Assembly (NCBI RefSeq): GCF_030815145.1
Contig: NZ_JAUSWJ010000001.1
Location: 3,162,001-3,226,000 of the forward strand
DNA length: 64,000 nt
Source of the DNA: Kaistia geumhonensis
GTDB lineage: Bacteria > Pseudomonadota > Alphaproteobacteria > Rhizobiales > Kaistiaceae
Direction of reading: 5' to 3'
Shown here: positions 1 through 64,000 of the stretch, piece after piece
How the letters are laid out: the number at the start of each line of letters is the position of its first letter
How positions within the stretch are numbered: position 1 is the first letter of the stretch
Position numbers and translations under genes: made by a program
The notes under the pieces: model-generated
Seen by the model: only the letters and a program-made list of their open reading frames with translations
Databases searched by the model: none
Told to the model about the DNA's origin: nothing

Positions 1-562
1 CGTCGCCCCAGCGCTCGGGATCGGCGGTGAGGCGGCCGCTCTCTCCCTCGGGGCCCGCGCCGCTCTCCTCGAAGGTCAGCGGCCCGGCGGCGGCGACCGC
101 CGCGGCCATGTCGAGGCGCAGCGCATAGGGGTCGCCACGCGCCATGCGGGCCTCCCGCTCGGCGGTCGAGAGTGTCCGTTCCCCGACCGGATAGAGCGGC
201 GCTCCGTCCGGATCGCGCGGCCAGGCGGGATCGGCCGTCAGGGCGCGGATCTCGGCGCGCGACAGGAAGGCCGGATAGACGAGGCCCATGGCCGCGAGGC
301 GGTCCAGGGCCGCGCGATAGGTGCCGAAATGCTCGGACTGTCGGCGCGGCGGCTCGCTCGGAATGAAGCCGAGAAAGGCGAGGTCGTCGGCGATCGCCCG
401 TTCGAATTCCGGCCGGCAGCGCTCGCGGTCGATATCCTCGATCCGGAGCAGCAGTCGTCCTCCCGCCGCGCGGGCCATGTCGGCGTTCAGCAGGGCCGAG
501 AGGGCATGGCCGAGATGGAGCGGCCCGTTCGGGCTCGGCGCGAATCGGAAGGTCGGCGTCAT
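1..562 (-). CDS. gluQ: Glutamyl-Q tRNA(Asp) synthetase, 3' end outside window
   Basis: Partial gene; 187 codons are visible from the ATG at 562 to the window edge with no stop. The protein opens MTPTFRFAPSPNGPLHLGHA, the class I aminoacyl-tRNA synthetase HIGH-type motif (HLGH) of the GluRS family, followed by LLLRIEDIDRERCRPE, typical of GluX enzymes. The final visible residues, PERWGD, match the point where the family continues into its second half. GluQ (GluQRS, YadB) resembles GluRS without the anticodon-binding domain and glutamylates the queuosine of tRNA(Asp). GltX itself is the alternative, but the compact spacing and the early DPAWPRDPDG insertion fit GluQ better. The KMSKS-like region and C-terminus cannot be seen. 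Transcribed away from the esterase at 730. Confidence 0.88.
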   Translation of the reverse strand, partial: MTPTFRFAPSPNGPLHLGHALSALLNADMARAAGGRLLLRIEDIDRERCRPEFERAIADDLAFLGFIPSEPPRRQSEHFGTYRAALDRLAAMGLVYPAFLSRAEIRALTADPAWPRDPDGAPLYPVGERTLSTAEREARMARGDPYALRLDMAAAVAAAGPLTFEESGAGPEGESGRLTADPERWGD

Positions 563-729
563 GGTGTCGCTGTCATGGTCGTTCCCGCGGCAAAGCCGGC
601 GCGCGGACGGCAGCGGGTCGATTGTCGTCCATCCCGCCCGCCACTTCGAGCACTGATCGTCTCCTGACCCGGCGAAGCGAAAACATCTAGGATGAAGGCG
701 ATTCGCCACAAGAAACTGGACGCCAAACC

Positions 730-1386
730 ATGCTCGACGGTCCCCGTATCGCCCCGCTCTCCGGCGGTCCCGCCAGGAAACTGGTCGTCCTGCTGCATGG
801 CGTCGGCGCGGACGGGGCCGATCTGATCGAGATCGGGCGGCAATGGGCGCCGCTCTTTCCCGATGTCGCCTTCGTGGCCCCCAACGCGCCCGACCCGTGC
901 GACTGGGACCCGACGCGCTACCAGTGGTTCCGCCTCACGGTGCGCGATCCGCACGAGTACTGGACCGGCGCCAGCGCCGCGGCGCCGAAGCTCGACGCCT
1001 TCCTCGATGCCGAGCTCGCGGCGCATGGCCTTTCCGATTCGGATCTCGCGCTGGTCGGCTTCAGCCAGGGCACAATGATGGTACTGCAGGTCGCGCCGCG
1101 CCGCCTGAAGCCGCCGGCCGCCATCATCGGCTATTCCGGCCGCATCGCCGGGCAGTCCCATCTCGCGCCCGAGACGATCGGGCATGCGCCGGTGCTGCTG
1201 GTGCATGGCGCGCTGGACGAGGTCATTCCCGTCGAGGCGATGCAGGAGACGGCCGCGGCGCTGCGCGATGCCGGCTATTCCGTGGAGACGCTCGTGCGGC
1301 CCGGCCTCGGCCACGGCATCGACGCGGTCGGCCTCCAGGCGGGCGCGGCATTTCTGCATGAGGCCTTCGGGGCGCCGTCCGCCTGA
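730..1386 (+). CDS. Alpha/beta hydrolase, phospholipase/carboxylesterase family
   Basis: 218 residues, the usual length of the small carboxylesterase/lysophospholipase (YpfH/EstB) family. Seen: an oxyanion-region LLHGVGADG near residue 21, the nucleophile elbow GFSQG with Ser112, an acid in HGALDE (Asp163) and the general base in GLGHG (His195), so the catalytic triad is complete. There is no signal peptide, so it is expected to be cytoplasmic. It should hydrolyse short-chain or lysophospholipid esters; the true substrate cannot be read from sequence. It is divergent from gluQ with a 167-base intergenic region and has only a weak purine stretch before the ATG. Monocistronic as far as can be seen. 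Confidence 0.88.
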   Translation: MLDGPRIAPLSGGPARKLVVLLHGVGADGADLIEIGRQWAPLFPDVAFVAPNAPDPCDWDPTRYQWFRLTVRDPHEYWTGASAAAPKLDAFLDAELAAHGLSDSDLALVGFSQGTMMVLQVAPRRLKPPAAIIGYSGRIAGQSHLAPETIGHAPVLLVHGALDEVIPVEAMQETAAALRDAGYSVETLVRPGLGHGIDAVGLQAGAAFLHEAFGAPSA

Positions 1387-1491
1387 GACGCCGACGAACG
1401 TTGGAACCTCTCCCGATGGCTTCACAAGGGTGACACAGAGCCTATAGATTAATCGGACTTATCTCGAGGTCGGCTCACGGAGAAGCCAGTC

Positions 1492-2049
1492 TTGACGATA
1501 GCCCTGTCGCCCGGAACGCATCCCGCCCTTGTGCTCAACGCGGACTACCGGCCGCTGAGCTATTACCCGCTGTCGCTCTGGTCCTGGCAGGATACGATCA
1601 AGGCGGTGTTCCTCGATCGCGTCACGATCCTGTCGGAATATGACGTCGCGGTCCGCAGCCCGTCCTTCAACATGAAGCTGCCGAGCGTCGTCTGCCTCAA
1701 GAGCTATGTGAAGCCGGCGCGCCATCCCGCCTTCACCCGGTTCAACGTCTTCCTGCGCGACCGCTTCCAGTGCCAGTATTGCGGCGCGCGCGAGGAACTG
1801 ACCTTCGATCATGTGATCCCGCGCTCGCGCGGCGGCCAGACGACATGGGAAAACGTCGTCGCGGCCTGCTCGCCCTGCAATCTCAAGAAGGGCAGCACGC
1901 ATCCGCGCGACACGGGCATGTGGCCGCACCAGATGCCGTTCCAGCCGACCGTCTCGGACCTCCACAACAACGGCCGTGCCTTCCCGCCGAACTATCTGCA
2001 CGACAGCTGGCTCGACTATCTCTATTGGGACACCGAACTCGATCCCTAG
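1492..2049 (+). CDS. HNH endonuclease family protein
   Basis: 185 residues. The C-terminal half is an HNH nuclease fold: zinc-type CQYC (Cys94, Cys97), the catalytic Asp-His in FDHVIP (residues 105-110), Asn121 in WENVV, and a second Cys pair (Cys126, Cys129) in CSPCN. The N-terminal 80 residues (LNADYRPLSYYPLSLWSWQD) are typical of a widespread single-domain HNH family in alphaproteobacteria whose cellular role is unclear. The start is TTG at 1492, chosen because an ACGGAGAA ribosome-binding site lies just upstream and no better ATG is in frame. It precedes the rRNA methyltransferase on the same strand by 36 bases. No toxin, restriction or phage partner is adjacent, so a defence role is not indicated. 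Confidence 0.88.
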   Translation: MTIALSPGTHPALVLNADYRPLSYYPLSLWSWQDTIKAVFLDRVTILSEYDVAVRSPSFNMKLPSVVCLKSYVKPARHPAFTRFNVFLRDRFQCQYCGAREELTFDHVIPRSRGGQTTWENVVAACSPCNLKKGSTHPRDTGMWPHQMPFQPTVSDLHNNGRAFPPNYLHDSWLDYLYWDTELDP

Positions 2050-2085
2050 CGCCGCCTCCTTCACGGCGCCGTTGCCCCGCGCCGC

Positions 2086-2886
2086 ATGAACCCGATCCCT
2101 ATCTCCGACCCCGCCGATCCGCGCATCGCCGCCTATCGCGACATCCGCGAGCGCGATCTCGTCGGCCGGCAAGGCGCCTTCATCGCCGAGGGCGAGGTGG
2201 TGCTCGCCATGCTCGCCAGGGCGCCGCGCCATCGAGCCGCCTCGCTGCTGATCGACGAGCGGCGGATCGATGCGCTCGCACCCCTGCTCGCGGGCTTCCC
2301 GGCCGACGTCCCGCTCTACGCCGCGCGCCAGGCCGTGCTCGATGCCGTCGCCGGCTTCCCGCTCCACCGGGGCATCCTCGCACACGGCATCGCCGCCCCG
2401 CCGCTCGATCCGGCGGCCCTCCTCGCGGAGGCGCCTGCCGACGCGGTGGTCGTGCTGCTTTCGGCGATCGCCAATCACGACAATATGGGCGGCATCTTCC
2501 GCAACGCGGCCGCCTTCGGGGCCCATGCGGTCCTGATCGACGCCGCATGCTGCGATCCACTCTATCGCAAGGCGATCCGCGTCTCGGTCGGGACGGCGCT
2601 GACACTGCCCTTCGCCCGCCTGTCGCGCGGCGAGGATGCGGTGGCGATGCTGAAGGATGCCGGGTTCCGCGTCCTGTCGCTGTCACCCGCCGGCGCGCAC
2701 GACCTTCACCGGGTCACTCGCGGCGGCCGCACGGCACTGATCCTCGGCGCCGAGGGGCCGGGCCTCGACCGCGGCCTCATGGAGCGCACGGAAACGGTGC
2801 GGATCGCGATGGCGGCCGGCGTCGATTCGCTCAATGTCGCAACGACGAGCGGCATCGTGCTGCATCACCTGACGGCGGGCCGCTGA
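2086..2886 (+). CDS. TrmH/SpoU family RNA 2'-O-ribose methyltransferase
   Basis: 266 residues with the three SPOUT/TrmH signatures in order: NHDNMGGIFRNAAAFG (motif 1, with the catalytic Arg and Asn), ALILGAEGPGLD (motif 2) and SLNVATTSGIVLHHL (motif 3, cofactor-binding trefoil knot). The N-terminal 100 residues, including the segment FIAEGEVVLAMLA, form the substrate-binding domain seen in 23S rRNA and tRNA ribose methyltransferases. It transfers a methyl group from S-adenosylmethionine to a ribose 2'-hydroxyl of rRNA or tRNA; which nucleotide cannot be told from sequence. It lies 36 bases after the HNH gene and is convergent with dsbB with only 4 bases between. Confidence 0.9.
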   Translation: MNPIPISDPADPRIAAYRDIRERDLVGRQGAFIAEGEVVLAMLARAPRHRAASLLIDERRIDALAPLLAGFPADVPLYAARQAVLDAVAGFPLHRGILAHGIAAPPLDPAALLAEAPADAVVVLLSAIANHDNMGGIFRNAAAFGAHAVLIDAACCDPLYRKAIRVSVGTALTLPFARLSRGEDAVAMLKDAGFRVLSLSPAGAHDLHRVTRGGRTALILGAEGPGLDRGLMERTETVRIAMAAGVDSLNVATTSGIVLHHLTAGR

Positions 2887-2890
2887 GGGC

Positions 2891-3397
2891 TCAGGCCCCG
2901 CGGTCCGACCGGCCGAGCGCGGCGGCGAGCGCCAGCAGCGCGACGAGCGCCGAGACGAGCGCGTTCCAGCCGGCGAAGGAGAGGCCGGCGACCCGCAGCG
3001 CCGCGTCCGTGCAGCTCACGACCTTGGTCTTGCCGATCTGCGTCAGGAGATCGCCGGCATCGGCCGTGGTCGCGACGCCGCCACCGCAATCCGCCGGGCC
3101 GATCCACCAGTGCCACTCGACGCCGGCGTGATAGACGCCGAGGCCCGTCCCTATCAGGAAGGCGAGGCCGGCAAGGAGCGCCAGAGTCCGCGCGAGCGGC
3201 AGATGGCGGTCGGCGATCAGGAAGAGGATCGCGACGAAGAGCAGTGGCAGGCCGGCATAATAGGGGATGCGCTGTTCGAGGCAGAGCTTGCAGGGCGCAT
3301 AGCCGCCGAAGATCTGGAAGGCCCAGGCGCCGGCGATGGCCGCGAGGCCGAGCAGGAACGCCAGACCTGCGAGAAAGAGGCGCTTGCCGTCGGCCAT
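2891..3397 (-). CDS. dsbB: Disulfide bond formation protein B
   Basis: 168 residues, an inner-membrane quinone reductase that reoxidises DsbA. Four hydrophobic segments are visible. The first periplasmic loop has the redox pair APCKLC (Cys36, Cys39); the second loop has Cys104 (PADCGG) and Cys129 (VVSCTD), the pair that exchanges with DsbA. All four essential cysteines are therefore present. No dsbA is in the window. It lies downstream of the 3496-4077 gene on the same strand, with a G+C-rich hairpin in between, so it may be transcribed separately. Confidence 0.9.
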   Translation of the reverse strand: MADGKRLFLAGLAFLLGLAAIAGAWAFQIFGGYAPCKLCLEQRIPYYAGLPLLFVAILFLIADRHLPLARTLALLAGLAFLIGTGLGVYHAGVEWHWWIGPADCGGGVATTADAGDLLTQIGKTKVVSCTDAALRVAGLSFAGWNALVSALVALLALAAALGRSDRGA

Positions 3398-3417
3398 CGG
3401 ATGTTCCCGTCTTCGAG

Positions 3418-3444
3418 GAGCCGCCCGCTTCTAGCGGGAGGCTC
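3418..3444 (-). terminator. Hairpin between the RarA-like gene and dsbB
   Basis: Inverted repeat GAGCC-G-CCCGC / GCGGG-A-GGCTC with a 5-base loop and one central mismatch. It lies after the stop codon of the upstream minus-strand gene and before dsbB. No run of T follows it, so it may be a weak or Rho-assisted terminator or only an mRNA-end stabiliser. Confidence 0.4.
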
Positions 3445-3495
3445 CGGTGCTGTCGATGCGTGGACGCCCCGCGGGCGCTCACAAGCGCGTGGGCG

Positions 3496-4077
3496 TCAGC
3501 TGAGCCGGCCTTCGTCGAGCGCGGCCATGATCCATTCGCGATACTTCGCCTCGCGCTCGTTGCTCTCGGGCACGACCTTCGAGGCCTCTTCCATGAAGAA
3601 GCGGTAGCCGCGGCCCATTTCCGCGCCCCGGCGCGTGTGCATGTCGAGCGCGACGTCGATGATCTCGGGCTTCAGGTCGCCGAGCGCGGTGCCGCGCATC
3701 GCCCAGTTGACCATGTCGTCGCTCGAGCGCTCCTTCGGGCTGGTTGCGATGACGCGGATCGCGTGGGCGGCGAACAGGAAGCGGTCGCCAGCCGGCCGCG
3801 GATAGCGGTGATGCATCTGGTAGAGCGTCTCGACCAGCACGGGGCAGTCGCGGTTGCCGAAGCCGACATCCTCGACCGAGATGACGCAGAGGCGCGCCCA
3901 GAGCTTCTCCTCGAGCTCGGGGCTGGTGACGAACATCTCCCAGCCGAGCAGCAGTGCATTGTCGAGCAGGCCGCGGCGCAGCGACTTTTGCAGCGCCGAG
4001 ATGACCTCGTCGGCCGCGAAGCCGTGTTCGGTGGTGGTGCGCTGCCAGGGGTCCGGCGGCAGTTCGACTTTGGTCAT
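3496..4077 (-). CDS. Stand-alone protein resembling the C-terminal domain of RarA/MgsA
   Basis: 193 residues from an ATG at 4077 preceded by AAGGAG at ideal spacing; a longer reading frame runs to 4182 but lacks a ribosome-binding site. The segment [12 protein letters not shown] followed by [20 protein letters not shown] and [13 protein letters not shown] matches in order the hallmarks of the RarA (MgsA) helical C-terminal domain, where SALQKS.RG, ARR..RIASEDIG and A..YLA.APKS are expected. No P-loop or AAA+ module is present. RarA is a replication-restart clamp-loader-like ATPase; its C-terminal part tetramerises. The role of a free-standing version is unknown. It is divergent from dps across 209 bases. 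The fold assignment is by eye and could be coincidental. Confidence 0.6.
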
Positions 4078-4286
4078 CGATGGCTCCTTGCGATCGCGGC
4101 GAGTCTCGGCTGCCGGGCTCTGCATGTCCAGTGCGGCGCTGTGGGACTGCGGCGAGGGGTCGCGTGGAACGGCAAGGCTCAAGCTTCGTTGCCCGTGCGG
4201 TGGCGCAGGCCGCGCGCATCGCCTATGACGGTGCTGCGATTTTGCGGCCCCGCCCCCGGGGACCTGGAAAGAGAAGGACGACCATC

Positions 4287-4766
4287 GTGACCAAGCTCTC
4301 TTCGCGCATCGATCTCGCCTCCAACACCAAGGCAGCGATGATCGCGCTGCTCAATGCGCGGCTCGCCGATGCCATCGACCTGTCGCTCGCGACCAAGCAG
4401 GCGCACTGGAACCTCAAGGGCATCCAGTTCATCGCGATCCACGAGATGCTCGACACCTTCCGCGCCGATCTCGACGTCCATACGGACACGATCGCCGAGC
4501 GCGTGGCGCAGCTCGGCGGCATCGCCCTCGGCACCACGCAGACGGTCGGCTCCGCGACGACGCTGAAGCCCTATCCGACCGACATCAGCAAGATCCCCGA
4601 TCACCTCGACGCCCTGATCGAGCGCTATGCGGTGACGGCGAACGCCGTGCGCGAAGCGATCGACACCGCCGACGAGGCGGGCGACGCCGACACCGCCGAC
4701 ATCTTCACCGCCGCCTCGCGCTCGCTCGACAAGGCGCTGTGGTTCCTCGAGTCGCATCGCGAGTAA
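4287..4766 (+). CDS. dps: Dps-family DNA starvation/stationary phase ferritin-like protein
   Basis: 159 residues from GTG at 4287, chosen for the GAGAAGGA ribosome-binding site 7-16 bases upstream. The family ferroxidase signature is present: KQAHWN (His40), His52 and Asp56 in IHEMLD, then an acidic cluster ending in HTDTIAER (Asp67, Glu71). Dps assembles into a 12-subunit shell that oxidises Fe(II) with peroxide, stores iron and coats DNA in stationary phase. The short N-terminus lacks a long lysine tail, so DNA binding may be weak. The divergent 209-base region (4078-4286) should carry its promoter; I could not recognise an OxyR or Fur site there. Confidence 0.93.
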
Positions 4767-4799
4767 GCGGCGGCGGATCGGGGAGGAGACGCGGGCGGC

Positions 4800-5243
4800 A
4801 TGCAGGATCTCGGTGGTTGGGGCTATGACTGGCTCTGGGGCGTGCCGCTCACCGTCGTCACCCTCGTGCTGCACGTTTCCGCGCTCGCGCTTCTGAACCG
4901 CGTGGTCGTCTCGGCCGCGCGGTCACCATCGTTCAAGTGGCATCCGCTGTTGCGCGCCACGGTGCTGATCAGCGCCGCGGTGCTCATCTCCGTCTGCATC
5001 CATGCGCTCGCCGCCGGGCTCTGGGCCTTCGCCTATGTCCAGCTTGGCGCGCTCGACAATGCCCATGACGCGATGCTCTATTCGATGGAGGCGCAGACGA
5101 GCTACGGCCACACGCCGATCATGCTCTCGGCCCGCTGGCACATGCTGGGCGCGCTGGAGGCGCTGGTCGGCGTCATGATGGCGGGCCTCACCGTCGCCTT
5201 CCTCTTCCTGACGATGCAGCAGGTCATGCGCCGGACCGATTGA
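4800..5243 (+). CDS. Two-helix ion-channel-like membrane protein with degenerate filter
   Basis: 147 residues with an N-terminal helix (about 12-36), a second (about 48-75), a pore-like re-entrant segment (about 88-108) and a last helix (about 112-138). The pattern AMLYSMEAQTSYGHTP, then SARWHMLGALEALVGVM and AFLF, parallels two-TM potassium channel proteins of the ion_trans_2 type, where the filter normally reads T-x-GYG(D). Here that position reads T-S-Y-G-H, so selectivity for K+ is doubtful. It follows dps by 33 bases on the same strand and may be co-transcribed. Function not established; a non-conducting relative or a channel with a different filter are both possible. Confidence 0.65.
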   Translation: MQDLGGWGYDWLWGVPLTVVTLVLHVSALALLNRVVVSAARSPSFKWHPLLRATVLISAAVLISVCIHALAAGLWAFAYVQLGALDNAHDAMLYSMEAQTSYGHTPIMLSARWHMLGALEALVGVMMAGLTVAFLFLTMQQVMRRTD

Positions 5244-5333
5244 CCTCCGGTTCACCAGCCTGTGCGATGTCTGATAGCGTTTTCGTCTGCAAGAGGCCGC
5301 GATTCGCCGCCTTTCTCGCCAGGGAGCCTGCAC

Positions 5334-5822
5334 ATGAACGCCAAAACTCTCGCCCTTGCCGCGCTCGTCGCCGGCCTGCCGCTCGCCACGCCCGCTTTTG
5401 CCCAGCAGGCGGCGGTCGGCAAGCTCGAATGCGATGTCTCGTCGGGCGTCGGCTTCTTCGTCGTCGAGAAGCAGACGATGAAATGCGTGTTCACGCCGCA
5501 GAACGGCGGCCCGCTCGACTACTACACGGGCAAGATCGCCGAATACGGCGTCGCTCTCGGCGAGGTGAAGAAGGGCGTCCTGATCTGGGGTGTCATCACC
5601 GCGACCAACACGGTTCCGAGCGCCGGGACGCTGGCCGGCACCTTCGCCGGCGCCGGCGCGGACGTCGCCTTCGTCAAGGGCCTCGGTGCCAATGTTCTGG
5701 TCGGCGGCGGCGACAGCTCGATCGCCCTGCAGCCGGTCAGCGTGGAAGGCGAGACGGGCTTCAACCTCGCCGCCGGCGTTACGACGGTCACGCTCGAGGT
5801 TGCTCCCGCCCCCGCGCAGTAG
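5334..5822 (+). CDS. DUF992 family exported protein
   Basis: 162 residues starting at the ATG at 5334, preceded by AGGGAG; an earlier in-frame ATG at 5262 lacks one. The first 22 residues form a clear Sec signal peptide ending in TPAFAQQ, so the mature protein is periplasmic. The mature part opens GKLECDVSSGVGFFVVEKQ and contains MKCVFTP and a glycine-rich GVTTVTLE tail, the recognisable signature of the alphaproteobacterial DUF992 family. Two cysteines (in LECDV and MKCVF) could form a disulfide. Family function is unknown. Confidence 0.82.
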   Translation: MNAKTLALAALVAGLPLATPAFAQQAAVGKLECDVSSGVGFFVVEKQTMKCVFTPQNGGPLDYYTGKIAEYGVALGEVKKGVLIWGVITATNTVPSAGTLAGTFAGAGADVAFVKGLGANVLVGGGDSSIALQPVSVEGETGFNLAAGVTTVTLEVAPAPAQ

Positions 5823-5842
5823 GGCGGAGACAGGCTTTCCGC

Positions 5843-6310
5843 TCAGATGCCGCCCGAGGGGGCGGCATCGTCCGGGGCGACGCGCGCGCGGCCCATGCGC
5901 GGGATCGAGTCGCGGAGCTGGGAGACGCGCTGGCCCTCCTCGTAGACGGCGCGCGAGGCATCCCGCCAGTCCAGCAGCAGGCGCCGGTTTTCCGGCGTAT
6001 CCTCGACGAGCCGCTGCAGGCTGACCTTCTCGCGCCGTTCGCTGCGCGGATCCTCGACCTTGTTGATCACCCAGACATGCTCGCCGTCGCGATCGGCGCG
6101 CACAACCAGAACGGGTGTGATGGAGAAGCCCGAGTGATCGAGCAGGAAGGCGGGAATGTTCAGTTGCCGCGATGCGCCGTCGATCTGGTCAATTTCGCTG
6201 CGCATTCGAGAGAGTGATGCGGCCGATATGCCAAGCTGCGGGCAACGCCAAAGGTTGTCTGCCTCGCCATAGACGATCTGGTAGCCGCTGTGCTCTGTGG
6301 TGATCGACAT
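5843..6310 (-). CDS. Hypothetical protein, family not recognised
   Basis: 155 residues on the minus strand from ATG at 6310; the ribosome-binding site is weak. Composition is balanced and protein-like, with an N-terminal segment YQIVYGEADNLWRCPQLGIS, a beta-like FSITPVLVVRADRDGEHVW and a helical charged C-terminal half (LVEDTPENRRLLLDWRDAS), which argues for a real gene rather than a shadow frame. No signal peptide or membrane segment. It is convergent with DUF992 and divergent from the CLC channel gene. I cannot name a family or function. Confidence 0.6.
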   Translation of the reverse strand: MSITTEHSGYQIVYGEADNLWRCPQLGISAASLSRMRSEIDQIDGASRQLNIPAFLLDHSGFSITPVLVVRADRDGEHVWVINKVEDPRSERREKVSLQRLVEDTPENRRLLLDWRDASRAVYEEGQRVSQLRDSIPRMGRARVAPDDAAPSGGI

Positions 6311-6414
6311 CCGCTTCGCTTGCGTTGCTGCGCGGATTTGACATTAGCGCGCGAAGTCCCTCGCAATCCATACCTTTCGCGTCAAAGATGCAATGCATGA
6401 GGGGCGATACAGCG

Positions 6415-7740
6415 ATGCGGGATGTGCAGGGCGGCGGATCTGAAGCCTCGGGCGAACCGGCGGGCGGCAAAGGCAGCCTGTTCGCGATCGGGATTCTCGC
6501 TCCGCTGGCGGGTGCGCTGGCCGGCGCGCTCGGCGCGGGGTTCCGCTACGCCCTCGATCGCGCGGAGACACTGCGCGGCGACGTCGTCTCGGCGGCGCAG
6601 GGGTTTCCGATCGTCGGCTTCCTCGCCGTCGTCGTGCTCGCGGCGGCCTCTGCCGGCATCGCAGCCTGGCTGGTGCGGCGTTTCGCGCGCGAGGCGTCGG
6701 GCAGCGGCATCCCCCATGTCGAGGCCGTGCTGGCGGGTGAGGCGAAGCAGGCCACGTTCCGTCTCATCCCGGTCAAGTTCGTCGGCGGCACGCTCGCCAT
6801 CGGCGGCGGTCTCGCCCTCGGCCGCGAGGGTCCCAGCGTCCAGATGGGCGCGACGCTCGCCCATCTCGTCGGCAAGTGGTTCCGCTGCGACTGGGACGAT
6901 TGCCGCATGCTGCTCGCCGCCGGTGCCGGCGCCGGTCTCGCCACCGCCTTCAACGCGCCGATCGCCGGCGCCATCTTCGTCCTCGAGGAACTGGTTCGCC
7001 GTTTCGAGACGCGGATCGCCATCGCGGCGCTCGGCGCCTCGGCAACGGCGATCGCGGTGGCGCGCGCCATCCTCGGCGACAGCCTCGACTTCACGGTGGC
7101 GCCGATCGCGGCGCCAGGCATCGCCGGCCTGCCCGCCTATGTGCTGTTCGGAGCCGTCGCGGGTCTCGTCGCCATCGCCTACAACCGCAGCATCCTCGGC
7201 GCGATGGACGTCTTTGAACGGATCACGGTGCTCCCGGCCACCTTCAAGGCGATGCTGGTCGGTGCCGCGGTGGGTGCCATCGCCTTCGTCGTCCCGTCGC
7301 TGGTGGGCGGTGGCGATCCGCTGACCGAGCAGGCGCTCGCCGGCAACGGGACGCTGCAGCTGCTGGCGCTCTATTTCGCCATCCGCTTCGTCCTCGGCGC
7401 GGTGTCCTATGCCGCCGGGACACCCGGCGGGCTCTTCGCGCCGATCCTCGTTCTCGGGGCCGAGATGGGCCTCGGCTTCGGCCTCCTGGCGTCGCGCCTG
7501 CTGCCGGCGCTCGGGCTCGACCCGCGCGGCTTCGCGCTGGTCGGCATGTCGGCCTTCTTTGCCGGTGTGGTGCGGGCGCCGCTCACCGGCCTCGTGCTCG
7601 CCGTCGAGATGACGGCCAACACGGCCCTTCTGGTGCCGATGCTGGCGGCGACCTTCGCGGCCATGCTGGTGCCGACCCTCGCCGGCGATCCGCCGATCTA
7701 CGACACGCTGCGCGAGCGGGCGGCGAGGAAATCGGGCTGA
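6415..7740 (+). CDS. CLC-family chloride/proton antiporter
   Basis: 441 residues from ATG at 6415, chosen for a GAGGGGC ribosome-binding site; the frame is open back to 6325. All CLC anion-pathway motifs are present: GSGIPHVE (central serine), GREGPSVQMGA (gating glutamate), AGAIFVLEEL (the internal proton glutamate region) and GGLFAPILV (GxFxP). The presence of both glutamates points to a Cl-/H+ exchanger rather than a channel. No C-terminal CBS domains are seen; length is like ClcA of Escherichia coli. Expected in the inner membrane, possibly aiding acid resistance. It is convergent with polA, with 6 bases between stop codons. Confidence 0.92.
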   Translation: MRDVQGGGSEASGEPAGGKGSLFAIGILAPLAGALAGALGAGFRYALDRAETLRGDVVSAAQGFPIVGFLAVVVLAAASAGIAAWLVRRFAREASGSGIPHVEAVLAGEAKQATFRLIPVKFVGGTLAIGGGLALGREGPSVQMGATLAHLVGKWFRCDWDDCRMLLAAGAGAGLATAFNAPIAGAIFVLEELVRRFETRIAIAALGASATAIAVARAILGDSLDFTVAPIAAPGIAGLPAYVLFGAVAGLVAIAYNRSILGAMDVFERITVLPATFKAMLVGAAVGAIAFVVPSLVGGGDPLTEQALAGNGTLQLLALYFAIRFVLGAVSYAAGTPGGLFAPILVLGAEMGLGFGLLASRLLPALGLDPRGFALVGMSAFFAGVVRAPLTGLVLAVEMTANTALLVPMLAATFAAMLVPTLAGDPPIYDTLRERAARKSG

Positions 7741-7746
7741 GGCGCC

Positions 7747-10731
7747 TCAGTGCGCCTCGTCCCAGTTGTCGGCGGCGCGGGCGTCGACCTTGAGCGGGAC
7801 ATGCAGCGCCACGGCCGGTTCCGGGGCCTTCTCCATGATCTGGGTGACCAGCGGCACCGTCGCGTCGACCTCGTCCTCGGGCACCTCGAAGATCAGCTCG
7901 TCATGCACCTGCAACAGCATGCGGGCATTGAGCCGCGCCGCCTCCAGCGCCGGCGCGACGCGGATCATGGCGCGGCGGATGATGTCGGCAGCCGTTCCCT
8001 GAAGCCTTGCATTGATCGAGGCGCGCTCGTTGAAGGCGCGGACCGACGGGTTCTTCGAATTGATCTCGGGGTAGTGGCAGCGGCGGCCGAACAGCGTGGT
8101 GACGAAGCCGTGCTCGCGGCAGAAGCGCCGCGTCTCGTCCATATAGGCGCGGATGCCGGGGAAGCGCTCGAAATAGCGCTTGATATAGGCGCCCGCTTCC
8201 TCGCGGCCGATGCCGAGTTGGTTGGCGAGGCCGAAGGCCGAGATGCCGTAGATGATGCCGAAATTGATCGCCTTGGCGCGCCGCCGAACCTCCGACGGCA
8301 TGCCTTCCACCGGCACGCCGAACATCTCGGACGCGGTGAGCGCATGGATGTCGAGGCCGTCGCGGAAAGCCTGGCGCAGCGCCGGGATGTCGGCGATCTC
8401 GGCGAGCAGCCGCAGTTCGATCTGCGAATAGTCGGCCGAAACGAGCTTCGTGCCCGGCGCGGCGACGAAGGCGCGGCGGATCTTGCGGCCGGCCTCGGTG
8501 CGGACGGGAATGTTCTGCAGGTTGGGCTCCGACGACGACAGGCGTCCGGTCGTCGTCGCCGCCAGCGCGTAGGAGGTGTGGACGCGGTCCGTCTCCGGAT
8601 GCTGGTAGGAGGGGAGGGCGTCGGTATAGGTCGAGCGCAGCTTGGTCAGCTGGCGCCATTCCAGGATCCGCTGCGGCAGCTCGTAGCCCTGCTCGGCGAG
8701 TTCCTCGAGGATGCTGGCCCCAGTTGCCCAGGCGCCGGTCGCCGTCTTAGTCGCGCCGGGCAGGCCCATGACGCCGAACAGGATATCGCCGAGCTGCTTC
8801 GGCGATCCGATGTTGAAGGGCTGGCCGGCCAGCTTGTGGATCTCGTCCTCGAGCCCCGCCGCGGCCTGCGCGAAGTCGCCCGAAAGGCGCGAGAGCATGC
8901 CGCGGTCGATCGAGATGCCGCGCCGCTCCATGGCCGAGAGGACCGGGATCATCGGCCGCTCCAGCGTCTCGTAGACGTTCGCCATGCCCTCGGCGGCAAG
9001 GCGTGGCTTCAGCACCTGCCACAGGCGCAGCGTCACGTCGGCGTCCTCGGCGGCATAGGCCGTGGCGCGGTCGATCGCCACGCGGTCGAAGGTAATGCGC
9101 GCCTTGCCCTTGCCGGTCACGTCGTCGAAGGTGATCGGCGTATGGCCGAGCCACTTCTCCGAGAGCGGGTCCATGCCGTGCGGCCCGCGGCCGGCATCGA
9201 GCACGTAGGAGATCAGCATCGTGTCGTCATAGGGCGCGATCTCGATGCCGTAGCGGGCGAGGATCAGCCAGTCATATTTGAGGTTCTGCGCCACCTTGAG
9301 GACCGCGCGGTCCTCGAGCATCGGCTTAAGCGCGTCGAGCGCCGCCCGAAGCGGGATCTGCCCTTCGAGAATGCCTTCGTTGAAGAGACCGTCGCCGGCG
9401 CCGCGATGGGCGAGCGGGATGTAGCAGGCCTCGCCGGGCCCGACGGCCAGCGAGACGCCCACGAGCTCGGCCTGCATCGGATCGAGCGAGGTCGTCTCCG
9501 TGTCGACGGCGACGACGCCCCGTTCGCTCGCGCGCCGGACCCAGCCGACGAGCTGCTCGAGGCTGGTCACGGTCTCGTAGGTAGAGCGGTCGACGGGTGA
9601 CGCACGGGCCGCGTCGGCGCGGGCGGCGGCGAGCGCCGAGGGCGTGAGCCCAGCCACGGTCTCGGCGAGCGCCACGGAGGCCGCCGCCAGGCTTCCCTCA
9701 GGCAAGGGTTCGCCGCCCGGCGAAGAGCCGGCCTCGGCCTCGCCGGTCCGCGCGGAAGCGGCGGCGAGGGCGAAATCGGGATCGACCTTCGACTGTTCGA
9801 CGCCGGTCGCCGCGGCGACGCGGCCGGTCAGCGTCGAGAACTCCATCGCCTTGAGGAAGCGGATGAGCCGCGCCCCGTCCACCGCGCGCACGACCAGCTG
9901 GTCGATCGGCACCGTCAGCGGCACGGCGGTGTCGAGCGTCACCAGCCGCATCGAGATGCGGGCCTGCTCGGCATTGGCGATCAGCGCCTCGCGCCGCTTC
10001 GGCTGCTTGATCTCGCCCGCCGCGGCGAGCAGGCTTTCCAGGTCGCCATAGGTCTCGATCAGCTGCGCGGCGGTCTTGATGCCGATGCCGGGAACGCCGG
10101 GCACGTTGTCGATGCTGTCGCCGGCGAGCGACTGGACGTCGACGACCTTCTCGGGCGGCACGCCGAACTTCTCGATCACCTCGTCGCGGCCGATCGTCTT
10201 GCCCTTCATGGTGTCGAGCATCACGACGCCGGGCCGGATCAGCTGCATCAGGTCCTTGTCGGACGAAACGATCGTGACGTCGGCGCCGGCCGCGACGGCC
10301 TGGTCCGCATAAGTGGCGATGAGATCGTCGGCCTCGAAGCCTTCCTGCTCGACGCAGGCGACGTTGAAGGCCTGCACCGCGTGGCGAATCAGCGAGAACT
10401 GCGGCCGCAGGTCCTCCGGCGGATCGGGCCGCTGCGCCTTGTAGAGTGGGTAGATCGCATTGCGGAAGGTTGTGGCGGAGTGGTCGAGGACGACCGCAAG
10501 ATGCGTCGGGCGGACGCCGACCTCGTTGGCTTCCTTCAGAAGCTTCCAAAGCATGTTGCAGAAGCCGGAAACCGCACCGACAGGCAGGCCGTCGGACTTG
10601 CGCGTCAGCGGCGGCAGCGCATGATAGGCGCGGAAGATGTATGACGATCCGTCCACGAGGAAGACGTGATCGCCGGCGGCGACGGGGCGCTGCAAAGTGC
10701 CGGCGGAGGGAGGCGTGGGTGTCTCGGACAT
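7747..10731 (-). CDS. polA: DNA polymerase I
   Basis: 994 residues. Three domains in order: 5'-3' flap exonuclease (about 20-290, opening VFLVDGSSYIFRAYHALP and with the H3TH region NVPGVPGIGIKTAAQL), a 3'-5' proofreading domain that keeps its first metal ligands (AVDTETTSLDP near residue 410), and the polymerase domain with motif A (SADYSQIELRLLAEIAD), motif B (RRAKAINFGIIYGIS) and motif C (QVHDELIFEVPE). It fills gaps and removes RNA primers during lagging-strand synthesis and repair. The linker after the exonuclease (about residues 310-370) is Ala/Gly-rich and longer than in enterobacteria, accounting for the extra length. Convergent with the CLC gene. Confidence 0.97.
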   Translation of the reverse strand: MSETPTPPSAGTLQRPVAAGDHVFLVDGSSYIFRAYHALPPLTRKSDGLPVGAVSGFCNMLWKLLKEANEVGVRPTHLAVVLDHSATTFRNAIYPLYKAQRPDPPEDLRPQFSLIRHAVQAFNVACVEQEGFEADDLIATYADQAVAAGADVTIVSSDKDLMQLIRPGVVMLDTMKGKTIGRDEVIEKFGVPPEKVVDVQSLAGDSIDNVPGVPGIGIKTAAQLIETYGDLESLLAAAGEIKQPKRREALIANAEQARISMRLVTLDTAVPLTVPIDQLVVRAVDGARLIRFLKAMEFSTLTGRVAAATGVEQSKVDPDFALAAASARTGEAEAGSSPGGEPLPEGSLAAASVALAETVAGLTPSALAAARADAARASPVDRSTYETVTSLEQLVGWVRRASERGVVAVDTETTSLDPMQAELVGVSLAVGPGEACYIPLAHRGAGDGLFNEGILEGQIPLRAALDALKPMLEDRAVLKVAQNLKYDWLILARYGIEIAPYDDTMLISYVLDAGRGPHGMDPLSEKWLGHTPITFDDVTGKGKARITFDRVAIDRATAYAAEDADVTLRLWQVLKPRLAAEGMANVYETLERPMIPVLSAMERRGISIDRGMLSRLSGDFAQAAAGLEDEIHKLAGQPFNIGSPKQLGDILFGVMGLPGATKTATGAWATGASILEELAEQGYELPQRILEWRQLTKLRSTYTDALPSYQHPETDRVHTSYALAATTTGRLSSSEPNLQNIPVRTEAGRKIRRAFVAAPGTKLVSADYSQIELRLLAEIADIPALRQAFRDGLDIHALTASEMFGVPVEGMPSEVRRRAKAINFGIIYGISAFGLANQLGIGREEAGAYIKRYFERFPGIRAYMDETRRFCREHGFVTTLFGRRCHYPEINSKNPSVRAFNERASINARLQGTAADIIRRAMIRVAPALEAARLNARMLLQVHDELIFEVPEDEVDATVPLVTQIMEKAPEPAVALHVPLKVDARAADNWDEAH

Positions 10732-10884
10732 GGCCGGGACTATGCCTCTCGCGGCCGGCTTTGGCTATATGATGCGAGAGGCGGGCGCCCGCAGGGGCGG
10801 CGGCCTCCCGAGGGGGAGACGATCGCAGGACATGGCCGCACGAGCCGGTCCTGGGAAAACGATGTCGACCTCGACGGAGTCTGC

Positions 10885-11271
10885 ATGCGCCCGAAGCGGC
10901 CGGTCCCCGGCATCCCCGATGTCCTGATTCGCTTCGGGGCGAGCGCCCGGCTCATTCAGCAGGCCTTCGTCATCGCCATCGCCGGGCTCGCCGCCTTCGC
11001 GCTCGCCTGCCTGCTGCCGGTCGGGGGAGATCGCATCTCCGTCCCGTTCACGGCGGCGCTGGCCGTCGTCGGCGTCCTGTTGTGGCTCGGCCATCTCGTC
11101 GCCTTCGCCAATCGTGTCGCTGGCGCGGCGCCCGAGGCCGGCGGACCGTCCGCCGGCCGGCTGGCCCGCGCAGGCCGGATCGCGGGCATCGTCGCGCTCG
11201 CGGCGACCGGCGCGCCGGTGCCCGAGCCGCCGGATCCTGCCGCCGGGAGCGATGACCCGGCGCCGAAATGA
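10885..11271 (+). CDS. Small two-helix membrane protein, unknown function
   Basis: 128 residues from ATG at 10885, preceded by GGAG. Two hydrophobic stretches (about residues 28-45 and 52-75) flank a short loop, followed by a polar, Ala/Pro-rich tail ending in PEPPDPAAGSDDPAPK. The hydrophobic pattern and the tight 14-base spacing to the next gene support it, though the base composition of this region also allows long antisense frames, so confidence is moderate. Divergent from polA. No family recognised. Confidence 0.55.
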   Translation: MRPKRPVPGIPDVLIRFGASARLIQQAFVIAIAGLAAFALACLLPVGGDRISVPFTAALAVVGVLLWLGHLVAFANRVAGAAPEAGGPSAGRLARAGRIAGIVALAATGAPVPEPPDPAAGSDDPAPK

Positions 11272-11285
11272 GCTAGCGTGCTCGC

Positions 11286-11948
11286 ATGGCCGATTCGACG
11301 TCACCCAAACCGCCTGCCACGCCGCCTTTCGCCGCCGCGCTGCCGCTCGCGGCGTTGTTCGGAGGGCTCTTTCTCGTCTGGTGCCTCTCCGTCGTCTGGA
11401 TGCGCACCCTGCCGCCCGGCGATCAGTGGGCGCGCCAGCTCTGGCCGATCCTGCTGTGGATCGGCGCCATCGCGCTCTACATCGTCTGGCAGAGGCCGCC
11501 GCAGCCGGCCCGCTGGCTCGGCCTTCTTCCGATCGATCCGCCGCGCGTCGCCATCACACTCGCCGCCTTCGTCGGCGTCTTCGCCTGGCACGCGATCCGC
11601 ATCCAGGTCGGCCGGCCCGCGAGCGGCCTGCTCTACGAGCTTCCGCCGGAAATCCATATCTGGATCGTCGCCGGCGTCGTGGTGAACGCGCTGCTCTTCC
11701 ACGGCGTCCTGCAGACCCGGCTGACGGAACTCGCCGGATCGCGCCTCGCCATCGGGGTCACCGGCATCGCCGTGACCCTCTTCCGGGTACCCAGCTTCTT
11801 CATCGGCGGCGGCTTTGGCGTCGAGCCCGGCATGCTCGTCATCATCTTCTTCATCGCCCTGATCGCCGCCATTTTGCGTGACCGCAGCCGAAGCCTCTGG
11901 CCGGCCATGGCGCTGGCTGCCGGCAACGCCTTCGGCACGCTGCTTTAG
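11286..11948 (+). CDS. CPBP intramembrane protease-like protein lacking catalytic motifs
   Basis: 220 residues with about six hydrophobic segments. The order of the last four segments matches CPBP (Rce1/CaaX-like) membrane proteases: VNALLFHGVLQTRL aligns with the family motif EELLFRGxL, VTLFRVPSFF with motif 2 (FxxxH), and LAAGNAFGTLL with the terminal HAxxN motif. However, the two motif-1 glutamates are replaced by Asn-Ala, the arginine by His, and the later metal-binding His residues are absent, so proteolysis is unlikely. It sits 14 bases after the small membrane protein gene and 42 bases before the Xer recombinase on the same strand. Confidence 0.6.
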   Translation: MADSTSPKPPATPPFAAALPLAALFGGLFLVWCLSVVWMRTLPPGDQWARQLWPILLWIGAIALYIVWQRPPQPARWLGLLPIDPPRVAITLAAFVGVFAWHAIRIQVGRPASGLLYELPPEIHIWIVAGVVVNALLFHGVLQTRLTELAGSRLAIGVTGIAVTLFRVPSFFIGGGFGVEPGMLVIIFFIALIAAILRDRSRSLWPAMALAAGNAFGTLL

Positions 11949-11990
11949 GCTTAAGCCGCGGTTAAGGATCGCGGGCCACATGATCGGCGG

Positions 11991-12941
11991 ATGCCCGACG
12001 CGCCGCCTCTCGTCTTCGCCGCCCCTGACACGCTCGAGCGGATCGATGCGTGGGAGGAACATCTGCGCGGCGAGCGGCGGCTGTCGGGAAAGACGCTGGA
12101 AGCCTATGGCCGCGACCTGCGGCAGTTCCTTTCCTTCGTGACGCTGCATATCGGCAATCCGCCGGGGATTGCCGATCTCGCCGATCTGCGCATGGCCGAT
12201 ATCCGCGGCTTCATGGCCAGCCGGCGGCGCGAGGGGGCCGGCGCGCGGACGCTGGCGCGCGGTCTTGCCGGAATCCGGTCCTTCATCGCCTTTCTGGAAC
12301 GCGACGGCCTCGCCAACGGCGCCGCCTTCCGCGCCATGCGCACCCCGCGCCAGCCGAAGACGCTGCCGAAGCCGCTCACCGCCGACCAGGCGGTGCGGGT
12401 CACCGAGGCCGATGAGCAGCTCGACGAGACGCCCTGGGTCGCGGCGCGCAACGCGGCGGTGCTGGCGCTCTGTTATGGCTCGGGGCTGCGCATCTCGGAA
12501 GCGCTCGGCATCCGCCGGGCCGATGCGCCGCTCGCCGGAGAGGGCGTGCTGCGCGTCACCGGCAAGGGCGGCAAGACGCGGCTCGTGCCGGTGCTGCCGG
12601 TCGTCGCCGAGGCGATCGCCACCTATCTGCGGCTCTCGCCCTTCGCGCCAAAGGCTGACGGGCCGCTCTTCCTCGGGGTGCGCGGCGGGCCCCTTTCGCC
12701 GCGCATCATCCAGCTGGCGATGGCCCGCATGCGCGGCGCGCTCGGGCTCCCCGACAGCGCGACGCCGCATGCGCTGCGCCATTCCTTCGCGACGCATCTT
12801 CTCGCGGGCGGCGGCGATCTGCGTGCCATCCAGGAGCTGCTCGGCCATGCCAGCCTCTCCACGACGCAGATCTATACCGGCGTCGACACCGAGCGTCTCC
12901 TCGCGGTCTTCGAGGAGACGCATCCCCGCGCACGGCGCTGA
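11991..12941 (+). CDS. xerC: Site-specific tyrosine recombinase, XerC/XerD type
   Basis: 316 residues. An N-terminal SAM-like core-binding domain (about 15-115) is followed by the catalytic domain with all active-site residues: Arg167 (SGLRISE), Lys195 (GKGGKTR), His260 and Arg263 (HALRHSFATHL), His286 (LLGHASLS) and the nucleophile Tyr295 (TQIYTGV). XerC with XerD resolves chromosome dimers at dif near division. I call it XerC from the general arrangement; XerD cannot be excluded without alignment. There is no dif-like site or mobile-element context here, so it is the housekeeping enzyme rather than a phage integrase. Confidence 0.88.
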   Translation: MPDAPPLVFAAPDTLERIDAWEEHLRGERRLSGKTLEAYGRDLRQFLSFVTLHIGNPPGIADLADLRMADIRGFMASRRREGAGARTLARGLAGIRSFIAFLERDGLANGAAFRAMRTPRQPKTLPKPLTADQAVRVTEADEQLDETPWVAARNAAVLALCYGSGLRISEALGIRRADAPLAGEGVLRVTGKGGKTRLVPVLPVVAEAIATYLRLSPFAPKADGPLFLGVRGGPLSPRIIQLAMARMRGALGLPDSATPHALRHSFATHLLAGGGDLRAIQELLGHASLSTTQIYTGVDTERLLAVFEETHPRARR

Positions 12942-12947
12942 CCGTCC

Positions 12948-13757
12948 TCAGAGCGGCCGCAGCGTGAAGACGGCGGTGTCGATGACGAAGCTGCCGTCAT
13001 CCGCCACCTCGAAATAGCGCCGGACATCGTCGGAGACGGCCGCCTGCAGGGCGCGGATCGCGTCGGCGAGCACCGGCGGCGTGCGCATGCGGGCGATCCA
13101 GGCGGCATAATCGAGCGGCAGGCGCCGGCGGGTCAGCGCCGTCGTGCTGAACCCGGCCTCGGCGGCGAAGCTCACCCATTCCGCGCTGGAATAGTCGCGG
13201 ACGTGGGAGGGGTCGCGCAGCATCTCGAAGGTCTGCAGGAAGGTGTCGAACACCGGCTGCTCCGGCGCCACGACATCGGCGAATCCGGCGACGCCGCCCT
13301 TCTTCAGCACGCGCCGCGCCTCGCGCAACCCGGCCCGGACATCCTGCCAGTGATGGGCGGTGAAGCGGCAGAGCACGACGTCGAAGCTCTCGTCGGCAAA
13401 GGGCAGCCGCTCGGCGGGGCCCTGCGCCGTCTCGATATTGGCGAGCCCGCGGGCCGCCGCCTCGCGCCTTACCGCGGCCAGCATGTCGCCCGAGAGGTCG
13501 TAGGCGGTCACCGCGCCGGCGCTTGCCGCCGCGGCATAGGAGACATGACCGCCGCCGCAGCCGAGGTCGAGGACGCGCGCTCCCGGCTGGACCAGCGCCG
13601 CGAGCTCGGCGATGTCGCCGCCTTCGGCGTGGACGCGGCTCGCGACATAGGCGTCCGCCTGGCTGCCGAACTGCCGCGCGGCCAGCTCGGCCTGGCTCGT
13701 GGACTGGCTCGCCGCCTGGCGCGCCGGCGGCACGGCTGCTTGGGTCTTCTCGGTCAT
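12948..13757 (-). CDS. Class I SAM-dependent methyltransferase
   Basis: 269 residues. Motif I VLDLGCGGGHVSYAAA (62-75), motif II-like YDLSGDML, and FDVVLCRFTAHHWQD with RVLKKGGVAGFADVV are the UbiE/Methyltransf_11-type Rossmann fold signatures. The 35-residue N-terminus is Gln/Ala/Ser-rich and probably disordered. Substrate unknown; the His-rich CRFTAHHW segment resembles small-molecule methylases. Divergent from an MmyB-type regulator across 108 bases that hold repeated elements, so the regulator probably controls it. Nearly abuts xerC, convergently (6 bases). Confidence 0.85.
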   Translation of the reverse strand: MTEKTQAAVPPARQAASQSTSQAELAARQFGSQADAYVASRVHAEGGDIAELAALVQPGARVLDLGCGGGHVSYAAAASAGAVTAYDLSGDMLAAVRREAAARGLANIETAQGPAERLPFADESFDVVLCRFTAHHWQDVRAGLREARRVLKKGGVAGFADVVAPEQPVFDTFLQTFEMLRDPSHVRDYSSAEWVSFAAEAGFSTTALTRRRLPLDYAAWIARMRTPPVLADAIRALQAAVSDDVRRYFEVADDGSFVIDTAVFTLRPL

Positions 13758-13820
13758 GATGGTCGGTTCCGTGGTGGAGCGCGCGGCGTTCCGCGCTGCC
13801 TGCTATCGGTACTGCGGCGC

Positions 13821-13856
13821 TTACCCTGTTACCAGATGCGAGTTTATCCTGTTATA
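13821..13856. promoter_or_regulatory. Four spaced TTAyC-like repeats, candidate operator of the XRE regulator
   Basis: In the divergent intergenic region, TTACC-CTG-TTACC (13821-13833) is followed by TTATC-CTG-TTATA (13844-13856). The two 13-base blocks are 23 bases apart start to start, about two helical turns, so they lie on the same DNA face. The second block ends 9 bases before the regulator's ATG, a position suited to autorepression. Confidence 0.5.
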
Positions 13857-13865
13857 AGCGCCACC

Positions 13866-14672
13866 ATGGACGGATCGATCGCGACGAGGCGGCACGCGCT
13901 GGGGGATTTCGTACGGGCCCATCGCGCGCGGCTGCAACCGCTTTCCTTCGGGCTCGATCCCGGCCGGCGGCGGCGCACGCCGGGCCTTCGCCGGGAGGAG
14001 CTGGCGCAGCTCGCCGGCGTCAGCGCCACGTGGCTCGCCTGGATCGAACAGGGGCGCGACGTCTCGATCTCCGCCCCGGCGCTGGCGCGGCTCGCGCGCG
14101 CCATGCGGCTGACCGTGGCCGAGCGGGCCTATCTCTTCGGTCTCGGCGGCCGCGCCGATCCCGAGGAACAGCCGGGCGAGGGCGGCGAACTCGCCGAGGG
14201 GCTGGCGGCGATCGTCGGTGCCATCGCCTTCCCCGCCTATCTCATCGACCGCACATGGACGGCGCGCGCCTTCAACGCCGCCGCCGCACGGCTCTTCGCC
14301 GGCTGGCTCGACGGCACCGAGCGCAACCTGCTGCGCTTCATCTTCCTCGATCCGGCGGCCCGGCGGCTGATCCGCGATTTCGAGACGCGCGCGCGGCGCG
14401 TCGCGGCCGAATTCCGCGCCGATTATCGCCGTCATCTGGCTGCGCCGGAAATGAAGGCGCTCGTGGCCGACCTCGCCGCGCAAAGCCCGCTCTTCGCCGA
14501 GGCCTGGGACGAGCAGGCGGTGGTCGACCGGGAAGGCGGGCTGCGCCTCTTCGACCATCCGGTCCGGGGCCATCTCGCCTTTCGCCAGACGACCCTCCAG
14601 CCGGCGCTGCACCCCGAACTGAAGCTCGTGGTGCTGGAGCCGCTCGGCTCCGAGGCTCAGGCGGTGCCGTAG
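13866..14672 (+). CDS. XRE-family transcriptional regulator with MmyB-like ligand domain
   Basis: 268 residues from ATG at 13866. Residues about 10-75 form the helix-turn-helix: RRRTPGLRREELAQLAGVSATWLAWIEQG, of which LRREELAQLAGVS is the diagnostic core of MmyB-type XRE proteins. The rest (about 95-262), with VGAIAFPAYLIDRTWTARAF and LRLFDHPVRGHLAFRQTTLQ, is the MmyB-like ligand-binding domain, a PAS-like fold thought to bind small hydrophobic molecules. It should act as a dimeric repressor or activator of nearby genes. The start codon has only a weak ribosome-binding site and lies just past the repeat cluster. Divergent from the methyltransferase. Confidence 0.88.
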   Translation: MDGSIATRRHALGDFVRAHRARLQPLSFGLDPGRRRRTPGLRREELAQLAGVSATWLAWIEQGRDVSISAPALARLARAMRLTVAERAYLFGLGGRADPEEQPGEGGELAEGLAAIVGAIAFPAYLIDRTWTARAFNAAAARLFAGWLDGTERNLLRFIFLDPAARRLIRDFETRARRVAAEFRADYRRHLAAPEMKALVADLAAQSPLFAEAWDEQAVVDREGGLRLFDHPVRGHLAFRQTTLQPALHPELKLVVLEPLGSEAQAVP

Positions 14673-15907
14673 CGGCGCGCCGCCTCGATGGTGAGCCCCA
14701 TGCCGACCGATCCGAAAGTGTCGCCGTCGACGGGACGCGCCTCCGGCAGGGCGGCGAGGATCGCCTTGCGGACATGGGCGAGCCGCGTCGAGCCGCCGGT
14801 GAGGAAGACGGCATCGACGGCTTCCGGCTTCAGCCCGGCCATCGCCAGGCAGATCCCGACGCGGCGGGCGATGCCGTCGGCGAGGTTCGCCGTCTCGGCG
14901 ACCAGCGTATCGCGGGTCATCCGCGCCGCCAGCGAGCTCTCGATCCAGTCGAGCGGGATATCGGCGGTCGCGACATCGGAGAGGACGATCTTCGCCGCCT
15001 CGACCTCGATGGCAAGGCGGTGGCCGCCGCGTTCGGCGATCACATGCTGCAGCCGCTCGATGAGTTCGGGATGGCGTGCCTCGCGGCGCACTTCCTGCAA
15101 CGACTTCGTCACGCCGCGCTCATAGAGCCGGTTGATCGTCGACCAGGTCGCGAGGTCGTGGAAATAGCCGGAGGGGACGGGCAATCCCTCGCGCTTCATG
15201 GCGCTGCGATAGCCGAGCAGCGGCATCACCGTGCCGAGGCTGAGCTGGCGGTCGAAGTCCGTGCCGCCGATCCGGACGCCGTCATTGGCGAGGATGTCGT
15301 CGCCGCGATCCGCCCTGCCGCGCCGCTCCGGGCCGATGCGGACGATCGAGAAGTCCGAGGTGCCGCCGCCGATATCGGCGATGAGCGCGATCTCCTCGCC
15401 GTTCACCTGCCGCTCATAGTCGAGCGCCGCGGCGATCGGCTCGTACTGGAACGAGACCTCGCCGAAGCCGACTTCGCGGGCGATGGCGCCGAGCACCTCC
15501 TCCGCCTTGCGGTCTCCGGCCGCGTCGTCGTCGACGAAATGCACCGGCCGCCCATGCACGACCGCATCCAGCGAGCGGTCGGCCACGGCCTCCGCCCGCC
15601 GCTTCATGACGGCGACGAAATGGGCGATGACCGAGCGGAAGCCGACGCGGCTCCGGCCGACCTGCGTCGTCTCGTCGATCAGCGGATTGCCGAGCACGGA
15701 TTTGAGGCTGCGCATCAGCCGTCCGTCCTCGCCGTCGACATAGGCGCGGATCGCCGCCCGGCCGACGCGGGGCGCCGCTTCCTTCGAATAGAAGATGGCG
15801 CTCGGCAGTGTCACCGAGTCGCCTTCGAGCGCGACGAGCGCCGGCTCGGCGGCGGCGAGCCCGAGCGTCGAGTTGGACGTGCCGAAATCGAGGCCGCAGG
15901 CGGTCAT
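14657..15907 (-). CDS. Hsp70-family protein, YegD-like
   Basis: 416 residues from ATG at 15907 (GGAG upstream); an upstream frame extension to 16120 has no start signals. Actin/Hsp70 ATPase signatures are in order: phosphate 1 GLDFGTSNSTLGLA (5-18), phosphate 2 ADIGGGTSDFSIVRIG, and adenosine motif DAVFLTGGSTRLAHVRKAI near the C-terminus. It ends right after the nucleotide-binding domain, so the substrate-binding and lid domains of DnaK are missing, as in YegD. The C-terminus overlaps the convergent regulator by 16 bases. No J-protein or GrpE partner is adjacent; substrates are unknown. Confidence 0.88.
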   Translation of the reverse strand: MTACGLDFGTSNSTLGLAAAEPALVALEGDSVTLPSAIFYSKEAAPRVGRAAIRAYVDGEDGRLMRSLKSVLGNPLIDETTQVGRSRVGFRSVIAHFVAVMKRRAEAVADRSLDAVVHGRPVHFVDDDAAGDRKAEEVLGAIAREVGFGEVSFQYEPIAAALDYERQVNGEEIALIADIGGGTSDFSIVRIGPERRGRADRGDDILANDGVRIGGTDFDRQLSLGTVMPLLGYRSAMKREGLPVPSGYFHDLATWSTINRLYERGVTKSLQEVRREARHPELIERLQHVIAERGGHRLAIEVEAAKIVLSDVATADIPLDWIESSLAARMTRDTLVAETANLADGIARRVGICLAMAGLKPEAVDAVFLTGGSTRLAHVRKAILAALPEARPVDGDTFGSVGMGLTIEAARRYGTA

Positions 15908-16137
15908 GACGCTGCTCCGGATTGGGGGCGGGTTGACGGGAGGGGCGGTCTGGTTAGTGGCATCCGGCGCGAAGATCAAGCCCGCGCGGTCCGGGCGGCC
16001 GCCCCGAGCCATTCCCAGCGGTCCGATCCCGTGCTTTTCGCGCGAACCGATGCGTAGCCCGGAGCGTTTCTTCCGCGGTTGCCTCGGCGCGGCGAAGCGG
16101 CGAGACTGCGGTCCATTCAAGCGAAGAGGGCAGGGGC

Positions 16138-17472
16138 ATGGCGTCTGGTGCGCGCACGCGCGGCATGGGGATCGAGGCCGCGCTGGAAGCGGCGGGCACC
16201 GGTCCGTTCCACCTGAAGCTCATCGGCATCTTCGGTCTCGTCTGGGCGGCGGATGCGATGCAGGTCATCGCCATCGGCTTCACCGCGCCGTCGATCGCGG
16301 CGAGTTTCGGCCTCACGGTTCCGGCGGCGCTGCAGGTCGGCACGGCGTTCTTCGTCGGCATGCTGCTCGGCGCGGCGCTGCTCGGCCGGCTTGCCGACCG
16401 CATCGGCCGCCGCAACCTTCTCGTCTTCACGGTGCTGGCCGATGCCGTCTTCGGCCTCGCCTCCGCCTTCGCGCCGAGCTTTCCCATCCTGATCGTGCTG
16501 CGTCTTCTCACCGGCATCGCCGTCGGCGGCACGCTTCCCGTCGACTATGCGCTGATGGCCGAGTTCCTGCCGCCGAGCCGCCGCGGCCGCTGGCTGGTGG
16601 CGCTCGAGGGCTTCTGGGCGGTCGGCACGCTCGCCGTGGCGCTCGCCGCCTGGTACGCCTCCGCCTCCGGCTTCGCCGAGCCCTGGCGCTTCGTCTTCAT
16701 CATGACCGCCATCCCGGCGGCGATCGGCATCGGGCTCCGCCTGCTCGTCCCCGAGTCGCCCTATTTCCTGGCGCGGAGCGGGCGGGTGGAGGAAGCGCGG
16801 GCCGTGATCGCCCGCATCGCCGACGAGAATGTCGGCCGGCCGCCGGAGGGGCCGCTCCTCGTGCCGCCGCCGACGCCCAACCCGCCTTTTTCGGCGCTGT
16901 TCGTCGCGCCGCTCGGCCGGCGCAGCAGCCTCATCCTCGCGGTGTGGCTGCTCGTCTCCGTCGCCTATTACGGCGTCTTCACCTGGCTGCCGGGCCGGCT
17001 GGTCAGCGAGGGGCACGGCTTCGTGCGCGGCTACGGCTTTCTCGTGCTGCTCGCGCTGGCGCAATTGCCCGGCTATGCGCTGGCGGCCTATGGCGTCGAG
17101 CGCTTCGGCCGCAAGCCGACGCTGATCGCCTTCATGCTGCTCTCGGCGGTCGGCTGCTTCCTCTATGCCGTTTTGTCGGATCCCGGCCCGATCGCGGCGG
17201 CGATGCTGCTCATGAGCTTCGCGCTGCTCGGCACATGGGGCGCGCTCTATGCCTTCACGCCGGAACTCTACCCGACATCGCTGCGCGCCAGCGGCATGGG
17301 GGCGGCCGGGGCCATGGCGCGCCTCGGCGGCCTGCTGGCGCCGACGGCCGTTGGGCTCGTCGTCGGCTTCAGCTTCACGGCGGCGCTGGCGATGTTCGCC
17401 GCCATGCTCGCGCTCGGCGCCATGGCGGCGAGCCTCATCGATGTGGAGACACGCGGGGTCCCGCTCGAATGA
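16138..17472 (+). CDS. Major facilitator superfamily transporter
   Basis: 444 residues with twelve predicted helices in two halves. The loop 2-3 signature GRLADRIGRRNLL (about residues 82-94), the loop 4 PPSRRG and the PESPYFL motif before the central loop place it in the sugar/metabolite-proton symporter or SV2-like branch. An acidic-basic pattern in the first helix region (VWAADAMQ) is like aromatic-acid/organic-acid symporters. Substrate not determinable. A strong AGAGGGCAGGGG ribosome-binding site precedes the ATG. Divergent from the Hsp70-like gene across 230 bases and convergent with lpdA. Confidence 0.88.
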   Translation: MASGARTRGMGIEAALEAAGTGPFHLKLIGIFGLVWAADAMQVIAIGFTAPSIAASFGLTVPAALQVGTAFFVGMLLGAALLGRLADRIGRRNLLVFTVLADAVFGLASAFAPSFPILIVLRLLTGIAVGGTLPVDYALMAEFLPPSRRGRWLVALEGFWAVGTLAVALAAWYASASGFAEPWRFVFIMTAIPAAIGIGLRLLVPESPYFLARSGRVEEARAVIARIADENVGRPPEGPLLVPPPTPNPPFSALFVAPLGRRSSLILAVWLLVSVAYYGVFTWLPGRLVSEGHGFVRGYGFLVLLALAQLPGYALAAYGVERFGRKPTLIAFMLLSAVGCFLYAVLSDPGPIAAAMLLMSFALLGTWGALYAFTPELYPTSLRASGMGAAGAMARLGGLLAPTAVGLVVGFSFTAALAMFAAMLALGAMAASLIDVETRGVPLE

Positions 17473-17488
17473 GCGGGGCCAAGGCCGA

Positions 17489-18889
17489 TCACATGTGGAT
17501 CGGCTTGGTCCAGGCGGCAAGCGCCGCTTCCTTGACGCTTTCCGACATGGTCGGATGCGCGTGCGTCGTGCGGCCGAGATCCTCGGCCGATCCGGCGAAT
17601 TCCATCAGCACCACGATCTCGTGGATCATCTCGCCGGCGCCCGTGCCGACGATATGGCCGCCGAGCACGCGGTCCGTCTTGGCGTCCGAGAGGATCTTGA
17701 CGAAGCCCTCGGTCTGCAGCATCGCGCGGGCGCGGCCATTGGCCGAGAAGGGGAACTTGCCGATCTTGTAGTCGATGCCGGCCGCCTTCAGCTCTTCCTC
17801 GGTGGCGCCCACCGAGGCGATCTCGGGATTGGTGTAGACGACGGCGGGAATGGCCCCGTAGTTCACATGCCCCGCCTGGCCGGCCAGGATCTCGGCCAGC
17901 GCCACGCCCTCGTCCTCGGCCTTGTGGGCGAGCATAGGGCCGGCGATGACGTCGCCGATCGCATAGATGCCCGGCACATTCGTCTGGTAATGCGCGTCGA
18001 CCTTGACGCGGCGGCGCTCGTCGAGCGCGACGCCGGCCTCGGCGAGGCCGAGACCTTCGGTATAGGGACGGCGTCCGATCGCGACGAGCACGACGTCGGC
18101 GTCCAGAACCTCGGCGCTCCCGCCTTCCTTCACCGGCTCGACCGAGACCTTGAGGGACTCGCCGCTGGCGTCGACGGAGGTGACCTTGGTGCCGAGGCGG
18201 AAGGCGATGCCCTGCTTCTGCAACATGCGCTGGAACTGCTTCACCACCTCGCCGTCCATGCCCGGCAGGATGCGGTCGAGGAACTCGACGACCGTGACCT
18301 CGGCGCCGAGGCGCCGCCACACCGAGCCGAGCTCGAGGCCGATCACGCCGGCGCCGACGACGATCAGCTTCTTCGGGACGCTGGAAAGCTCCAGCGCGCC
18401 GGTCGAGGTGACGACGCGCGTCTCGTCGATCGTGACGCCGGGGAGCGGCGCGGAGTCGGAGCCGGTGGCGATGACGATCGCCTTCGTCTCCAGCACCTCG
18501 GTCGCGCCATCGGCCTTGGTCACTTCGACCTTGCCCGTCGCGAGGATCCTGCCCGTGCCGATGATGCCGTCGATCTTGTTCTTCTTGAAGAGATAGGCGA
18601 CGCCGTCGACATTCGACTTCACAGTCGCGTCCTTGTGGGCGAGCATCGCCGGCAGGTCGAGCTCGGCCGGGCCGACCTTCACGCCGAGCGCGCCGAGATG
18701 GCCGACCTCGTCGAACCGCTCCGAGGCATGCAGCAGCGCCTTCGACGGGATGCAGCCGATATTGAGGCAGGTTCCGCCATAGGTGGCGCGCTTCTCGACG
18801 ACCGCGACCTTGAGGCCGAGCTGCGCCGCCTTGACCGCGCAGACATAGCCGCCCGGACCGGAACCGATGACGATGAGGTCGTAGGACAT
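17489..18889 (-). CDS. lpdA: Dihydrolipoyl dehydrogenase (E3)
   Basis: 466 residues, the normal length. FAD-binding [17 protein letters not shown] (9-25), the redox-active disulfide [13 protein letters not shown] (Cys41, Cys46), NAD-binding [13 protein letters not shown], the FAD motif [18 protein letters not shown] and the C-terminal catalytic HAHPTMSES with its partner Glu are all present. It reoxidises dihydrolipoamide on E2 of the 2-oxoglutarate (and probably pyruvate) dehydrogenase complex and makes NADH. It is the last gene of the mdh-sucCDA-odhB-lpdA unit, 73 bases after odhB. Confidence 0.97.
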
Positions 18890-18962
18890 TCGTTTCTGAC
18901 TCTTGGCTCAGCGGCTGGCTGACATCCGGCGTGCCGCCGGGGCGGCGTCCGAAAGGCGGCGC

Positions 18963-20213
18963 TTAAAGATCGAGGATCAGGCGCTGCGGGTCTTCCAGGC
19001 TCTCCTTGACGCGGACGAGGAAGGTCACGGCTTCCTTGCCGTCGACGACGCGGTGATCGTAGGAGAGCGCCAGATACATCATCGGGCGGATCTCGATCTT
19101 GCCGCCGACCACCATCGGCCGCTCCTGGATCTTGTGCATGCCGAGGATGCCGGACTGCGGCGCGTTGAGGATCGGCGTCGACATCAGCGAGCCGTAGATG
19201 CCGCCATTGGTGATCGTGAAGGTGCCACCCTGCATCTCCTCGATCTTCAGCTGCCCGTCACGGGCGCGCTTGCCATAGCCGGCGATGGTCTTCTCGATGC
19301 CGGCGAGCGAGAGCTGGTCGGCATCGCGCACCACCGGAACGACGAGGCCCTTGTCGGTCCCGACCGCGATGCCGATGTGGTAGTAGTTCTTGTAGACGAG
19401 ATCGGAGCCGTCGATCTCGGCGTTCACCGCCGGGATGTCCTTCAGCGCCTGGATCACCGCCTTCACGAAGAAGCCCATGAAGCCGAGCTTGGCGCCGTGC
19501 TTCTTCTCGAACACGTCCTTGTACTGCGAACGCAGCGCCATGACCGCGCCCATGTCGACCTCGTTGAAGGTCGTCAGCATGGCAGCGGTGTTCTGTGCGT
19601 CCTTGAGGCGGCGCGCGATCGTCTGGCGCAGCTTGGTCATGCGCACGCGCTCCTCGCGCGAGGCGTCGTCGGCCGGCGAGGGCGCGCGCGGAGCGGCGGG
19701 CGCCGGCGCGGCGGCTGGCGCCGGGCCGCGCTCGATGGCGGCGATCAGGTCGCCCTTGGTGACGCGGCCGTCCTTGCCGGAACCGGCGACGCCGCCGACA
19801 TCGACGCCGCTCTCGGCGGCGAGCTTGGCGACGGCCGGGCCGTTCGCGTCGGCCGTGACGGGCTTTGCCGGCGCGGCGGCGGGCGCCGCCTTGACGGGCT
19901 CGGCGGCCTTGGCCGGCTCGGCAGCCTTCGCAGGCTCCGCGGGCTTGGCCGCGGGCTTCGCGGCAGCACCGGCACCGCCCTCGGCGATCGAGCCGAGCAG
20001 CGCGCCGACGCCGACGGTATCGCCGTCCTTGGCCTCCTGCGCCTCGAGCACGCCGGCGCTCGGCGCGGGAACCTCGATCGTGACCTTGTCCGTCTCGAGC
20101 TCGACCAGCGGCTCATCGGCAGCGACGGTGTCGCCCACCTTCTTGAACCAGCGCCCGATCGTCGCCTCGGTCACGGATTCGCCGAGGGTGGGTACGCGGA
20201 TTTCGGTTGCCAT
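18963..20213 (-). CDS. odhB: 2-oxoglutarate dehydrogenase E2, dihydrolipoamide succinyltransferase
   Basis: 416 residues. A single lipoyl domain (1-78) carries the lipoylated lysine in [10 protein letters not shown] (Lys43). A long Ala/Pro/Lys-rich swinging linker (about 80-145, [17 protein letters not shown]) leads to the peripheral-subunit binding domain ([20 protein letters not shown]) and the catalytic acyltransferase domain ending with [12 protein letters not shown], whose His and Asp are the active site. It transfers succinyl groups from E1 to CoA. Lies 69 bases after sucA. Confidence 0.97.
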
Positions 20214-20282
20214 GACCAGGTCTCTGCCGTTCGGATCGTCGTTGATGGGGTTGTCTGAAGGGCGGCGCTGCGCCGCCCTCCG

Positions 20283-23273
20283 TCAGGCGAAGGCTTCGTC
20301 GAGGAAGGACGCGAGTTGGGCGAGATGCTTCGACATGAGCCCGGTCGCGGTCGCCGCCGAGGCGGGGCGGCCGACATAGCGGGCGCGCTTCGCAGCGCCG
20401 CCGGCCTGGCCGAGCACCCATTCGAGATTGGGCTCGACGAAGGACCAGGCGCCCATGTTCTTGGGCTCTTCCTGGCACCAGACGACCTCGGCATTCTTGA
20501 AGCGGCCGAACTCGCCGACCAGCGCCTTGAGCGGGAACGGATAGAGCTGCTCGACGCGCATCAGATAGACGTCGTCGATGCCGCGCTTCTCGCGCTCCTC
20601 GTAGAGATCGTAATAGACCTTGCCGGTGCAGACCACGACGCGGCGGATCTTGTCGTCGGGCGCGAGCTTGATGACCTGGTCCTTCAGGAACTCGGCATCG
20701 TCCCACAGGAGACGATGGAAGGACGAGATCGGGCCGAACTGCGCGATATGCGACACCGCCCGCTTGTGGCGGAGCAGCGACTTCGGCGTCATCAGGATCA
20801 GCGGCTTGCGGATGTCGCGCTTCAGCTGGCGGCGCAGGATGTGGAAGTAGTTGGACGGCGTGGTGACGTTCGCCACCTGCATGTTGTCCTCGGCGCACAT
20901 CTGCAGGAAGCGCTCGAGCCGCGCCGAGGAATGCTCGGGACCCTGGCCCTCATAGCCATGCGGCAGCAGGCAGACGAGGCCCGACATGCGCAGCCACTTG
21001 CGCTCGCCCGACGAGACGAACTGGTCGAAGACGACCTGCGCGCCGTTCGCGAAGTCGCCGAACTGCGCTTCCCACAGGGTCAGCGTGTTCGGATCGGACA
21101 GCGAGTAGCCGTATTCGAAGCCGAGCACGGCCTCTTCCGAGAGCATCGAATTGATGACCTCGTAATTGCCCTGGCCTTCCTGGATGTTGTTGAGCGGGAT
21201 GAACCGCTCCTCGGTCTCCTGGTCGTAGAGCACCGAGTGGCGCTGCGAGAAGGTGCCGCGCTCCACGTCCTGTCCGGACAGGCGGATATGGTGGCCCTCG
21301 ATGGCGAGGGTCGCGAACGCCAGCGCCTCGGCCGTCGCCCAGTCGATGCCGACGCCCGTCTCGATCGCCTTCCTGCGATTGTCGATGAAGCGCTGGACCG
21401 TGCGGTGGATGCGGAAATCGGCCGGGATGTCGGTCAGCCGCGCGCCGATGCGCTTCAGCTCGTCGATCTCGAGGCCGGTCTTGCCGCGGCGCGGATCATC
21501 GTCCGCCTGCGCGGCCTTCAGGCCCGACCAGGCGCCGTCCAGCCAGTCGGCCTTGTTGGGCTTGTAGGCCTGGCCGGCCTCGAACTCGGTCTCGAGCTTG
21601 GCGCGCCAGGCGGCCTTCAGCTCCTCGACCTCCTCGGCCGTGACGAGGCCCTCGGCGATCAGCTTGCCGGCATAGAGATCGACGATCGCCGGATGGCTGC
21701 GGATCGTCCGGTACATCAGCGGCTGCGTGAAGCCCGGCTCGTCGCCTTCGTTGTGACCGAAGCGGCGATAGCAGAACATGTCGATGACGACAGGCTTGTG
21801 GAAGCGCTGGCGGAACTCGATCGCCACCTTGGCCGCATAGACCACGGCTTCCGGATCGTCGCCGTTCACATGGAAGATCGGCGCCTCGATCATCTTGGCG
21901 ACGTCGGAGGGATAGGGCGACGAGCGCGAGAAGCGCGGATTGGTCGTGAAGCCGATCTGGTTGTTGACGATGAAGTGCACCGAGCCGCCGGTGCGGTGGC
22001 CCTTGAGGCCCGAAAGGCCGAAGCACTCCGCGACGACGCCCTGGCCGGCGAAGGCCGCGTCGCCGTGGATCAGCAGCGGCAGCACCTCGGAGCGCACATA
22101 GTCCTTGCGCTGGTCCTGCTTGGCGCGCGCCTTGCCGAGCACCACCGGATCGACGATCTCGAGATGCGAGGGATTGGCGGTCAGCGACAGATGCACCTTG
22201 TTGCCGTCGAACTCGCGGTCCGACGAGGCGCCGAGGTGATACTTGACGTCGCCCGAGCCCTCGACGTCGTCGGGGGCGTAGGAGCCGCCCTTGAACTCGT
22301 GGAACAGGGCGCGATGCGGCTTGGCCAGCACCTGCGTCAGAACGTTGAGGCGGCCGCGATGGGCCATGCCGAGCACGATCTCGCGCACGCCGAGATTGCC
22401 GCCGCGCTTGATGATCTGCTCGAGCGCCGGGATCAGCGCCTCGCCGCCGTCGAGCCCGAACCGCTTGGTGCCGGTGAACTTGACATCGAGGAACTTCTCG
22501 AAGCCCTCGGCCTCGACCAGCTTGTTGAGGATCGCCTTCTTGCCTTCGTTGGTGAAGGAGATGGCCTTGTCGGGACCCTCGATGCGCGCCTGGATCCAGG
22601 CCTTCTCGGCCGGATCGGAGATGTGCATGAACTCGACGCCGAGCGTCGAGCAATAGGTGCGCTTCAGGATCGCCAGCATCTCGGGGATGGTGGCGAATTC
22701 GAGCCCGAGCACGTGGTCGATGAAGATCTTGCGGTCGTAGTCGGCCTCGGTGAAGCCGTAGCTCGAGGGGTGCAGTTCCTCGTGGTCGCCGACCGTCGCG
22801 AGATGCAGCGGGTCGAGATCGGCATGCAGGTGGCCGCGCATGCGGTAGGCGCGGATCATCATGATGGCGCGCACGCTGTCGCGCGCCGCCTGCTGCAGCG
22901 CCGCCTCGGAGACGGCGGGGGCGGGCGCGGCGCCGTTGGCCGGCGCGGGCGCCGTCTTCGCCGCGGCCTCGGCCTTCGCCTTCAGCTTGTCGGTGACGAT
23001 CTTCTCGATCTGGCCCCAGTTGCCGTCCATGGCCGAGACGAGCTCGCCATTGGCGTGGATCGGCCAGTCGGGCCGCTGCCAGGTCGCGCCGCGGGCTTCG
23101 GCCGCGACCGTGCGCGGGTCATCCTTGAGCGCGGAAAAGAAATCCCGCCACTCGGCATCCACCGAGGCGGGATCCTTCTCGTACCGCCCGTACAGGTCCT
23201 CGATATAGGCGGCGTTGCCGCCATAGAGGAAAGACGAGGATTGGAACGCCGCGTTGGCTTGTTCGCGTGCCAT
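20283..23273 (-). CDS. sucA: 2-oxoglutarate dehydrogenase E1 component
   Basis: 996 residues. The N-terminal FLYGGNAAYIEDLYGRYEKD helix is the E2/E3-contact motif of SucA. Thiamine-diphosphate binding is shown by HGDAAFAGQGVVAE and the following NNQIGFTT, and the transketolase-type pyrimidine domain by EAQFGDFANGAQVVFDQF. It decarboxylates 2-oxoglutarate and passes the succinyl group to OdhB. No convincing Shine-Dalgarno sequence sits in the 15 bases before the ATG, and a perfect hairpin lies immediately upstream. It is preceded by sucD with 108 bases between, the largest gap in this operon. Confidence 0.97.
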   Translation of the reverse strand: MAREQANAAFQSSSFLYGGNAAYIEDLYGRYEKDPASVDAEWRDFFSALKDDPRTVAAEARGATWQRPDWPIHANGELVSAMDGNWGQIEKIVTDKLKAKAEAAAKTAPAPANGAAPAPAVSEAALQQAARDSVRAIMMIRAYRMRGHLHADLDPLHLATVGDHEELHPSSYGFTEADYDRKIFIDHVLGLEFATIPEMLAILKRTYCSTLGVEFMHISDPAEKAWIQARIEGPDKAISFTNEGKKAILNKLVEAEGFEKFLDVKFTGTKRFGLDGGEALIPALEQIIKRGGNLGVREIVLGMAHRGRLNVLTQVLAKPHRALFHEFKGGSYAPDDVEGSGDVKYHLGASSDREFDGNKVHLSLTANPSHLEIVDPVVLGKARAKQDQRKDYVRSEVLPLLIHGDAAFAGQGVVAECFGLSGLKGHRTGGSVHFIVNNQIGFTTNPRFSRSSPYPSDVAKMIEAPIFHVNGDDPEAVVYAAKVAIEFRQRFHKPVVIDMFCYRRFGHNEGDEPGFTQPLMYRTIRSHPAIVDLYAGKLIAEGLVTAEEVEELKAAWRAKLETEFEAGQAYKPNKADWLDGAWSGLKAAQADDDPRRGKTGLEIDELKRIGARLTDIPADFRIHRTVQRFIDNRRKAIETGVGIDWATAEALAFATLAIEGHHIRLSGQDVERGTFSQRHSVLYDQETEERFIPLNNIQEGQGNYEVINSMLSEEAVLGFEYGYSLSDPNTLTLWEAQFGDFANGAQVVFDQFVSSGERKWLRMSGLVCLLPHGYEGQGPEHSSARLERFLQMCAEDNMQVANVTTPSNYFHILRRQLKRDIRKPLILMTPKSLLRHKRAVSHIAQFGPISSFHRLLWDDAEFLKDQVIKLAPDDKIRRVVVCTGKVYYDLYEEREKRGIDDVYLMRVEQLYPFPLKALVGEFGRFKNAEVVWCQEEPKNMGAWSFVEPNLEWVLGQAGGAAKRARYVGRPASAATATGLMSKHLAQLASFLDEAFA

Positions 23274-23282
23274 TGTTCAAGC

Positions 23283-23332
23283 GAGGAGCCGCCGCTCCTC
23301 TCTCCCTGATCGCGCGGCCGCCGGTGGCCGCG
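23283..23332 (-). other. Two tandem hairpins in the sucD-sucA intergenic region
   Basis: Perfect 7-bp stems GAGGAGC/GCTCCTC (23283-23300, loop of 4) and CGCGGCC/GGCCGCG (23313-23332, loop of 6). Neither is followed by a T-run on the minus strand. The first ends 10 bases before the sucA start codon and could modulate its translation or protect processed mRNA ends. Confidence 0.55.
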
Positions 23333-23381
23333 CCGTTTCGTTGTCCGACATAAGCTGCCCCGCTGATGTCGGTCCTTACCA

Positions 23382-24266
23382 CTAACCCTTCAAGACCTCG
23401 ACCAAGGTCTTTCCAAGGCGGGCCGGAGAAGGCGAGACACGAATGCCCGCCGATTCCATGGCCGCGATCTTGTCCTCGGCGCCGCCCTTGCCGCCCGAGA
23501 TGATGGCGCCGGCATGGCCCATGCGGCGGCCGGGAGGCGCCGTGCGGCCCGCGATGAAGCCGACCATCGGCTTCTTGCGGCCGCGCTTGGCCTCGTCCTT
23601 GATGAACTGCGCCGCGTCTTCCTCGGCCGAGCCGCCGATCTCGCCGATCATCACGATCGACTCCGTCGCATCATCGGCCAGGAACATTTCCAAAATGTCG
23701 ATGAATTCGGTGCCCTTGACCGGATCGCCGCCGATGCCGACGGCCGTCGTCTGGCCGAGGCCCTCGTTCGAGGTCTGGAACACCGCCTCGTAGGTCAGCG
23801 TGCCGGAGCGCGAGACGATGCCGACGCTGCCCTTCCTGAAGATGTTGGCGGGCATGATGCCGATCTTGGATTCGCCGGCCGTGACGACGCCCGGGCAGTT
23901 CGGCCCGATCAGCCGCGACTTCGAGCCGGAGAGCGAGCGCTTCACCTTCACCATGTCGAGGACGGGAATGCCCTCGGTGATGCAGACGATGAGCGGGATC
24001 TCGGCGTCGATCGCCTCGCAGATGGCGTCGGCGGCGCCGGGCGGGGGCACATAGATGACGGAGGCATCGGCGCCGGTCGCCACGCGCGCCTCGGCGACAG
24101 TGTCGAACACCGGCAGGCCGAGATGGGTCTGGCCGCCCTTGCCGGGCGAGGTGCCGCCGACGAGCTGCGTGCCATAGGCGAGCGCCTGCTCGGAATGGAA
24201 GGTGCCGTTCTTGCCGGTGAAGCCCTGGGTGATGAGCTTCGTGTTCTTGTCGATCAGGATGGACAT
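23382..24266 (-). CDS. sucD: Succinate-CoA ligase alpha subunit
   Basis: 294 residues from ATG at 24266. CoA-binding Rossmann part (VQ-like [18 protein letters not shown]), the IGPNCPGVV segment, and the phosphohistidine loop [12 protein letters not shown] with the active-site His are present. With SucC it converts succinyl-CoA to succinate with substrate-level ATP/GTP formation. Its ATG overlaps the sucC stop codon (TGATG), showing translational coupling that matches the 1:1 subunit ratio. Confidence 0.97.
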
Positions 24267-25465
24267 CAGGCAGCTTCCTTCACGGCCTTGACGATCTTCT
24301 GGGCCGCATCGTCGAGATCGTCCGCGGGAATGACGTTGAGACCGCTCTCGCGGATGATCTGCTTGCCGAGTTCGACATTGGTGCCCTCGAGGCGCACGAC
24401 CAGCGGCACTTCGAGGCCGACCGCCTTCACCGCGGCGAGCACGCCGCGCGCGATGACGTCGCATTTCATGATGCCGCCGAAGATGTTGACGAGGATGCCC
24501 TTCACCTTCGGGTCGGAGGTGATGATCTTGAAGGCCGCCGTCACCTTCTCCTCGCTGGCGCCGCCGCCGACATCGAGGAAGTTGGCCGGGCTCTCGCCAT
24601 AGAGCTGGATGATGTCGAGCGTCGCCATCGCGAGGCCGGCGCCGTTGACCATGCAGCCGATCGTGCCGTCGAGCGCGATATAGGCGAGATCGAACTTCGA
24701 GGCCTCGATCTCCTTCTGGTCCTCCTCGGTCTCGTCGCGCAACGCGACGACGTCCGGATGGCGGTAGAGCGAGTTCGAATCGAACGACACCTTGGCGTCG
24801 AGCACCTTGAGGTGGCCGTCCTTGGTGACGATGAGCGGGTTGACCTCGAGCATCGCCATGTCCTTGGCGACGAAGGCCGCGTAGAGCTTCGAGACGACGT
24901 CGAAGGCTTCCTTGGCGAGCGGGCCGGAAAGGCCGAGCGCCTTGGCGACCGTCAGGCCGTGATGCGGCATGATGCCGGTCGCGGGGTCGACGGAGAAGGT
25001 CTTGATCTTCTCGGGGGTCGAATGGGCGACTTCCTCGATGTCCATGCCGCCTTCCGTCGAGACGACGAAGGCGATGCGCGAGGTCTCGCGGTCGACCAGG
25101 AGCGAGAGGTAGAACTCCTTCTCGATGTCCGAGCCGTCCTCGACATAGAGGCGGTTCACCTGCTTGCCGGCCGGGCCGGTCTGCACGGTGACGAGCGTCG
25201 CGCCGAGCATCTCGGTGGCGAACTGCTTCACCTCGTCGATCGAGCGGGCGAGGCGGACGCCGCCCTTCTCGCCGGCGCTCGCTTCCTTGAACTTGCCCTT
25301 GCCGCGACCGCCGGCATGGATCTGCGACTTCACCACCCAGAGGGGGCCGCCGAGCGTGCGCGCCGCGGCCTCCGCCTCGGCGGCCGAGAAGATGGCGACG
25401 CCGTTCGACACCGGCGCACCGAATTCCTTCAGCACTGCCTTGGCCTGGTATTCATGGATATTCAT
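24266..25465 (-). CDS. sucC: Succinate-CoA ligase (ADP-forming) beta subunit
   Basis: 399 residues from the ATG at 25465 ([16 protein letters not shown], the canonical opening). The ATP-grasp domain (about 9-240) has [16 protein letters not shown] and [11 protein letters not shown]; the C-terminal half binds CoA/SucD with [16 protein letters not shown]. Follows mdh by 28 bases and overlaps sucD by one base. A longer open frame to 25669 is simply read-through of the mdh end. Confidence 0.97.
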
Positions 25466-25493
25466 GGGATGCGCTCCGCTGGCTCTGCCGGGA

Positions 25494-26496
<1,003 letters not shown>

Positions 26497-26529
26497 GGTC
26501 CACAGTCGGATGGCTGCCGGAACGGGGTC

Positions 26530-26558
26530 GCCATAGCGCGATTAGCTGAACGGCGCAA
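26530..26558 (-). promoter_or_regulatory. Candidate mdh promoter
   Basis: On the minus strand TTGCGC (26558-26553), a 17-base spacer and TATGGC (26535-26530) give a sigma70-like arrangement, predicting transcription start near 26523 and placing the palindrome at 26483-26496 inside the 5' leader. Assigned by eye only. Confidence 0.35.
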
Positions 26559-26617
26559 GTCGAACAAATCCCGCGAGGCAAGGAAATCCGCCATCTCGCG
26601 GTCAGCTTACGTTTGCG

Positions 26618-27784
26618 TCAGGTCTCGGCGATGAAGCCCTTGTGGGCGCCCTGCTGATAGTCGCGCGAGCGCATTTCGGTGAGGCGCGAGGCGGTCCGCG
26701 CGAACTCGAAAGCCTCGGTTCCGGTCTCGGCGCGATAGAGATCGTCCGGCTCCGCGGCGGCCGAGACGATGATGCGGACATGGCCGTCATAGAGCGCGTC
26801 GATCAATGTGATGAAGCGCTTGGCCTCGTTGCGCCGCGTCTCGTCCATCACCGGGATGTGATCGATGACCACCGTGTGGAAGGCATGCGCGACGGCGAGA
26901 TAGTCGCTCGGCCCGAGCGGGCGGCCGCAGAGATCGGCGAAGTCGAAGCGCGCCACACCCTTCGCGGCGGCCGGCACCGCGACGTCGCGGCCGAGCACCG
27001 ACAGCGTCGTCGGGCCGGGATCGCCACCGGCGGTGAGCTTTGCGAAGGCGGCGTCGAGCGCGGCATCCGCCTCCGGCCCGAGCGGCGTCAGGTAGAGCGG
27101 CAGCGCGTCGAGCTTCTCGCGGCGATAGTCGGTGCGCGCGCCCAGCTCCACCACCTCGCAGCGCTGCTTGAGCAGCGCCACGAAGGGCATGAAGTGATCG
27201 CGGTTGAGGCCGCCGCGATAGAGATCGTCGGGGGCGACGTTCGAGGTCGCGACCATGACGACATCGGCGGCGAAGAGGCGGGTGAACAGCCGCCCGAGGA
27301 TCATCGCATCGGCGATGTCGGTGACCGTGAATTCGTCGAAGCAGATGAGCTCGGTCTCGGCGGCGATGGCGTCGGCGACCGGCGCGATCGGGTCGTCGCC
27401 CTTGATGGTGCCGGCCTTGATGGCCTCGCGGGCGCGGAACACCCGCGCATGCACGTCGGCCATGAAGTCGTTGAAATGGGCGCGGCGCTTCTTCTCCGGC
27501 ACGGCCGCCGCGAAGAAGAGGTCCATCAGCATGGTCTTGCCGCGGCCGACGGCGCCATGGACATAGAGGCCGCGCACGGCCTCGCGTTCCTTCTGCCGCT
27601 TGCCGAACAGCCAGCCGAGCGCGCTCGATTTCGAGGCGAGCCTTCGGCCGGCGAGGTCGCTGTTCAGCGCGTCGAGCCGGGCGACCAGCGCGCGCTGCGC
27701 CGGATCCCCCTCGATGGCGCCGTCCGCGACCAGACGTTCATAGGCGTCGGCGACCGCGCCGCGAACCGGCAGCCCCTCGCGCAC
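26618..27784 (-). CDS. zapE: Cell division protein ZapE (AFG1-like ATPase)
   Basis: 388 residues from GTG at 27784, which has GGAGG nine bases upstream. Walker A GAVGRGKTML (77-86, Lys83), Walker B ELICFDEFTVTDIADAM, and the sensor region VATSNVAPDDLY are those of the AFG1/ZapE family. ZapE is an ATPase acting on FtsZ at constriction under low oxygen or heat; mitochondrial AFG1 helps with respiratory-complex turnover. Sitting between lipoprotein and mdh genes, on the same strand as the TCA genes, is the normal Rhizobiales context. Confidence 0.95.
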   Translation of the reverse strand: MREGLPVRGAVADAYERLVADGAIEGDPAQRALVARLDALNSDLAGRRLASKSSALGWLFGKRQKEREAVRGLYVHGAVGRGKTMLMDLFFAAAVPEKKRRAHFNDFMADVHARVFRAREAIKAGTIKGDDPIAPVADAIAAETELICFDEFTVTDIADAMILGRLFTRLFAADVVMVATSNVAPDDLYRGGLNRDHFMPFVALLKQRCEVVELGARTDYRREKLDALPLYLTPLGPEADAALDAAFAKLTAGGDPGPTTLSVLGRDVAVPAAAKGVARFDFADLCGRPLGPSDYLAVAHAFHTVVIDHIPVMDETRRNEAKRFITLIDALYDGHVRIIVSAAAEPDDLYRAETGTEAFEFARTASRLTEMRSRDYQQGAHKGFIAET

Positions 27785-27814
27785 GCGGCGGTCCTCCGGA
27801 TGCTGGCGGCGCGA

Positions 27815-28408
27815 TCAGCGCGAGAAGGAGACCGGCTGGCCCGAATCGGCCGAGCCTTCGAAGCGGTTGGTGCCGGCCGGGCTGAGGCGGGCCACCGGCG
27901 AGCCGCCGGAACCGGCGAGCACGACCTGCGAGCCGGAAAGGCTCCAGGCCGAGATGCCCTTCAGCGTCGGCGAGGTGCAGCCGCGGGTCGAGGCGCGATA
28001 GCCGCCGGTCCAGGAGGTCAGCGTCATGAAGAGCTGGCAGCTCTCGCCGCCCGACTTCAGCGACCAGCCGCCGAGGAGGTCGGTGCGGCCGAGTTCGGCG
28101 CGGGCCGTGCTGGTATTGGGGGCGGTGACCTGCGCGGGCGCGGCCGGGGTGGCCGGCGGCAGCGTGGCGGCGTCGGCGGGCGGAAGCGTCGCGGAAGCGG
28201 GCGGCGTCGCCGGCAGGCCGGGCGCGTTGGGGTCGGCGGCCGGGGGCGGCAGGGCCGACTTCTCGATGGGGACGGCGGCGACCGGCGGCAGCGTGTCGTT
28301 GTCGACCACGCGCTGCTGGTCGACCGGACCGAGACCGACGGCGCCGAACGAGCCGCAGCCGGCCAGCGCCGCAGTGAGCAGGATCGGCGCAAGACGGCCA
28401 ACTCGCAT
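27815..28408 (-). CDS. Omp19-like protease inhibitor lipoprotein (Inh family)
   Basis: 197 residues from ATG at 28408 with AAGGAG six bases upstream. A lipoprotein signal peptide ends in the lipobox LAGC (Cys18 by count from the start). A 90-residue Pro/Ala/Thr-rich spacer follows, then a compact C-terminal domain (about 105-197, LGGWSLKSGGESCQLFMT to TSPTLKGISAWSLSGSQVVL) characteristic of Inh/Omp19 metalloprotease inhibitors, with a conserved Cys pair (ESCQL and RGCTS). Expected to be anchored in the outer membrane and to inhibit periplasmic or host proteases. 30 bases before zapE on the same strand. Confidence 0.85.
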   Translation of the reverse strand: MRVGRLAPILLTAALAGCGSFGAVGLGPVDQQRVVDNDTLPPVAAVPIEKSALPPPAADPNAPGLPATPPASATLPPADAATLPPATPAAPAQVTAPNTSTARAELGRTDLLGGWSLKSGGESCQLFMTLTSWTGGYRASTRGCTSPTLKGISAWSLSGSQVVLAGSGGSPVARLSPAGTNRFEGSADSGQPVSFSR

Positions 28409-28606
28409 CGCATTCTCCTTCATCGGGCGGGGCACCCGGTCGCACATGGGGAAAGGGACCATTTCATCCGGCCTGGCGGGCGGCGCCAAGCGACGCGGCA
28501 GTCTTTCGCTGCGTCGCACATCCACCCTTCGGTTCGCGCATACGGCATCTTCAAGGCAGCGACAAGGCACGCGAAAGACACAGGGACCGAAAAACGGGCG
28601 CGTTCC

Positions 28607-28990
28607 TCATTCTGCGGCGTGACAGCAGGCCTCGATATTGTGCCCGTCAGGATCGAGGACGAAGGCGCCGTAGTAGTTCGGGTGGTAATGGGCGCGGATG
28701 CCCGGCGCTCCATTGTCGATCCCGCCGGCGGCCATCGCCGCCGCATAGAACGCATCGACATCCGCCCGGCGGCGGGCGGCAAAGGCGACGTGGAGATGCG
28801 GCGTCGTGCGGCCGCCCTCGGAGATCCAGAAATCCGGCTTGCCGGCGCCGAAACCCGCGCCCTTGACGCCGGCCTCCTCGGGAATGCGCATGACGAGCGC
28901 AATCCCGAGCGGGGCGAGCGCGCGCTCGTAGAAGGCGACGGATGCGTCGAAATCGGCGACCTGGACGCCGATGTGATCGAGCGTGGACAT
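28607..28990 (-). CDS. VOC family protein (glyoxalase/dioxygenase fold)
   Basis: 127 residues, the usual length for a single VOC module. LDHIGVQVADFDASVAFYERALAP-type opening with the metal His in LDHIG, a second metal-type His in HLHVAF, and a C-terminal PDGHNIEACCH with the acidic ligand. These beta-alpha-beta-beta-beta units bind a divalent metal and catalyse isomerisations, dioxygenation or resistance reactions. The specific substrate is unknown. Flanked by 198- and 130-base non-coding stretches. Confidence 0.88.
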   Translation of the reverse strand: MSTLDHIGVQVADFDASVAFYERALAPLGIALVMRIPEEAGVKGAGFGAGKPDFWISEGGRTTPHLHVAFAARRRADVDAFYAAAMAAGGIDNGAPGIRAHYHPNYYGAFVLDPDGHNIEACCHAAE

Positions 28991-29120
28991 GGGTCATCTC
29001 CCAAGGCTCTGGCGGGGCCGGGCGGCCCGCCTTCCGCGCTCACAATGCCGCCGGCGGCGCGCGGCGGACATGACCCACATCATGTCGCCGGCTCTTCGCA
29101 TCGTCCGGCTGTCGGCCCGG

Positions 29121-29399
29121 TCAGCTCGAGCGGTCTTCCGGGCGCAGCGTCAGGCCGAACTCAGCCGCCTTGGCCGCGATCTCGGAGAGCGGCCGGTGCA
29201 TCGCCTGCGCGATCACCTCCGCCGAGACGTCTTCCATCGCGAGTTCCCTGAGGCGGTCCACCGCCTCCAGCGTCCAGCGCGGGCCGGCCTCGGCCGCATG
29301 CGAGGCGCCGAGATGGGTGTTCGGAAGGGACGTCGTGGATTGCGGGCCTGCTTCGGCCGCCGCGGAGCGCTCCGCGGGCATCCCCGTTGGGTTCGACAT
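29121..29399 (-). CDS. Small protein with GcrA/Myb-like helix-turn-helix
   Basis: 92 residues; AGGAGGATGCC before the ATG is a very strong ribosome-binding site. The first 40 residues are polar and probably disordered. The rest, RWTLEAVDRLRELAMEDVS then AEVIAQAMHRPLSEIAAKAA and EFGLTL, follows the spacing of the N-terminal DNA-binding domain of GcrA (W-T-x-V-x-x-L, S-A-x-x-I-A, x-K-x-x-x-L-G-L). It lies 90 bases downstream of sdhB on the same strand and may be part of that transcript. Function unknown; it may be a DNA-binding adaptor. Confidence 0.6.
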   Translation of the reverse strand: MSNPTGMPAERSAAAEAGPQSTTSLPNTHLGASHAAEAGPRWTLEAVDRLRELAMEDVSAEVIAQAMHRPLSEIAAKAAEFGLTLRPEDRSS

Positions 29400-29489
29400 G
29401 GCATCCTCCTGCGCATCCAGCCCCCGCCCTGCGCAGAGGCAGGGCTCAGGGCCGAACGCCGGGGAGGCGGCAAGGTTCCCGGCGGCGGA

Positions 29490-30269
29490 TCAGACGCGCC
29501 GCTCGACCATCATCTTCTTGATCTCGGCGATCGCCTTGGCCGGGTTGAGGCCCTTGGGGCAGGTCTGCGCGCAGTTCATGATCGTGTGGCAGCGATAGAG
29601 GCGGAACGGATCCTCGAGATTGTCGAGCCGTTCGCCCGTCGCTTCGTCGCGGCTGTCGATCAGCCAGCGATAGGCCTGCAGCAGCACGGCCGGGCCGAGA
29701 TAGCGGTCGCCGTTCCACCAGTAGCTCGGGCAGGAGGTCGAGCAGCAGGCGCAGAGGATGCACTCGTAGAGACCGTCGAGCTTCTCGCGGTCCTCGTGGC
29801 TCTGCAGCCACTCCTTCTCCGGCTCCGGCGTCGCCGTCTTGAGCCAGGGCTCGATCGAGCGATGCTGGGCGTAGAAATTGGTCAGGTCCGGAACGAGGTC
29901 CTTCACCACCGCCATATGCGGCAGCGGATAGATCTTCACCGGGCCCTTCACGTCCTCGATGCCCTTGGTGCAGGCGAGGGTGTTGGAGCCGTCGATGTTC
30001 ATCGCGCAGGAGCCGCAGATGCCTTCGCGGCAGGAGCGTCGGAAGGTCAGCGTCGGATCGATCTCGTTCTTGATCTTGATGAGGGCATCGAGAACCATCG
30101 GCCCGCATTCGTCGAGATCGACGAAATAGCTGTCGACATGCGGATTGGCGCCGTCGTCGGGGTTCCAGCGATAGATGCGGAACTCGCGCACATTGTTGGC
30201 GCCGGCCGGCCGCGGCCAGGCCTTGCCCTCGTTGATCGTCGAGTTCTTGGGAAGCGTGAGCTGGACCAT
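29490..30269 (-). CDS. sdhB: Succinate dehydrogenase iron-sulfur subunit
   Basis: 259 residues. A plant-type [2Fe-2S] site [15 protein letters not shown] plus NTLAC in the N-terminal half, and the [4Fe-4S]/[3Fe-4S] sites [16 protein letters not shown] and [19 protein letters not shown] in the C-terminal half, are complete. It passes electrons from SdhA-bound FAD to ubiquinone. Unusually it is separated from sdhA by the DUF3052 gene. Confidence 0.97.
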
Positions 30270-30294
30270 GATCGTCCCTTGCTGAGTGCTGTTG

Positions 30295-30741
30295 TCAGCG
30301 CCGATCCTTGCGGATCATCAATTTGAGTCCGGACCAGACGGCATCGACAGCCGCCACCTTGACGTCGACGAGGTCGAGCGCGAGGGCGGCATCGCGGATG
30401 ACGTCCTCGGTCACGTCGGTCGGTACCCTGGATGCCTTCTTGGGCCAGGAGACCCAGATCATGCCGTCGCGGCGGATCGCCCCCTGCAAGCCGGCGAGAT
30501 GGTCCTCGATCTCGGCCCGCCGGGCGGTGAACGCATGCACCGCGTCGAAACGGCCCCAGTCGAGCGGCGCGGACCATGTGTCGAGCCGCACGACCTCGGC
30601 GAAATCGGCGCTCGTGGCGAGCGGCTCCAGCGCCTCCGGCAGGCCGATGAAGGCGACCGTCATCCCGTCCCGGAAGCCGAGCTTCTCGGGCAGCGGCCGC
30701 TTCGAATAGCCGGCCTCGGGAGCGGGGGCGGTCACCGTCAT
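30295..30741 (-). CDS. DUF3052 family protein embedded in the sdh operon
   Basis: 148 residues. The opening [20 protein letters not shown], the central [18 protein letters not shown], and [20 protein letters not shown] with [14 protein letters not shown] are the hallmarks of DUF3052. The fold looks methyltransferase-like (an alpha/beta topology with WVSWPKK in place of a motif) but lacks a glycine-rich SAM site. It starts 4 bases after the sdhA stop and ends 25 bases before sdhB, so it is translated as part of sdhCDA-DUF3052-sdhB. Its function is unknown; the position suggests a link to succinate dehydrogenase. Confidence 0.85.
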
Positions 30742-30745
30742 CGCC

Positions 30746-32569
30746 TCAGTAGACTCGCGCCTTGGGCTCGATATAGGCGATGTCGTTCGACATCGTGTAG
30801 GTGTGCACCGGCCGGTCCTCGAGGCGCACGGACTTCGTCGCCGTGTCGACGAAGGCGAGCGAGTGCTTCATCCAGTTCGCGTCGTCGCGGTTCGGATAGT
30901 CCTCGCGGGCATGGGCGCCGCGCGACTCGGTCCGGTTCTGCGCCGAATCCATGGTCGCCACCGCCTGAACGATCAGGTTCTCGAACTCCAGCGTCTCGAT
31001 GAGGTCGGAGTTCCAGATCAGCGAGCGGTCGGTGACGCGGATGTCCGACGCGTCGCGCCAGACATGGTGGATCAGCTCGTGGCCTTCATCCAGCACCTCG
31101 CCGGTGCGGAAGACGGCGCAGTTCGACTGCATCACCTTCTGCATGCGCAGGCGCAGCGCCGCCGTCGGCGTGGCGCCGTTCGCATGGCGCAGATGGTCGA
31201 GGCGCGCGATGGCGTCCTCGCCGTCGCCCTTGGCCAGTTCGCGCTGCTTCTCGCCGGGCCGGACGGTCTCGATGGCGCGCAGCGCCGCCGCGCGGCCGAA
31301 GACAACGAGATCGGTGAGCGAATTGGAGCCGAGCCGGTTGGCGCCGTGCACCGAGACGCAGGCCGCCTCGCCGACGGCCATCAGGCCGGGCACGACCTTG
31401 TCGGGATCGCCGCCGACCTTGGTCAGCACCTCGCCGTGATAGTTCGTCGGGATGCCGCCCATATTGTAATGGACGGTCGGCAGCACCGGGATCGGCTCCT
31501 TGGTGACGTCGACGCCGGCGAAGATCTTGGCGCTCTCGGAAATGCCCGGCAGCCGCTCGTGCAGGAGCGCGGGGTCGAGATGGTCGAGATGCAGGTGGAT
31601 GTGGTCCTTGCCCTTGCCCACGCCGCGGCCCTCGCGGATCTCCATGGTCATGGCGCGGGAGACGACGTCGCGCGAGGCAAGGTCCTTGGCGGAGGGCGCA
31701 TAGCGCTCCATGAAGCGCTCGCCCTCGGAATTGGTGAGATAGCCGCCCTCGCCGCGCGCGCCCTCGGTGATGAGGCAGCCGGCGCCATAGATGCCGGTCG
31801 GATGGAACTGCACGAATTCCATGTCCTGCAGCGGCAGGCCGGCGCGGAGCACCATGCCGCCGCCGTCGCCGGTGCAGGTATGGGCGGAAGTCGCCGAGAA
31901 ATAGGCGCGGCCATAGCCGCCGGTCGCCAGGATCGTCTTGGCGGCACGGAAGCGGTGCAGCGAGCCGTCTTCCATCGACAGCGCGACGACGCCGCGGCAG
32001 ACGCCGTCTTCCATGATCAGGTCGATGGCGAAATATTCGATGAAGAACTCGCAGGCGTGACGCAGCGACTGGCCATAGAGCGTGTGCAGGATGGCGTGGC
32101 CGGTGCGGTCGGCGGCGGCGCAGGTGCGCTGGGCGATGCCCTTGCCGAAATTCGTCGTCATGCCGCCGAACGGGCGCTGGTAGATCTTGCCGGCCTCGGT
32201 GCGCGAGAAGGGCACGCCGAAATGCTCGAGCTCGTAGACGGCGGCCGGAGCGTTGCGCACGAGATATTCGATCGCGTCCTGGTCGCCCAGCCAGTCCGAC
32301 CCCTTGACGGTGTCGTACATGTGGAAGCGCCAGTCGTCCTCGCCCATGTTGCCGAGCGCAGCCGAGATGCCGCCCTGCGCCGCCACGGTGTGGCTGCGGG
32401 TCGGGAACACCTTGGAGATGCAGGCGGTCTTCAGTCCGCCCTCGCTGGCGCCGAGCGCCGCGCGAAGGCCTGCGCCGCCGGCTCCGACGACGACGACGTC
32501 GAAGGTGTGATCGATGAAGGTGTATGCGCGGCCGTTCACGGCCGGCGCGCTGCCATTGGCCTCGGCCAT
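30746..32569 (-). CDS. sdhA: Succinate dehydrogenase flavoprotein subunit
   Basis: 607 residues from ATG at 32569. FAD dinucleotide fold [16 protein letters not shown] (about 25-40), the covalent-flavin segment [19 protein letters not shown] with its His, and the dicarboxylate site with HPTGIYGAG and the later [15 protein letters not shown] are intact. Oxidises succinate to fumarate in the cytoplasmic part of complex II. Starts two bases after the sdhD stop codon. Confidence 0.97.
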
Positions 32570-32571
32570 CG

Positions 32572-32979
32572 TCAGCCTCCGAAGGTGATCTTGATGAGGG
32601 CGAGCGCGGCGGCGACGCCGACCGCGATCGAGAAGAAGGCGTTGGCCACCAGCAGCGTGACCTTGGCGGCGCCGTGGAAGTAGTCCTCGATGATCACCTG
32701 CATGCCGATCTTCATGTGCCATGCGCCGGCGCCGACCATCAGCACCATCAGGAGCGCCACGAAGGGATTAGCGAGCACCGCGACCACCTCGCCATGCGGG
32801 CGGCCGGCCAGCGCGATGACGAGGATAACGAAGACGAGGGTGAGGACGGCGAGGGCGGCGCCGGTGAGGCGCTGATACCAGAAATGACCCGTGCCCTCGC
32901 GGGCGGAGCCGAGGCCGCGGACCCGGGACAGCGGGGTGCGCATCGAAGGCGTGGTCGTGGACGAACTGGGCGTCGACAT
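32572..32979 (-). CDS. sdhD: Succinate dehydrogenase membrane anchor subunit
   Basis: 135 residues from ATG at 32979 (GAGG upstream; a second ATG at 32943 has no such site). A Ser/Thr-rich leader is followed by [12 protein letters not shown], the quinone-site region, and three helices. [14 protein letters not shown] provides the heme-b His (about His88) and the motif of SdhD. Completes the sdhC-sdhD membrane domain. Translation is nearly coupled to sdhC (11 bases) and sdhA (2 bases). Confidence 0.93.
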
Positions 32980-32990
32980 GCGGGATGACC

Positions 32991-33389
32991 TCAGGAGAGC
33001 GCCAGGGCGACGATCCAGACCAGGATCGTCAGCGCGGCCGAGCCGATGATGTTCGCCCAGGCGAGATTGTCGCGGGCGCTCTTGGAGAAGCCGGCGCCGA
33101 CATCCCAGACGAAATGGCGCAGGCCGCCCAGGAGGTGATGCAGCAGCACCCAGGTGTAGCCGAACAGCACGATGCGCCCGATCCACGAGCCGAACACGGC
33201 ATTGGCGAATTCGAACGGGCCGGGGCCGGCGGCGGCGGCGATCAGCCACCAGGCCAGAAGCAGCGTGCCGCCATAGAGCGCGACGCCGGTTGCCCGATGC
33301 AGGATCGACATCGTCATCGTGATCGGCCAGCGATAGATCTGCAGGTGCGGAGAGAGCGGCCGGCTCGCCTTCGCCTCGGCGTTCGACAT
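32991..33389 (-). CDS. sdhC: Succinate dehydrogenase cytochrome b556 subunit
   Basis: 132 residues. RPLSPHLQIYRWPITMTMSILHRATG is the SdhC family signature (split here into two runs of under 20: RPLSPHLQIYRW and PITMTMSILHRATG). Three membrane helices follow, with the heme-binding HLLGGLRH (His85, His92). An AGGAGG ribosome-binding site stands 8 bases before ATG. First gene of the operon; preceded by a sigma70-like promoter and a perfect palindrome. Confidence 0.95.
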   Translation of the reverse strand: MSNAEAKASRPLSPHLQIYRWPITMTMSILHRATGVALYGGTLLLAWWLIAAAAGPGPFEFANAVFGSWIGRIVLFGYTWVLLHHLLGGLRHFVWDVGAGFSKSARDNLAWANIIGSAALTILVWIVALALS

Positions 33390-33406
33390 GGGCTGGATCC
33401 TCCTCT

Positions 33407-33426
33407 AGCTTACGTTTACGTAAGCT
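33407..33426. promoter_or_regulatory. Perfect palindromic operator in the sdhC leader
   Basis: AGCTTACGT-TT-ACGTAAGCT: 9-bp arms with no mismatch around a 2-base centre, 18-37 bases before the sdhC ATG and about 15-34 bases downstream of the predicted transcription start. The core TTACGT-N2-ACGTAA recurs before mdh. It resembles, from memory, the MerR-type LiuR operator of branched-chain amino-acid catabolism genes; the actual regulator is not in this window. Confidence 0.75.
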
Positions 33427-33447
33427 TCACCACTGCTTGCTGGAGTC

Positions 33448-33476
33448 GTTCTAGCGCCATTGTGCGGCCCGGTCAA
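33448..33476 (-). promoter_or_regulatory. Candidate sdhC promoter
   Basis: On the minus strand TTGACC (33476-33471), a 17-base spacer and TAGAAC (33453-33448). This is the best sigma70-like pair upstream of sdhC and puts the palindrome within the transcribed leader, where a bound protein would block elongation or initiation. Confidence 0.5.
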
Positions 33477-33520
33477 AAGCCCTGCGACAATCTGGCCGAT
33501 CCGTCTGGAAGGGAAATGCC

Positions 33521-33901
33521 ATGGAGCGACGACTGATTTCGACCGGGTCGCCTTTCGAGCGGGCAGCGGGCTATTCGCGCGCGCTCGTGCAGGGACCATG
33601 GTGTTTCGTGGCCGGAACGACCGGCTACGACTACGCCACCATGACGATGCCGGACGATGTCGGCGCGCAGGCGCGCAACGCGCTCGCGACCATCGAGGCG
33701 GTGTTGAAAGATGCCGGATTTTGTCTCGAAGATGTTGTGCGCGTCCACTATTTCGTCACCGACGCTGCGCATGCCGACGCGGTCTTCGCCGAGACGGGCC
33801 GCGTCTTCGGCACGATCCGCCCGGCGGCCACCATGGTCGTCGCGGGCCTGATCCGGCCGGAAATGAAGGTCGAGATCGAGGTAACCGCGCTGAAGCCTTA
33901 A
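33521..33901 (+). CDS. RidA family protein (enamine/imine deaminase-like)
   Basis: 126 residues, single YjgF/RidA domain. The conserved catalytic Arg is in RPAATMVV (about 105-112) and the Glu in [11 protein letters not shown]. RidA members hydrolyse reactive enamines and imines such as 2-aminoacrylate, protecting PLP enzymes; this one has the divergent [20 protein letters not shown] loop of the less characterised subfamilies. GGAAGGGA precedes the ATG. Divergent from sdhC across 131 bases; its promoter would overlap that region. Confidence 0.9.
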
Positions 33902-34002
33902 CGCGGACGCGGTGCTTGCATCGGCCGCGCCGCCTCGCTATCGCTCGCCGATCCCTGCCTCATCTGCCCAGCCTTGGCCAGAACCTTCCGGAGAGCCGCG
34001 CC

Positions 34003-35115
34003 ATGACCAGCTTCAACCTCCTGCTCCTGCCCGGCGACGGGATCGGCACCGAGATCATGGCCGAGGTGAAGCGCGTCATCGACTGGTTCGGCGCGCGCGG
34101 CGTCGCCTCCTTCGAATACGAGCACGACCTCGTCGGCGGCTCGGCCTATGACGCCCATGGCAAGGCGGTCTCCGAGGCGACGATGGCCAAGGCGCTCGCC
34201 GCCGACGCCGTGATCTTCGGCGCCGTGGGCGGTCCGAAATGGGATGGCGTGCCCTATGACGTGCGCCCCGAGGCGGCGCTCCTGCGGCTGCGCAAGGATC
34301 TGGCTTTGTTCGCCAATCTGCGTCCTGCCATCTGCTATCCCGCGCTCGCCGACGCCTCCTCGCTGAAGCGCGAACTCGTCGAGGGCCTCGACATCCTCAT
34401 CGTGCGCGAGCTCACCGGCGGCGTCTATTTCGGCGAGCCGAAGGAGATCGTGACGCTGGAGAACGGCCAGAAGCGCGCCGTCGATACCCAGCTCTACACC
34501 TCGCCGGAAATCGAGCGCATCGCCCGCGTCGCGTTCGATCTCGCCCGCGCCCGCAACAAGCGCGTCGCCTCGGCCGAGAAGCGCAACGTCATGAAGTCGG
34601 GCGTGCTCTGGAACCAGATCGTGACGCGCGTCGGCAAGGAGGAATATGCCGATGTCGCGCTCGAGCATGTGCTCGCCGACAATTGCGCGATGCAGCTCGT
34701 CCGCCGTCCCAAGCAGTATGATGTCATCGTCACCGACAATCTCTTCGGCGACATCCTGTCCGACGTCGCCGCCATGCTGACCGGCTCGCTCGGCATGCTG
34801 CCCTCCGCCTCGCTCGGCGCGCCCGACGCGACGACCGGCCGGCGCAAGGCGCTCTACGAGCCGGTGCACGGTTCGGCCCCGGACATCGCCGGCAAGGGCA
34901 TCGCCAACCCGATCGCGATGATCGCGTCCTTCGGCATGGCGCTGCGCTATTCCTTCGGTCTCGTCGCCGAGGCGGACCTGCTCGACCGGGCCATCGCCGG
35001 CGTGCTCGCCAAGGGGCTCAGGACCGCCGATATCGCCACGGCCGGGACTACGCCCTGTGGCACCACCGCCATGGGCGACGCGATCATCGCCGAGCTCGAC
35101 ATCCTCTCGACCTGA
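34003..35115 (+). CDS. leuB: 3-isopropylmalate dehydrogenase
   Basis: 370 residues from ATG at 34003, at [30 protein letters not shown] opening, the substrate-binding Arg pairs around [14 protein letters not shown] and [11 protein letters not shown], and the metal-binding [15 protein letters not shown] and NCAMQ regions identify LeuB. It oxidatively decarboxylates 3-isopropylmalate in leucine synthesis. The next gene is rpmF, 141 bases on. No leader peptide or leucine attenuator is visible in the 101 bases upstream. A frame open back to 33460 is not the start. Confidence 0.96.
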
Positions 35116-35190
35116 TGGGGGCGAGGGGCAGTTTTTTGCGCGTGGACGCTGGCAATATCGGGGCAGACCCTGTATACGGCCGCATCCAGA

Positions 35191-35212
35191 TTGACAGCCC
35201 GTTCCGACGGGC
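35191..35212 (+). promoter_or_regulatory. TTGACA and leader hairpin upstream of rpmF
   Basis: TTGACA at 35191-35196 could be a -35 element; no clear -10 follows at 17 bases. It runs directly into a GCCCG-TTCCGA-CGGGC hairpin (35197-35212). The role is uncertain. Confidence 0.3.
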
Positions 35213-35256
35213 GGCACGCCGCGCTCGAGGCGGCGACGTGACGAAGGAAGATTGAA

Positions 35257-35442
35257 ATGGCCGTTCCGAAGCGAAAGACTTCGCCCTCCAAGCGCAACAT
35301 GCGCCGCTCGCATGACGCTCTTTCGCAGCCGACCTATATCGAGGACAAGAATTCGGGCGAGCTGCGCCGTCCGCATCACATCGACCTCAAGACCGGCATG
35401 TATCGCGGCCGCCAGATCCTGACGCCGAAGGCGGAAGGCTGA
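35257..35442 (+). CDS. rpmF: 50S ribosomal protein L32
   Basis: 61 residues: [20 protein letters not shown] is the canonical L32 N-terminus, then [14 protein letters not shown] and GMYRGRQIL. The cysteine-free form is the zinc-independent type usual in alphaproteobacteria. GAAGGAAG lies just before the ATG. A strong terminator follows, consistent with an independent, highly expressed unit. Confidence 0.97.
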
Positions 35443-35470
35443 TCCGGCCAGCCCGGTCTCAAGTGCTCGA

Positions 35471-35502
35471 AAGGCCGGCCTCGCGCCGGCCTTTTGCTTT
35501 TT
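35471..35502 (+). terminator. Rho-independent terminator after rpmF
   Basis: Perfect stem AAGGCCGGC (35471-35479) / GCCGGCCTT (35485-35493) with a 5-base loop, followed by T-rich TTGCTTTTT to 35502. Confidence 0.85.
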
Positions 35503-35596
35503 GGGGGCGGGCCTGGCGGCCGCATTGTCCACGCGCATTGCGCGTGTCACTGTCGCGCCTCGCGCCGCCGCTTCGCCGGCGCAACAGGGACGGCCG

Positions 35597-37279
35597 ATGC
35601 CGATGGACGACGCCTCGATCGAGCAGGTTCTCGCCCGCAACGGCGAGGCCGTCTATCGCTGGACGATCGGGGATGACAGCCTTGCCTGGAGCGCCGGCGC
35701 CGCTCGGCTGCTCGGTGTCGCCGACCCTGCCGCCATCGCGACCGGCGCCGCCTATCACGCGCTTTCCGACACCGGCAATCCGGTGTCGCGACGCGAGCAG
35801 GTGCTGAAGGGGCTCGGCTTCGACAATGGCGAGGGCGTTTCCTACAGGATCGAATATGCCCTGCGCCCGGAGGGGCTGGATGGGCCGGTCGTCTGGATCG
35901 AGGACATCGGCCGCTGGTATGCGGAGGGATCGCGCCGCGCCGTCCGTGCCGAAGGGCTCGTCCGCGTCATCAACGAACGGCACGCGCGCGAACAGAGGCT
36001 CGCCTTTCTCACGCGCTACGACACCGAGACGGGCCTCCTCAACCGCGCCTATCTCCTCGATCTTCTGACGAACACCATCGCGGACGCCCGGAAGTTCCGC
36101 ACCTCCGCCGCCTTCCTGCAGATCGCGATCGACGACCTGCCGCTCATCAACGCCGCCTACGGGCTTCAGGCCGGCGACCGGGCGGTCGTGGCGGTAGCGC
36201 AACGCATTCGTGGTCGACTGCGCGAGGGCGATGCGATCGCGCGCTATTCGGGTGGCAAGCTCGCGCTCCTCCTCATGAATTGCGACGAGCAGGAGATGCA
36301 GGTCGCCGCCGAGCGCTTCCTCGCCGCCGTGCGCGAGGACGTCATCGTGACGCCGGAGGCGGCCTTCGCCATCACGGTCTCGATCGGCGGTGTCGCCATT
36401 CCGCGCCATGGCCGAAACCGGGCCGAGTGTCTTGAGCGGGCACAGGAGAGCCTCGACCTTGCGCGCGGCGCCGGCCGCGGCCGCTTCGTCGCCTTCGCGC
36501 CGTCGGCGGAGCGCGCCGAGCAGCGACGCGCCAATGCCGCCCTGTCGCGCCAGCTGGTCGGGGCGCTGACCGAGCGTCGCCTGCGACTCGCCTTCCAGCC
36601 GGTGGTCGATATCGCAACGCGCCGGCCGCTGTTCCATGAGGCGCTGCTGCGCCTCGTGCAGCCCGACGGATCGATCGTCTCTGCCGGACATGTGATGCCC
36701 CTCGCCGAGCAGCTCGGCCTCGCGCGGCTTTTCGATCTCGCGATCCTCGAACTCGTGCTCAAGGCGCTCGCCGATCATCAGGAGGCGGTGCTCTCGGTCA
36801 ATGTCGCCCCGGAGACCATCGCAGCGCCGGACTGGCTGGCGCTCGTCACGGAAATGGTGGAGCGCCGCCCCGATATCGGGCGCCGTCTGATCGTCGAGAT
36901 CACCGAGACCAGCGCCATCCGCAACATCAAGGAAACGGAACTGTTCGTCGACGCCGTGCACCGGCTCGGCGCGCGTGTCGCGATCGACGATTTCGGCGCC
37001 GGTTACACGTCGTTCCGCAGCCTGCGCCGCCTTGCCGTCGATGTCGTCAAGATCGACGGCGATTTCGTACGCGCCATCACGGCGAGCGGCGACGACCAGA
37101 TCTTCGTCCGGCGCCTCGCGGAGCTGGCGCGCGACCTCGGCATCGAGACCGTGGCCGAATGGGTTCAGGACGAGGCGGCGGTGCGGCTCCTCGCCGGCTG
37201 GGGCGTGCAGGCGATCCAGGGGGATGTCTCCGGCGAGGCGAGCCTCGATCCCCCATGGGCCGCGACCAACTCAGACTGA
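35597..37279 (+). CDS. Degenerate GGDEF plus EAL phosphodiesterase protein
   Basis: 560 residues from ATG at 35597 (AGGGA upstream). N-terminal PAS-like segment (about 10-120, [20 protein letters not shown]), GGDEF domain (about 140-300) and EAL domain (about 310-555). The GGDEF site reads YSGGKLAL, so the cyclase is degenerate and probably a GTP-sensing or structural module. The EAL domain is complete: [45 protein letters not shown] and ETVAEWVQ supply all metal and catalytic residues. Likely a soluble c-di-GMP phosphodiesterase controlling motility versus biofilm. Confidence 0.9.
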
Positions 37280-37570
37280 CTGGCTCGCGATCCGGTCGAT
37301 GGCCGCGGCGAGGGCGATGTCCTTGTCCGTCAGGCCGCCGGCATCATGCGTCGTGAGCGTGATCGTCACGGTACGGTAGACATTCGACCATTCGGGATGA
37401 TGGCCCATAGCCTCCGCCGCCAGAGCGACCCGCGTCATGAAGGCGAAGGCTTCGGAAAAGTCGCGGAAGTCGAATCGCCGCGTCAGCGCGTCGCGTCCGT
37501 CGGCCTCGTGCCAGGCGGCTTCGAGTGTCGCGAGGGCTTCGTCGCGCAGGGTGCCTTCGAGCCGGGTCAT
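37271..37570 (-). CDS. phhB: Pterin-4a-carbinolamine dehydratase
   Basis: 99 residues from ATG at 37570. The family core is complete: [12 protein letters not shown] (two active-site His), [21 protein letters not shown] with a third His and the conserved GLTxxD. It dehydrates 4a-hydroxytetrahydrobiopterin and supports aromatic amino-acid hydroxylases; no phhA is adjacent here. It overlaps thpR by ATGA, so it is translationally coupled, and the last bases overlap the convergent c-di-GMP gene by 9 bases. Confidence 0.95.
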
Positions 37571-38109
37571 GCCGCCACCGCCAGCGGATAGCTGTGCTCG
37601 ACGAGATAGGGGCCGCCGCCGACCGAATCGCGCGAGGAGAACAGAACGAATCGGCTCGCCGTGAAAGGCGGCGCATAGAAGCCGCCGCGCAACGCCAGAT
37701 AGGACGCGACCTCCCGCTCGCTGGTCCCGCGCAGCCGCGCCAGCGTCACATGCGGCATGAAGCGCCGACCCTCCGCCGGCAGCCCGATCCGCTGCATGAT
37801 GCGTTCGTGCTCGGCCTGCAGTTCGGCAAGCGCCCGGCTCGGTGTGACTCGCGCGACGATCGAATGCGGTTTCGACGTCCCGAATGCGCTGAGTCCGTCG
37901 AGTTGGAGCTGGATTTCCCGCCGGCGGACGCGGGACAGAGCCTCGGCGACCTCGTCCGCCGTGCGGAAATCGATGTCGCCGATGAAGCGTAGCGTCACAT
38001 GATAGAAGTCCGCGTCGATCCACCGTGCGCCGGGCAGGCCGCCGCGAAGAAGGCTCAGCCTCTCGCCCACCTCCACCGGAACTTCGAGGGCAGTGAACAG
38101 GCGCGGCAT
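37567..38109 (-). CDS. thpR: RNA 2',3'-cyclic phosphodiesterase
   Basis: 180 residues from ATG at 38109, with GAGGAG six bases upstream; the longer frame to 38148 has no site. The 2H family motifs HVTLRF (about 46-51) and HVTLARL (about 128-134) provide both catalytic HxTx histidines. LigT/ThpR hydrolyses 2',3'-cyclic phosphodiester ends of RNA and can ligate tRNA halves in vitro. Overlaps phhB by four bases. Confidence 0.92.
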
Positions 38110-38241
38110 CGGCATCTCCTCTGGTGCAAACGAGGATGTCGACAGCATTGCGGTTTGCCGGAGGGCTGTAAAGCCGCCTCGCCGCTCCAGCAGCGGCGCC
38201 GGCCGATCGATGGCCCGATTTCCGGCGACCGCCTCCCGGCC

Positions 38242-39291
38242 TCAGGGGGACGGATTGCCGCGCAGCTGGTGCACGGCGTCGAGGCGCGCCTCGATCTCCG
38301 GCGTGATGACGACGTCGATGCTCGCGATATCCGCTTCGAGCTGTGCCATCGTCGTGGCGCCGATGATGTTCGACGTGACGAAGGAGCGGCTGGTGACGAA
38401 GGCGAGGGCCATCTGCGACGGGTCGAGACCGAAGTCGCGCGCGACGGCGAGATAATCGTCGATCGCCTCATGTGCACCAGGCGTCTCGTAGCGCTGGCCG
38501 CGGTTGAAGAGCGTCGACCGGGCACCGGCAGGCCGGGCACCGTTCTGGTACTTGCCCGAGAGATAGCCCTGCGCGAGCGGCGAGTAGGCGAGGAGGCCGA
38601 CATCCTCACGAAGCGCGACCTCCGCGAGGTTCACCTCGAAGGTGCGGTTGAGGAGGTTGTAGGCGTTCTGGATCGACACCACCCGAGGCCCCTTGCCGGC
38701 CTCGGCCGCGGCGACGAAGCGCATCGTGCCCCAGCTGCTCTCGTTTGAAAGGCCGACATGGCGAATCTTGCCGGCGGCGACCAGATCGGCCAGCACGTCG
38801 AGCGTCTCCTCGATCGGCACCTCGTCGGCGGCCGGGACAGGGTGCTTGTAGCGGACGGGATTGCTGCCCCACTGCGTCACCGTACGGTCGGGCCAGTGCA
38901 GCTGGTAGAGATCGATGTAGTCGGTGCCGAGCCGCTCGAGGCTGCCGTCGATGGCATGCTGGATGCCGGCGCGCACGAGGCGTGAGGAACGGCCGCCGCG
39001 GAACCAGTCCATGTCGGTCCGACCGACCACCTTGGACGCGATGACGACCTTGTCGCGGTTGCCGCGCGCCTTCAGCCACGAGCCGATGATCCGTTCGGTC
39101 GCGCCGGAGGTCTCGGCGCGCGGCGGGATCGAGTAGAGTTCGGCGGTATCGAGGAAGTTGATGCCGCGGTCGAGCGCGAAGTCCATCTGCCGATGGCCTT
39201 CCGCCTCCGTGTTCTGCTGGCCCCAGGTCATCGTGCCGAGGCAGATGGCGGACACGCGAAGGTCGGTCCGACCGAGCGAACGGTATTCCAT
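38242..39291 (-). CDS. Aldo/keto reductase, Tas-like
   Basis: 349 residues, a TIM-barrel NADPH oxidoreductase. The opening [34 protein letters not shown] with the tetrad Asp/Tyr, the Lys in VIASKVVG, and the His in YQLHWPDRT fit the AKR catalytic tetrad. [12 protein letters not shown] and [16 protein letters not shown] are typical of Tas (AKR11-type). The substrate is unknown; ketone or aldehyde reduction. On the same strand as tesA, 57 bases after it. Confidence 0.9.
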
Positions 39292-39348
39292 GAAGAAACT
39301 CCGGTGGGGAGATGCGTAGGTGGTGGGCGGGCGCCGAGCGCGCCTCCC

Positions 39349-39993
39349 TCAGCGGGGGGCGGAGGCTTCGGCTACGAGGCGTTCGACGGAGGGTAGCATC
39401 CGTTCGACGATCAGCGCGACCCCTTCCGCGTTCGGATGAAGGCCGTCTCCCTGGAGGAGCTGCCGCTGCGCGGCGACGCCGTCAAGGAAGAAGGGATAGA
39501 GCATCGCGCCGTGTTCCTTCGCGAGCTCGGGATACATGGCGTCGAACCGCGACTGGTAGTCGGGCCCGAGATTCGGGGCGGCGAGCATGCCGGCGAGCAG
39601 GACGGGAATTTCGCGCTTGCCGAGCTTCGTCAGGATGGCGTCGAGCGCCGCGCGGGTACCGGCTACGTCCATGCCGCGCAGCATGTCGTTGGCGCCGAGT
39701 TCGACGATTGCCGCGTCGGCGCCGTCGCCCAGCGCCCAGTCGAGGCGCGCGAGGCCGCCGGACGCGGTGTCACCTGACACGCCTGCATTGATGACCGTGA
39801 CGTCCAGCCCTTTCGCCCGTAGCGCCTTTTCAAGCTGCACCGTGAAGCCGTCCTCGGGACCGAGGCCGTAGCCGGCCGTCAGACTGTCGCCGAGCGCGAG
39901 GATCCTGACCGGCGCGGCGGAGGTGGAAGCCGGCGCGAAAAGCGCCGCAAGTCCGAGCGCCAGAGCCGGCAGCAGGGTCTTTATCATCACCAT
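39349..39993 (-). CDS. tesA: Arylesterase/acyl-CoA thioesterase, SGNH hydrolase
   Basis: 214 residues. A signal peptide ends near ASTSAAP, so the enzyme is periplasmic. The SGNH blocks are LGDSLTAGYGL (nucleophile Ser), GVSGDT (Gly), LGANDMLRG (Asn) and DGLHPNAEG (Asp-His). TesA/arylesterases hydrolyse acyl-CoA thioesters and lysophospholipids. It is divergent from the ABC-FtsX pair by 75 bases, the same arrangement as tesA-ybbA-ybbP of Escherichia coli. Confidence 0.93.
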   Translation of the reverse strand: MVMIKTLLPALALGLAALFAPASTSAAPVRILALGDSLTAGYGLGPEDGFTVQLEKALRAKGLDVTVINAGVSGDTASGGLARLDWALGDGADAAIVELGANDMLRGMDVAGTRAALDAILTKLGKREIPVLLAGMLAAPNLGPDYQSRFDAMYPELAKEHGAMLYPFFLDGVAAQRQLLQGDGLHPNAEGVALIVERMLPSVERLVAEASAPR

Positions 39994-40068
39994 TCCCTTC
40001 CCATATCAGGGGTTCGTGCCGCTCGCCGAGCGGGCTTCCCTCCGGGGCGACATATAGGACGCGCAGCA

Positions 40069-40785
40069 TTGAACGTCAGCGACGCCGCTTCATCCGCCCT
40101 CATTTCGCTATCGGACGTGGAGCTGTCGCTGGGATCGGGACCCGCCCGCGTCCACATTCTCAGAAGAGTCTCGCTCGATGTGGGGCCCGGCGAGACAGTC
40201 GCGTTGATCGGGCCTTCGGGCTCCGGCAAGTCGACGCTGCTGATGGCGATGGCAGGTCTTGAGCGCATCGATTCCGGCCGCCTCTTGGTCGGCGGCATCG
40301 ATCTCGCCCAACAGGACGAGGACGGGCTCGCGCGCTATCGCGGCGCCTCGGTCGGCATCGTCTTCCAGTCCTTCCACCTCATCCCCAACATGACGGCGCT
40401 CGAAAACGTTGCCGTGCCGCTGGAGCTGCAGGGCCGGCGCGACGCCTTCGCCCGGGCCGAGCAGGAGCTCGGCCTCGTCGGGCTCGGCCATCGCCTGACG
40501 CATTATCCCTCGGCCCTTTCGGGCGGCGAGCAGCAGCGCGTCGCCATCGCCAGGGCGCTGGTCGCGGAGCCGGCAGTTCTCTTTGCCGACGAGCCGACCG
40601 GCAATCTCGACGAGACGACGGGACGGCAGATCGCGGACCTCATCTTCGAAACGGTGCGGCGGCGCGGCACGACGCTGGTGCTGGTCACGCATGACAATGC
40701 GCTGGCCGCGCGATGTGGCCGCGTCGTCCGCATCCATTCCGGCATCATCGACGGTGCGGAGCCGGTGCGGAGCGCCGCCGAATGA
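40069..40785 (+). CDS. ABC transporter ATP-binding protein, LolD/YbbA-like
   Basis: 238 residues from TTG at 40069 (AGGA upstream; no in-frame ATG is nearer). Walker [13 protein letters not shown]-loop [16 protein letters not shown], signature [15 protein letters not shown], Walker [14 protein letters not shown] and the switch VTHD are complete. Pairs with the downstream FtsX-type permease, to which it is joined by an ATGA overlap. By analogy with E. coli YbbA-YbbP it may extract lipids or lipoproteins rather than import a solute. Confidence 0.92.
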
Positions 40786-43304
40786 TCATGCTCGCCCGTG
40801 CCGGCCGTTTTGCGCTCCGCGAGCTTCGCGGCGGGCTCTCCGGCTTCTTCGTCTTTCTGGCGCTGATTGCGCTCGGCGTCGCAGCCATCGCCGCCGTCGG
40901 CTCCGTCTCGCGCGCCATGACGGAAGGGCTCGCCCGTGAAGGCGCCGTCATTCTCGGCGGCGACAGCGCGGTGACGCTCGTCCAGCGTCAGGCGACGCCC
41001 GAGGAGCGTGCCTTCCTGGAGGGCGAGGGCGCGGTCTCCGAGATTGCGTCGCTGCGCGGCATGGCGCGGCGCACCGACGGCGCCGATCAGGCCCTGGTCG
41101 AGATCAAGGCGGTCGACGGCGCCTATCCGCTCACCGGCAGCCTGGAGGTCGCCCCCGGGGGGCAGAGCCTCGATGCGGCGAAACCCTTGCAGGCACTCGC
41201 AGATCCGGAGCTGCTCACCCGGCTCGGCCTCGCGGTCGGCGACGCGCTTGATCTCGGCGCGGCGCGCCTCACGATCGCGGGCACGATCGTCAGCGAGCCC
41301 GACAAGCTCGCGACCGGCCTCGGCTTCGGCCCGCGACTGCTCGTCACCCGTGCCGCGCTCGACGCCGCGCAGCTCCTGCAGCCCGGCAGCCTCGTGCAGT
41401 GGTCGTATCGCGTGCGTCTCGCCGGCGACGCCGATCCGCTCGCGGTTTCGAAGCGCGCGACGGAGCAGTTTCCCGAGGCGGGTTGGCAGATCCGTACACG
41501 CGACGACGCATCGCCCGGCCTTCGGCGAAACATCGACCAGTTCACGCAATATCTGACGCTCGTCGGCCTGGCGGCGCTCATCGTCGGCGGCGTCGGCGTC
41601 GCCAATGCCGTCGGCTCGTTCATCGACATGAAGCGCCCGGTGATCGCGACGCTCCGCGCCCTCGGCGCCTCGTCCCGCTTCGTGGTCGCCGTCTATTTCA
41701 TGCAGATCATGGCCCTCGCGGCGATCGGCGTCGTCATCGGCCTCGCGATCGGTGCTGTGGTTCCGCTCCTCGCGGTGCGCCTGCTCGCCGATGTGCTACC
41801 GGTCGGAGCCGAAACCGGTTTCTATCCGGCCGAACTCGCCATCGCCGCGCTCTTCGGACTGATGACGGCTCTGACCTTCGCGCTGGTGCCGCTCGGGCGG
41901 ATCCGCGACGTTCAGCCGGCGGCGCTGTTCCGCGACATCGGAGCCGGGCTTCCGGCGCGGATCCGATGGCCCTACCTCGCCGCCGCCATTCTCTCTGCCG
42001 CGCTCACCGCCGGTCTCGCCGTCTTCTTCGCCTATGACCGCCGGATCGCGCTGATGTTCGTCGTCGCGATCGCCGGTGCCTTCCTGCTGCTGCGCCTCGT
42101 CGGCTGGCTGGTGATGCGCGGCGCGCGCATGGCCCCGCGGGCGCGCTCGACGGAATGGCGATTCGCGATCGGCAACATCCATCGTCCCGGTGCGCTGACG
42201 GCGTCGGTGGTGCTTTCGCTCGGCCTCGGCCTCACATTGCTCGTCGCCATCGCGCTGATCGACGGCAGCCTGCGCCGGCAGCTCACCGGAGCGATGCCGG
42301 ACAATGGACCGAGCTTCTTCTTCCTCGATGTTCCGAGCGCCGAGCAGGCGCGCTTCACGGACTTCCTCGCCGAGGAGGTGCCCGGCGGCACGATTGAGAG
42401 CGTGCCGATGCTGCGCGGGCGCATCGTCAGCGTCGCCGGGGTCAGGGCGGCGGACCTGAAGCCGGCGCCCGACCAGGCCTGGGTGCTGCAGGGCGATCGC
42501 GGCGTGACCTTCTCGGCGACGCTTCCGCGCAATTCACGCCTCGTCGCCGGCGAATGGTGGCTCGCCGACTATTCCGGCGAGCCGCTCGTCTCGCTCGAAT
42601 CGCGCGTCGCCGAGGGGCTAGGCGTCTCGCTGGGCGACAGCATCGAGGTCAATGTGCTCGGCAGGCCTGTGACGGCGAAGGTCGCCAATCTCCGCCAGGT
42701 CGACTGGGAGAGCCTCGCCATCAACTTCGTGATGGTGTTCTCGCCCAACGCCTTCGCCGGCGCGCCTTACACGGTTCTGACGACGCTCGCCTATCCGGGT
42801 GGCGGCGATCCGGCCCGCGAGGCGACGCTGATGAAGGATGCCGGACGCGCCTTCCCGGCGATCACCGCCGTCCGCGTCCGCGAGGCGCTCGATCGCGTCT
42901 CCGACATTCTCGGTCAGCTGATGCTCGCCATCCGCATCGCGTCGTCGGTGGCGGTGGCGGCGTCCGTCCTGGTTCTGGCCGGTGCGCTGGCGGCCGGACA
43001 TCGGCGCCGCCTGCACGACGCCGTCATCCTGAAGACGCTCGGCGCCACGCGCCGGCAGCTCGTCTCGGCCTTCTCGCTGGAATACGGGCTGATCGGCCTC
43101 GCCACGGCGATCTTCGGCGTTCTCGCGGGCTCGCTGGCCGCATACGGCGTCGTCGCCGGCGTCATGAAGCAGAGCTTCTACTTCGCCGCGGCAAGCGCGG
43201 TCGGCGCTGCCGTCGCCGCCGTGGTCGTCACAGTGGTGCTCGGCCTCGCCGGCACATGGCGGCTGCTCGGCCAGAAGGCGGCGCCCGTCCTCAGAAACCT
43301 GTAG
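40782..43304 (+). CDS. FtsX-family ABC permease, YbbP-like
   Basis: 840 residues, with a first helix near 20-42, a periplasmic domain, two FtsX-type blocks of three helices (about 260-430 and 720-830) and a central pair of helices (about 415-450). ANAVGSFIDMKRPVIATLRALGAS and RRLHDAVILKTLGATRRQL are the coupling-helix regions of FtsX proteins. This two-block architecture is that of YbbP/MacB-like permeases, with a large periplasmic insert (about 450-700) between the blocks. It works with the preceding ATPase and is probably functionally linked to TesA. Confidence 0.92.
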   Translation: MIMLARAGRFALRELRGGLSGFFVFLALIALGVAAIAAVGSVSRAMTEGLAREGAVILGGDSAVTLVQRQATPEERAFLEGEGAVSEIASLRGMARRTDGADQALVEIKAVDGAYPLTGSLEVAPGGQSLDAAKPLQALADPELLTRLGLAVGDALDLGAARLTIAGTIVSEPDKLATGLGFGPRLLVTRAALDAAQLLQPGSLVQWSYRVRLAGDADPLAVSKRATEQFPEAGWQIRTRDDASPGLRRNIDQFTQYLTLVGLAALIVGGVGVANAVGSFIDMKRPVIATLRALGASSRFVVAVYFMQIMALAAIGVVIGLAIGAVVPLLAVRLLADVLPVGAETGFYPAELAIAALFGLMTALTFALVPLGRIRDVQPAALFRDIGAGLPARIRWPYLAAAILSAALTAGLAVFFAYDRRIALMFVVAIAGAFLLLRLVGWLVMRGARMAPRARSTEWRFAIGNIHRPGALTASVVLSLGLGLTLLVAIALIDGSLRRQLTGAMPDNGPSFFFLDVPSAEQARFTDFLAEEVPGGTIESVPMLRGRIVSVAGVRAADLKPAPDQAWVLQGDRGVTFSATLPRNSRLVAGEWWLADYSGEPLVSLESRVAEGLGVSLGDSIEVNVLGRPVTAKVANLRQVDWESLAINFVMVFSPNAFAGAPYTVLTTLAYPGGGDPAREATLMKDAGRAFPAITAVRVREALDRVSDILGQLMLAIRIASSVAVAASVLVLAGALAAGHRRRLHDAVILKTLGATRRQLVSAFSLEYGLIGLATAIFGVLAGSLAAYGVVAGVMKQSFYFAAASAVGAAVAAVVVTVVLGLAGTWRLLGQKAAPVLRNL

Positions 43305-43486
43305 GCGCTCCCTTACGCATCAGCTACCATTTGCCACGCGTTATCGTCGGGGACCCTTGCATGCGAGATTTGCAGGGGCCATATCGCAAACTGCATTCCG
43401 GCCGGCCGGTTCCGAGGTCCTTTCGGAGGTTCGGACCGACGGGGCGTCGCGCGAGAACGCGGACTTTGTACGGGAGAGGGAATTCG

Positions 43487-44239
43487 ATGGCAGATTTCGA
43501 CAATCGCGTCTCACCGTTTGGCGCAGCGCGTGCCGAAACGGGTGTTATCGATCAGGGCCTGCGCACGCATATGCTGCAGGTCTACAACTACATGGCGATC
43601 GGCCTGCTGATCACCGCTGCGGCGTCGATCGGCATGTTCAAGCTGGCCTTCGTGGAGACCGGTGGCGCGCTGCAGCCGACCGCGCTCGGCCAGGTGCTAT
43701 TCGGCAGCCCGCTGATGTGGGTGATCGTCTTCGCGCCGGTCGTGCTGGTGTTCGTGCTGTCCTTCGGCATCCAGAGGATGTCGGTCGGCGCGGCGCAGTT
43801 CACCTTCTGGGTCTATTCGGCCCTGATGGGCGTGTCGCTGACGACGATCTTCGTCATGTACACGGCGCAGTCGATCACGCAGGTCTTCTTCATCAGCGCC
43901 GCCACCTTCGGCGCCATGAGCCTCTATGGCTACACGACGAAGCGCGACCTGACGGGGATGGGCTCGTTCCTGTTCATGGGCCTGATCGGCATCGTGATCG
44001 CGTCGATCGTCAACATCTTCCTTGGCTCCTCGGGACTCGGCTTCGCCATCTCGGTCCTCGGTGTCCTGATCTTCACGGGCCTCACCGCCTACGACACGCA
44101 GAAGATCAAGGAGATGTACTATGCGGGCGACGACGGCACCGTGGCCGGCCGCAAGGCGATCATGGGCGCCCTGACGCTCTATCTCGACTTCATCAACCTG
44201 TTCCTCATGCTGCTTCGCCTGTTCGGCGACCGCCGCTGA
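43487..44239 (+). CDS. Bax inhibitor-1/YccA family membrane protein
   Basis: 250 residues from ATG at 43487 with GGGAGAGGG 9-17 bases upstream. Seven hydrophobic segments; YNYMAIGLLITAAAS, GAMSLYGYTTKRDLTGMG and TAYDTQKIKEMYYAG are the YccA/BI-1 signatures, including the acidic residues (TAYDTQ) that gate Ca2+ leak in the family. A 182-base upstream region contains G-rich hairpins. Role in bacteria is uncertain, often linked to FtsH regulation (YccA). Confidence 0.9.
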   Translation: MADFDNRVSPFGAARAETGVIDQGLRTHMLQVYNYMAIGLLITAAASIGMFKLAFVETGGALQPTALGQVLFGSPLMWVIVFAPVVLVFVLSFGIQRMSVGAAQFTFWVYSALMGVSLTTIFVMYTAQSITQVFFISAATFGAMSLYGYTTKRDLTGMGSFLFMGLIGIVIASIVNIFLGSSGLGFAISVLGVLIFTGLTAYDTQKIKEMYYAGDDGTVAGRKAIMGALTLYLDFINLFLMLLRLFGDRR

Positions 44240-44262
44240 GCGGATCGACTGGTTGAATGCGA

Positions 44263-44289
44263 GGGCGCGGCGAAAGCCGCGCCCTTTTT
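44263..44289 (+). terminator. Rho-independent terminator after the BI-1 gene
   Basis: Perfect 9-bp stem GGGCGCGGC / GCCGCGCCC closing a GAAA tetraloop (44272-44275), then five T at 44285-44289. Confidence 0.88.
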
Positions 44290-44305
44290 CGTCGCGCTGC
44301 CGCCC

Positions 44306-44851
44306 GTGACCATGACCGGAAAGCCCTCCATCCTCATCCGCGCCGCGACGATCGGCGATCTTCCCGCGATCACCGCCATCTATGGCGCGGCGGTCCAAGC
44401 GGGGACGTCGAGCTTCGAACTCGAACCACCGTCGCTGGAGGAGATGACGCGTCGCCACGCCGTGCTCGCCGGAGGCGGCCATCCCTATCTGGTTGCCGTC
44501 TCAGACGCCGGCGCGGTCGCTGGCTATGCCTATGCCGGTCCCTACAGGCCCCGACCGGCCTATGCCGCCACGGTCGAGGACTCGATCTACATCGCTGCGG
44601 AGGCACGCGGATGCGGCATCGGCCGCCAGCTGCTGGTTGCCCTGATCGGAGCTGCGACGGATGCCGGATTCCGGCAGATGATCGCCGTCATCGGCGACTC
44701 GGCCAACAAGGCCTCGGTCGCGCTGCATCTCGGCCTCGGCTTTCGCCTCGTCGGCACCTTCGCCGATGTCGGCTTCAAGCATGGCCGCTGGCTCGACACG
44801 GTTCTGATGCAGCGCGTGCTCGGTTCCGGCGCGGAGACTCCGCCGGCCTGA
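44306..44851 (+). CDS. GNAT N-acetyltransferase, phosphinothricin acetyltransferase-like
   Basis: 181 residues from GTG at 44306, or 179 from ATG at 44312; neither has an obvious Shine-Dalgarno. ILIRAATIGDLPAITAIYG, SSFELEPPSLEEMTRRH and YVEDSIYI-like EDSIYIAAEARGCGIG (acetyl-CoA loop) and HLGLGFRLVGTF fit the Pat/YncA subfamily, which acetylates methionine sulfone, sulfoximine and related amino acids. Convergent with DUF2794 gene with 2 bases between. Confidence 0.88.
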   Translation: MTMTGKPSILIRAATIGDLPAITAIYGAAVQAGTSSFELEPPSLEEMTRRHAVLAGGGHPYLVAVSDAGAVAGYAYAGPYRPRPAYAATVEDSIYIAAEARGCGIGRQLLVALIGAATDAGFRQMIAVIGDSANKASVALHLGLGFRLVGTFADVGFKHGRWLDTVLMQRVLGSGAETPPA

Positions 44852-44853
44852 CC

Positions 44854-45312
44854 TCAGCCGTCGACCAGTTTCAGTTTCTTGTCGAGCACCGACAGCACCT
44901 GATGCAGGTCGTGGCCACGCTTCATGACATAGCCGCCGGCTGCGATCACGGCATAAGCACCCTGGCGGCGGGCGAGGCTCGGGTCCTTCTCGACGCGGTA
45001 GAGCGGCATCTCGGCCGTTCGGCGAAAGATCGAGAAGACGGCCTTTTCCTTCAGATGATCGATCGCATAGTCACGCCACTCGCCGGCGGCGACCATGCGG
45101 CCATAGACGCGCAGGATCTGGTTGAGCTCGTGCCTGTTGAAGGCGATCTGGCGGGGGCCTGGCGACGGCTGGTGATGGAGCGGTGCGTGCAGTTCGGGCG
45201 GCGAAGCGGTGAAGGGCACCAGCGTCGCCGCCGAGCGGTTCTTCGCTTCCTCCTCGCTGTCGGACAACAGCGCCTCCTGCCTGTCGCGCGACGCGTGTCG
45301 CAGTCCTGTCAT
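44854..45312 (-). CDS. DUF2794 family protein
   Basis: 152 residues from ATG at 45312; the frame could also begin at TTG 45339. The conserved core IAFNRHELNQILRVYGRMV, GEWRDYAIDHLKEKAVFSIF and FRRTAEMPLYRVEKDP, ending KRGHDLHQVLSVLDKKLKLV, is that of DUF2794, an alphaproteobacterial family of unknown function. The N-terminal 50 residues are Ser/Pro-rich and variable. Opposite strand to accA. Confidence 0.85.
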   Translation of the reverse strand: MTGLRHASRDRQEALLSDSEEEAKNRSAATLVPFTASPPELHAPLHHQPSPGPRQIAFNRHELNQILRVYGRMVAAGEWRDYAIDHLKEKAVFSIFRRTAEMPLYRVEKDPSLARRQGAYAVIAAGGYVMKRGHDLHQVLSVLDKKLKLVDG

Positions 45313-45736
45313 GATCGCCCCGATCGGTCGGGCTGGCAAGGCGGGAGGCGTCCTTGTAACGGAAATGATCGCTCGCGCCCGTGTGTCGCGGCCTCACGAA
45401 GGCGTGAATGCAGCGGCGAGGATTTTCACGCTTTCGCCCTTTTTCGGCCTGCCACCAGCCGCATTGCGGGGTAGTATTGTCTCCATACAGACGGTCCGGC
45501 TCGGCAGGGACTTCGGAATTTCTCAGCCCCCCAGCCCCCCGGGGTACCAGGTTCGAGCCGGACCACCCCTCCTCAGCCCGATGCGGCGGCAGAGGAACCT
45601 TTCCCCAAAAGCTCCGCTTCCTCGTCGCGCCGCCTTCGGCTTGACAGCCCATGGCCTTGCCGCCAGTGTGCGCGCGCTTTCGGACCCCGCGCATTCGCGT
45701 GGTGTCCCGTGATCTTGGTCCGGCGTTCAGGTTTCA
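45313..45736. other. Non-coding stretch between DUF2794 and accA
   Basis: 424 bases carrying both divergent 5' regions. Visible: an A+T-richer GTAT-N7-ATAC dyad near 45472-45486, a C-rich run around 45525-45545 and a TTGACA at 45641-45646 with no good -10 partner for accA. The reading frames seen here look like shadows, not genes. No RNA gene was recognised. Confidence 0.6.
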
Positions 45737-46690
45737 ATGCGCACCTTTCTGGAATTCGAGAAGCCCGTCGCCGATCTCCAGGGGAAGGTCCAGGAGCTCC
45801 GCGCCATGGGCGAGAGCGGGGATGCCGTCGCCATCGGCGAGGAGATCCAGCGCCTCGAGGCCAAGGCCAGCCAGGCGCTCGCGGACATCTATTCCAAGCT
45901 GACGCCCTGGCAGAAGACGCAGGTCGCCCGTCATCCGGACAGGCCGCATTTCATGGCCTATGTGAAGGCCATCATCGACGATTTCACCCCGCTCGCCGGT
46001 GACCGCAAGTTCGGCGACGACCAGGCGATCATCGCCGGCTTCGGGCGCCTGCGCGGCCGGCCCGTCGCGGTCATCGGCCAGGAGAAGGGGCACGACACCG
46101 AGACGCGCCTTCGGCACAATTTCGGCATGGCCCGCCCCGAGGGCTACCGCAAGGCCGTGCGCATCATGGAACTGGCCGAGCGCTTCGGCCTGCCGGTCGT
46201 CTCGCTGGTCGACACCGCCGGCGCCTTTCCCGGCATCGACGCCGAGGAGCGCGGCCAGGCCGAGGCCATCGCCCGCTCGACCGAGGCAGGCCTCGCACTC
46301 GGCGTGCCGAACGTCGCCGTCATCATCGGCGAGGGTGGCTCGGGCGGGGCGATCGCGATTGCGACCGCCAACCGCGTCCTGATGCTGGAGCACGCCATCT
46401 ACAGCGTGATATCGCCTGAGGGCGCGGCCTCGATCCTCTGGCGCGATTCGACGCGCGCCCAGGACGCGGCGACCAACATGAAGATCACGGCGCAGGATCT
46501 CCTGCGCTTCGGCGTCGTCGACCAGATCATTCCGGAGCCCGTCGGCGGGGCGCATCGCGCGCCCGACATCGTCGTCGCGGCCGTGGGCGACGCGCTCGTC
46601 TCCGCGCTCGCCGCCTTCGACGGATTGCCGCCGGCAGAGATCCGGCGTCAGCGGCGCGAGAAGTTTCTTGCGATCGGCCGCTCGCTCTGA
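45737..46690 (+). CDS. accA: Acetyl-CoA carboxylase carboxyltransferase alpha subunit
   Basis: 317 residues. The amino-terminal FLEFEKPVADLQGKVQELR coiled region and the core GRPVAVIGQEKGHDT, VSLVDTAGAFPGIDAEERGQAEAIARS, IIGEGGSGGAIA and MLEHAIYSVISPEGAASILW define AccA. With AccD it carboxylates acetyl-CoA for fatty-acid synthesis. accD is not in this window, as usual. It is preceded by a long 5' region. Confidence 0.97.
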   Translation: MRTFLEFEKPVADLQGKVQELRAMGESGDAVAIGEEIQRLEAKASQALADIYSKLTPWQKTQVARHPDRPHFMAYVKAIIDDFTPLAGDRKFGDDQAIIAGFGRLRGRPVAVIGQEKGHDTETRLRHNFGMARPEGYRKAVRIMELAERFGLPVVSLVDTAGAFPGIDAEERGQAEAIARSTEAGLALGVPNVAVIIGEGGSGGAIAIATANRVLMLEHAIYSVISPEGAASILWRDSTRAQDAATNMKITAQDLLRFGVVDQIIPEPVGGAHRAPDIVVAAVGDALVSALAAFDGLPPAEIRRQRREKFLAIGRSL

Positions 46691-46818
46691 CACGATTCCG
46701 CCCGTCTTGTGAGGCATGCGGCCGTCGAAGCGGCCCAATGCCTCGTGCATTTGCGAGGCTTGCGGGCTGACGCGCGGCGCCGCCAGGGCGGCTCGCGAGA
46801 CGATCCTTGAGGGTGTCC

Positions 46819-48072
46819 ATGCTGAGACAAGCGCTGACCGGCCGCCTCATCCGTGCCGTTCTCGTCGTCGTGGCGGGGCTCCTGCTCGCCGCCTGCGAGG
46901 AGGCCGGCTATGGCGGGCCCAAGCATCTGAAGCCGGTGCCGCAGAAGCTCGTCGACAAGATGCACGAGCTCGACATGCCGATCGACTCGGCGGTCTACGT
47001 GCGCGGCTACAAGGAGAGTTCCGAGCTCGAGGTCTGGAAGAAGACCCGCTCCGGCTCATACAAGCTGCTGACGACCTATTCGATCTGCAAATGGTCCGGG
47101 AAGCTCGGCCCAAAGCTGAAGGAAGGCGACCGCCAGGCGCCGGAGGGGTTCTATACGATCACGCCAGGCCAGATGAATCCGAAGTCGGCCTATTACCTCT
47201 CCTTCAATATCGGCTTTCCCAACGCCTATGACCGGGCGCTCGGTCGCACGGGCACCAATATCATGGTTCATGGCGCCTGCTCGTCGGCCGGCTGCTATTC
47301 GATGACCGACGAGGCGGCTGGCGAGATCTATGCGCTGGCGCGCGACTCCTTCCGCGGCGGCCAGCGCTCCTTCGAGGTGCATCTTTTCCCGTTCCGCATG
47401 ACGCCCGAGAACATGGCGCGCCACCGCTATGACCCGAACTACGCGTTCTGGGTCATGCTGAAGGAGGGCAGCGACAATTTCGTCGTCACCGGGCAGGTGC
47501 CCAAGGTCGGAGTGTGTGGCAAGCGCTATGTCTTCAACGCGAATGCCAGCACAAGGCTGAATGCGTCGGCCCCTTGTCCGCCGCTCAATGTCTCGTCTGA
47601 GCTCGTCGCGGCGGTGAAGGCCAAGCAGGCCAAGGACGACGTCCTCATCGCCGAGCTGGCGCCGAAATACGAAGAAGAGCGGCAGATCGCGGCCGCCAAG
47701 GCTGCCGAGCAGGCGGCACGCATCGCCGCGATGAAGGAAGCGAACGCCCAGAAGCCCGTCGAGGCCGTCGCCGCTGCTCCTGCTGACGGCGCCGCGCCCG
47801 GCGAGACCGCCGCTGCCCCTGTCGCGGCGGGCGACAATGCGGCGCTCGCGGTCGCCGAGCCGGCCGCCGGCGCGGCCTCACCGGCTGGCGACGCCGCCGA
47901 CGCGCTCGCCATGGCCTCGATCGGCGGCACGCCAGCGCCGGGCATGCCGCTGCCGGTCGCCTCGCCGATCCGGCCCGTGGTCCCAGTCGTAGAACAGCCG
48001 CAGCCCTCCGGACCCGGCTGGTGGGGCAAGATCAAGCAGAAGATCCCGAAGGTGCCCAACCCGTTCGGGTGA
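46819..48072 (+). CDS. L,D-transpeptidase (YafK-like) lipoprotein with Ala/Pro-rich tail
   Basis: 417 residues from ATG at 46819 (GAGGG upstream; earlier TTG/GTG codons are weaker). A lipoprotein signal ends in LLLAAC. The YkuD-type catalytic site is MVHGACSSAGCYSMTD, with the nucleophile Cys in the sequence SSAGC and its His, at about 150-165. Such enzymes make 3-3 cross-links or attach proteins to peptidoglycan, in the periplasm. Residues 270-417 are low-complexity, Ala/Pro/Glu-rich, with a helical KAKQAKDDVLIAELAPKYEEERQI stretch (given here as motif KAKQAKDDVLIAEL), and end in WWGKIKQKIPKVPNPFG. This tail may bind or span the envelope. Confidence 0.87.
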   Translation: MLRQALTGRLIRAVLVVVAGLLLAACEEAGYGGPKHLKPVPQKLVDKMHELDMPIDSAVYVRGYKESSELEVWKKTRSGSYKLLTTYSICKWSGKLGPKLKEGDRQAPEGFYTITPGQMNPKSAYYLSFNIGFPNAYDRALGRTGTNIMVHGACSSAGCYSMTDEAAGEIYALARDSFRGGQRSFEVHLFPFRMTPENMARHRYDPNYAFWVMLKEGSDNFVVTGQVPKVGVCGKRYVFNANASTRLNASAPCPPLNVSSELVAAVKAKQAKDDVLIAELAPKYEEERQIAAAKAAEQAARIAAMKEANAQKPVEAVAAAPADGAAPGETAAAPVAAGDNAALAVAEPAAGAASPAGDAADALAMASIGGTPAPGMPLPVASPIRPVVPVVEQPQPSGPGWWGKIKQKIPKVPNPFG

Positions 48073-48170
48073 GCCTGCGGCGCCTTGACTGCTACGACTC
48101 CGTTTGCAGCGCCTTGCCGTGCCGCGCGCCGGGCGTAGACTTCCTCTCCGGCAACGAGGGAGGCGGGACG

Positions 48171-48560
48171 ATGGCCGGAAAGGCGAGCGGGGAAGGCGCG
48201 AATGGCGGCGACTTCCATGCGCTGCTCGCGACGCTGAGGGTGGAGATCCCCGCCGAGAGGCGCAGCGAACAGAAGATGTTCGGCGGCATCTGCTTCATGA
48301 TCGACGGCAACATGGCGGTCGGCGCCTCCCCTGCGCGCGGCCTGCTGCTGCGCGTCGGTAAAGACGCCTATGGCGCCGCTCTGGCGCAACCCGGCACGCG
48401 GCCGATGGAAATGCGCGGCCGGCCGTTGGAGGGCTATGTCTATGTAGACCCGGCGCGACTGACGCCGGCAGAACTCAAGGATTGGGTCGCGCTCGCAGCG
48501 GACTTCGTCAGGACGCTGCCGCCCAAAGCGAAGGTGCCGAAGCGGAGGAGGGGCGTGTAG
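48171..48560 (+). CDS. TfoX N-terminal domain protein
   Basis: 129 residues from ATG at 48171, with GGAGGCGGGACG upstream. SEQKMFGGICFMIDGNMAVG and LLLRVGKDAYGAAL, then PMEMRGRPLEGYVYVDP, are the TfoX_N hallmarks. TfoX/Sxy is a competence regulator in gammaproteobacteria, but short alphaproteobacterial members lack the C-terminal domain and their role is unknown. Confidence 0.85.
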   Translation: MAGKASGEGANGGDFHALLATLRVEIPAERRSEQKMFGGICFMIDGNMAVGASPARGLLLRVGKDAYGAALAQPGTRPMEMRGRPLEGYVYVDPARLTPAELKDWVALAADFVRTLPPKAKVPKRRRGV

Positions 48561-48614
48561 AGCGCGTCGCGGTGCTCGTGCCGTGTGGGAAGGTCCGGGT
48601 TGAAGGAAGAACCC

Positions 48615-48651
48615 CCCTCCCTGACCCTCCCCCGCTTCGCGGGAGAGGGGA
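48615..48651. repeat. G+C-rich palindromic intergenic element
   Basis: CCCTCCCCCGC-TTC-GCGGGAGAGGG-type dyad with one mismatch, in the convergent gap between the TfoX-like gene and secA. Its flanks (CCCTCCCTGA and ACAGCCC) recall short repeats scattered in many Rhizobiales genomes. It might terminate both genes. Confidence 0.5.
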
Positions 48652-48667
48652 CAGCCCTACCAGCGCC

Positions 48668-51391
<2,724 letters not shown>

Positions 51392-51688
51392 GGGCCATCC
51401 TTGAACAGTTGACAGGCGCCGTTGACCGGAAAAAGGGGCGGCGCCGGGTATCCTTGCGAGGGCTCCGAGGCCGCAGACCGTCGGAGGCGCCGTAACCTCG
51501 AATGCCACAGCGTTCTGGACGCCGCGACCCGAGACAGATAAGAGGGGGCACCCAGGATGTCAACGTGGGCGAGACGCCCCGGAATGCCCGCTAAATGCCG
51601 CATTCGCGGCCGATCCACATGGGGTCGGGGCCGCCGGCGAGGCGGACGATCCCAGCGAGTTGAGTGACCCAAGGTAAAGGACAATCCG

Positions 51689-52639
51689 ATGACTTTCCGT
51701 CTCCCGCCGCGGCGGACCAAGATCGGCGCCCCGGCGCTGGCCCTTCTGGGGCTCTTCGCCGCCGCCGGCCTCGCCGAGGCACAGGATGCGGCGGCTCCCG
51801 CGCCGGCTCCGGCGGCTCCGGCCGCCACTGCACCGGCTCCCGCGACTCCCGCCGCGCCGGCGATCGATCCGAAGACCGTGATCGCGACGGTGGACGGCCA
51901 GGCGATCACCGAGGGTGACCTCGCCCTCGCCGAGCAGGATCTCGCCGACGAACTGGGCCGCGTCCAGCCCGACCAGCGCCGCAAGGCGATCCTCGACGTG
52001 CTGATCGACCTCAAGCTGATGGCGAAGGCCGCGACCGCCGCCAATCTCGACCAGTCGGACGCCTTCAAGGCCCGGGTCGAGCTGCTGCGCGAGCGCGCGC
52101 TGCGCAACGAGTTCTTCCGCGTCGAGATCGACGGCAAGGCGACCGACGAGGCCGTCAAGAAGCGCTACGACGAGGAAATCGGCAAGGTCGCCCCGCAGGA
52201 GGAGATCCAGGCGAGCCACATCCTCGTCGAGACCGAGGCCGAGGCCAACGACATCATCAAGCAGCTTGAGGGCGGCGCCGACTTCGCCACGCTCGCCAAG
52301 GAGAAGTCGAAGGATCCCGGCTCTGCCAAGATGGGCGGCCAGCTCGGCTATTTCGCCAAGGGCCAGATGGTGCCCGAGTTCGAGGCCGCGGCCTTCGCGC
52401 TCGAGCCCGGCAAGTACACCACGACGCCGGTCAAGACGAAGTTCGGCTATCACGTGATCAAGGTCACCGACAAGCGCCAGCAGCCGCTGCCGACGCTGGA
52501 CCAGGTCAAGGATCAGGTCCGCCAGATGGTGCTGCGGGACATGTATGTCAGCGCCATCGCGCAGCTGCGGAAGGACAACCAGGTCGAGATCGTCGATCCG
52601 ACGCTGAAGGACGCCGCGGCGCCGGCTCCGGCCAAGTAG
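51689..52639 (+). CDS. Parvulin-type peptidyl-prolyl isomerase (PpiC/SurA-like)
   Basis: 316 residues. Signal peptide ending in AGLAEAQD, then an Ala/Pro linker (about 35-60), an N-terminal chaperone-like helical part (about 70-150, [21 protein letters not shown]) and a PpiC rotamase (about 165-255: [41 protein letters not shown] and [12 protein letters not shown]). It assists folding of exported and outer-membrane proteins, fitting its place next to secA. Expected periplasmic. Confidence 0.92.
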
Positions 52640-52690
52640 AGCCCGCAGCTCCGACGGTGGAGCGCCGCTCCGCCGTCACATCACTGCAAG

Positions 52691-52718
52691 AGGCCGGGTG
52701 CATCACCACCCGGCCTTT
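52691..52718 (+). terminator. Terminator between the PPIase and argJ
   Basis: Stem AGGCCGGGTG (52691-52700) and CACCCGGCCT (52707-52716), 6-base loop, then TTT. Strong hairpin with a short T-tail; argJ begins 44 bases on. Confidence 0.75.
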
Positions 52719-52761
52719 GTCACGCCGCCGCGAGGCGGCCCGTCCCGCATGGATCCATCGC

Positions 52762-53994
52762 ATGTCCACCGCCGTCTCGCCGCTTGCCGTCCCGTTCCCC
52801 GACATGCCGCCGATCGCCGGCGTCGCCTTTGCGACCGCCGCCGCCGGCATCAAGTACAGTGACCGACGCGACGTGTTCCTGGCGCTGTTCCAGCCGGGAA
52901 CGACGGTGGCCGGCGTGTTCACGCGTTCGAAATGCCCCTCGGCTCCGGTCGACTGGTGCCGCGCGGCGCTGGCCGGCGGATCGGCGCGGGCGCTCGTCGT
53001 CAATTCCGGCAATGCCAACGCCTTCACCGGCCGCAAGGGCCGCGCCACCACCGAGGCTCAGGCGGCACTTGCCTCGGCCGCAGCCGGCTGCCGCCCCAAC
53101 GAGGTGTTCATCGCCTCGACCGGCGTGATCGGCGAGCCGCTCGATCCGGCGAAGTTCGCAGCCGTGCTGCCCGATGCGGCGAGCCGCGTCGCCGAGGGCC
53201 CGTGGATCGACGCCGCCCGCGCGATCATGACGACCGACACCTTCCCGAAGGGCGCTACCCGCACGGTGACGATCGGCGGCGTCCCCGTGACGATCAACGG
53301 CATCGCCAAGGGCGCCGGCATGATCGCGCCGGACATGGCGACCATGCTGTCCTTCGTCGCAACCGACGCTGCCATCGCCGCGCCGGCGCTGCAGGCGCTG
53401 CTGTCGCAGGGCGTGCAGCACTCGTTCAACGCCGTCACGGTCGACAGCGACACCTCGACCTCCGACACGTTGCTGTTGTTCGCCACGGGGAGGGCGGCCG
53501 GCGCGCCCGCGATCACCGATCCGACCGATCCGCGGCTCGAGGCCTTCCGCGTGGCGCTCGACGAGGTACTGACCGATCTCGCCATTCAGGTCGCCCGCGA
53601 CGGCGAGGGCGCGCGGAAGCTGCTCGAGGTGCATGTCACCGGCGCGGCCAGCGACGAGTCGGCGAAGCGCGTCGCGTTGTCGATTGCCAATTCGCCGCTG
53701 GTCAAGACCGCCGCCGCCGGCGAGGACGCCAACTGGGGCCGCGTCGTCATGGCCGTAGGCAAGGCCGGCGAACCGGCCGATCGCGACCGCCTGTCGATCT
53801 ATTTCGGCGACATCCGCGTCGCCCATGAAGGCGAGCGCGATCCCGCTTATTCGGAGGCTCTCGCCTCGGCCTACATGAAGAACGACGTCATCGTCATTCG
53901 CGCCGATCTCGCACTCGGCAACGGCAAGGCCCGGGTCTGGACCTGCGACCTCACCAAGGAGTATGTCGCCATCAATGGCGATTACCGGAGCTGA
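52762..53994 (+). CDS. argJ: Bifunctional ornithine acetyltransferase/N-acetylglutamate synthase
   Basis: 410 residues from ATG at 52762. The self-cleavage site is MATM in [16 protein letters not shown]: cleavage between Ala193 and Thr194 frees the catalytic Thr of the beta chain. [12 protein letters not shown] and the C-terminal [22 protein letters not shown] region are conserved. It recycles the acetyl group in arginine synthesis. It lies 1 base before a GNAT gene (stop at 53994, ATG at 53996), the conserved alphaproteobacterial argJ-GNAT-mutT cluster. Confidence 0.95.
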
Positions 53995-53995
53995 C

Positions 53996-54763
53996 ATGAC
54001 CGCACAGAGCGGGCTGCCCTCGACGCTCGCGATCGAGGCGGCCTGCCTCACGGCATGGCCGGCGATTGCCGTCGTGCATGACGGCGGCTGGATCTGGCGC
54101 TTCGCGCAGGGCTACAGCAAGCGCTCGAACTCGTTCCAGAGCCTCGACGACCGCGATGCGGCCAACGCCGTCGACCGGATCGCGCTGCTCTCGGCGCTGT
54201 CGCGTCGCCATGGCATCGAGCCGTGTTTCCGCGTCACGCCGCTCGCAGCGCCGGCGGTGGTCGAGACGCTGGACGCGCTCAAGTGGACCGCCTTCGACGA
54301 GAGCCGCGTGCTCGCGATGCGGCTCGGCCCGTCCGAAATGCCTGCGGGCGACATCCGACTGCTCAATCCGGGCGATCCGCGCTGGTATCGCGCCCAGGCC
54401 GGTCTTGCCGGCTATGACGGGCGCACGGTCGAGACGCTCAGGACCCTCCTGTCGCTGATCGCGGTCGAGACGAAGGGCATCGTCGTGCATGGCCGCGACG
54501 GCACGCCGGCCGCTGCGGCGCTCGCGGTCAACGCCAACGGTATCGCCGTCTTCCTCAATGTCGTCACGGATCGCGCGAGGCGGCGGCAGGGCTTCGGCCG
54601 GCTCGCCATGCGGGCGGCGCTCGCCTGGTCGGCCGAACGCGGTGCCCGCTTCGCCGCCATCCAGGTGATGGCCGACAATGCGCCGGCCGGCAGCCTCTAT
54701 GAAGGCCTCGGCCTAGCCGAGCAGTATCGCTACCACTATCGCCGCCCGCCCGGCTCCCCCTGA
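53996..54763 (+). CDS. GNAT family acetyltransferase downstream of argJ
   Basis: 255 residues. The N-terminal 120 residues (AIEAACLTAWPAIAVVHDGG, SNSFQSLDDRDAANAVDR) are a substrate-recognition half typical of the argJ-linked protein, and the C-terminal GNAT fold has RRRQGFGRLAMRAALAW (acetyl-CoA P-loop RRxGxGxxL) and YEGLGLAEQYRYHYR. Function unproven; the linkage suggests amino-acid or N-end acetylation. One base separates its ATG from the argJ stop codon, so it is translationally coupled. Confidence 0.88.
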   Translation: MTAQSGLPSTLAIEAACLTAWPAIAVVHDGGWIWRFAQGYSKRSNSFQSLDDRDAANAVDRIALLSALSRRHGIEPCFRVTPLAAPAVVETLDALKWTAFDESRVLAMRLGPSEMPAGDIRLLNPGDPRWYRAQAGLAGYDGRTVETLRTLLSLIAVETKGIVVHGRDGTPAAAALAVNANGIAVFLNVVTDRARRRQGFGRLAMRAALAWSAERGARFAAIQVMADNAPAGSLYEGLGLAEQYRYHYRRPPGSP

Positions 54764-54779
54764 CCCTCGAGGCTTTCCC

Positions 54780-55181
54780 TTGTCCCGCCTGCTGCTCGTC
54801 GTCGCCTGCGCTCTGGTCGATCCCGACAATCGCATCCTGATCGCGCAGCGGCCGGAGGGAAAGTCGCTCGCCGGCCTGTGGGAATTCCCGGGCGGCAAGG
54901 TGGACGCAGGGGAATCGCCCGAAGCGGCGCTGATCCGCGAGCTTCGCGAGGAACTCGGCGTCGAGACCAAGGAGGCCTGCCTCGCGCCGCTGACCTTCGC
55001 CAGCCATGCCTATGAGGACTTCCACCTCCTGATGCCGCTCTATGTCTGTCGGCGCTGGCAGGGTGTGCCCCAGAGCCGCGAAGGGCAGGGGCTGAAATGG
55101 GTGCGTGCCAAGGCGCTCCGCGATTATCCGATGCCGCCGGCCGACCTGCCGCTGATCGCGCCGCTGATCGACCTTCTCTGA
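54780..55181 (+). CDS. mutT: 8-oxo-dGTP diphosphatase (MutT, Nudix)
   Basis: 133 residues from TTG at 54780, with CTCGAGG upstream. A textbook Nudix box spans residues 39-61, GKVDAGESPEAALIREL then REELGV, with the metal glutamates in place. WEFPGGKV and LGVETK agree with the MutT subfamily. It hydrolyses oxidised dGTP and so prevents transversions. Seventeen bases after the GNAT gene. Confidence 0.92.
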   Translation: MSRLLLVVACALVDPDNRILIAQRPEGKSLAGLWEFPGGKVDAGESPEAALIRELREELGVETKEACLAPLTFASHAYEDFHLLMPLYVCRRWQGVPQSREGQGLKWVRAKALRDYPMPPADLPLIAPLIDLL

Positions 55182-55219
55182 AATGAAAACGGCCGGGACG
55201 ATGCCCGGCCGTTTTCATT
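55182..55219. terminator. Bidirectional terminator between mutT and DUF4167
   Basis: A perfect 16-bp inverted repeat, AATGAAAACGGCCGGG (55182-55197) and CCCGGCCGTTTTCATT (55204-55219), with A-rich and T-rich ends on both strands; placed between convergent genes. Confidence 0.9.
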
Positions 55220-55251
55220 GTGTCTGGTGAGGAGCGCGGACGCTCCGCCGA

Positions 55252-56367
55252 TCATTCTTCGGACGGCACGATGGCCAGAGTCGGCTCCGCGTCGTCGGCG
55301 CGGCGCGCGCGGGTGCGCGTCGTGCGCCGGCGGCGGGGACGGAACTCCTCGTCACCCTCGGCCGCGCCTTCGCCCGCCGCTTCGGCGGGCGCGGGAGCAG
55401 GCGCCGCAGCCTCGGCCGCCATCGGCTCGGGAGCCGGAGCGGGAGCCGGCGTATAGACGACCTCGGGCTCGCGCGCGGGCTGAACGTCCTGAGCTGGGCT
55501 CTGCTGCGGCTGTGCGTCCGGCGTCTGGGCGGGCTGCAGCTGAGAGTCCTGCGGCTGCGCATCCTGCGACGACGCAGGCACCAGCGGTTCGCCGGTCACG
55601 AAGCGCGGCAGCGACGACCGATCGGGGCGCTCGCCACGCTCACCGCGTTCGCGGCGACCTTCGCGGTTCTGCCGGAACGGACGATCGCCGCGCGCCTCGT
55701 TACGCTCGCCTTCGGGGCGGCCTTCCGGACGCTGGTCGCGGTTCTCGGTGCGTTCGCGATTGTCGTTCCGATCGCGGTTTTCCTGGCGCTCGCGATTCTC
55801 GGGACGCTCGCGGTTCTCCTGGCGGTCCCGGTTCTCCTGACGGTCCCGGCCTTCGTAGCGCTCGCGGTTTTCGCCGCGCTCACGGTTCTCGCCGCGGAAA
55901 TCCTGACGGTCGTTCCGCTCGCGCTGGCCGTTCTGGTAGCCGTTGCCGTTCCCGTTGACATAGGGCTGCTCGCTCTGCCCGTAGGCGGGCTGAGCCTCGC
56001 CTTCCTGGCCGCGATCATGCTGGCCGAAGCGGTCGCTGAAGCGATCGTCCTCCTCGTAGATGCCGTCGTCTTCCTGCTCGCGGATGCTCGGCACGCCCGG
56101 CTGCGGGTTCTGCGCCTGCTGGGCGGCGGCGATCAGGCGGAAATAGTGCTCGGCATGCTGGAGATAGCTTTCGGCCATCACGCGGTCGCCGGACGACTGT
56201 GCGTCGCGGGCGAGGGTCACGTATTTCTCGGCGATGTGAAGAGCGGTGCCACGGATCTTCACGTCCGGGCCGTTGCTCTCGTAGGAGCGGGTGAGCGGGT
56301 TGGGGCCCTTGCGGTTTCGTCCGCGCATCCGCTTGTTGTTATTGTTGTTCTGCTGTCCAGGTCGCAT
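55252..56367 (-). CDS. DUF4167 protein with hexapeptide repeats
   Basis: 371 residues. The N-terminal 85 residues are the conserved part: MRPGQQNNNNNKRMRGRNRK, then a helical TALHIAEKYVTLARDAQSS and ESYLQHAEHYFRLIAAAQQ. From about 150 to 215 lies a tract of near-hexamers of the form ENR-(D/E)-R-(Q/E/P), at least seven of them (e.g. ENRDRQ, ENRERP), rich in Arg, Asn and Glu. The remainder is low-complexity with a basic ending (RRRRTTRTRARRA). RNA binding or condensation is suggested by composition, not shown. The family is alphaproteobacterial; prmC and prfA are the usual upstream neighbours. Confidence 0.85.
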   Translation of the reverse strand: MRPGQQNNNNNKRMRGRNRKGPNPLTRSYESNGPDVKIRGTALHIAEKYVTLARDAQSSGDRVMAESYLQHAEHYFRLIAAAQQAQNPQPGVPSIREQEDDGIYEEDDRFSDRFGQHDRGQEGEAQPAYGQSEQPYVNGNGNGYQNGQRERNDRQDFRGENRERGENRERYEGRDRQENRDRQENRERPENRERQENRDRNDNRERTENRDQRPEGRPEGERNEARGDRPFRQNREGRRERGERGERPDRSSLPRFVTGEPLVPASSQDAQPQDSQLQPAQTPDAQPQQSPAQDVQPAREPEVVYTPAPAPAPEPMAAEAAAPAPAPAEAAGEGAAEGDEEFRPRRRRTTRTRARRADDAEPTLAIVPSEE

Positions 56368-56795
56368 GAGTTTTCTCTTCCGTGACCCTCGAAGGTCAAA
56401 TCACGTCCAGAACCGGCCCTGCCGGTCGGCAAACCCGTCGACTGGGTCGTCGCGGACACAGGCCGCGGCGCCGGAATCGGCGATCGGTGTAACGCCACGC
56501 TCGCGATCAAACCATCGGAGGGGCCGTCAACGCGGTTCCTCGGCGTGCCGGGTCAACCGGTCAACGCGCATCAGGCAAAATCGTCAGGTCGTGCCGCGCC
56601 GAGCAGAGATGATTCCGTGACAACCAGATCTGGGTCCAACCCCGTGCGGACCCTCAGGCCATCTGGCGGCCCCCGCCGCGCAGCTCCCGGTCACGACTCA
56701 CGCCGATGCTTCGGGAAGCGCATCATATCCATCTGCGGCGGGTCGGAAACTAGCCGTTCCGCTCTGATTTTCCAAGCGGAGATTTTGCGGCGGCT
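56368..56795. other. Non-coding stretch between DUF4167 and prmC
   Basis: 428 bases upstream of DUF4167, likely holding its promoter. It has several G+C dyads (such as CCGGCC near 56411) but no recognisable RNA gene, repeat family or convincing protein-coding frame. The reading frames crossing it are shadows with skewed composition. Confidence 0.6.
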
Positions 56796-57674
56796 TCACG
56801 GTGAAACAGCGGCTCCGCGGCGAAGTTCGACCACCCGGTCATGGCCGGCGAGATCGCGATGGACGCAAGCCACCAAACCGTGTCGCCCCGCCAGCGCCGT
56901 GACGGCGTCCGCCTGCGCCGAGCCGATCTCGAGAAACGCCCGTCCGCCTGCCGCCATGACGCGCAGCAATTGCGGGATGATCGCCCGGTAGGCGTCGAGG
57001 CCGTCCGCGCCGCCGTCGAGTGCCAGGCGAGGGTCGTGATCCCGCACCTCGGCGGCAAGCCCGGCGATGACCTCACTCTCTATATAGGGAGGGTTGGTGA
57101 CGACGACATCGGCCATGCCTGCGCAATCGGCATAGGAGCCGACCACGAAGAGCAGCCGCGCGCCCAGCCCGAGCCGCGCCGCATTGTCGCGGGCGGCCGT
57201 TGCCGCGCCTGGCGAGAGGTCGATGCCGAGCCCGGTCGCGCGGGGAAGTTCTGAGGCGAGTGCCGCAAGGAGCGCGCCGCTGCCGGTGCCGATATCGACG
57301 AGGCGGAGCGGGCGCGAGCGGCCACCGCTTTCGTCGACGAAGGCGAGCGCAGCCTCGACTACGGTTTCCGAATCGGGCCGCGGCACCAGCGTGTCGGCAT
57401 TGAGCGAGAAACTGAGGCCCCAGAACTCGCGGCTGCCGACGATTCGGGCGACGGGCTCGCCCGCGACGCGGCGCGCGAGCATCGCCTCGATGGCCACCGC
57501 CTCGTCGCCGGTAATCGCCCGGTCTTCGCTGAGGGGCAGCGCGTTCGGCGCGAGACCGACGGCGGTAGCGACGAGGATGCGCGCATCGAGCGCCGGCGTG
57601 TCGATCTCCGCTTCGGCAAGGCGCTTCGCTGCCGCGCGGCGCACCGTGCCGAGCGTCGCAGCGTCCTGCGTCAT
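56796..57674 (-). CDS. prmC: Peptide chain release factor N5-glutamine methyltransferase
   Basis: 292 residues. N-terminal helical domain, motif [17 protein letters not shown] (125-140) and the catalytic/glutamine-binding [10 protein letters not shown] (NPPY at 194-197). It methylates the Gln of the GGQ loop in RF1 and RF2. It starts inside the stop codon of prfA (ATGA overlap), so the enzyme and its substrate are translationally coupled. Confidence 0.95.
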
Positions 57675-58741
57675 CGGTCGAGCGCCGCCAGCAGCGCCGC
57701 CTGGTTTTCGGTGATCAGCGGCTCGATTACATCGTCGAGCGCCTCGCCCGCGACGATCTGGTCGAGCCGGTAGAGCGTCAGGTTGATGCGGTGATCAGTC
57801 ACCCGCCCCTGCGGGAAGTTATAGGTGCGGATGCGTTCGGACCGGTCGCCCGAACCGACCTGGCCGCGTCGGTCGGCAGCGCGCTCGCTGTCGAGCCGAG
57901 CCCGCTCGTCCTCATAGAGGCGCGAACGCAGGATCTGCATCGCCTGCGCGCGGTTCTGATGCTGCGAGCGGCCTGCGACGACGATCACAGTTCCGGTCGG
58001 CACATGGGTGATGCGCACCGCGGTGTCGGTCGTGTTGGCATGCTGGCCGCCTGCCGAGGAGGCGCGGGTCGTATCGATGCGGACATCCTCGGGGCGGATG
58101 TCGAGATCGACTTCTTCCGCCTCGGGAAGAACGGCGACGGTGGCGGCCGATGTGTGGATGCGCCCGCTCGCCTCGGTCGCCGGCACGCGCTGCACGCGGT
58201 GGACGCCCGACTCGAATTTCAGCCGCGCAAACACGCCGCGGCCGCTGATCTCGGCGATGATTTCCTTGTAGCCGCCGGCCTCGCCCTCGCTTTCGGAGAG
58301 AACCTGCACCTTCCATCCATGCAGCGCCGCATAGCGCTGATACATGCGGAAGAGATCGCCGGCGAAGAGAGCCGCCTCGTCGCCGCCGGTGCCGGCGCGG
58401 ATTTCGAGGATGGCGCTCTTCTCGTCGGCGGCATCCTTGGGAAGGAGCTGGACACGCACGGTCTGGACAAGGCGCTCGATCTCGGCGTCGAGCCGCGGCC
58501 GTTCCTCCGCGGCGAGCGCCGCCATCTCGGGATCGCCCTCCAGCTCGTCCAGCGCGTCGCGCTCGGCGCTGGCGCCCTTGAGGCGGGCGACGCTCGCGAC
58601 GATCTCGGCCAGTTCCGCGCGCTCCTTGGAAAGGCGCACGAGTTCTTCGCCGTCGCTGGTGGCGGCGAGCTTCTGATCGATGATCTCGGCCCGCGTCACG
58701 AGCTGATCGATCTTGTCCCAGGGAAGTCCGGCAGGAAGCAT
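57671..58741 (-). CDS. prfA: Peptide chain release factor 1
   Basis: 356 residues from ATG at 58741. Stop-codon recognition by the P187-A188-T189 tripeptide ([12 protein letters not shown]) reads UAA and UAG. The catalytic GGQ is at 231-233 in [14 protein letters not shown]. The residues around it differ from the usual RASGAGGQHVNTTD: Ser for Gly before AGGQ, Ala for Val after [23 protein letters not shown] follows normally. Starts 5 bases after the ptsP stop. Confidence 0.96.
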
Positions 58742-58746
58742 GAGAT

Positions 58747-61011
58747 TTATATCGGAACGCCTTCGGCCTCGGCAAAGGCGCGCAGCGCCCCGGCGACGTC
58801 GTCCGGCCCGCTGCCGGCGAGGATGGGCTCGAGCATCGCCTTGAGCCGGCCGAGATCGAGGGCGAGCAGCATCGCCTTCACCGGGCCGATGGAGGCGGCG
58901 GACATCGAGAGCGAACGGAAACCGATCCCGACAAGGGCGAGCGCGGCGAGCGGGCGGCCGGCAATCTCGCCGCACAGCGTCGCCGGTTTGCCGGTCGCAT
59001 CGGCTGCCTCGATGATCGTCTTCAGCGCGCGCAGGAAATGGCGCGAGATCGGATCGAAGCGACTTGCCACCTGCGTGTTGCCGCGATCGCTCGCGGTCAG
59101 ATACTGCAGGAGATCGTTGGACCCGACGGAAACGAAATCGACCCGCTCCATCAGTGCGTCGAGCTGGAAGAGCAGCGCCGGAACCTCGACCATCGAGCCG
59201 AGCAGAATCCGGCTCGGCAGCGAATGGCCATGGCGGCGGGCATGCTCGATCTCGAGGTCGAACAGCGCCCGCGCCCTGTCGATCTCGGACACCTCGGTGA
59301 CCATCGGCAGCATGACGCGCAGTTCGCGACCCGCGCCGGCGCGCAGCAACGCGCGAAGCTGCATGCGCAGCAGCCCCGGACGATCGAGGCCGAGGCGGAT
59401 CGCCCGCCAGCCGAGCGCCGGATTCTCCTCCGGCGTATTGCGCATGTAGGGAAGGACCTTGTCGCCGCCGATATCGAGGGTCCGGAACGTCACGGGCCGA
59501 TCGCCGCTCGCTTCCAGCACCGAAGCATAGAGCTGTGTCTGCGCCGTCATCCGCGGCATGGTCGAGGCGACCATGAACTGGAGTTCGGTGCGGAAGAGGC
59601 CGATGCCTTCGGCGCCGGCCTCGGAGAGATGCGGCAGATCGACGAGCAGGCCGGCATTCATGTTAAGCGCGATACGCGTGCCGTCCCGCGTCACCGCCGG
59701 CTTGTTGCGCAGGAGGCGGTACTGCGCCTGCCGCTTGGCGCGGAAGCGGACCTTCTCGCCATAGGACACCTCGACATCGGCCGGCGGCCGGATATGCGCC
59801 TCGCCCGTATCGCCGTCGAGGATGATCGCGTCGCCGTTCTCGACCAGCGAGACGGCGTTGGTGGCGCGGCCAATGGTGGCGATCCCGAGCGCCCGGGCGA
59901 CGATGGTGACGTGGCTGGTCGGGCCGCCCTCTTCGAGCACGAGGCCCCGCAACCGGTCGCGGTCGTAGTCCAGCAGTTCGGCAGCGCCCATGTTGCGCGC
60001 GACGATGATGCTGTCCTTCGGCATGCCCTCCCGGTCGAAGCCCTGGCCCTTGCCCATCAGCTCGCGCAGCAGGCGGTTGGCGAGATCGTCGAAATCGTGC
60101 AGCCGTTCGCGCAGATAGGGGTCGGTCTGGCGCAGGAGGCGGGCGCGGGTGTCGCTCTGCACCTTCTCCACTGCCGCCTCGGCCGAAAGGCCGTTCTGGA
60201 TTGCCTCGTCCATGCGACGGGCCCAGCCGCGGTCATAGGCGAACATGCGGTAGGCCTCGAGGATCTCGCGATGCTCGCCGGCCAGCGCGATATCATCGCG
60301 CGAGAGCATGTCGTCGACCGACAGGCGGAGATGCGCGATCGCCTCCTCGAGGCGCAGTCGCTCCTTTTCCGCATCCTCGGCGATGAGGGCGGTGACCACG
60401 ACGCGCGGCTCGTGCAGCACGACATGGCCGAGGGCGATGCCTTCCGACATTGCGCTGCCCTTGATGGAGATCGGCCGCTTCACGTCGAGCGAGGTGCCGG
60501 GGCGGGCGAGCCCCTCGAGCTCGCCGACCGCGATCATCTCCGCCAGGACCATGGCCGTTGTCTGAAGCGCCTCGACCTCCTCGTCGAAATAGGTGCGGTG
60601 AGCGCGATTCTGGACGGTCAGCACGCCGAGAGTGCGCCCGGCCCTGAGGATCGGGACGCCAAGAAAGGCGTTGTAGATCTCCTCGCCCGTCTCCGGCAGA
60701 TAGGCGAAGGCGGGGTGGCTCTGGGCATTCGGAAGGTTGAGCGGCCGCGCGTCGGCCGCGATCAGGCCGACGAGGCCCTGGCCGACCTTGAGGCCGGCAT
60801 GGTGCACGGCCTCGCGCTTGAGGCCCTCGGTGGCATAAAGTTCGAGGACGTCGTCGGCCCGCAGCACATAGACGGAGCAGACTTCGGCGACCATGTTGGA
60901 CGCGATCTGCGCCACGATCTTGTCGAGCCGGTCTTGCGCGCTGATCGGCTCCGCCATGATCTCGCGCAGGCGGCGGAGCAGGACGCGCGGCCCGGCGAGA
61001 GACCCCCGCAT
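58747..61011 (-). CDS. ptsP: Phosphoenolpyruvate-protein phosphotransferase PtsP (EI-Ntr)
   Basis: 754 residues. An N-terminal GAF domain (about 20-165, [20 protein letters not shown]) marks the nitrogen-PTS enzyme. The HPr-interacting helical domain follows, then the phosphohistidine swivelling loop [15 protein letters not shown] with His367, and the PEP-binding TIM barrel with [28 protein letters not shown] and [11 protein letters not shown] (active-site Cys). It phosphorylates NPr using PEP and in turn regulates K+ and N metabolism. The start is GAGGGAAGGCGG-preceded at 61011. Confidence 0.95.
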
Positions 61012-61157
61012 CGTCCGCCTTCCCTCAAGAACATCCGGCAGCCCCGGATCGTGCCGGGGCGGCGACTCACTGTCGGTCCAATACCACTCCAGCGTCCACT
61101 CGTGACACGAGATCGCGCCGAAATATACTCTTCTTTAGGGCTTGGCCGACGCCGTCC

Positions 61158-62411
61158 TCAGGCCGCGTCGAGACCATAGAGCGAATGGAGCGTGCGCACG
61201 GCCAGCTCCGTATAGGCCGAATCGATCAGGATGGAGATCTTGATCTCCGAGGTCGTGATCGCGCGGATATTGATGCCCTTGCCGGCCAGCGCGCGGAAGG
61301 CCGAGGCGGCGACACCCGCATGGCTGCGCATGCCGATGCCGATCACCGAGACCTTCACGAGATCGCCCGAGCCCTGGATGCTGGCATAGCCGATCGATTC
61401 GCGCGCCGCCTCCAGCACCTTCTTGGCGCGGTCGAAATCGGCAGTCGGAACCGTAAAGGTCATGTCCGTGGTCGTGCCGTCCTCGGAGACGTTCTGCACG
61501 ATCATGTCGACATTGATGTTGGCCTCGGCGAGCGGCACGAACACGGCGGCCGCGACGCCCGGCTTGTCGGCGACCTCGCGCAGCGAGATCTGGGCCTCGT
61601 CCTTGGAATAGGCGATGCCGGTGACGACCTGCTTCTCCACGATCTCGTCCTCGTCGCAAATGAGCGTGCCGGGTGGATTGCTGGCATCGGCGAGCCGCGG
61701 ATCGGCGGGATCGTCGAAGCTGGAGCGGACGAAGGTGCGCACGCCATGCACCATCGCGAGCTCCACCGAGCGGACCTGCAACACCTTGGCCCCGAGCGAG
61801 GCCATCTCCAGCATCTCCTCGTGGGAGACGCGGTCGAGGCGGCGGGCCTTGGGCACGATGCGCGGGTCAGTCGTATAGACGCCGTCGACATCGGTGTAGA
61901 TGTCGCAGCGCACGGCGCCGATCGCCGCGGCGATGGCGACGGCGCTGGTGTCGGAACCACCGCGCCCGAGCGTCGCGATGCGGTTGTCGGGCGCGAGTCC
62001 CTGGAAGCCGGCGATCACGGCCACCTGGCCCTGCGCCATGCGCTCGACGAGCCGCGAGCCGTCGATCTCCATGATGCGGGCGGCGCCATGCGCGCCATCG
62101 GTCAGGATCGGGATCTGCCAGCCCTGCCAGGATCGGGCATTGACGCCGATCTCCTGCAGGCAGATCGCCAGGAGACCCGAGGTGACCTGCTCGCCCGAAG
62201 CGACGACGGTGTCGTATTCGCGGGCGTCGTGCATCGGCGCGGCCGCGCGCGTCCAGGCGACGAGCTCGTTTGTCTTGCCCGACATCGCGGAGACGACCAC
62301 GGCCACCTCGAAGCCGGCCTCGACCTCGCGTTTGACGTGCCGGGCCACATTGCGGATGCGATCGATATCGGCGACGGACGTTCCGCCGAATTTCATCACC
62401 AGCCGGGCCAT
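61158..62411 (-). CDS. lysC: Aspartate kinase
   Basis: 417 residues from ATG at 62411 (AAAGG upstream). MARLVMKFGGTSVADIDRI, DTVVASGEQVTSGLLA and LGRGGSDTSAVAIAAAI are the kinase signatures; two ACT domains occupy about 265-410 (EAQISLREVADKPGVAA and ITTSEIKISILI). ACT domains imply feedback inhibition by lysine and threonine. It phosphorylates aspartate at the head of Lys/Thr/Met synthesis. Same strand as ptsP, 146 bases away. Confidence 0.96.
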   Translation of the reverse strand: MARLVMKFGGTSVADIDRIRNVARHVKREVEAGFEVAVVVSAMSGKTNELVAWTRAAAPMHDAREYDTVVASGEQVTSGLLAICLQEIGVNARSWQGWQIPILTDGAHGAARIMEIDGSRLVERMAQGQVAVIAGFQGLAPDNRIATLGRGGSDTSAVAIAAAIGAVRCDIYTDVDGVYTTDPRIVPKARRLDRVSHEEMLEMASLGAKVLQVRSVELAMVHGVRTFVRSSFDDPADPRLADASNPPGTLICDEDEIVEKQVVTGIAYSKDEAQISLREVADKPGVAAAVFVPLAEANINVDMIVQNVSEDGTTTDMTFTVPTADFDRAKKVLEAARESIGYASIQGSGDLVKVSVIGIGMRSHAGVAASAFRALAGKGINIRAITTSEIKISILIDSAYTELAVRTLHSLYGLDAA

Positions 62412-62615
62412 CGGAAACCTTTGCGGGCAGGACCGCGCGCTGCGCGGGATATTGGGACGTGACCGGCCCCTGGCCGGACGGGCGCCTTCATAGCGACTTC
62501 GCCGGCTGACGGCAATCGCGGCCGCGTCGGCCGCGGTGCGTGCGCCATCGGGGGAGCGTGCCTTGACTTCACCGACGTCGCGCCCGACTGTCCCGGCACA
62601 GCCGGAGGCCTCGCC

Positions 62616-63356
62616 GTGACCGACCAGAAGACCACCGTAGACGATGCCGAGATCGCGCATTTTTCCGCGATCGCATCGGAATGGTGGGCGGCGGACGGCA
62701 AGTTCGCGCCGCTGCACCGCCTCAACCCGATCCGCATCGGCTTCATCCGCGACGAGGCGGCAGCCCGCTTCGGCCGTATGGCGACCGATCCGCGTCCGCT
62801 CGCCGGCCTGCGCCTTCTCGATATCGGCTGCGGCGGCGGGCTTCTCTCGGAGCCGATGGCCCGGCTCGGAGCCGATGTGGTCGGCGCTGACGCCTCGCCG
62901 GAGAGTATCGGCGTCGCGCGTGCCCATGCGGCCGCATCCGGGCTCGCCATCGACTACCGCGCCACGACCGCGGAGGCGCTGGCCGAGGCCGGCGAGACCT
63001 TCGACATCGTGCTCGCCATGGAGATCGTCGAGCATGTCGCCGATGTCGATCTCTTCGTCGCCGCCGTCGCCGGCATGGTGAGGCCGGGCGGCCTCATCGT
63101 CTTCTCGACGATCAACCGCACAGCGAAGGCGCTGATGCTCGCCATTGTCGGCGCGGAATATGTCCTGCGCTGGCTGCCGCGTGGCACGCATCACTACGAG
63201 AAGCTGGTCAAGCCACGGGAACTCGAGACCGCGCTGCTCGCGGCCGGCGTCACGGTCTCGGCGCGGTCGGGCGTCGTCTACGATCCGCTGCGCGACCGCT
63301 GGAAGACGTCGTCCGACCTGGACGTCAACTACATGCTGGCGGGAGCGCGGGACTGA
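62616..63356 (+). CDS. ubiG: 3-demethylubiquinol 3-O-methyltransferase
   Basis: 246 residues from GTG at 62616 with GGAGG nine bases upstream. [22 protein letters not shown] is the UbiG N-terminal signature; the SAM site is [20 protein letters not shown] at about 67-86, and [12 protein letters not shown] and [14 protein letters not shown] are motifs II and III. It O-methylates twice in ubiquinone synthesis. Divergent from lysC; the lysC-ubiG layout is common in Rhizobiales. Confidence 0.95.
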
Positions 63357-63525
63357 GGCCTTCAGCGTCGCGGCCTGTGCGGCGTGACCAGTTCAGTGCC
63401 CCGAAAATGGCTGCCATGGCGGCCATGGTCCCGGCTGAGGAGCGGCATACCGGCAACGGGCGCATGCGCGCCGACGAAGCAGTCGGGCAAGACCCTCGTC
63501 CTGGATCCTCGCGTCCACCGATGGT

Positions 63526-63963
63526 TCAGTTGCCGTCCTCGGGCAGGGCAGGAAGCGGGTAGACCTCGATGCCTTCCTCGGCAAGCGCCTGGGCGTCGGC
63601 GATCGAGGCTTCGCCATAGATGCCGTGCGCCTCGACCTCGCCATAGTGGATTCGGCGCGCCTCCTCGGCGAAGCGCGGGCCGACATAGTCGGCATTCGCT
63701 TCGACCTCGGCGCGCACCTTCCGCAGCATCTCGGCCAGCATCTGCTGGCGCGGATCTGGCGCCGCGACGCGGACCGGCTGCTGCGCCTCCTTCGAGCGCG
63801 CGGTCGAGACCGCCGGCGCCATCAGCGCCTTCTCGACCTTGGCGGAGCCGCAGATCGTGCAAACGACGGCCCCCGCGCCATGCGCCTTGTCATAGGCAGC
63901 GGCGTCGCGGAACCAGCCGTCGAAGGAATGGCCGTTGTCGCAGAGGAGGTCGTAGCGGATCAT
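63526..63963 (-). CDS. DUF1178 family protein
   Basis: 145 residues. The opening MIRYDLLCDNGHSFDGWF and the VVCTICGSAKVEKALMAPAV segment form a zinc-ribbon-like pair (Cys8, His12, Cys35, Cys38) diagnostic of DUF1178. The body is helical with acidic stretches (VGPRFAEEARRIHYGEVE) and ends at about 145. The function is not known; conserved in alphaproteobacteria. Confidence 0.85.
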   Translation of the reverse strand: MIRYDLLCDNGHSFDGWFRDAAAYDKAHGAGAVVCTICGSAKVEKALMAPAVSTARSKEAQQPVRVAAPDPRQQMLAEMLRKVRAEVEANADYVGPRFAEEARRIHYGEVEAHGIYGEASIADAQALAEEGIEVYPLPALPEDGN

Positions 63964-64000
63964 GCGCCGAATATGGTGTCAGCCCGCGAAGGAGCCAACC

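Follow-up and report, generated by a model that had tools for sequence, protein, structure and literature searches.

The nearest characterised relative known to us of the regulator considered here is LiuR, which has been reported as a MerR-family repressor of branched-chain amino-acid use that in Shewanella also reaches the glyoxylate shunt (PMC3223726), and which in Rhodospirillum rubrum goes up on butyrate (PMC7238569). Like the proteins that we group as clade A below, LiuR of Shewanella, Pseudomonas and Rhodospirillum rubrum is a small MerR-family regulator of acyl-CoA catabolism; clade A differs in its Kaistia sites, which lie at sdh and mdh-suc (at ≤ 1 mismatch, at sdhC and mdh only). A second precedent comes from Shewanella PsrA and PdhR, where TCA genes such as sdh and gltA are joined to fatty-acid or pyruvate regulons (PMC5343134). 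The logic resembles that at our locus, in that TCA genes are taken into a catabolic regulon. PsrA and PdhR belong to the TetR and GntR families and use other operators; they are not MerR proteins. By fold, the closest described protein is HiNmlR (E-value 2.2e-6, TMq 0.63, 27 % identity), which likewise possesses no separate sensor domain, and we know of no link between HiNmlR and TCA genes. To our knowledge, the specific control of the lower TCA cycle in Hyphomicrobiales is poorly charted, including in the nitrogen-fixing rhizobia, whose bacteroids run on dicarboxylates. Searches of the open-licence literature returned, among the matches listed, no MerR regulator of TCA genes in alphaproteobacteria, and none of six operator strings was found there. 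A defined operator together with a candidate protein, as described below, makes lower-TCA control in this order directly testable.

The window, by which we mean the whole stretch of 64,000 nucleotides that was analysed, corresponds to C1:3162001-3226000 of a one-contig genome of 4.59 Mb, and 13 further genomes of the same genus were compared with it. It contains two units of lower TCA genes (Table 1). For the first of these, sdhA matched TIGR01816 and sdhB matched PRK05950, with sdhD recognized by its Sdh_cyt match. The gene names originally proposed thus stood for sdhC, sdhD, sdhA, sdhB, mdh, sucC, sucD, sucA, odhB and lpdA; the label DUF3052 for the 148-aa ORF between sdhA and sdhB (30295-30741) is unconfirmed, as no Pfam match was obtained for it at 1e-5. 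Among the 80 named loci kept, Kaistia adipata has the Mdh closest to that of the window (89 % identity).

Table 1. Candidate operators, putative promoter elements and gene units in the window, with overlapping dyads from related loci (locus numbering)
Feature	Position	Strand	Description
sdhC-leader candidate operator	33407..33426	-	Perfect 9-2-9 palindrome AGCTTACGTTTACGTAAGCT; core TTACGTNNACGTAA at 33410-33423
mdh promoter-proximal candidate operator (mdh-sucC-sucD-sucA-odhB-lpdA)	26483..26496	-	TTACCTAAACGTAA, one mismatch to TTACGTNNACGTAA
mdh promoter-distal candidate operator	26607..26620	-	TTACGTTTGCGTCA, two mismatches; coding strand TGACGCAAACGTAA; overlaps zapE TGA stop
Putative sdhC -35 hexamer	33471..33476	-	TTGACC, 87 bases before ATG; 6/6 columns invariant, 14 genomes
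Putative sdhC -10 hexamer	33448..33453	-	TAGAAC, 64 bases before ATG, 17-bp spacer; 6/6 columns invariant
Tentative mdh promoter region	26531..26559	-	CTTGCG at -100 to CTATGG at -77, between both mdh operators
sdhC	32991..33389	-	TIGR02970, 137.1 bits, cut-off 52.3; first gene of unit
sdhC-sdhD-sdhA-(148-aa ORF)-sdhB unit	29490-33389	-	
mdh	25494..26459	-	TIGR01763, 411.8 bits, cut-off 351.85; first gene of unit
mdh-sucC-sucD-sucA-odhB-lpdA unit	17489-26459	-	Other five genes also over family cut-offs
zapE	26618..27784	-	NF040713, 420.6 bits; upstream neighbour of mdh, stop inside distal operator
Overlapping dyad pair, L126	1501-1520		
Overlapping dyad pair, L128	1501-1520		
Overlapping dyad pair, L138	1995-2014		
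Overlapping dyad pair, L340	2901-2920		

The sequence-only reading from which this work started had placed a perfect palindrome before sdhC and a related dyad before mdh, and both are exact in letters and coordinates. The sdhC dyad consists of the arms AGCTTACGT-TT-ACGTAAGCT, lying 18-37 bases ahead of the ATG at 33389, and the proximal mdh dyad reads TTACCT-AA-ACGTAA, 24-37 bases ahead of the ATG at 26459. A further dyad that the reading lacked sits 124 bp upstream of the proximal mdh copy, and the stop codon of zapE (26618-26620, with the frame read in the genome itself) forms part of it. The same TGA is present in all 14 leaders aligned. We treat these dyads as candidate operators, for which binding, the sign of control, the start sites and the ligand are what we infer. 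On the evidence set out below, we consider it quite probable that both dyads are operators of one small MerR regulator, most likely one that represses both operons until a metabolic signal releases it. That a single regulator, encoded elsewhere, serves both TCA units had been proposed from the letters; the proposal is now backed by the genome-wide rarity of the operator, its conservation in Kaistia, its position beside a MerR gene in relatives, and the co-occurrence of site and protein.

Within the genus, the arms of the sdhC dyad (CTTACGT/ACGTAAG; CTTACGTNNACGTAAG) are invariant in 14 of 14 columns across 14 Kaistia genomes, compared with 16 of the 95 other gap-free columns, and the two-base spacer between them varies (AA, GA, TT or AT). 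When 13 Kaistia genomes are aligned at mdh, nine of the 12 arm columns of the proximal dyad do not vary, compared with 44 of the 131 other gap-free columns; the dyad is found at ≤ 2 mismatches in 11 of these 13, with more than two mismatches in G002 and G009. The distal dyad (≤ 2 mismatches) occurs at the corresponding place in all 13 Kaistia genomes in which mdh was located, as well as in G015, and the distance between distal and proximal dyads is 122-125 bp in the 12 genomes (11 Kaistia plus G015) where both score.

The candidate reader of these sites is a 151-aa MerR protein encoded outside the window, about 1.07 Mb away (C1:2116261-2116713), which matches the MerR winged helix-turn-helix domain PF13411 with 63.6 bits (cut-off 21.6). 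It is the one match of its group in this genome at 1e-25, among six MerR_1 hits in all. Its structural model (mean pLDDT 82) comprises a winged helix and a 49-residue C-terminal coiled-coil helix, with no separate sensor domain, and the best fold matches in the PDB were HiNmlR and MtaN bound to DNA. The protein contains neither Cys nor His in its 151 aa, and its best NCBIfam score was 57.2 bits, against cut-offs of at least 143 for the metal-sensing CueR, ZntR, CadR and MerR families. No operator at ≤ 2 mismatches was found in the 6.4-kb region of the regulator gene itself, nor in those of G010 and G015. Autoregulation in Kaistia was considered and rejected, with no ≤ 2-mismatch site in L335 or L348 and, in a closer scan that covered 11 of 15 loci, best matches of 3-4 mismatches. 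The Kaistia gene has no adjoining acyl-CoA dehydrogenase. A large divergent ORF beside it weakly resembles those of G033, G040, G054 and G055 (25-30 % identity, E-values of 1e-7 to 1e-17, which may reflect low complexity) and showed no match to those of G041 and G047, such that synteny with relatives is weakly supported.

In order to follow site and protein together, the MerR group, mdh and sdhC were located in 61 relatives, and sites were scored at ≤ 2 mismatches within 450 bases upstream. The group was matched at 1e-25 in 39 of the 61. In Kaistia's family, the protein goes with an sdhC site in 15 of 15 genomes (14 Kaistia plus G015) and with an mdh site in 14 of 14 with mdh located; both units thus carry the operator in all 14 family genomes with the protein and both genes located, and neither unit does in the 13 of 13 without it. 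This pattern may reflect a single gain or loss. Across the rest of the order (33 genomes, with neither gene located in G052 and mdh unscored for G029 and G050), only G037 and G047 have the two sites together. At least one of the two genes has a site in five of 14 clade-A genomes, in one of 10 with only a weaker relative (G049) and in none of the eight scored without a match; nine of the 14 clade-A genomes therefore have no site at either gene, mdh being unscored in one of them. The sdhC site was found only in Kaistia, G015, G037 and G047 (17 of 60 genomes scored) and is thus not conserved across the order. Conservation at orthologous upstream regions, which the sequence-only reading had made a test of its proposal, holds for mdh (25 of 80 named loci, against at most two of 80 for permuted patterns) and fails order-wide for sdhC. 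In a larger set of 297 order genomes, exact TKACGTNNACGTAA was found in 113 of the 145 that have clade A, in 22 of the 59 with weaker relatives only and in 12 of the 93 without a relative, the reversed control being found in 40, 13 and 25 of the same genomes, respectively (Fisher test for clade A versus none, 3.7e-24, uncorrected for kinship). Clade A was defined in both the 297- and 61-genome tests as E ≤ 1e-45, a line drawn after the tree had been seen, and as no more than 13 candidates per genome were scored in the larger search, some proteins may have been missed.

Elsewhere in the order the operator is found beside the regulator's own gene and near genes of fatty-acid breakdown. In G054, G055, G045, G040 and Mesorhizobium caraganae it adjoins a MerR gene that has an acyl-CoA dehydrogenase as its neighbour, and neighbours of clade-A genes include a PF12806-type acyl-CoA dehydrogenase and a thiolase (the latter named by eye). 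G037 has 14 sites at ≤ 1 mismatch, with none for the control. In the 12 G037 regions covered, seven sites precede TCA genes (citrate synthase, aconitase, sdhC and, with two sites, mdh), an acyl-CoA dehydrogenase, a long-chain acyl-CoA synthetase and what we take to be an ETF-quinone-oxidoreductase-like gene (with a weak FAD-oxidoreductase match in NCBIfam); of the remainder, one site precedes an SCP2-domain gene and four are without an assigned gene. The acyl-CoA dehydrogenase of G037 scored 109.3 against the NCBIfam isovaleryl-CoA dehydrogenase model, far under its cut-off of 545. When exact TKACGTNNACGTAA was sought in eight named genomes, seven had hits, at 18 places: six before mdh, three before acyl-CoA dehydrogenases, two before ETF-QO-like genes, one before a MerR gene, one before an acyl-CoA synthetase and five unassigned (mostly named by eye); Bradyrhizobium viridifuturi had no exact TKACGTNNACGTAA. 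Outside Kaistia, then, beta-oxidation has as large a part in the predicted regulon as the TCA cycle. At gltA in G037, and next to the regulator gene in G045, G040 and G034, a pair of dyads shares 8 bases (a 6-bp shift), as if two dimers lay side by side. In Hoeflea marina (L300) and Phyllobacterium bourgognense (L310), an exact site was also noted ahead of similar genes for a HerA/DUF853-like ATPase (named by eye), which have no evident TCA or fat link. In Stappia, Roseibium, Pseudovibrio and Pannonibacter (L046-L053), a half dyad TTACGTAAAGGG is merged with the presumed ribosome-binding region, 21-24 bases before mdh.

These patterns bear on whether the dyads, if real operators, are read in Kaistia by a different regulator, with the clade-A protein governing beta-oxidation only elsewhere and the co-occurrence reflecting kinship. 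Such a view gains from the remoteness of the candidate gene, which has no site of its own in Kaistia, and from those Rhizobiaceae that keep the mdh site without clade A. We nevertheless judge it unlikely, given that, among the matches listed, 25 of 51 genomes with both clade A and sites have a site ≤ 800 bp from the regulator gene, that the sites are absent from all 13 family genomes without the protein, and that no second member of the group was found in Kaistia.

With one MerR protein as the favoured reader, the layout of the leaders suggests how it might act. A strict promoter scan listed none at either the sdhC or the mdh leader, so the sdhC promoter rests on the conservation of its hexamers; at mdh the promoter-like stretch is partly conserved (CTTGCG, five of six columns invariant). 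For sdhC we infer a transcription start near -52, which would put the dyad at about +16 to +35, and this position downstream of invariant promoter-like hexamers suggests repression. The sequence-only reading had one regulator repressing or sensing for both units; its repressive sense is drawn here from that geometry. As we envisage it, a dimer of the 151-aa protein would bind TTACGTNNACGTAA, sitting at sdhC about 16-35 bases past the putative transcription start and blocking from inside the leader, and at mdh dimers would occupy both sides of the presumed promoter, 124 bp apart. Both operons would then be repressed, by blocking or looping, until a metabolic signal released the repressor. Since the operator elsewhere precedes acyl-CoA dehydrogenases, the gene of the regulator itself and, in a single genome, both citrate synthase and aconitase, the probable signal is an acyl-CoA or another product related to fatty-acid breakdown, and the TCA cycle would open upon the arrival of fat-derived acetyl-CoA.

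Membership of the MerR family, by sequence and by fold, raises the prospect that the regulator instead activates by distorting a long-spacer promoter. Classical MerR activators bind an operator between -35 and -10 hexamers that are spaced by about 19-20 bp. In the sdhC leader the dyad comes after the invariant TTGACC-17-TAGAAC, such that the spacer is 17 bp and the dyad is not between the hexamers, and LiuR is reported to be a repressor (PMC3223726); activation of this kind is accordingly improbable. Far more doubtful still is a role for the dyads as RNA hairpins controlling the translation of sdhC or mdh. Both leader dyads do stand immediately ahead of the ribosome-binding region, and their arms could pair in a transcript; however, the distal mdh copy precedes the presumed promoter and sits on the zapE stop, and the dyads of Rhizobium, Phyllobacterium, Nitratireductor and others are placed roughly 150-290 bases upstream of mdh. 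Moreover, a two-base spacer would probably be too short for a stable loop without the opening of pairs.

Palindromy alone is ordinary in this DNA: perfect palindromes with 9-bp arms and a spacer of 0-4 number 12 in the window, and ten first-order Markov sequences average 5.1. The core behaves differently: in the 4.59-Mb genome TTACGTNNACGTAA has one exact place (sdhC), one place with one mismatch (mdh) and none other, and its reversed pattern has none at ≤ 1 mismatch. No genome-wide excess over the reversed control was seen at ≤ 2 mismatches (nine places versus 29) or at ≤ 3 (195 versus 388); in the window, eight matches at ≤ 3 mismatches compare with 2.76 expected, and none of 100 shuffles reached eight. 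One of the seven two-mismatch places in the genome is the distal mdh dyad. The sequence-only reading had staked its case on matches falling upstream of genes rather than inside them; the two best both lie upstream, and a crude gene caller places five of the six further two-mismatch matches inside ORFs. The one extragenic place among those six (L004 1501-1514; C1:761247-761260) has a phasin-like gene, named by eye, 159 bp downstream of it; it may fit carbon storage or be chance. A wide Kaistia regulon is not supported, two- and three-mismatch matches being below the reversed control, and because weaker matches show no excess Kaistia seems to have a regulon of two operons and three sites, additional weak sites being conceivable.

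A permuted-arm control points the same way. The mdh site was present in 25 of the 80 named loci (≤ 1 mismatch, within 330 bases), and the next best of 119 other permuted-arm palindromes in two. One permuted arm, CGTTTA, also scored in the 61-genome set (14 at mdh, nine at sdhC); as its dyad overlaps the same sites, it is taken to be a shadow of them. That the dyads are chance palindromes, some five of this kind being expected per window, has next to no probability in view of the cross-genome conservation, the permuted-arm control and the co-occurrence with the MerR gene.

The sequence-only reading had noted an apparent likeness of the core to LiuR-type (MerR family) operators. In trees of 35 and 50 rows, clade A split from a LiuR-like clade and from a third clade with support of 100/98 and 99/98; the smaller tree leaves out four distant outgroup rows and three other divergent rows. 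A tree that included distant MerR outgroups was set aside as distorted by long branches, clade A not being one side of a branch there (2 changes). Clade-A candidates from Hoeflea, Mesorhizobium and Aurantimonas, which had been left ungrouped, fell on the clade-A side of the 50-row tree, and members of both clade A and the LiuR-like clade are present in G040, G046 and G050. For two of the four LiuR-like seed rows, the best PDB match of the neighbouring gene product was isovaleryl-CoA dehydrogenase (4o5m, 4kto); of the other two, one stands beside a cut-off acyl-CoA dehydrogenase and G049 has none in the region seen. The candidate regulator falls outside this clade linked to liu/ivd genes (100/98). 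By this separation it is LiuR-related and not LiuR, which narrows the proposed regulator to a group akin to LiuR.

LiuR-like genes in Phyllobacterium, Mesorhizobium, Aurantimonas and a MAG have sites of the ATTGACTTTTACGTAA type, which differs in a single base from TGACGTTTACGTAA, the commonest clade-A site; looser forms were seen at those of Hoeflea and Rhizobium, and no site at those of Bartonella and Stappia. Furthermore, the mdh site is kept without a clade-A match, with a LiuR-like paralogue present, in Rhizobium sp. G21, Phyllobacterium bourgognense, a Bartonella, MAG bin.49 and G049. Operator and regulator are thus not tied one to one; in those genomes either the LiuR-like paralogue took over the operator or a further regulator exists. 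We would give roughly even chances to a broader account, in which an undescribed group of Hyphomicrobiales MerR repressors, paralogous to LiuR, couples fatty-acid oxidation to the TCA cycle, the Kaistia regulon has shrunk to two TCA operons, and Rhizobiaceae lost the regulator and a LiuR paralogue took its operators. These observations suggest an operator kept over long evolution while two paralogous regulators exchanged it, and, if the hand-over is true, one that outlived its regulator in Rhizobiaceae. The third MerR clade (clade C: L320, L322-L326, L328, L330 and L331) lies mostly beside acyl-CoA synthetase or thiolase/fadB-like genes, mostly named by eye.
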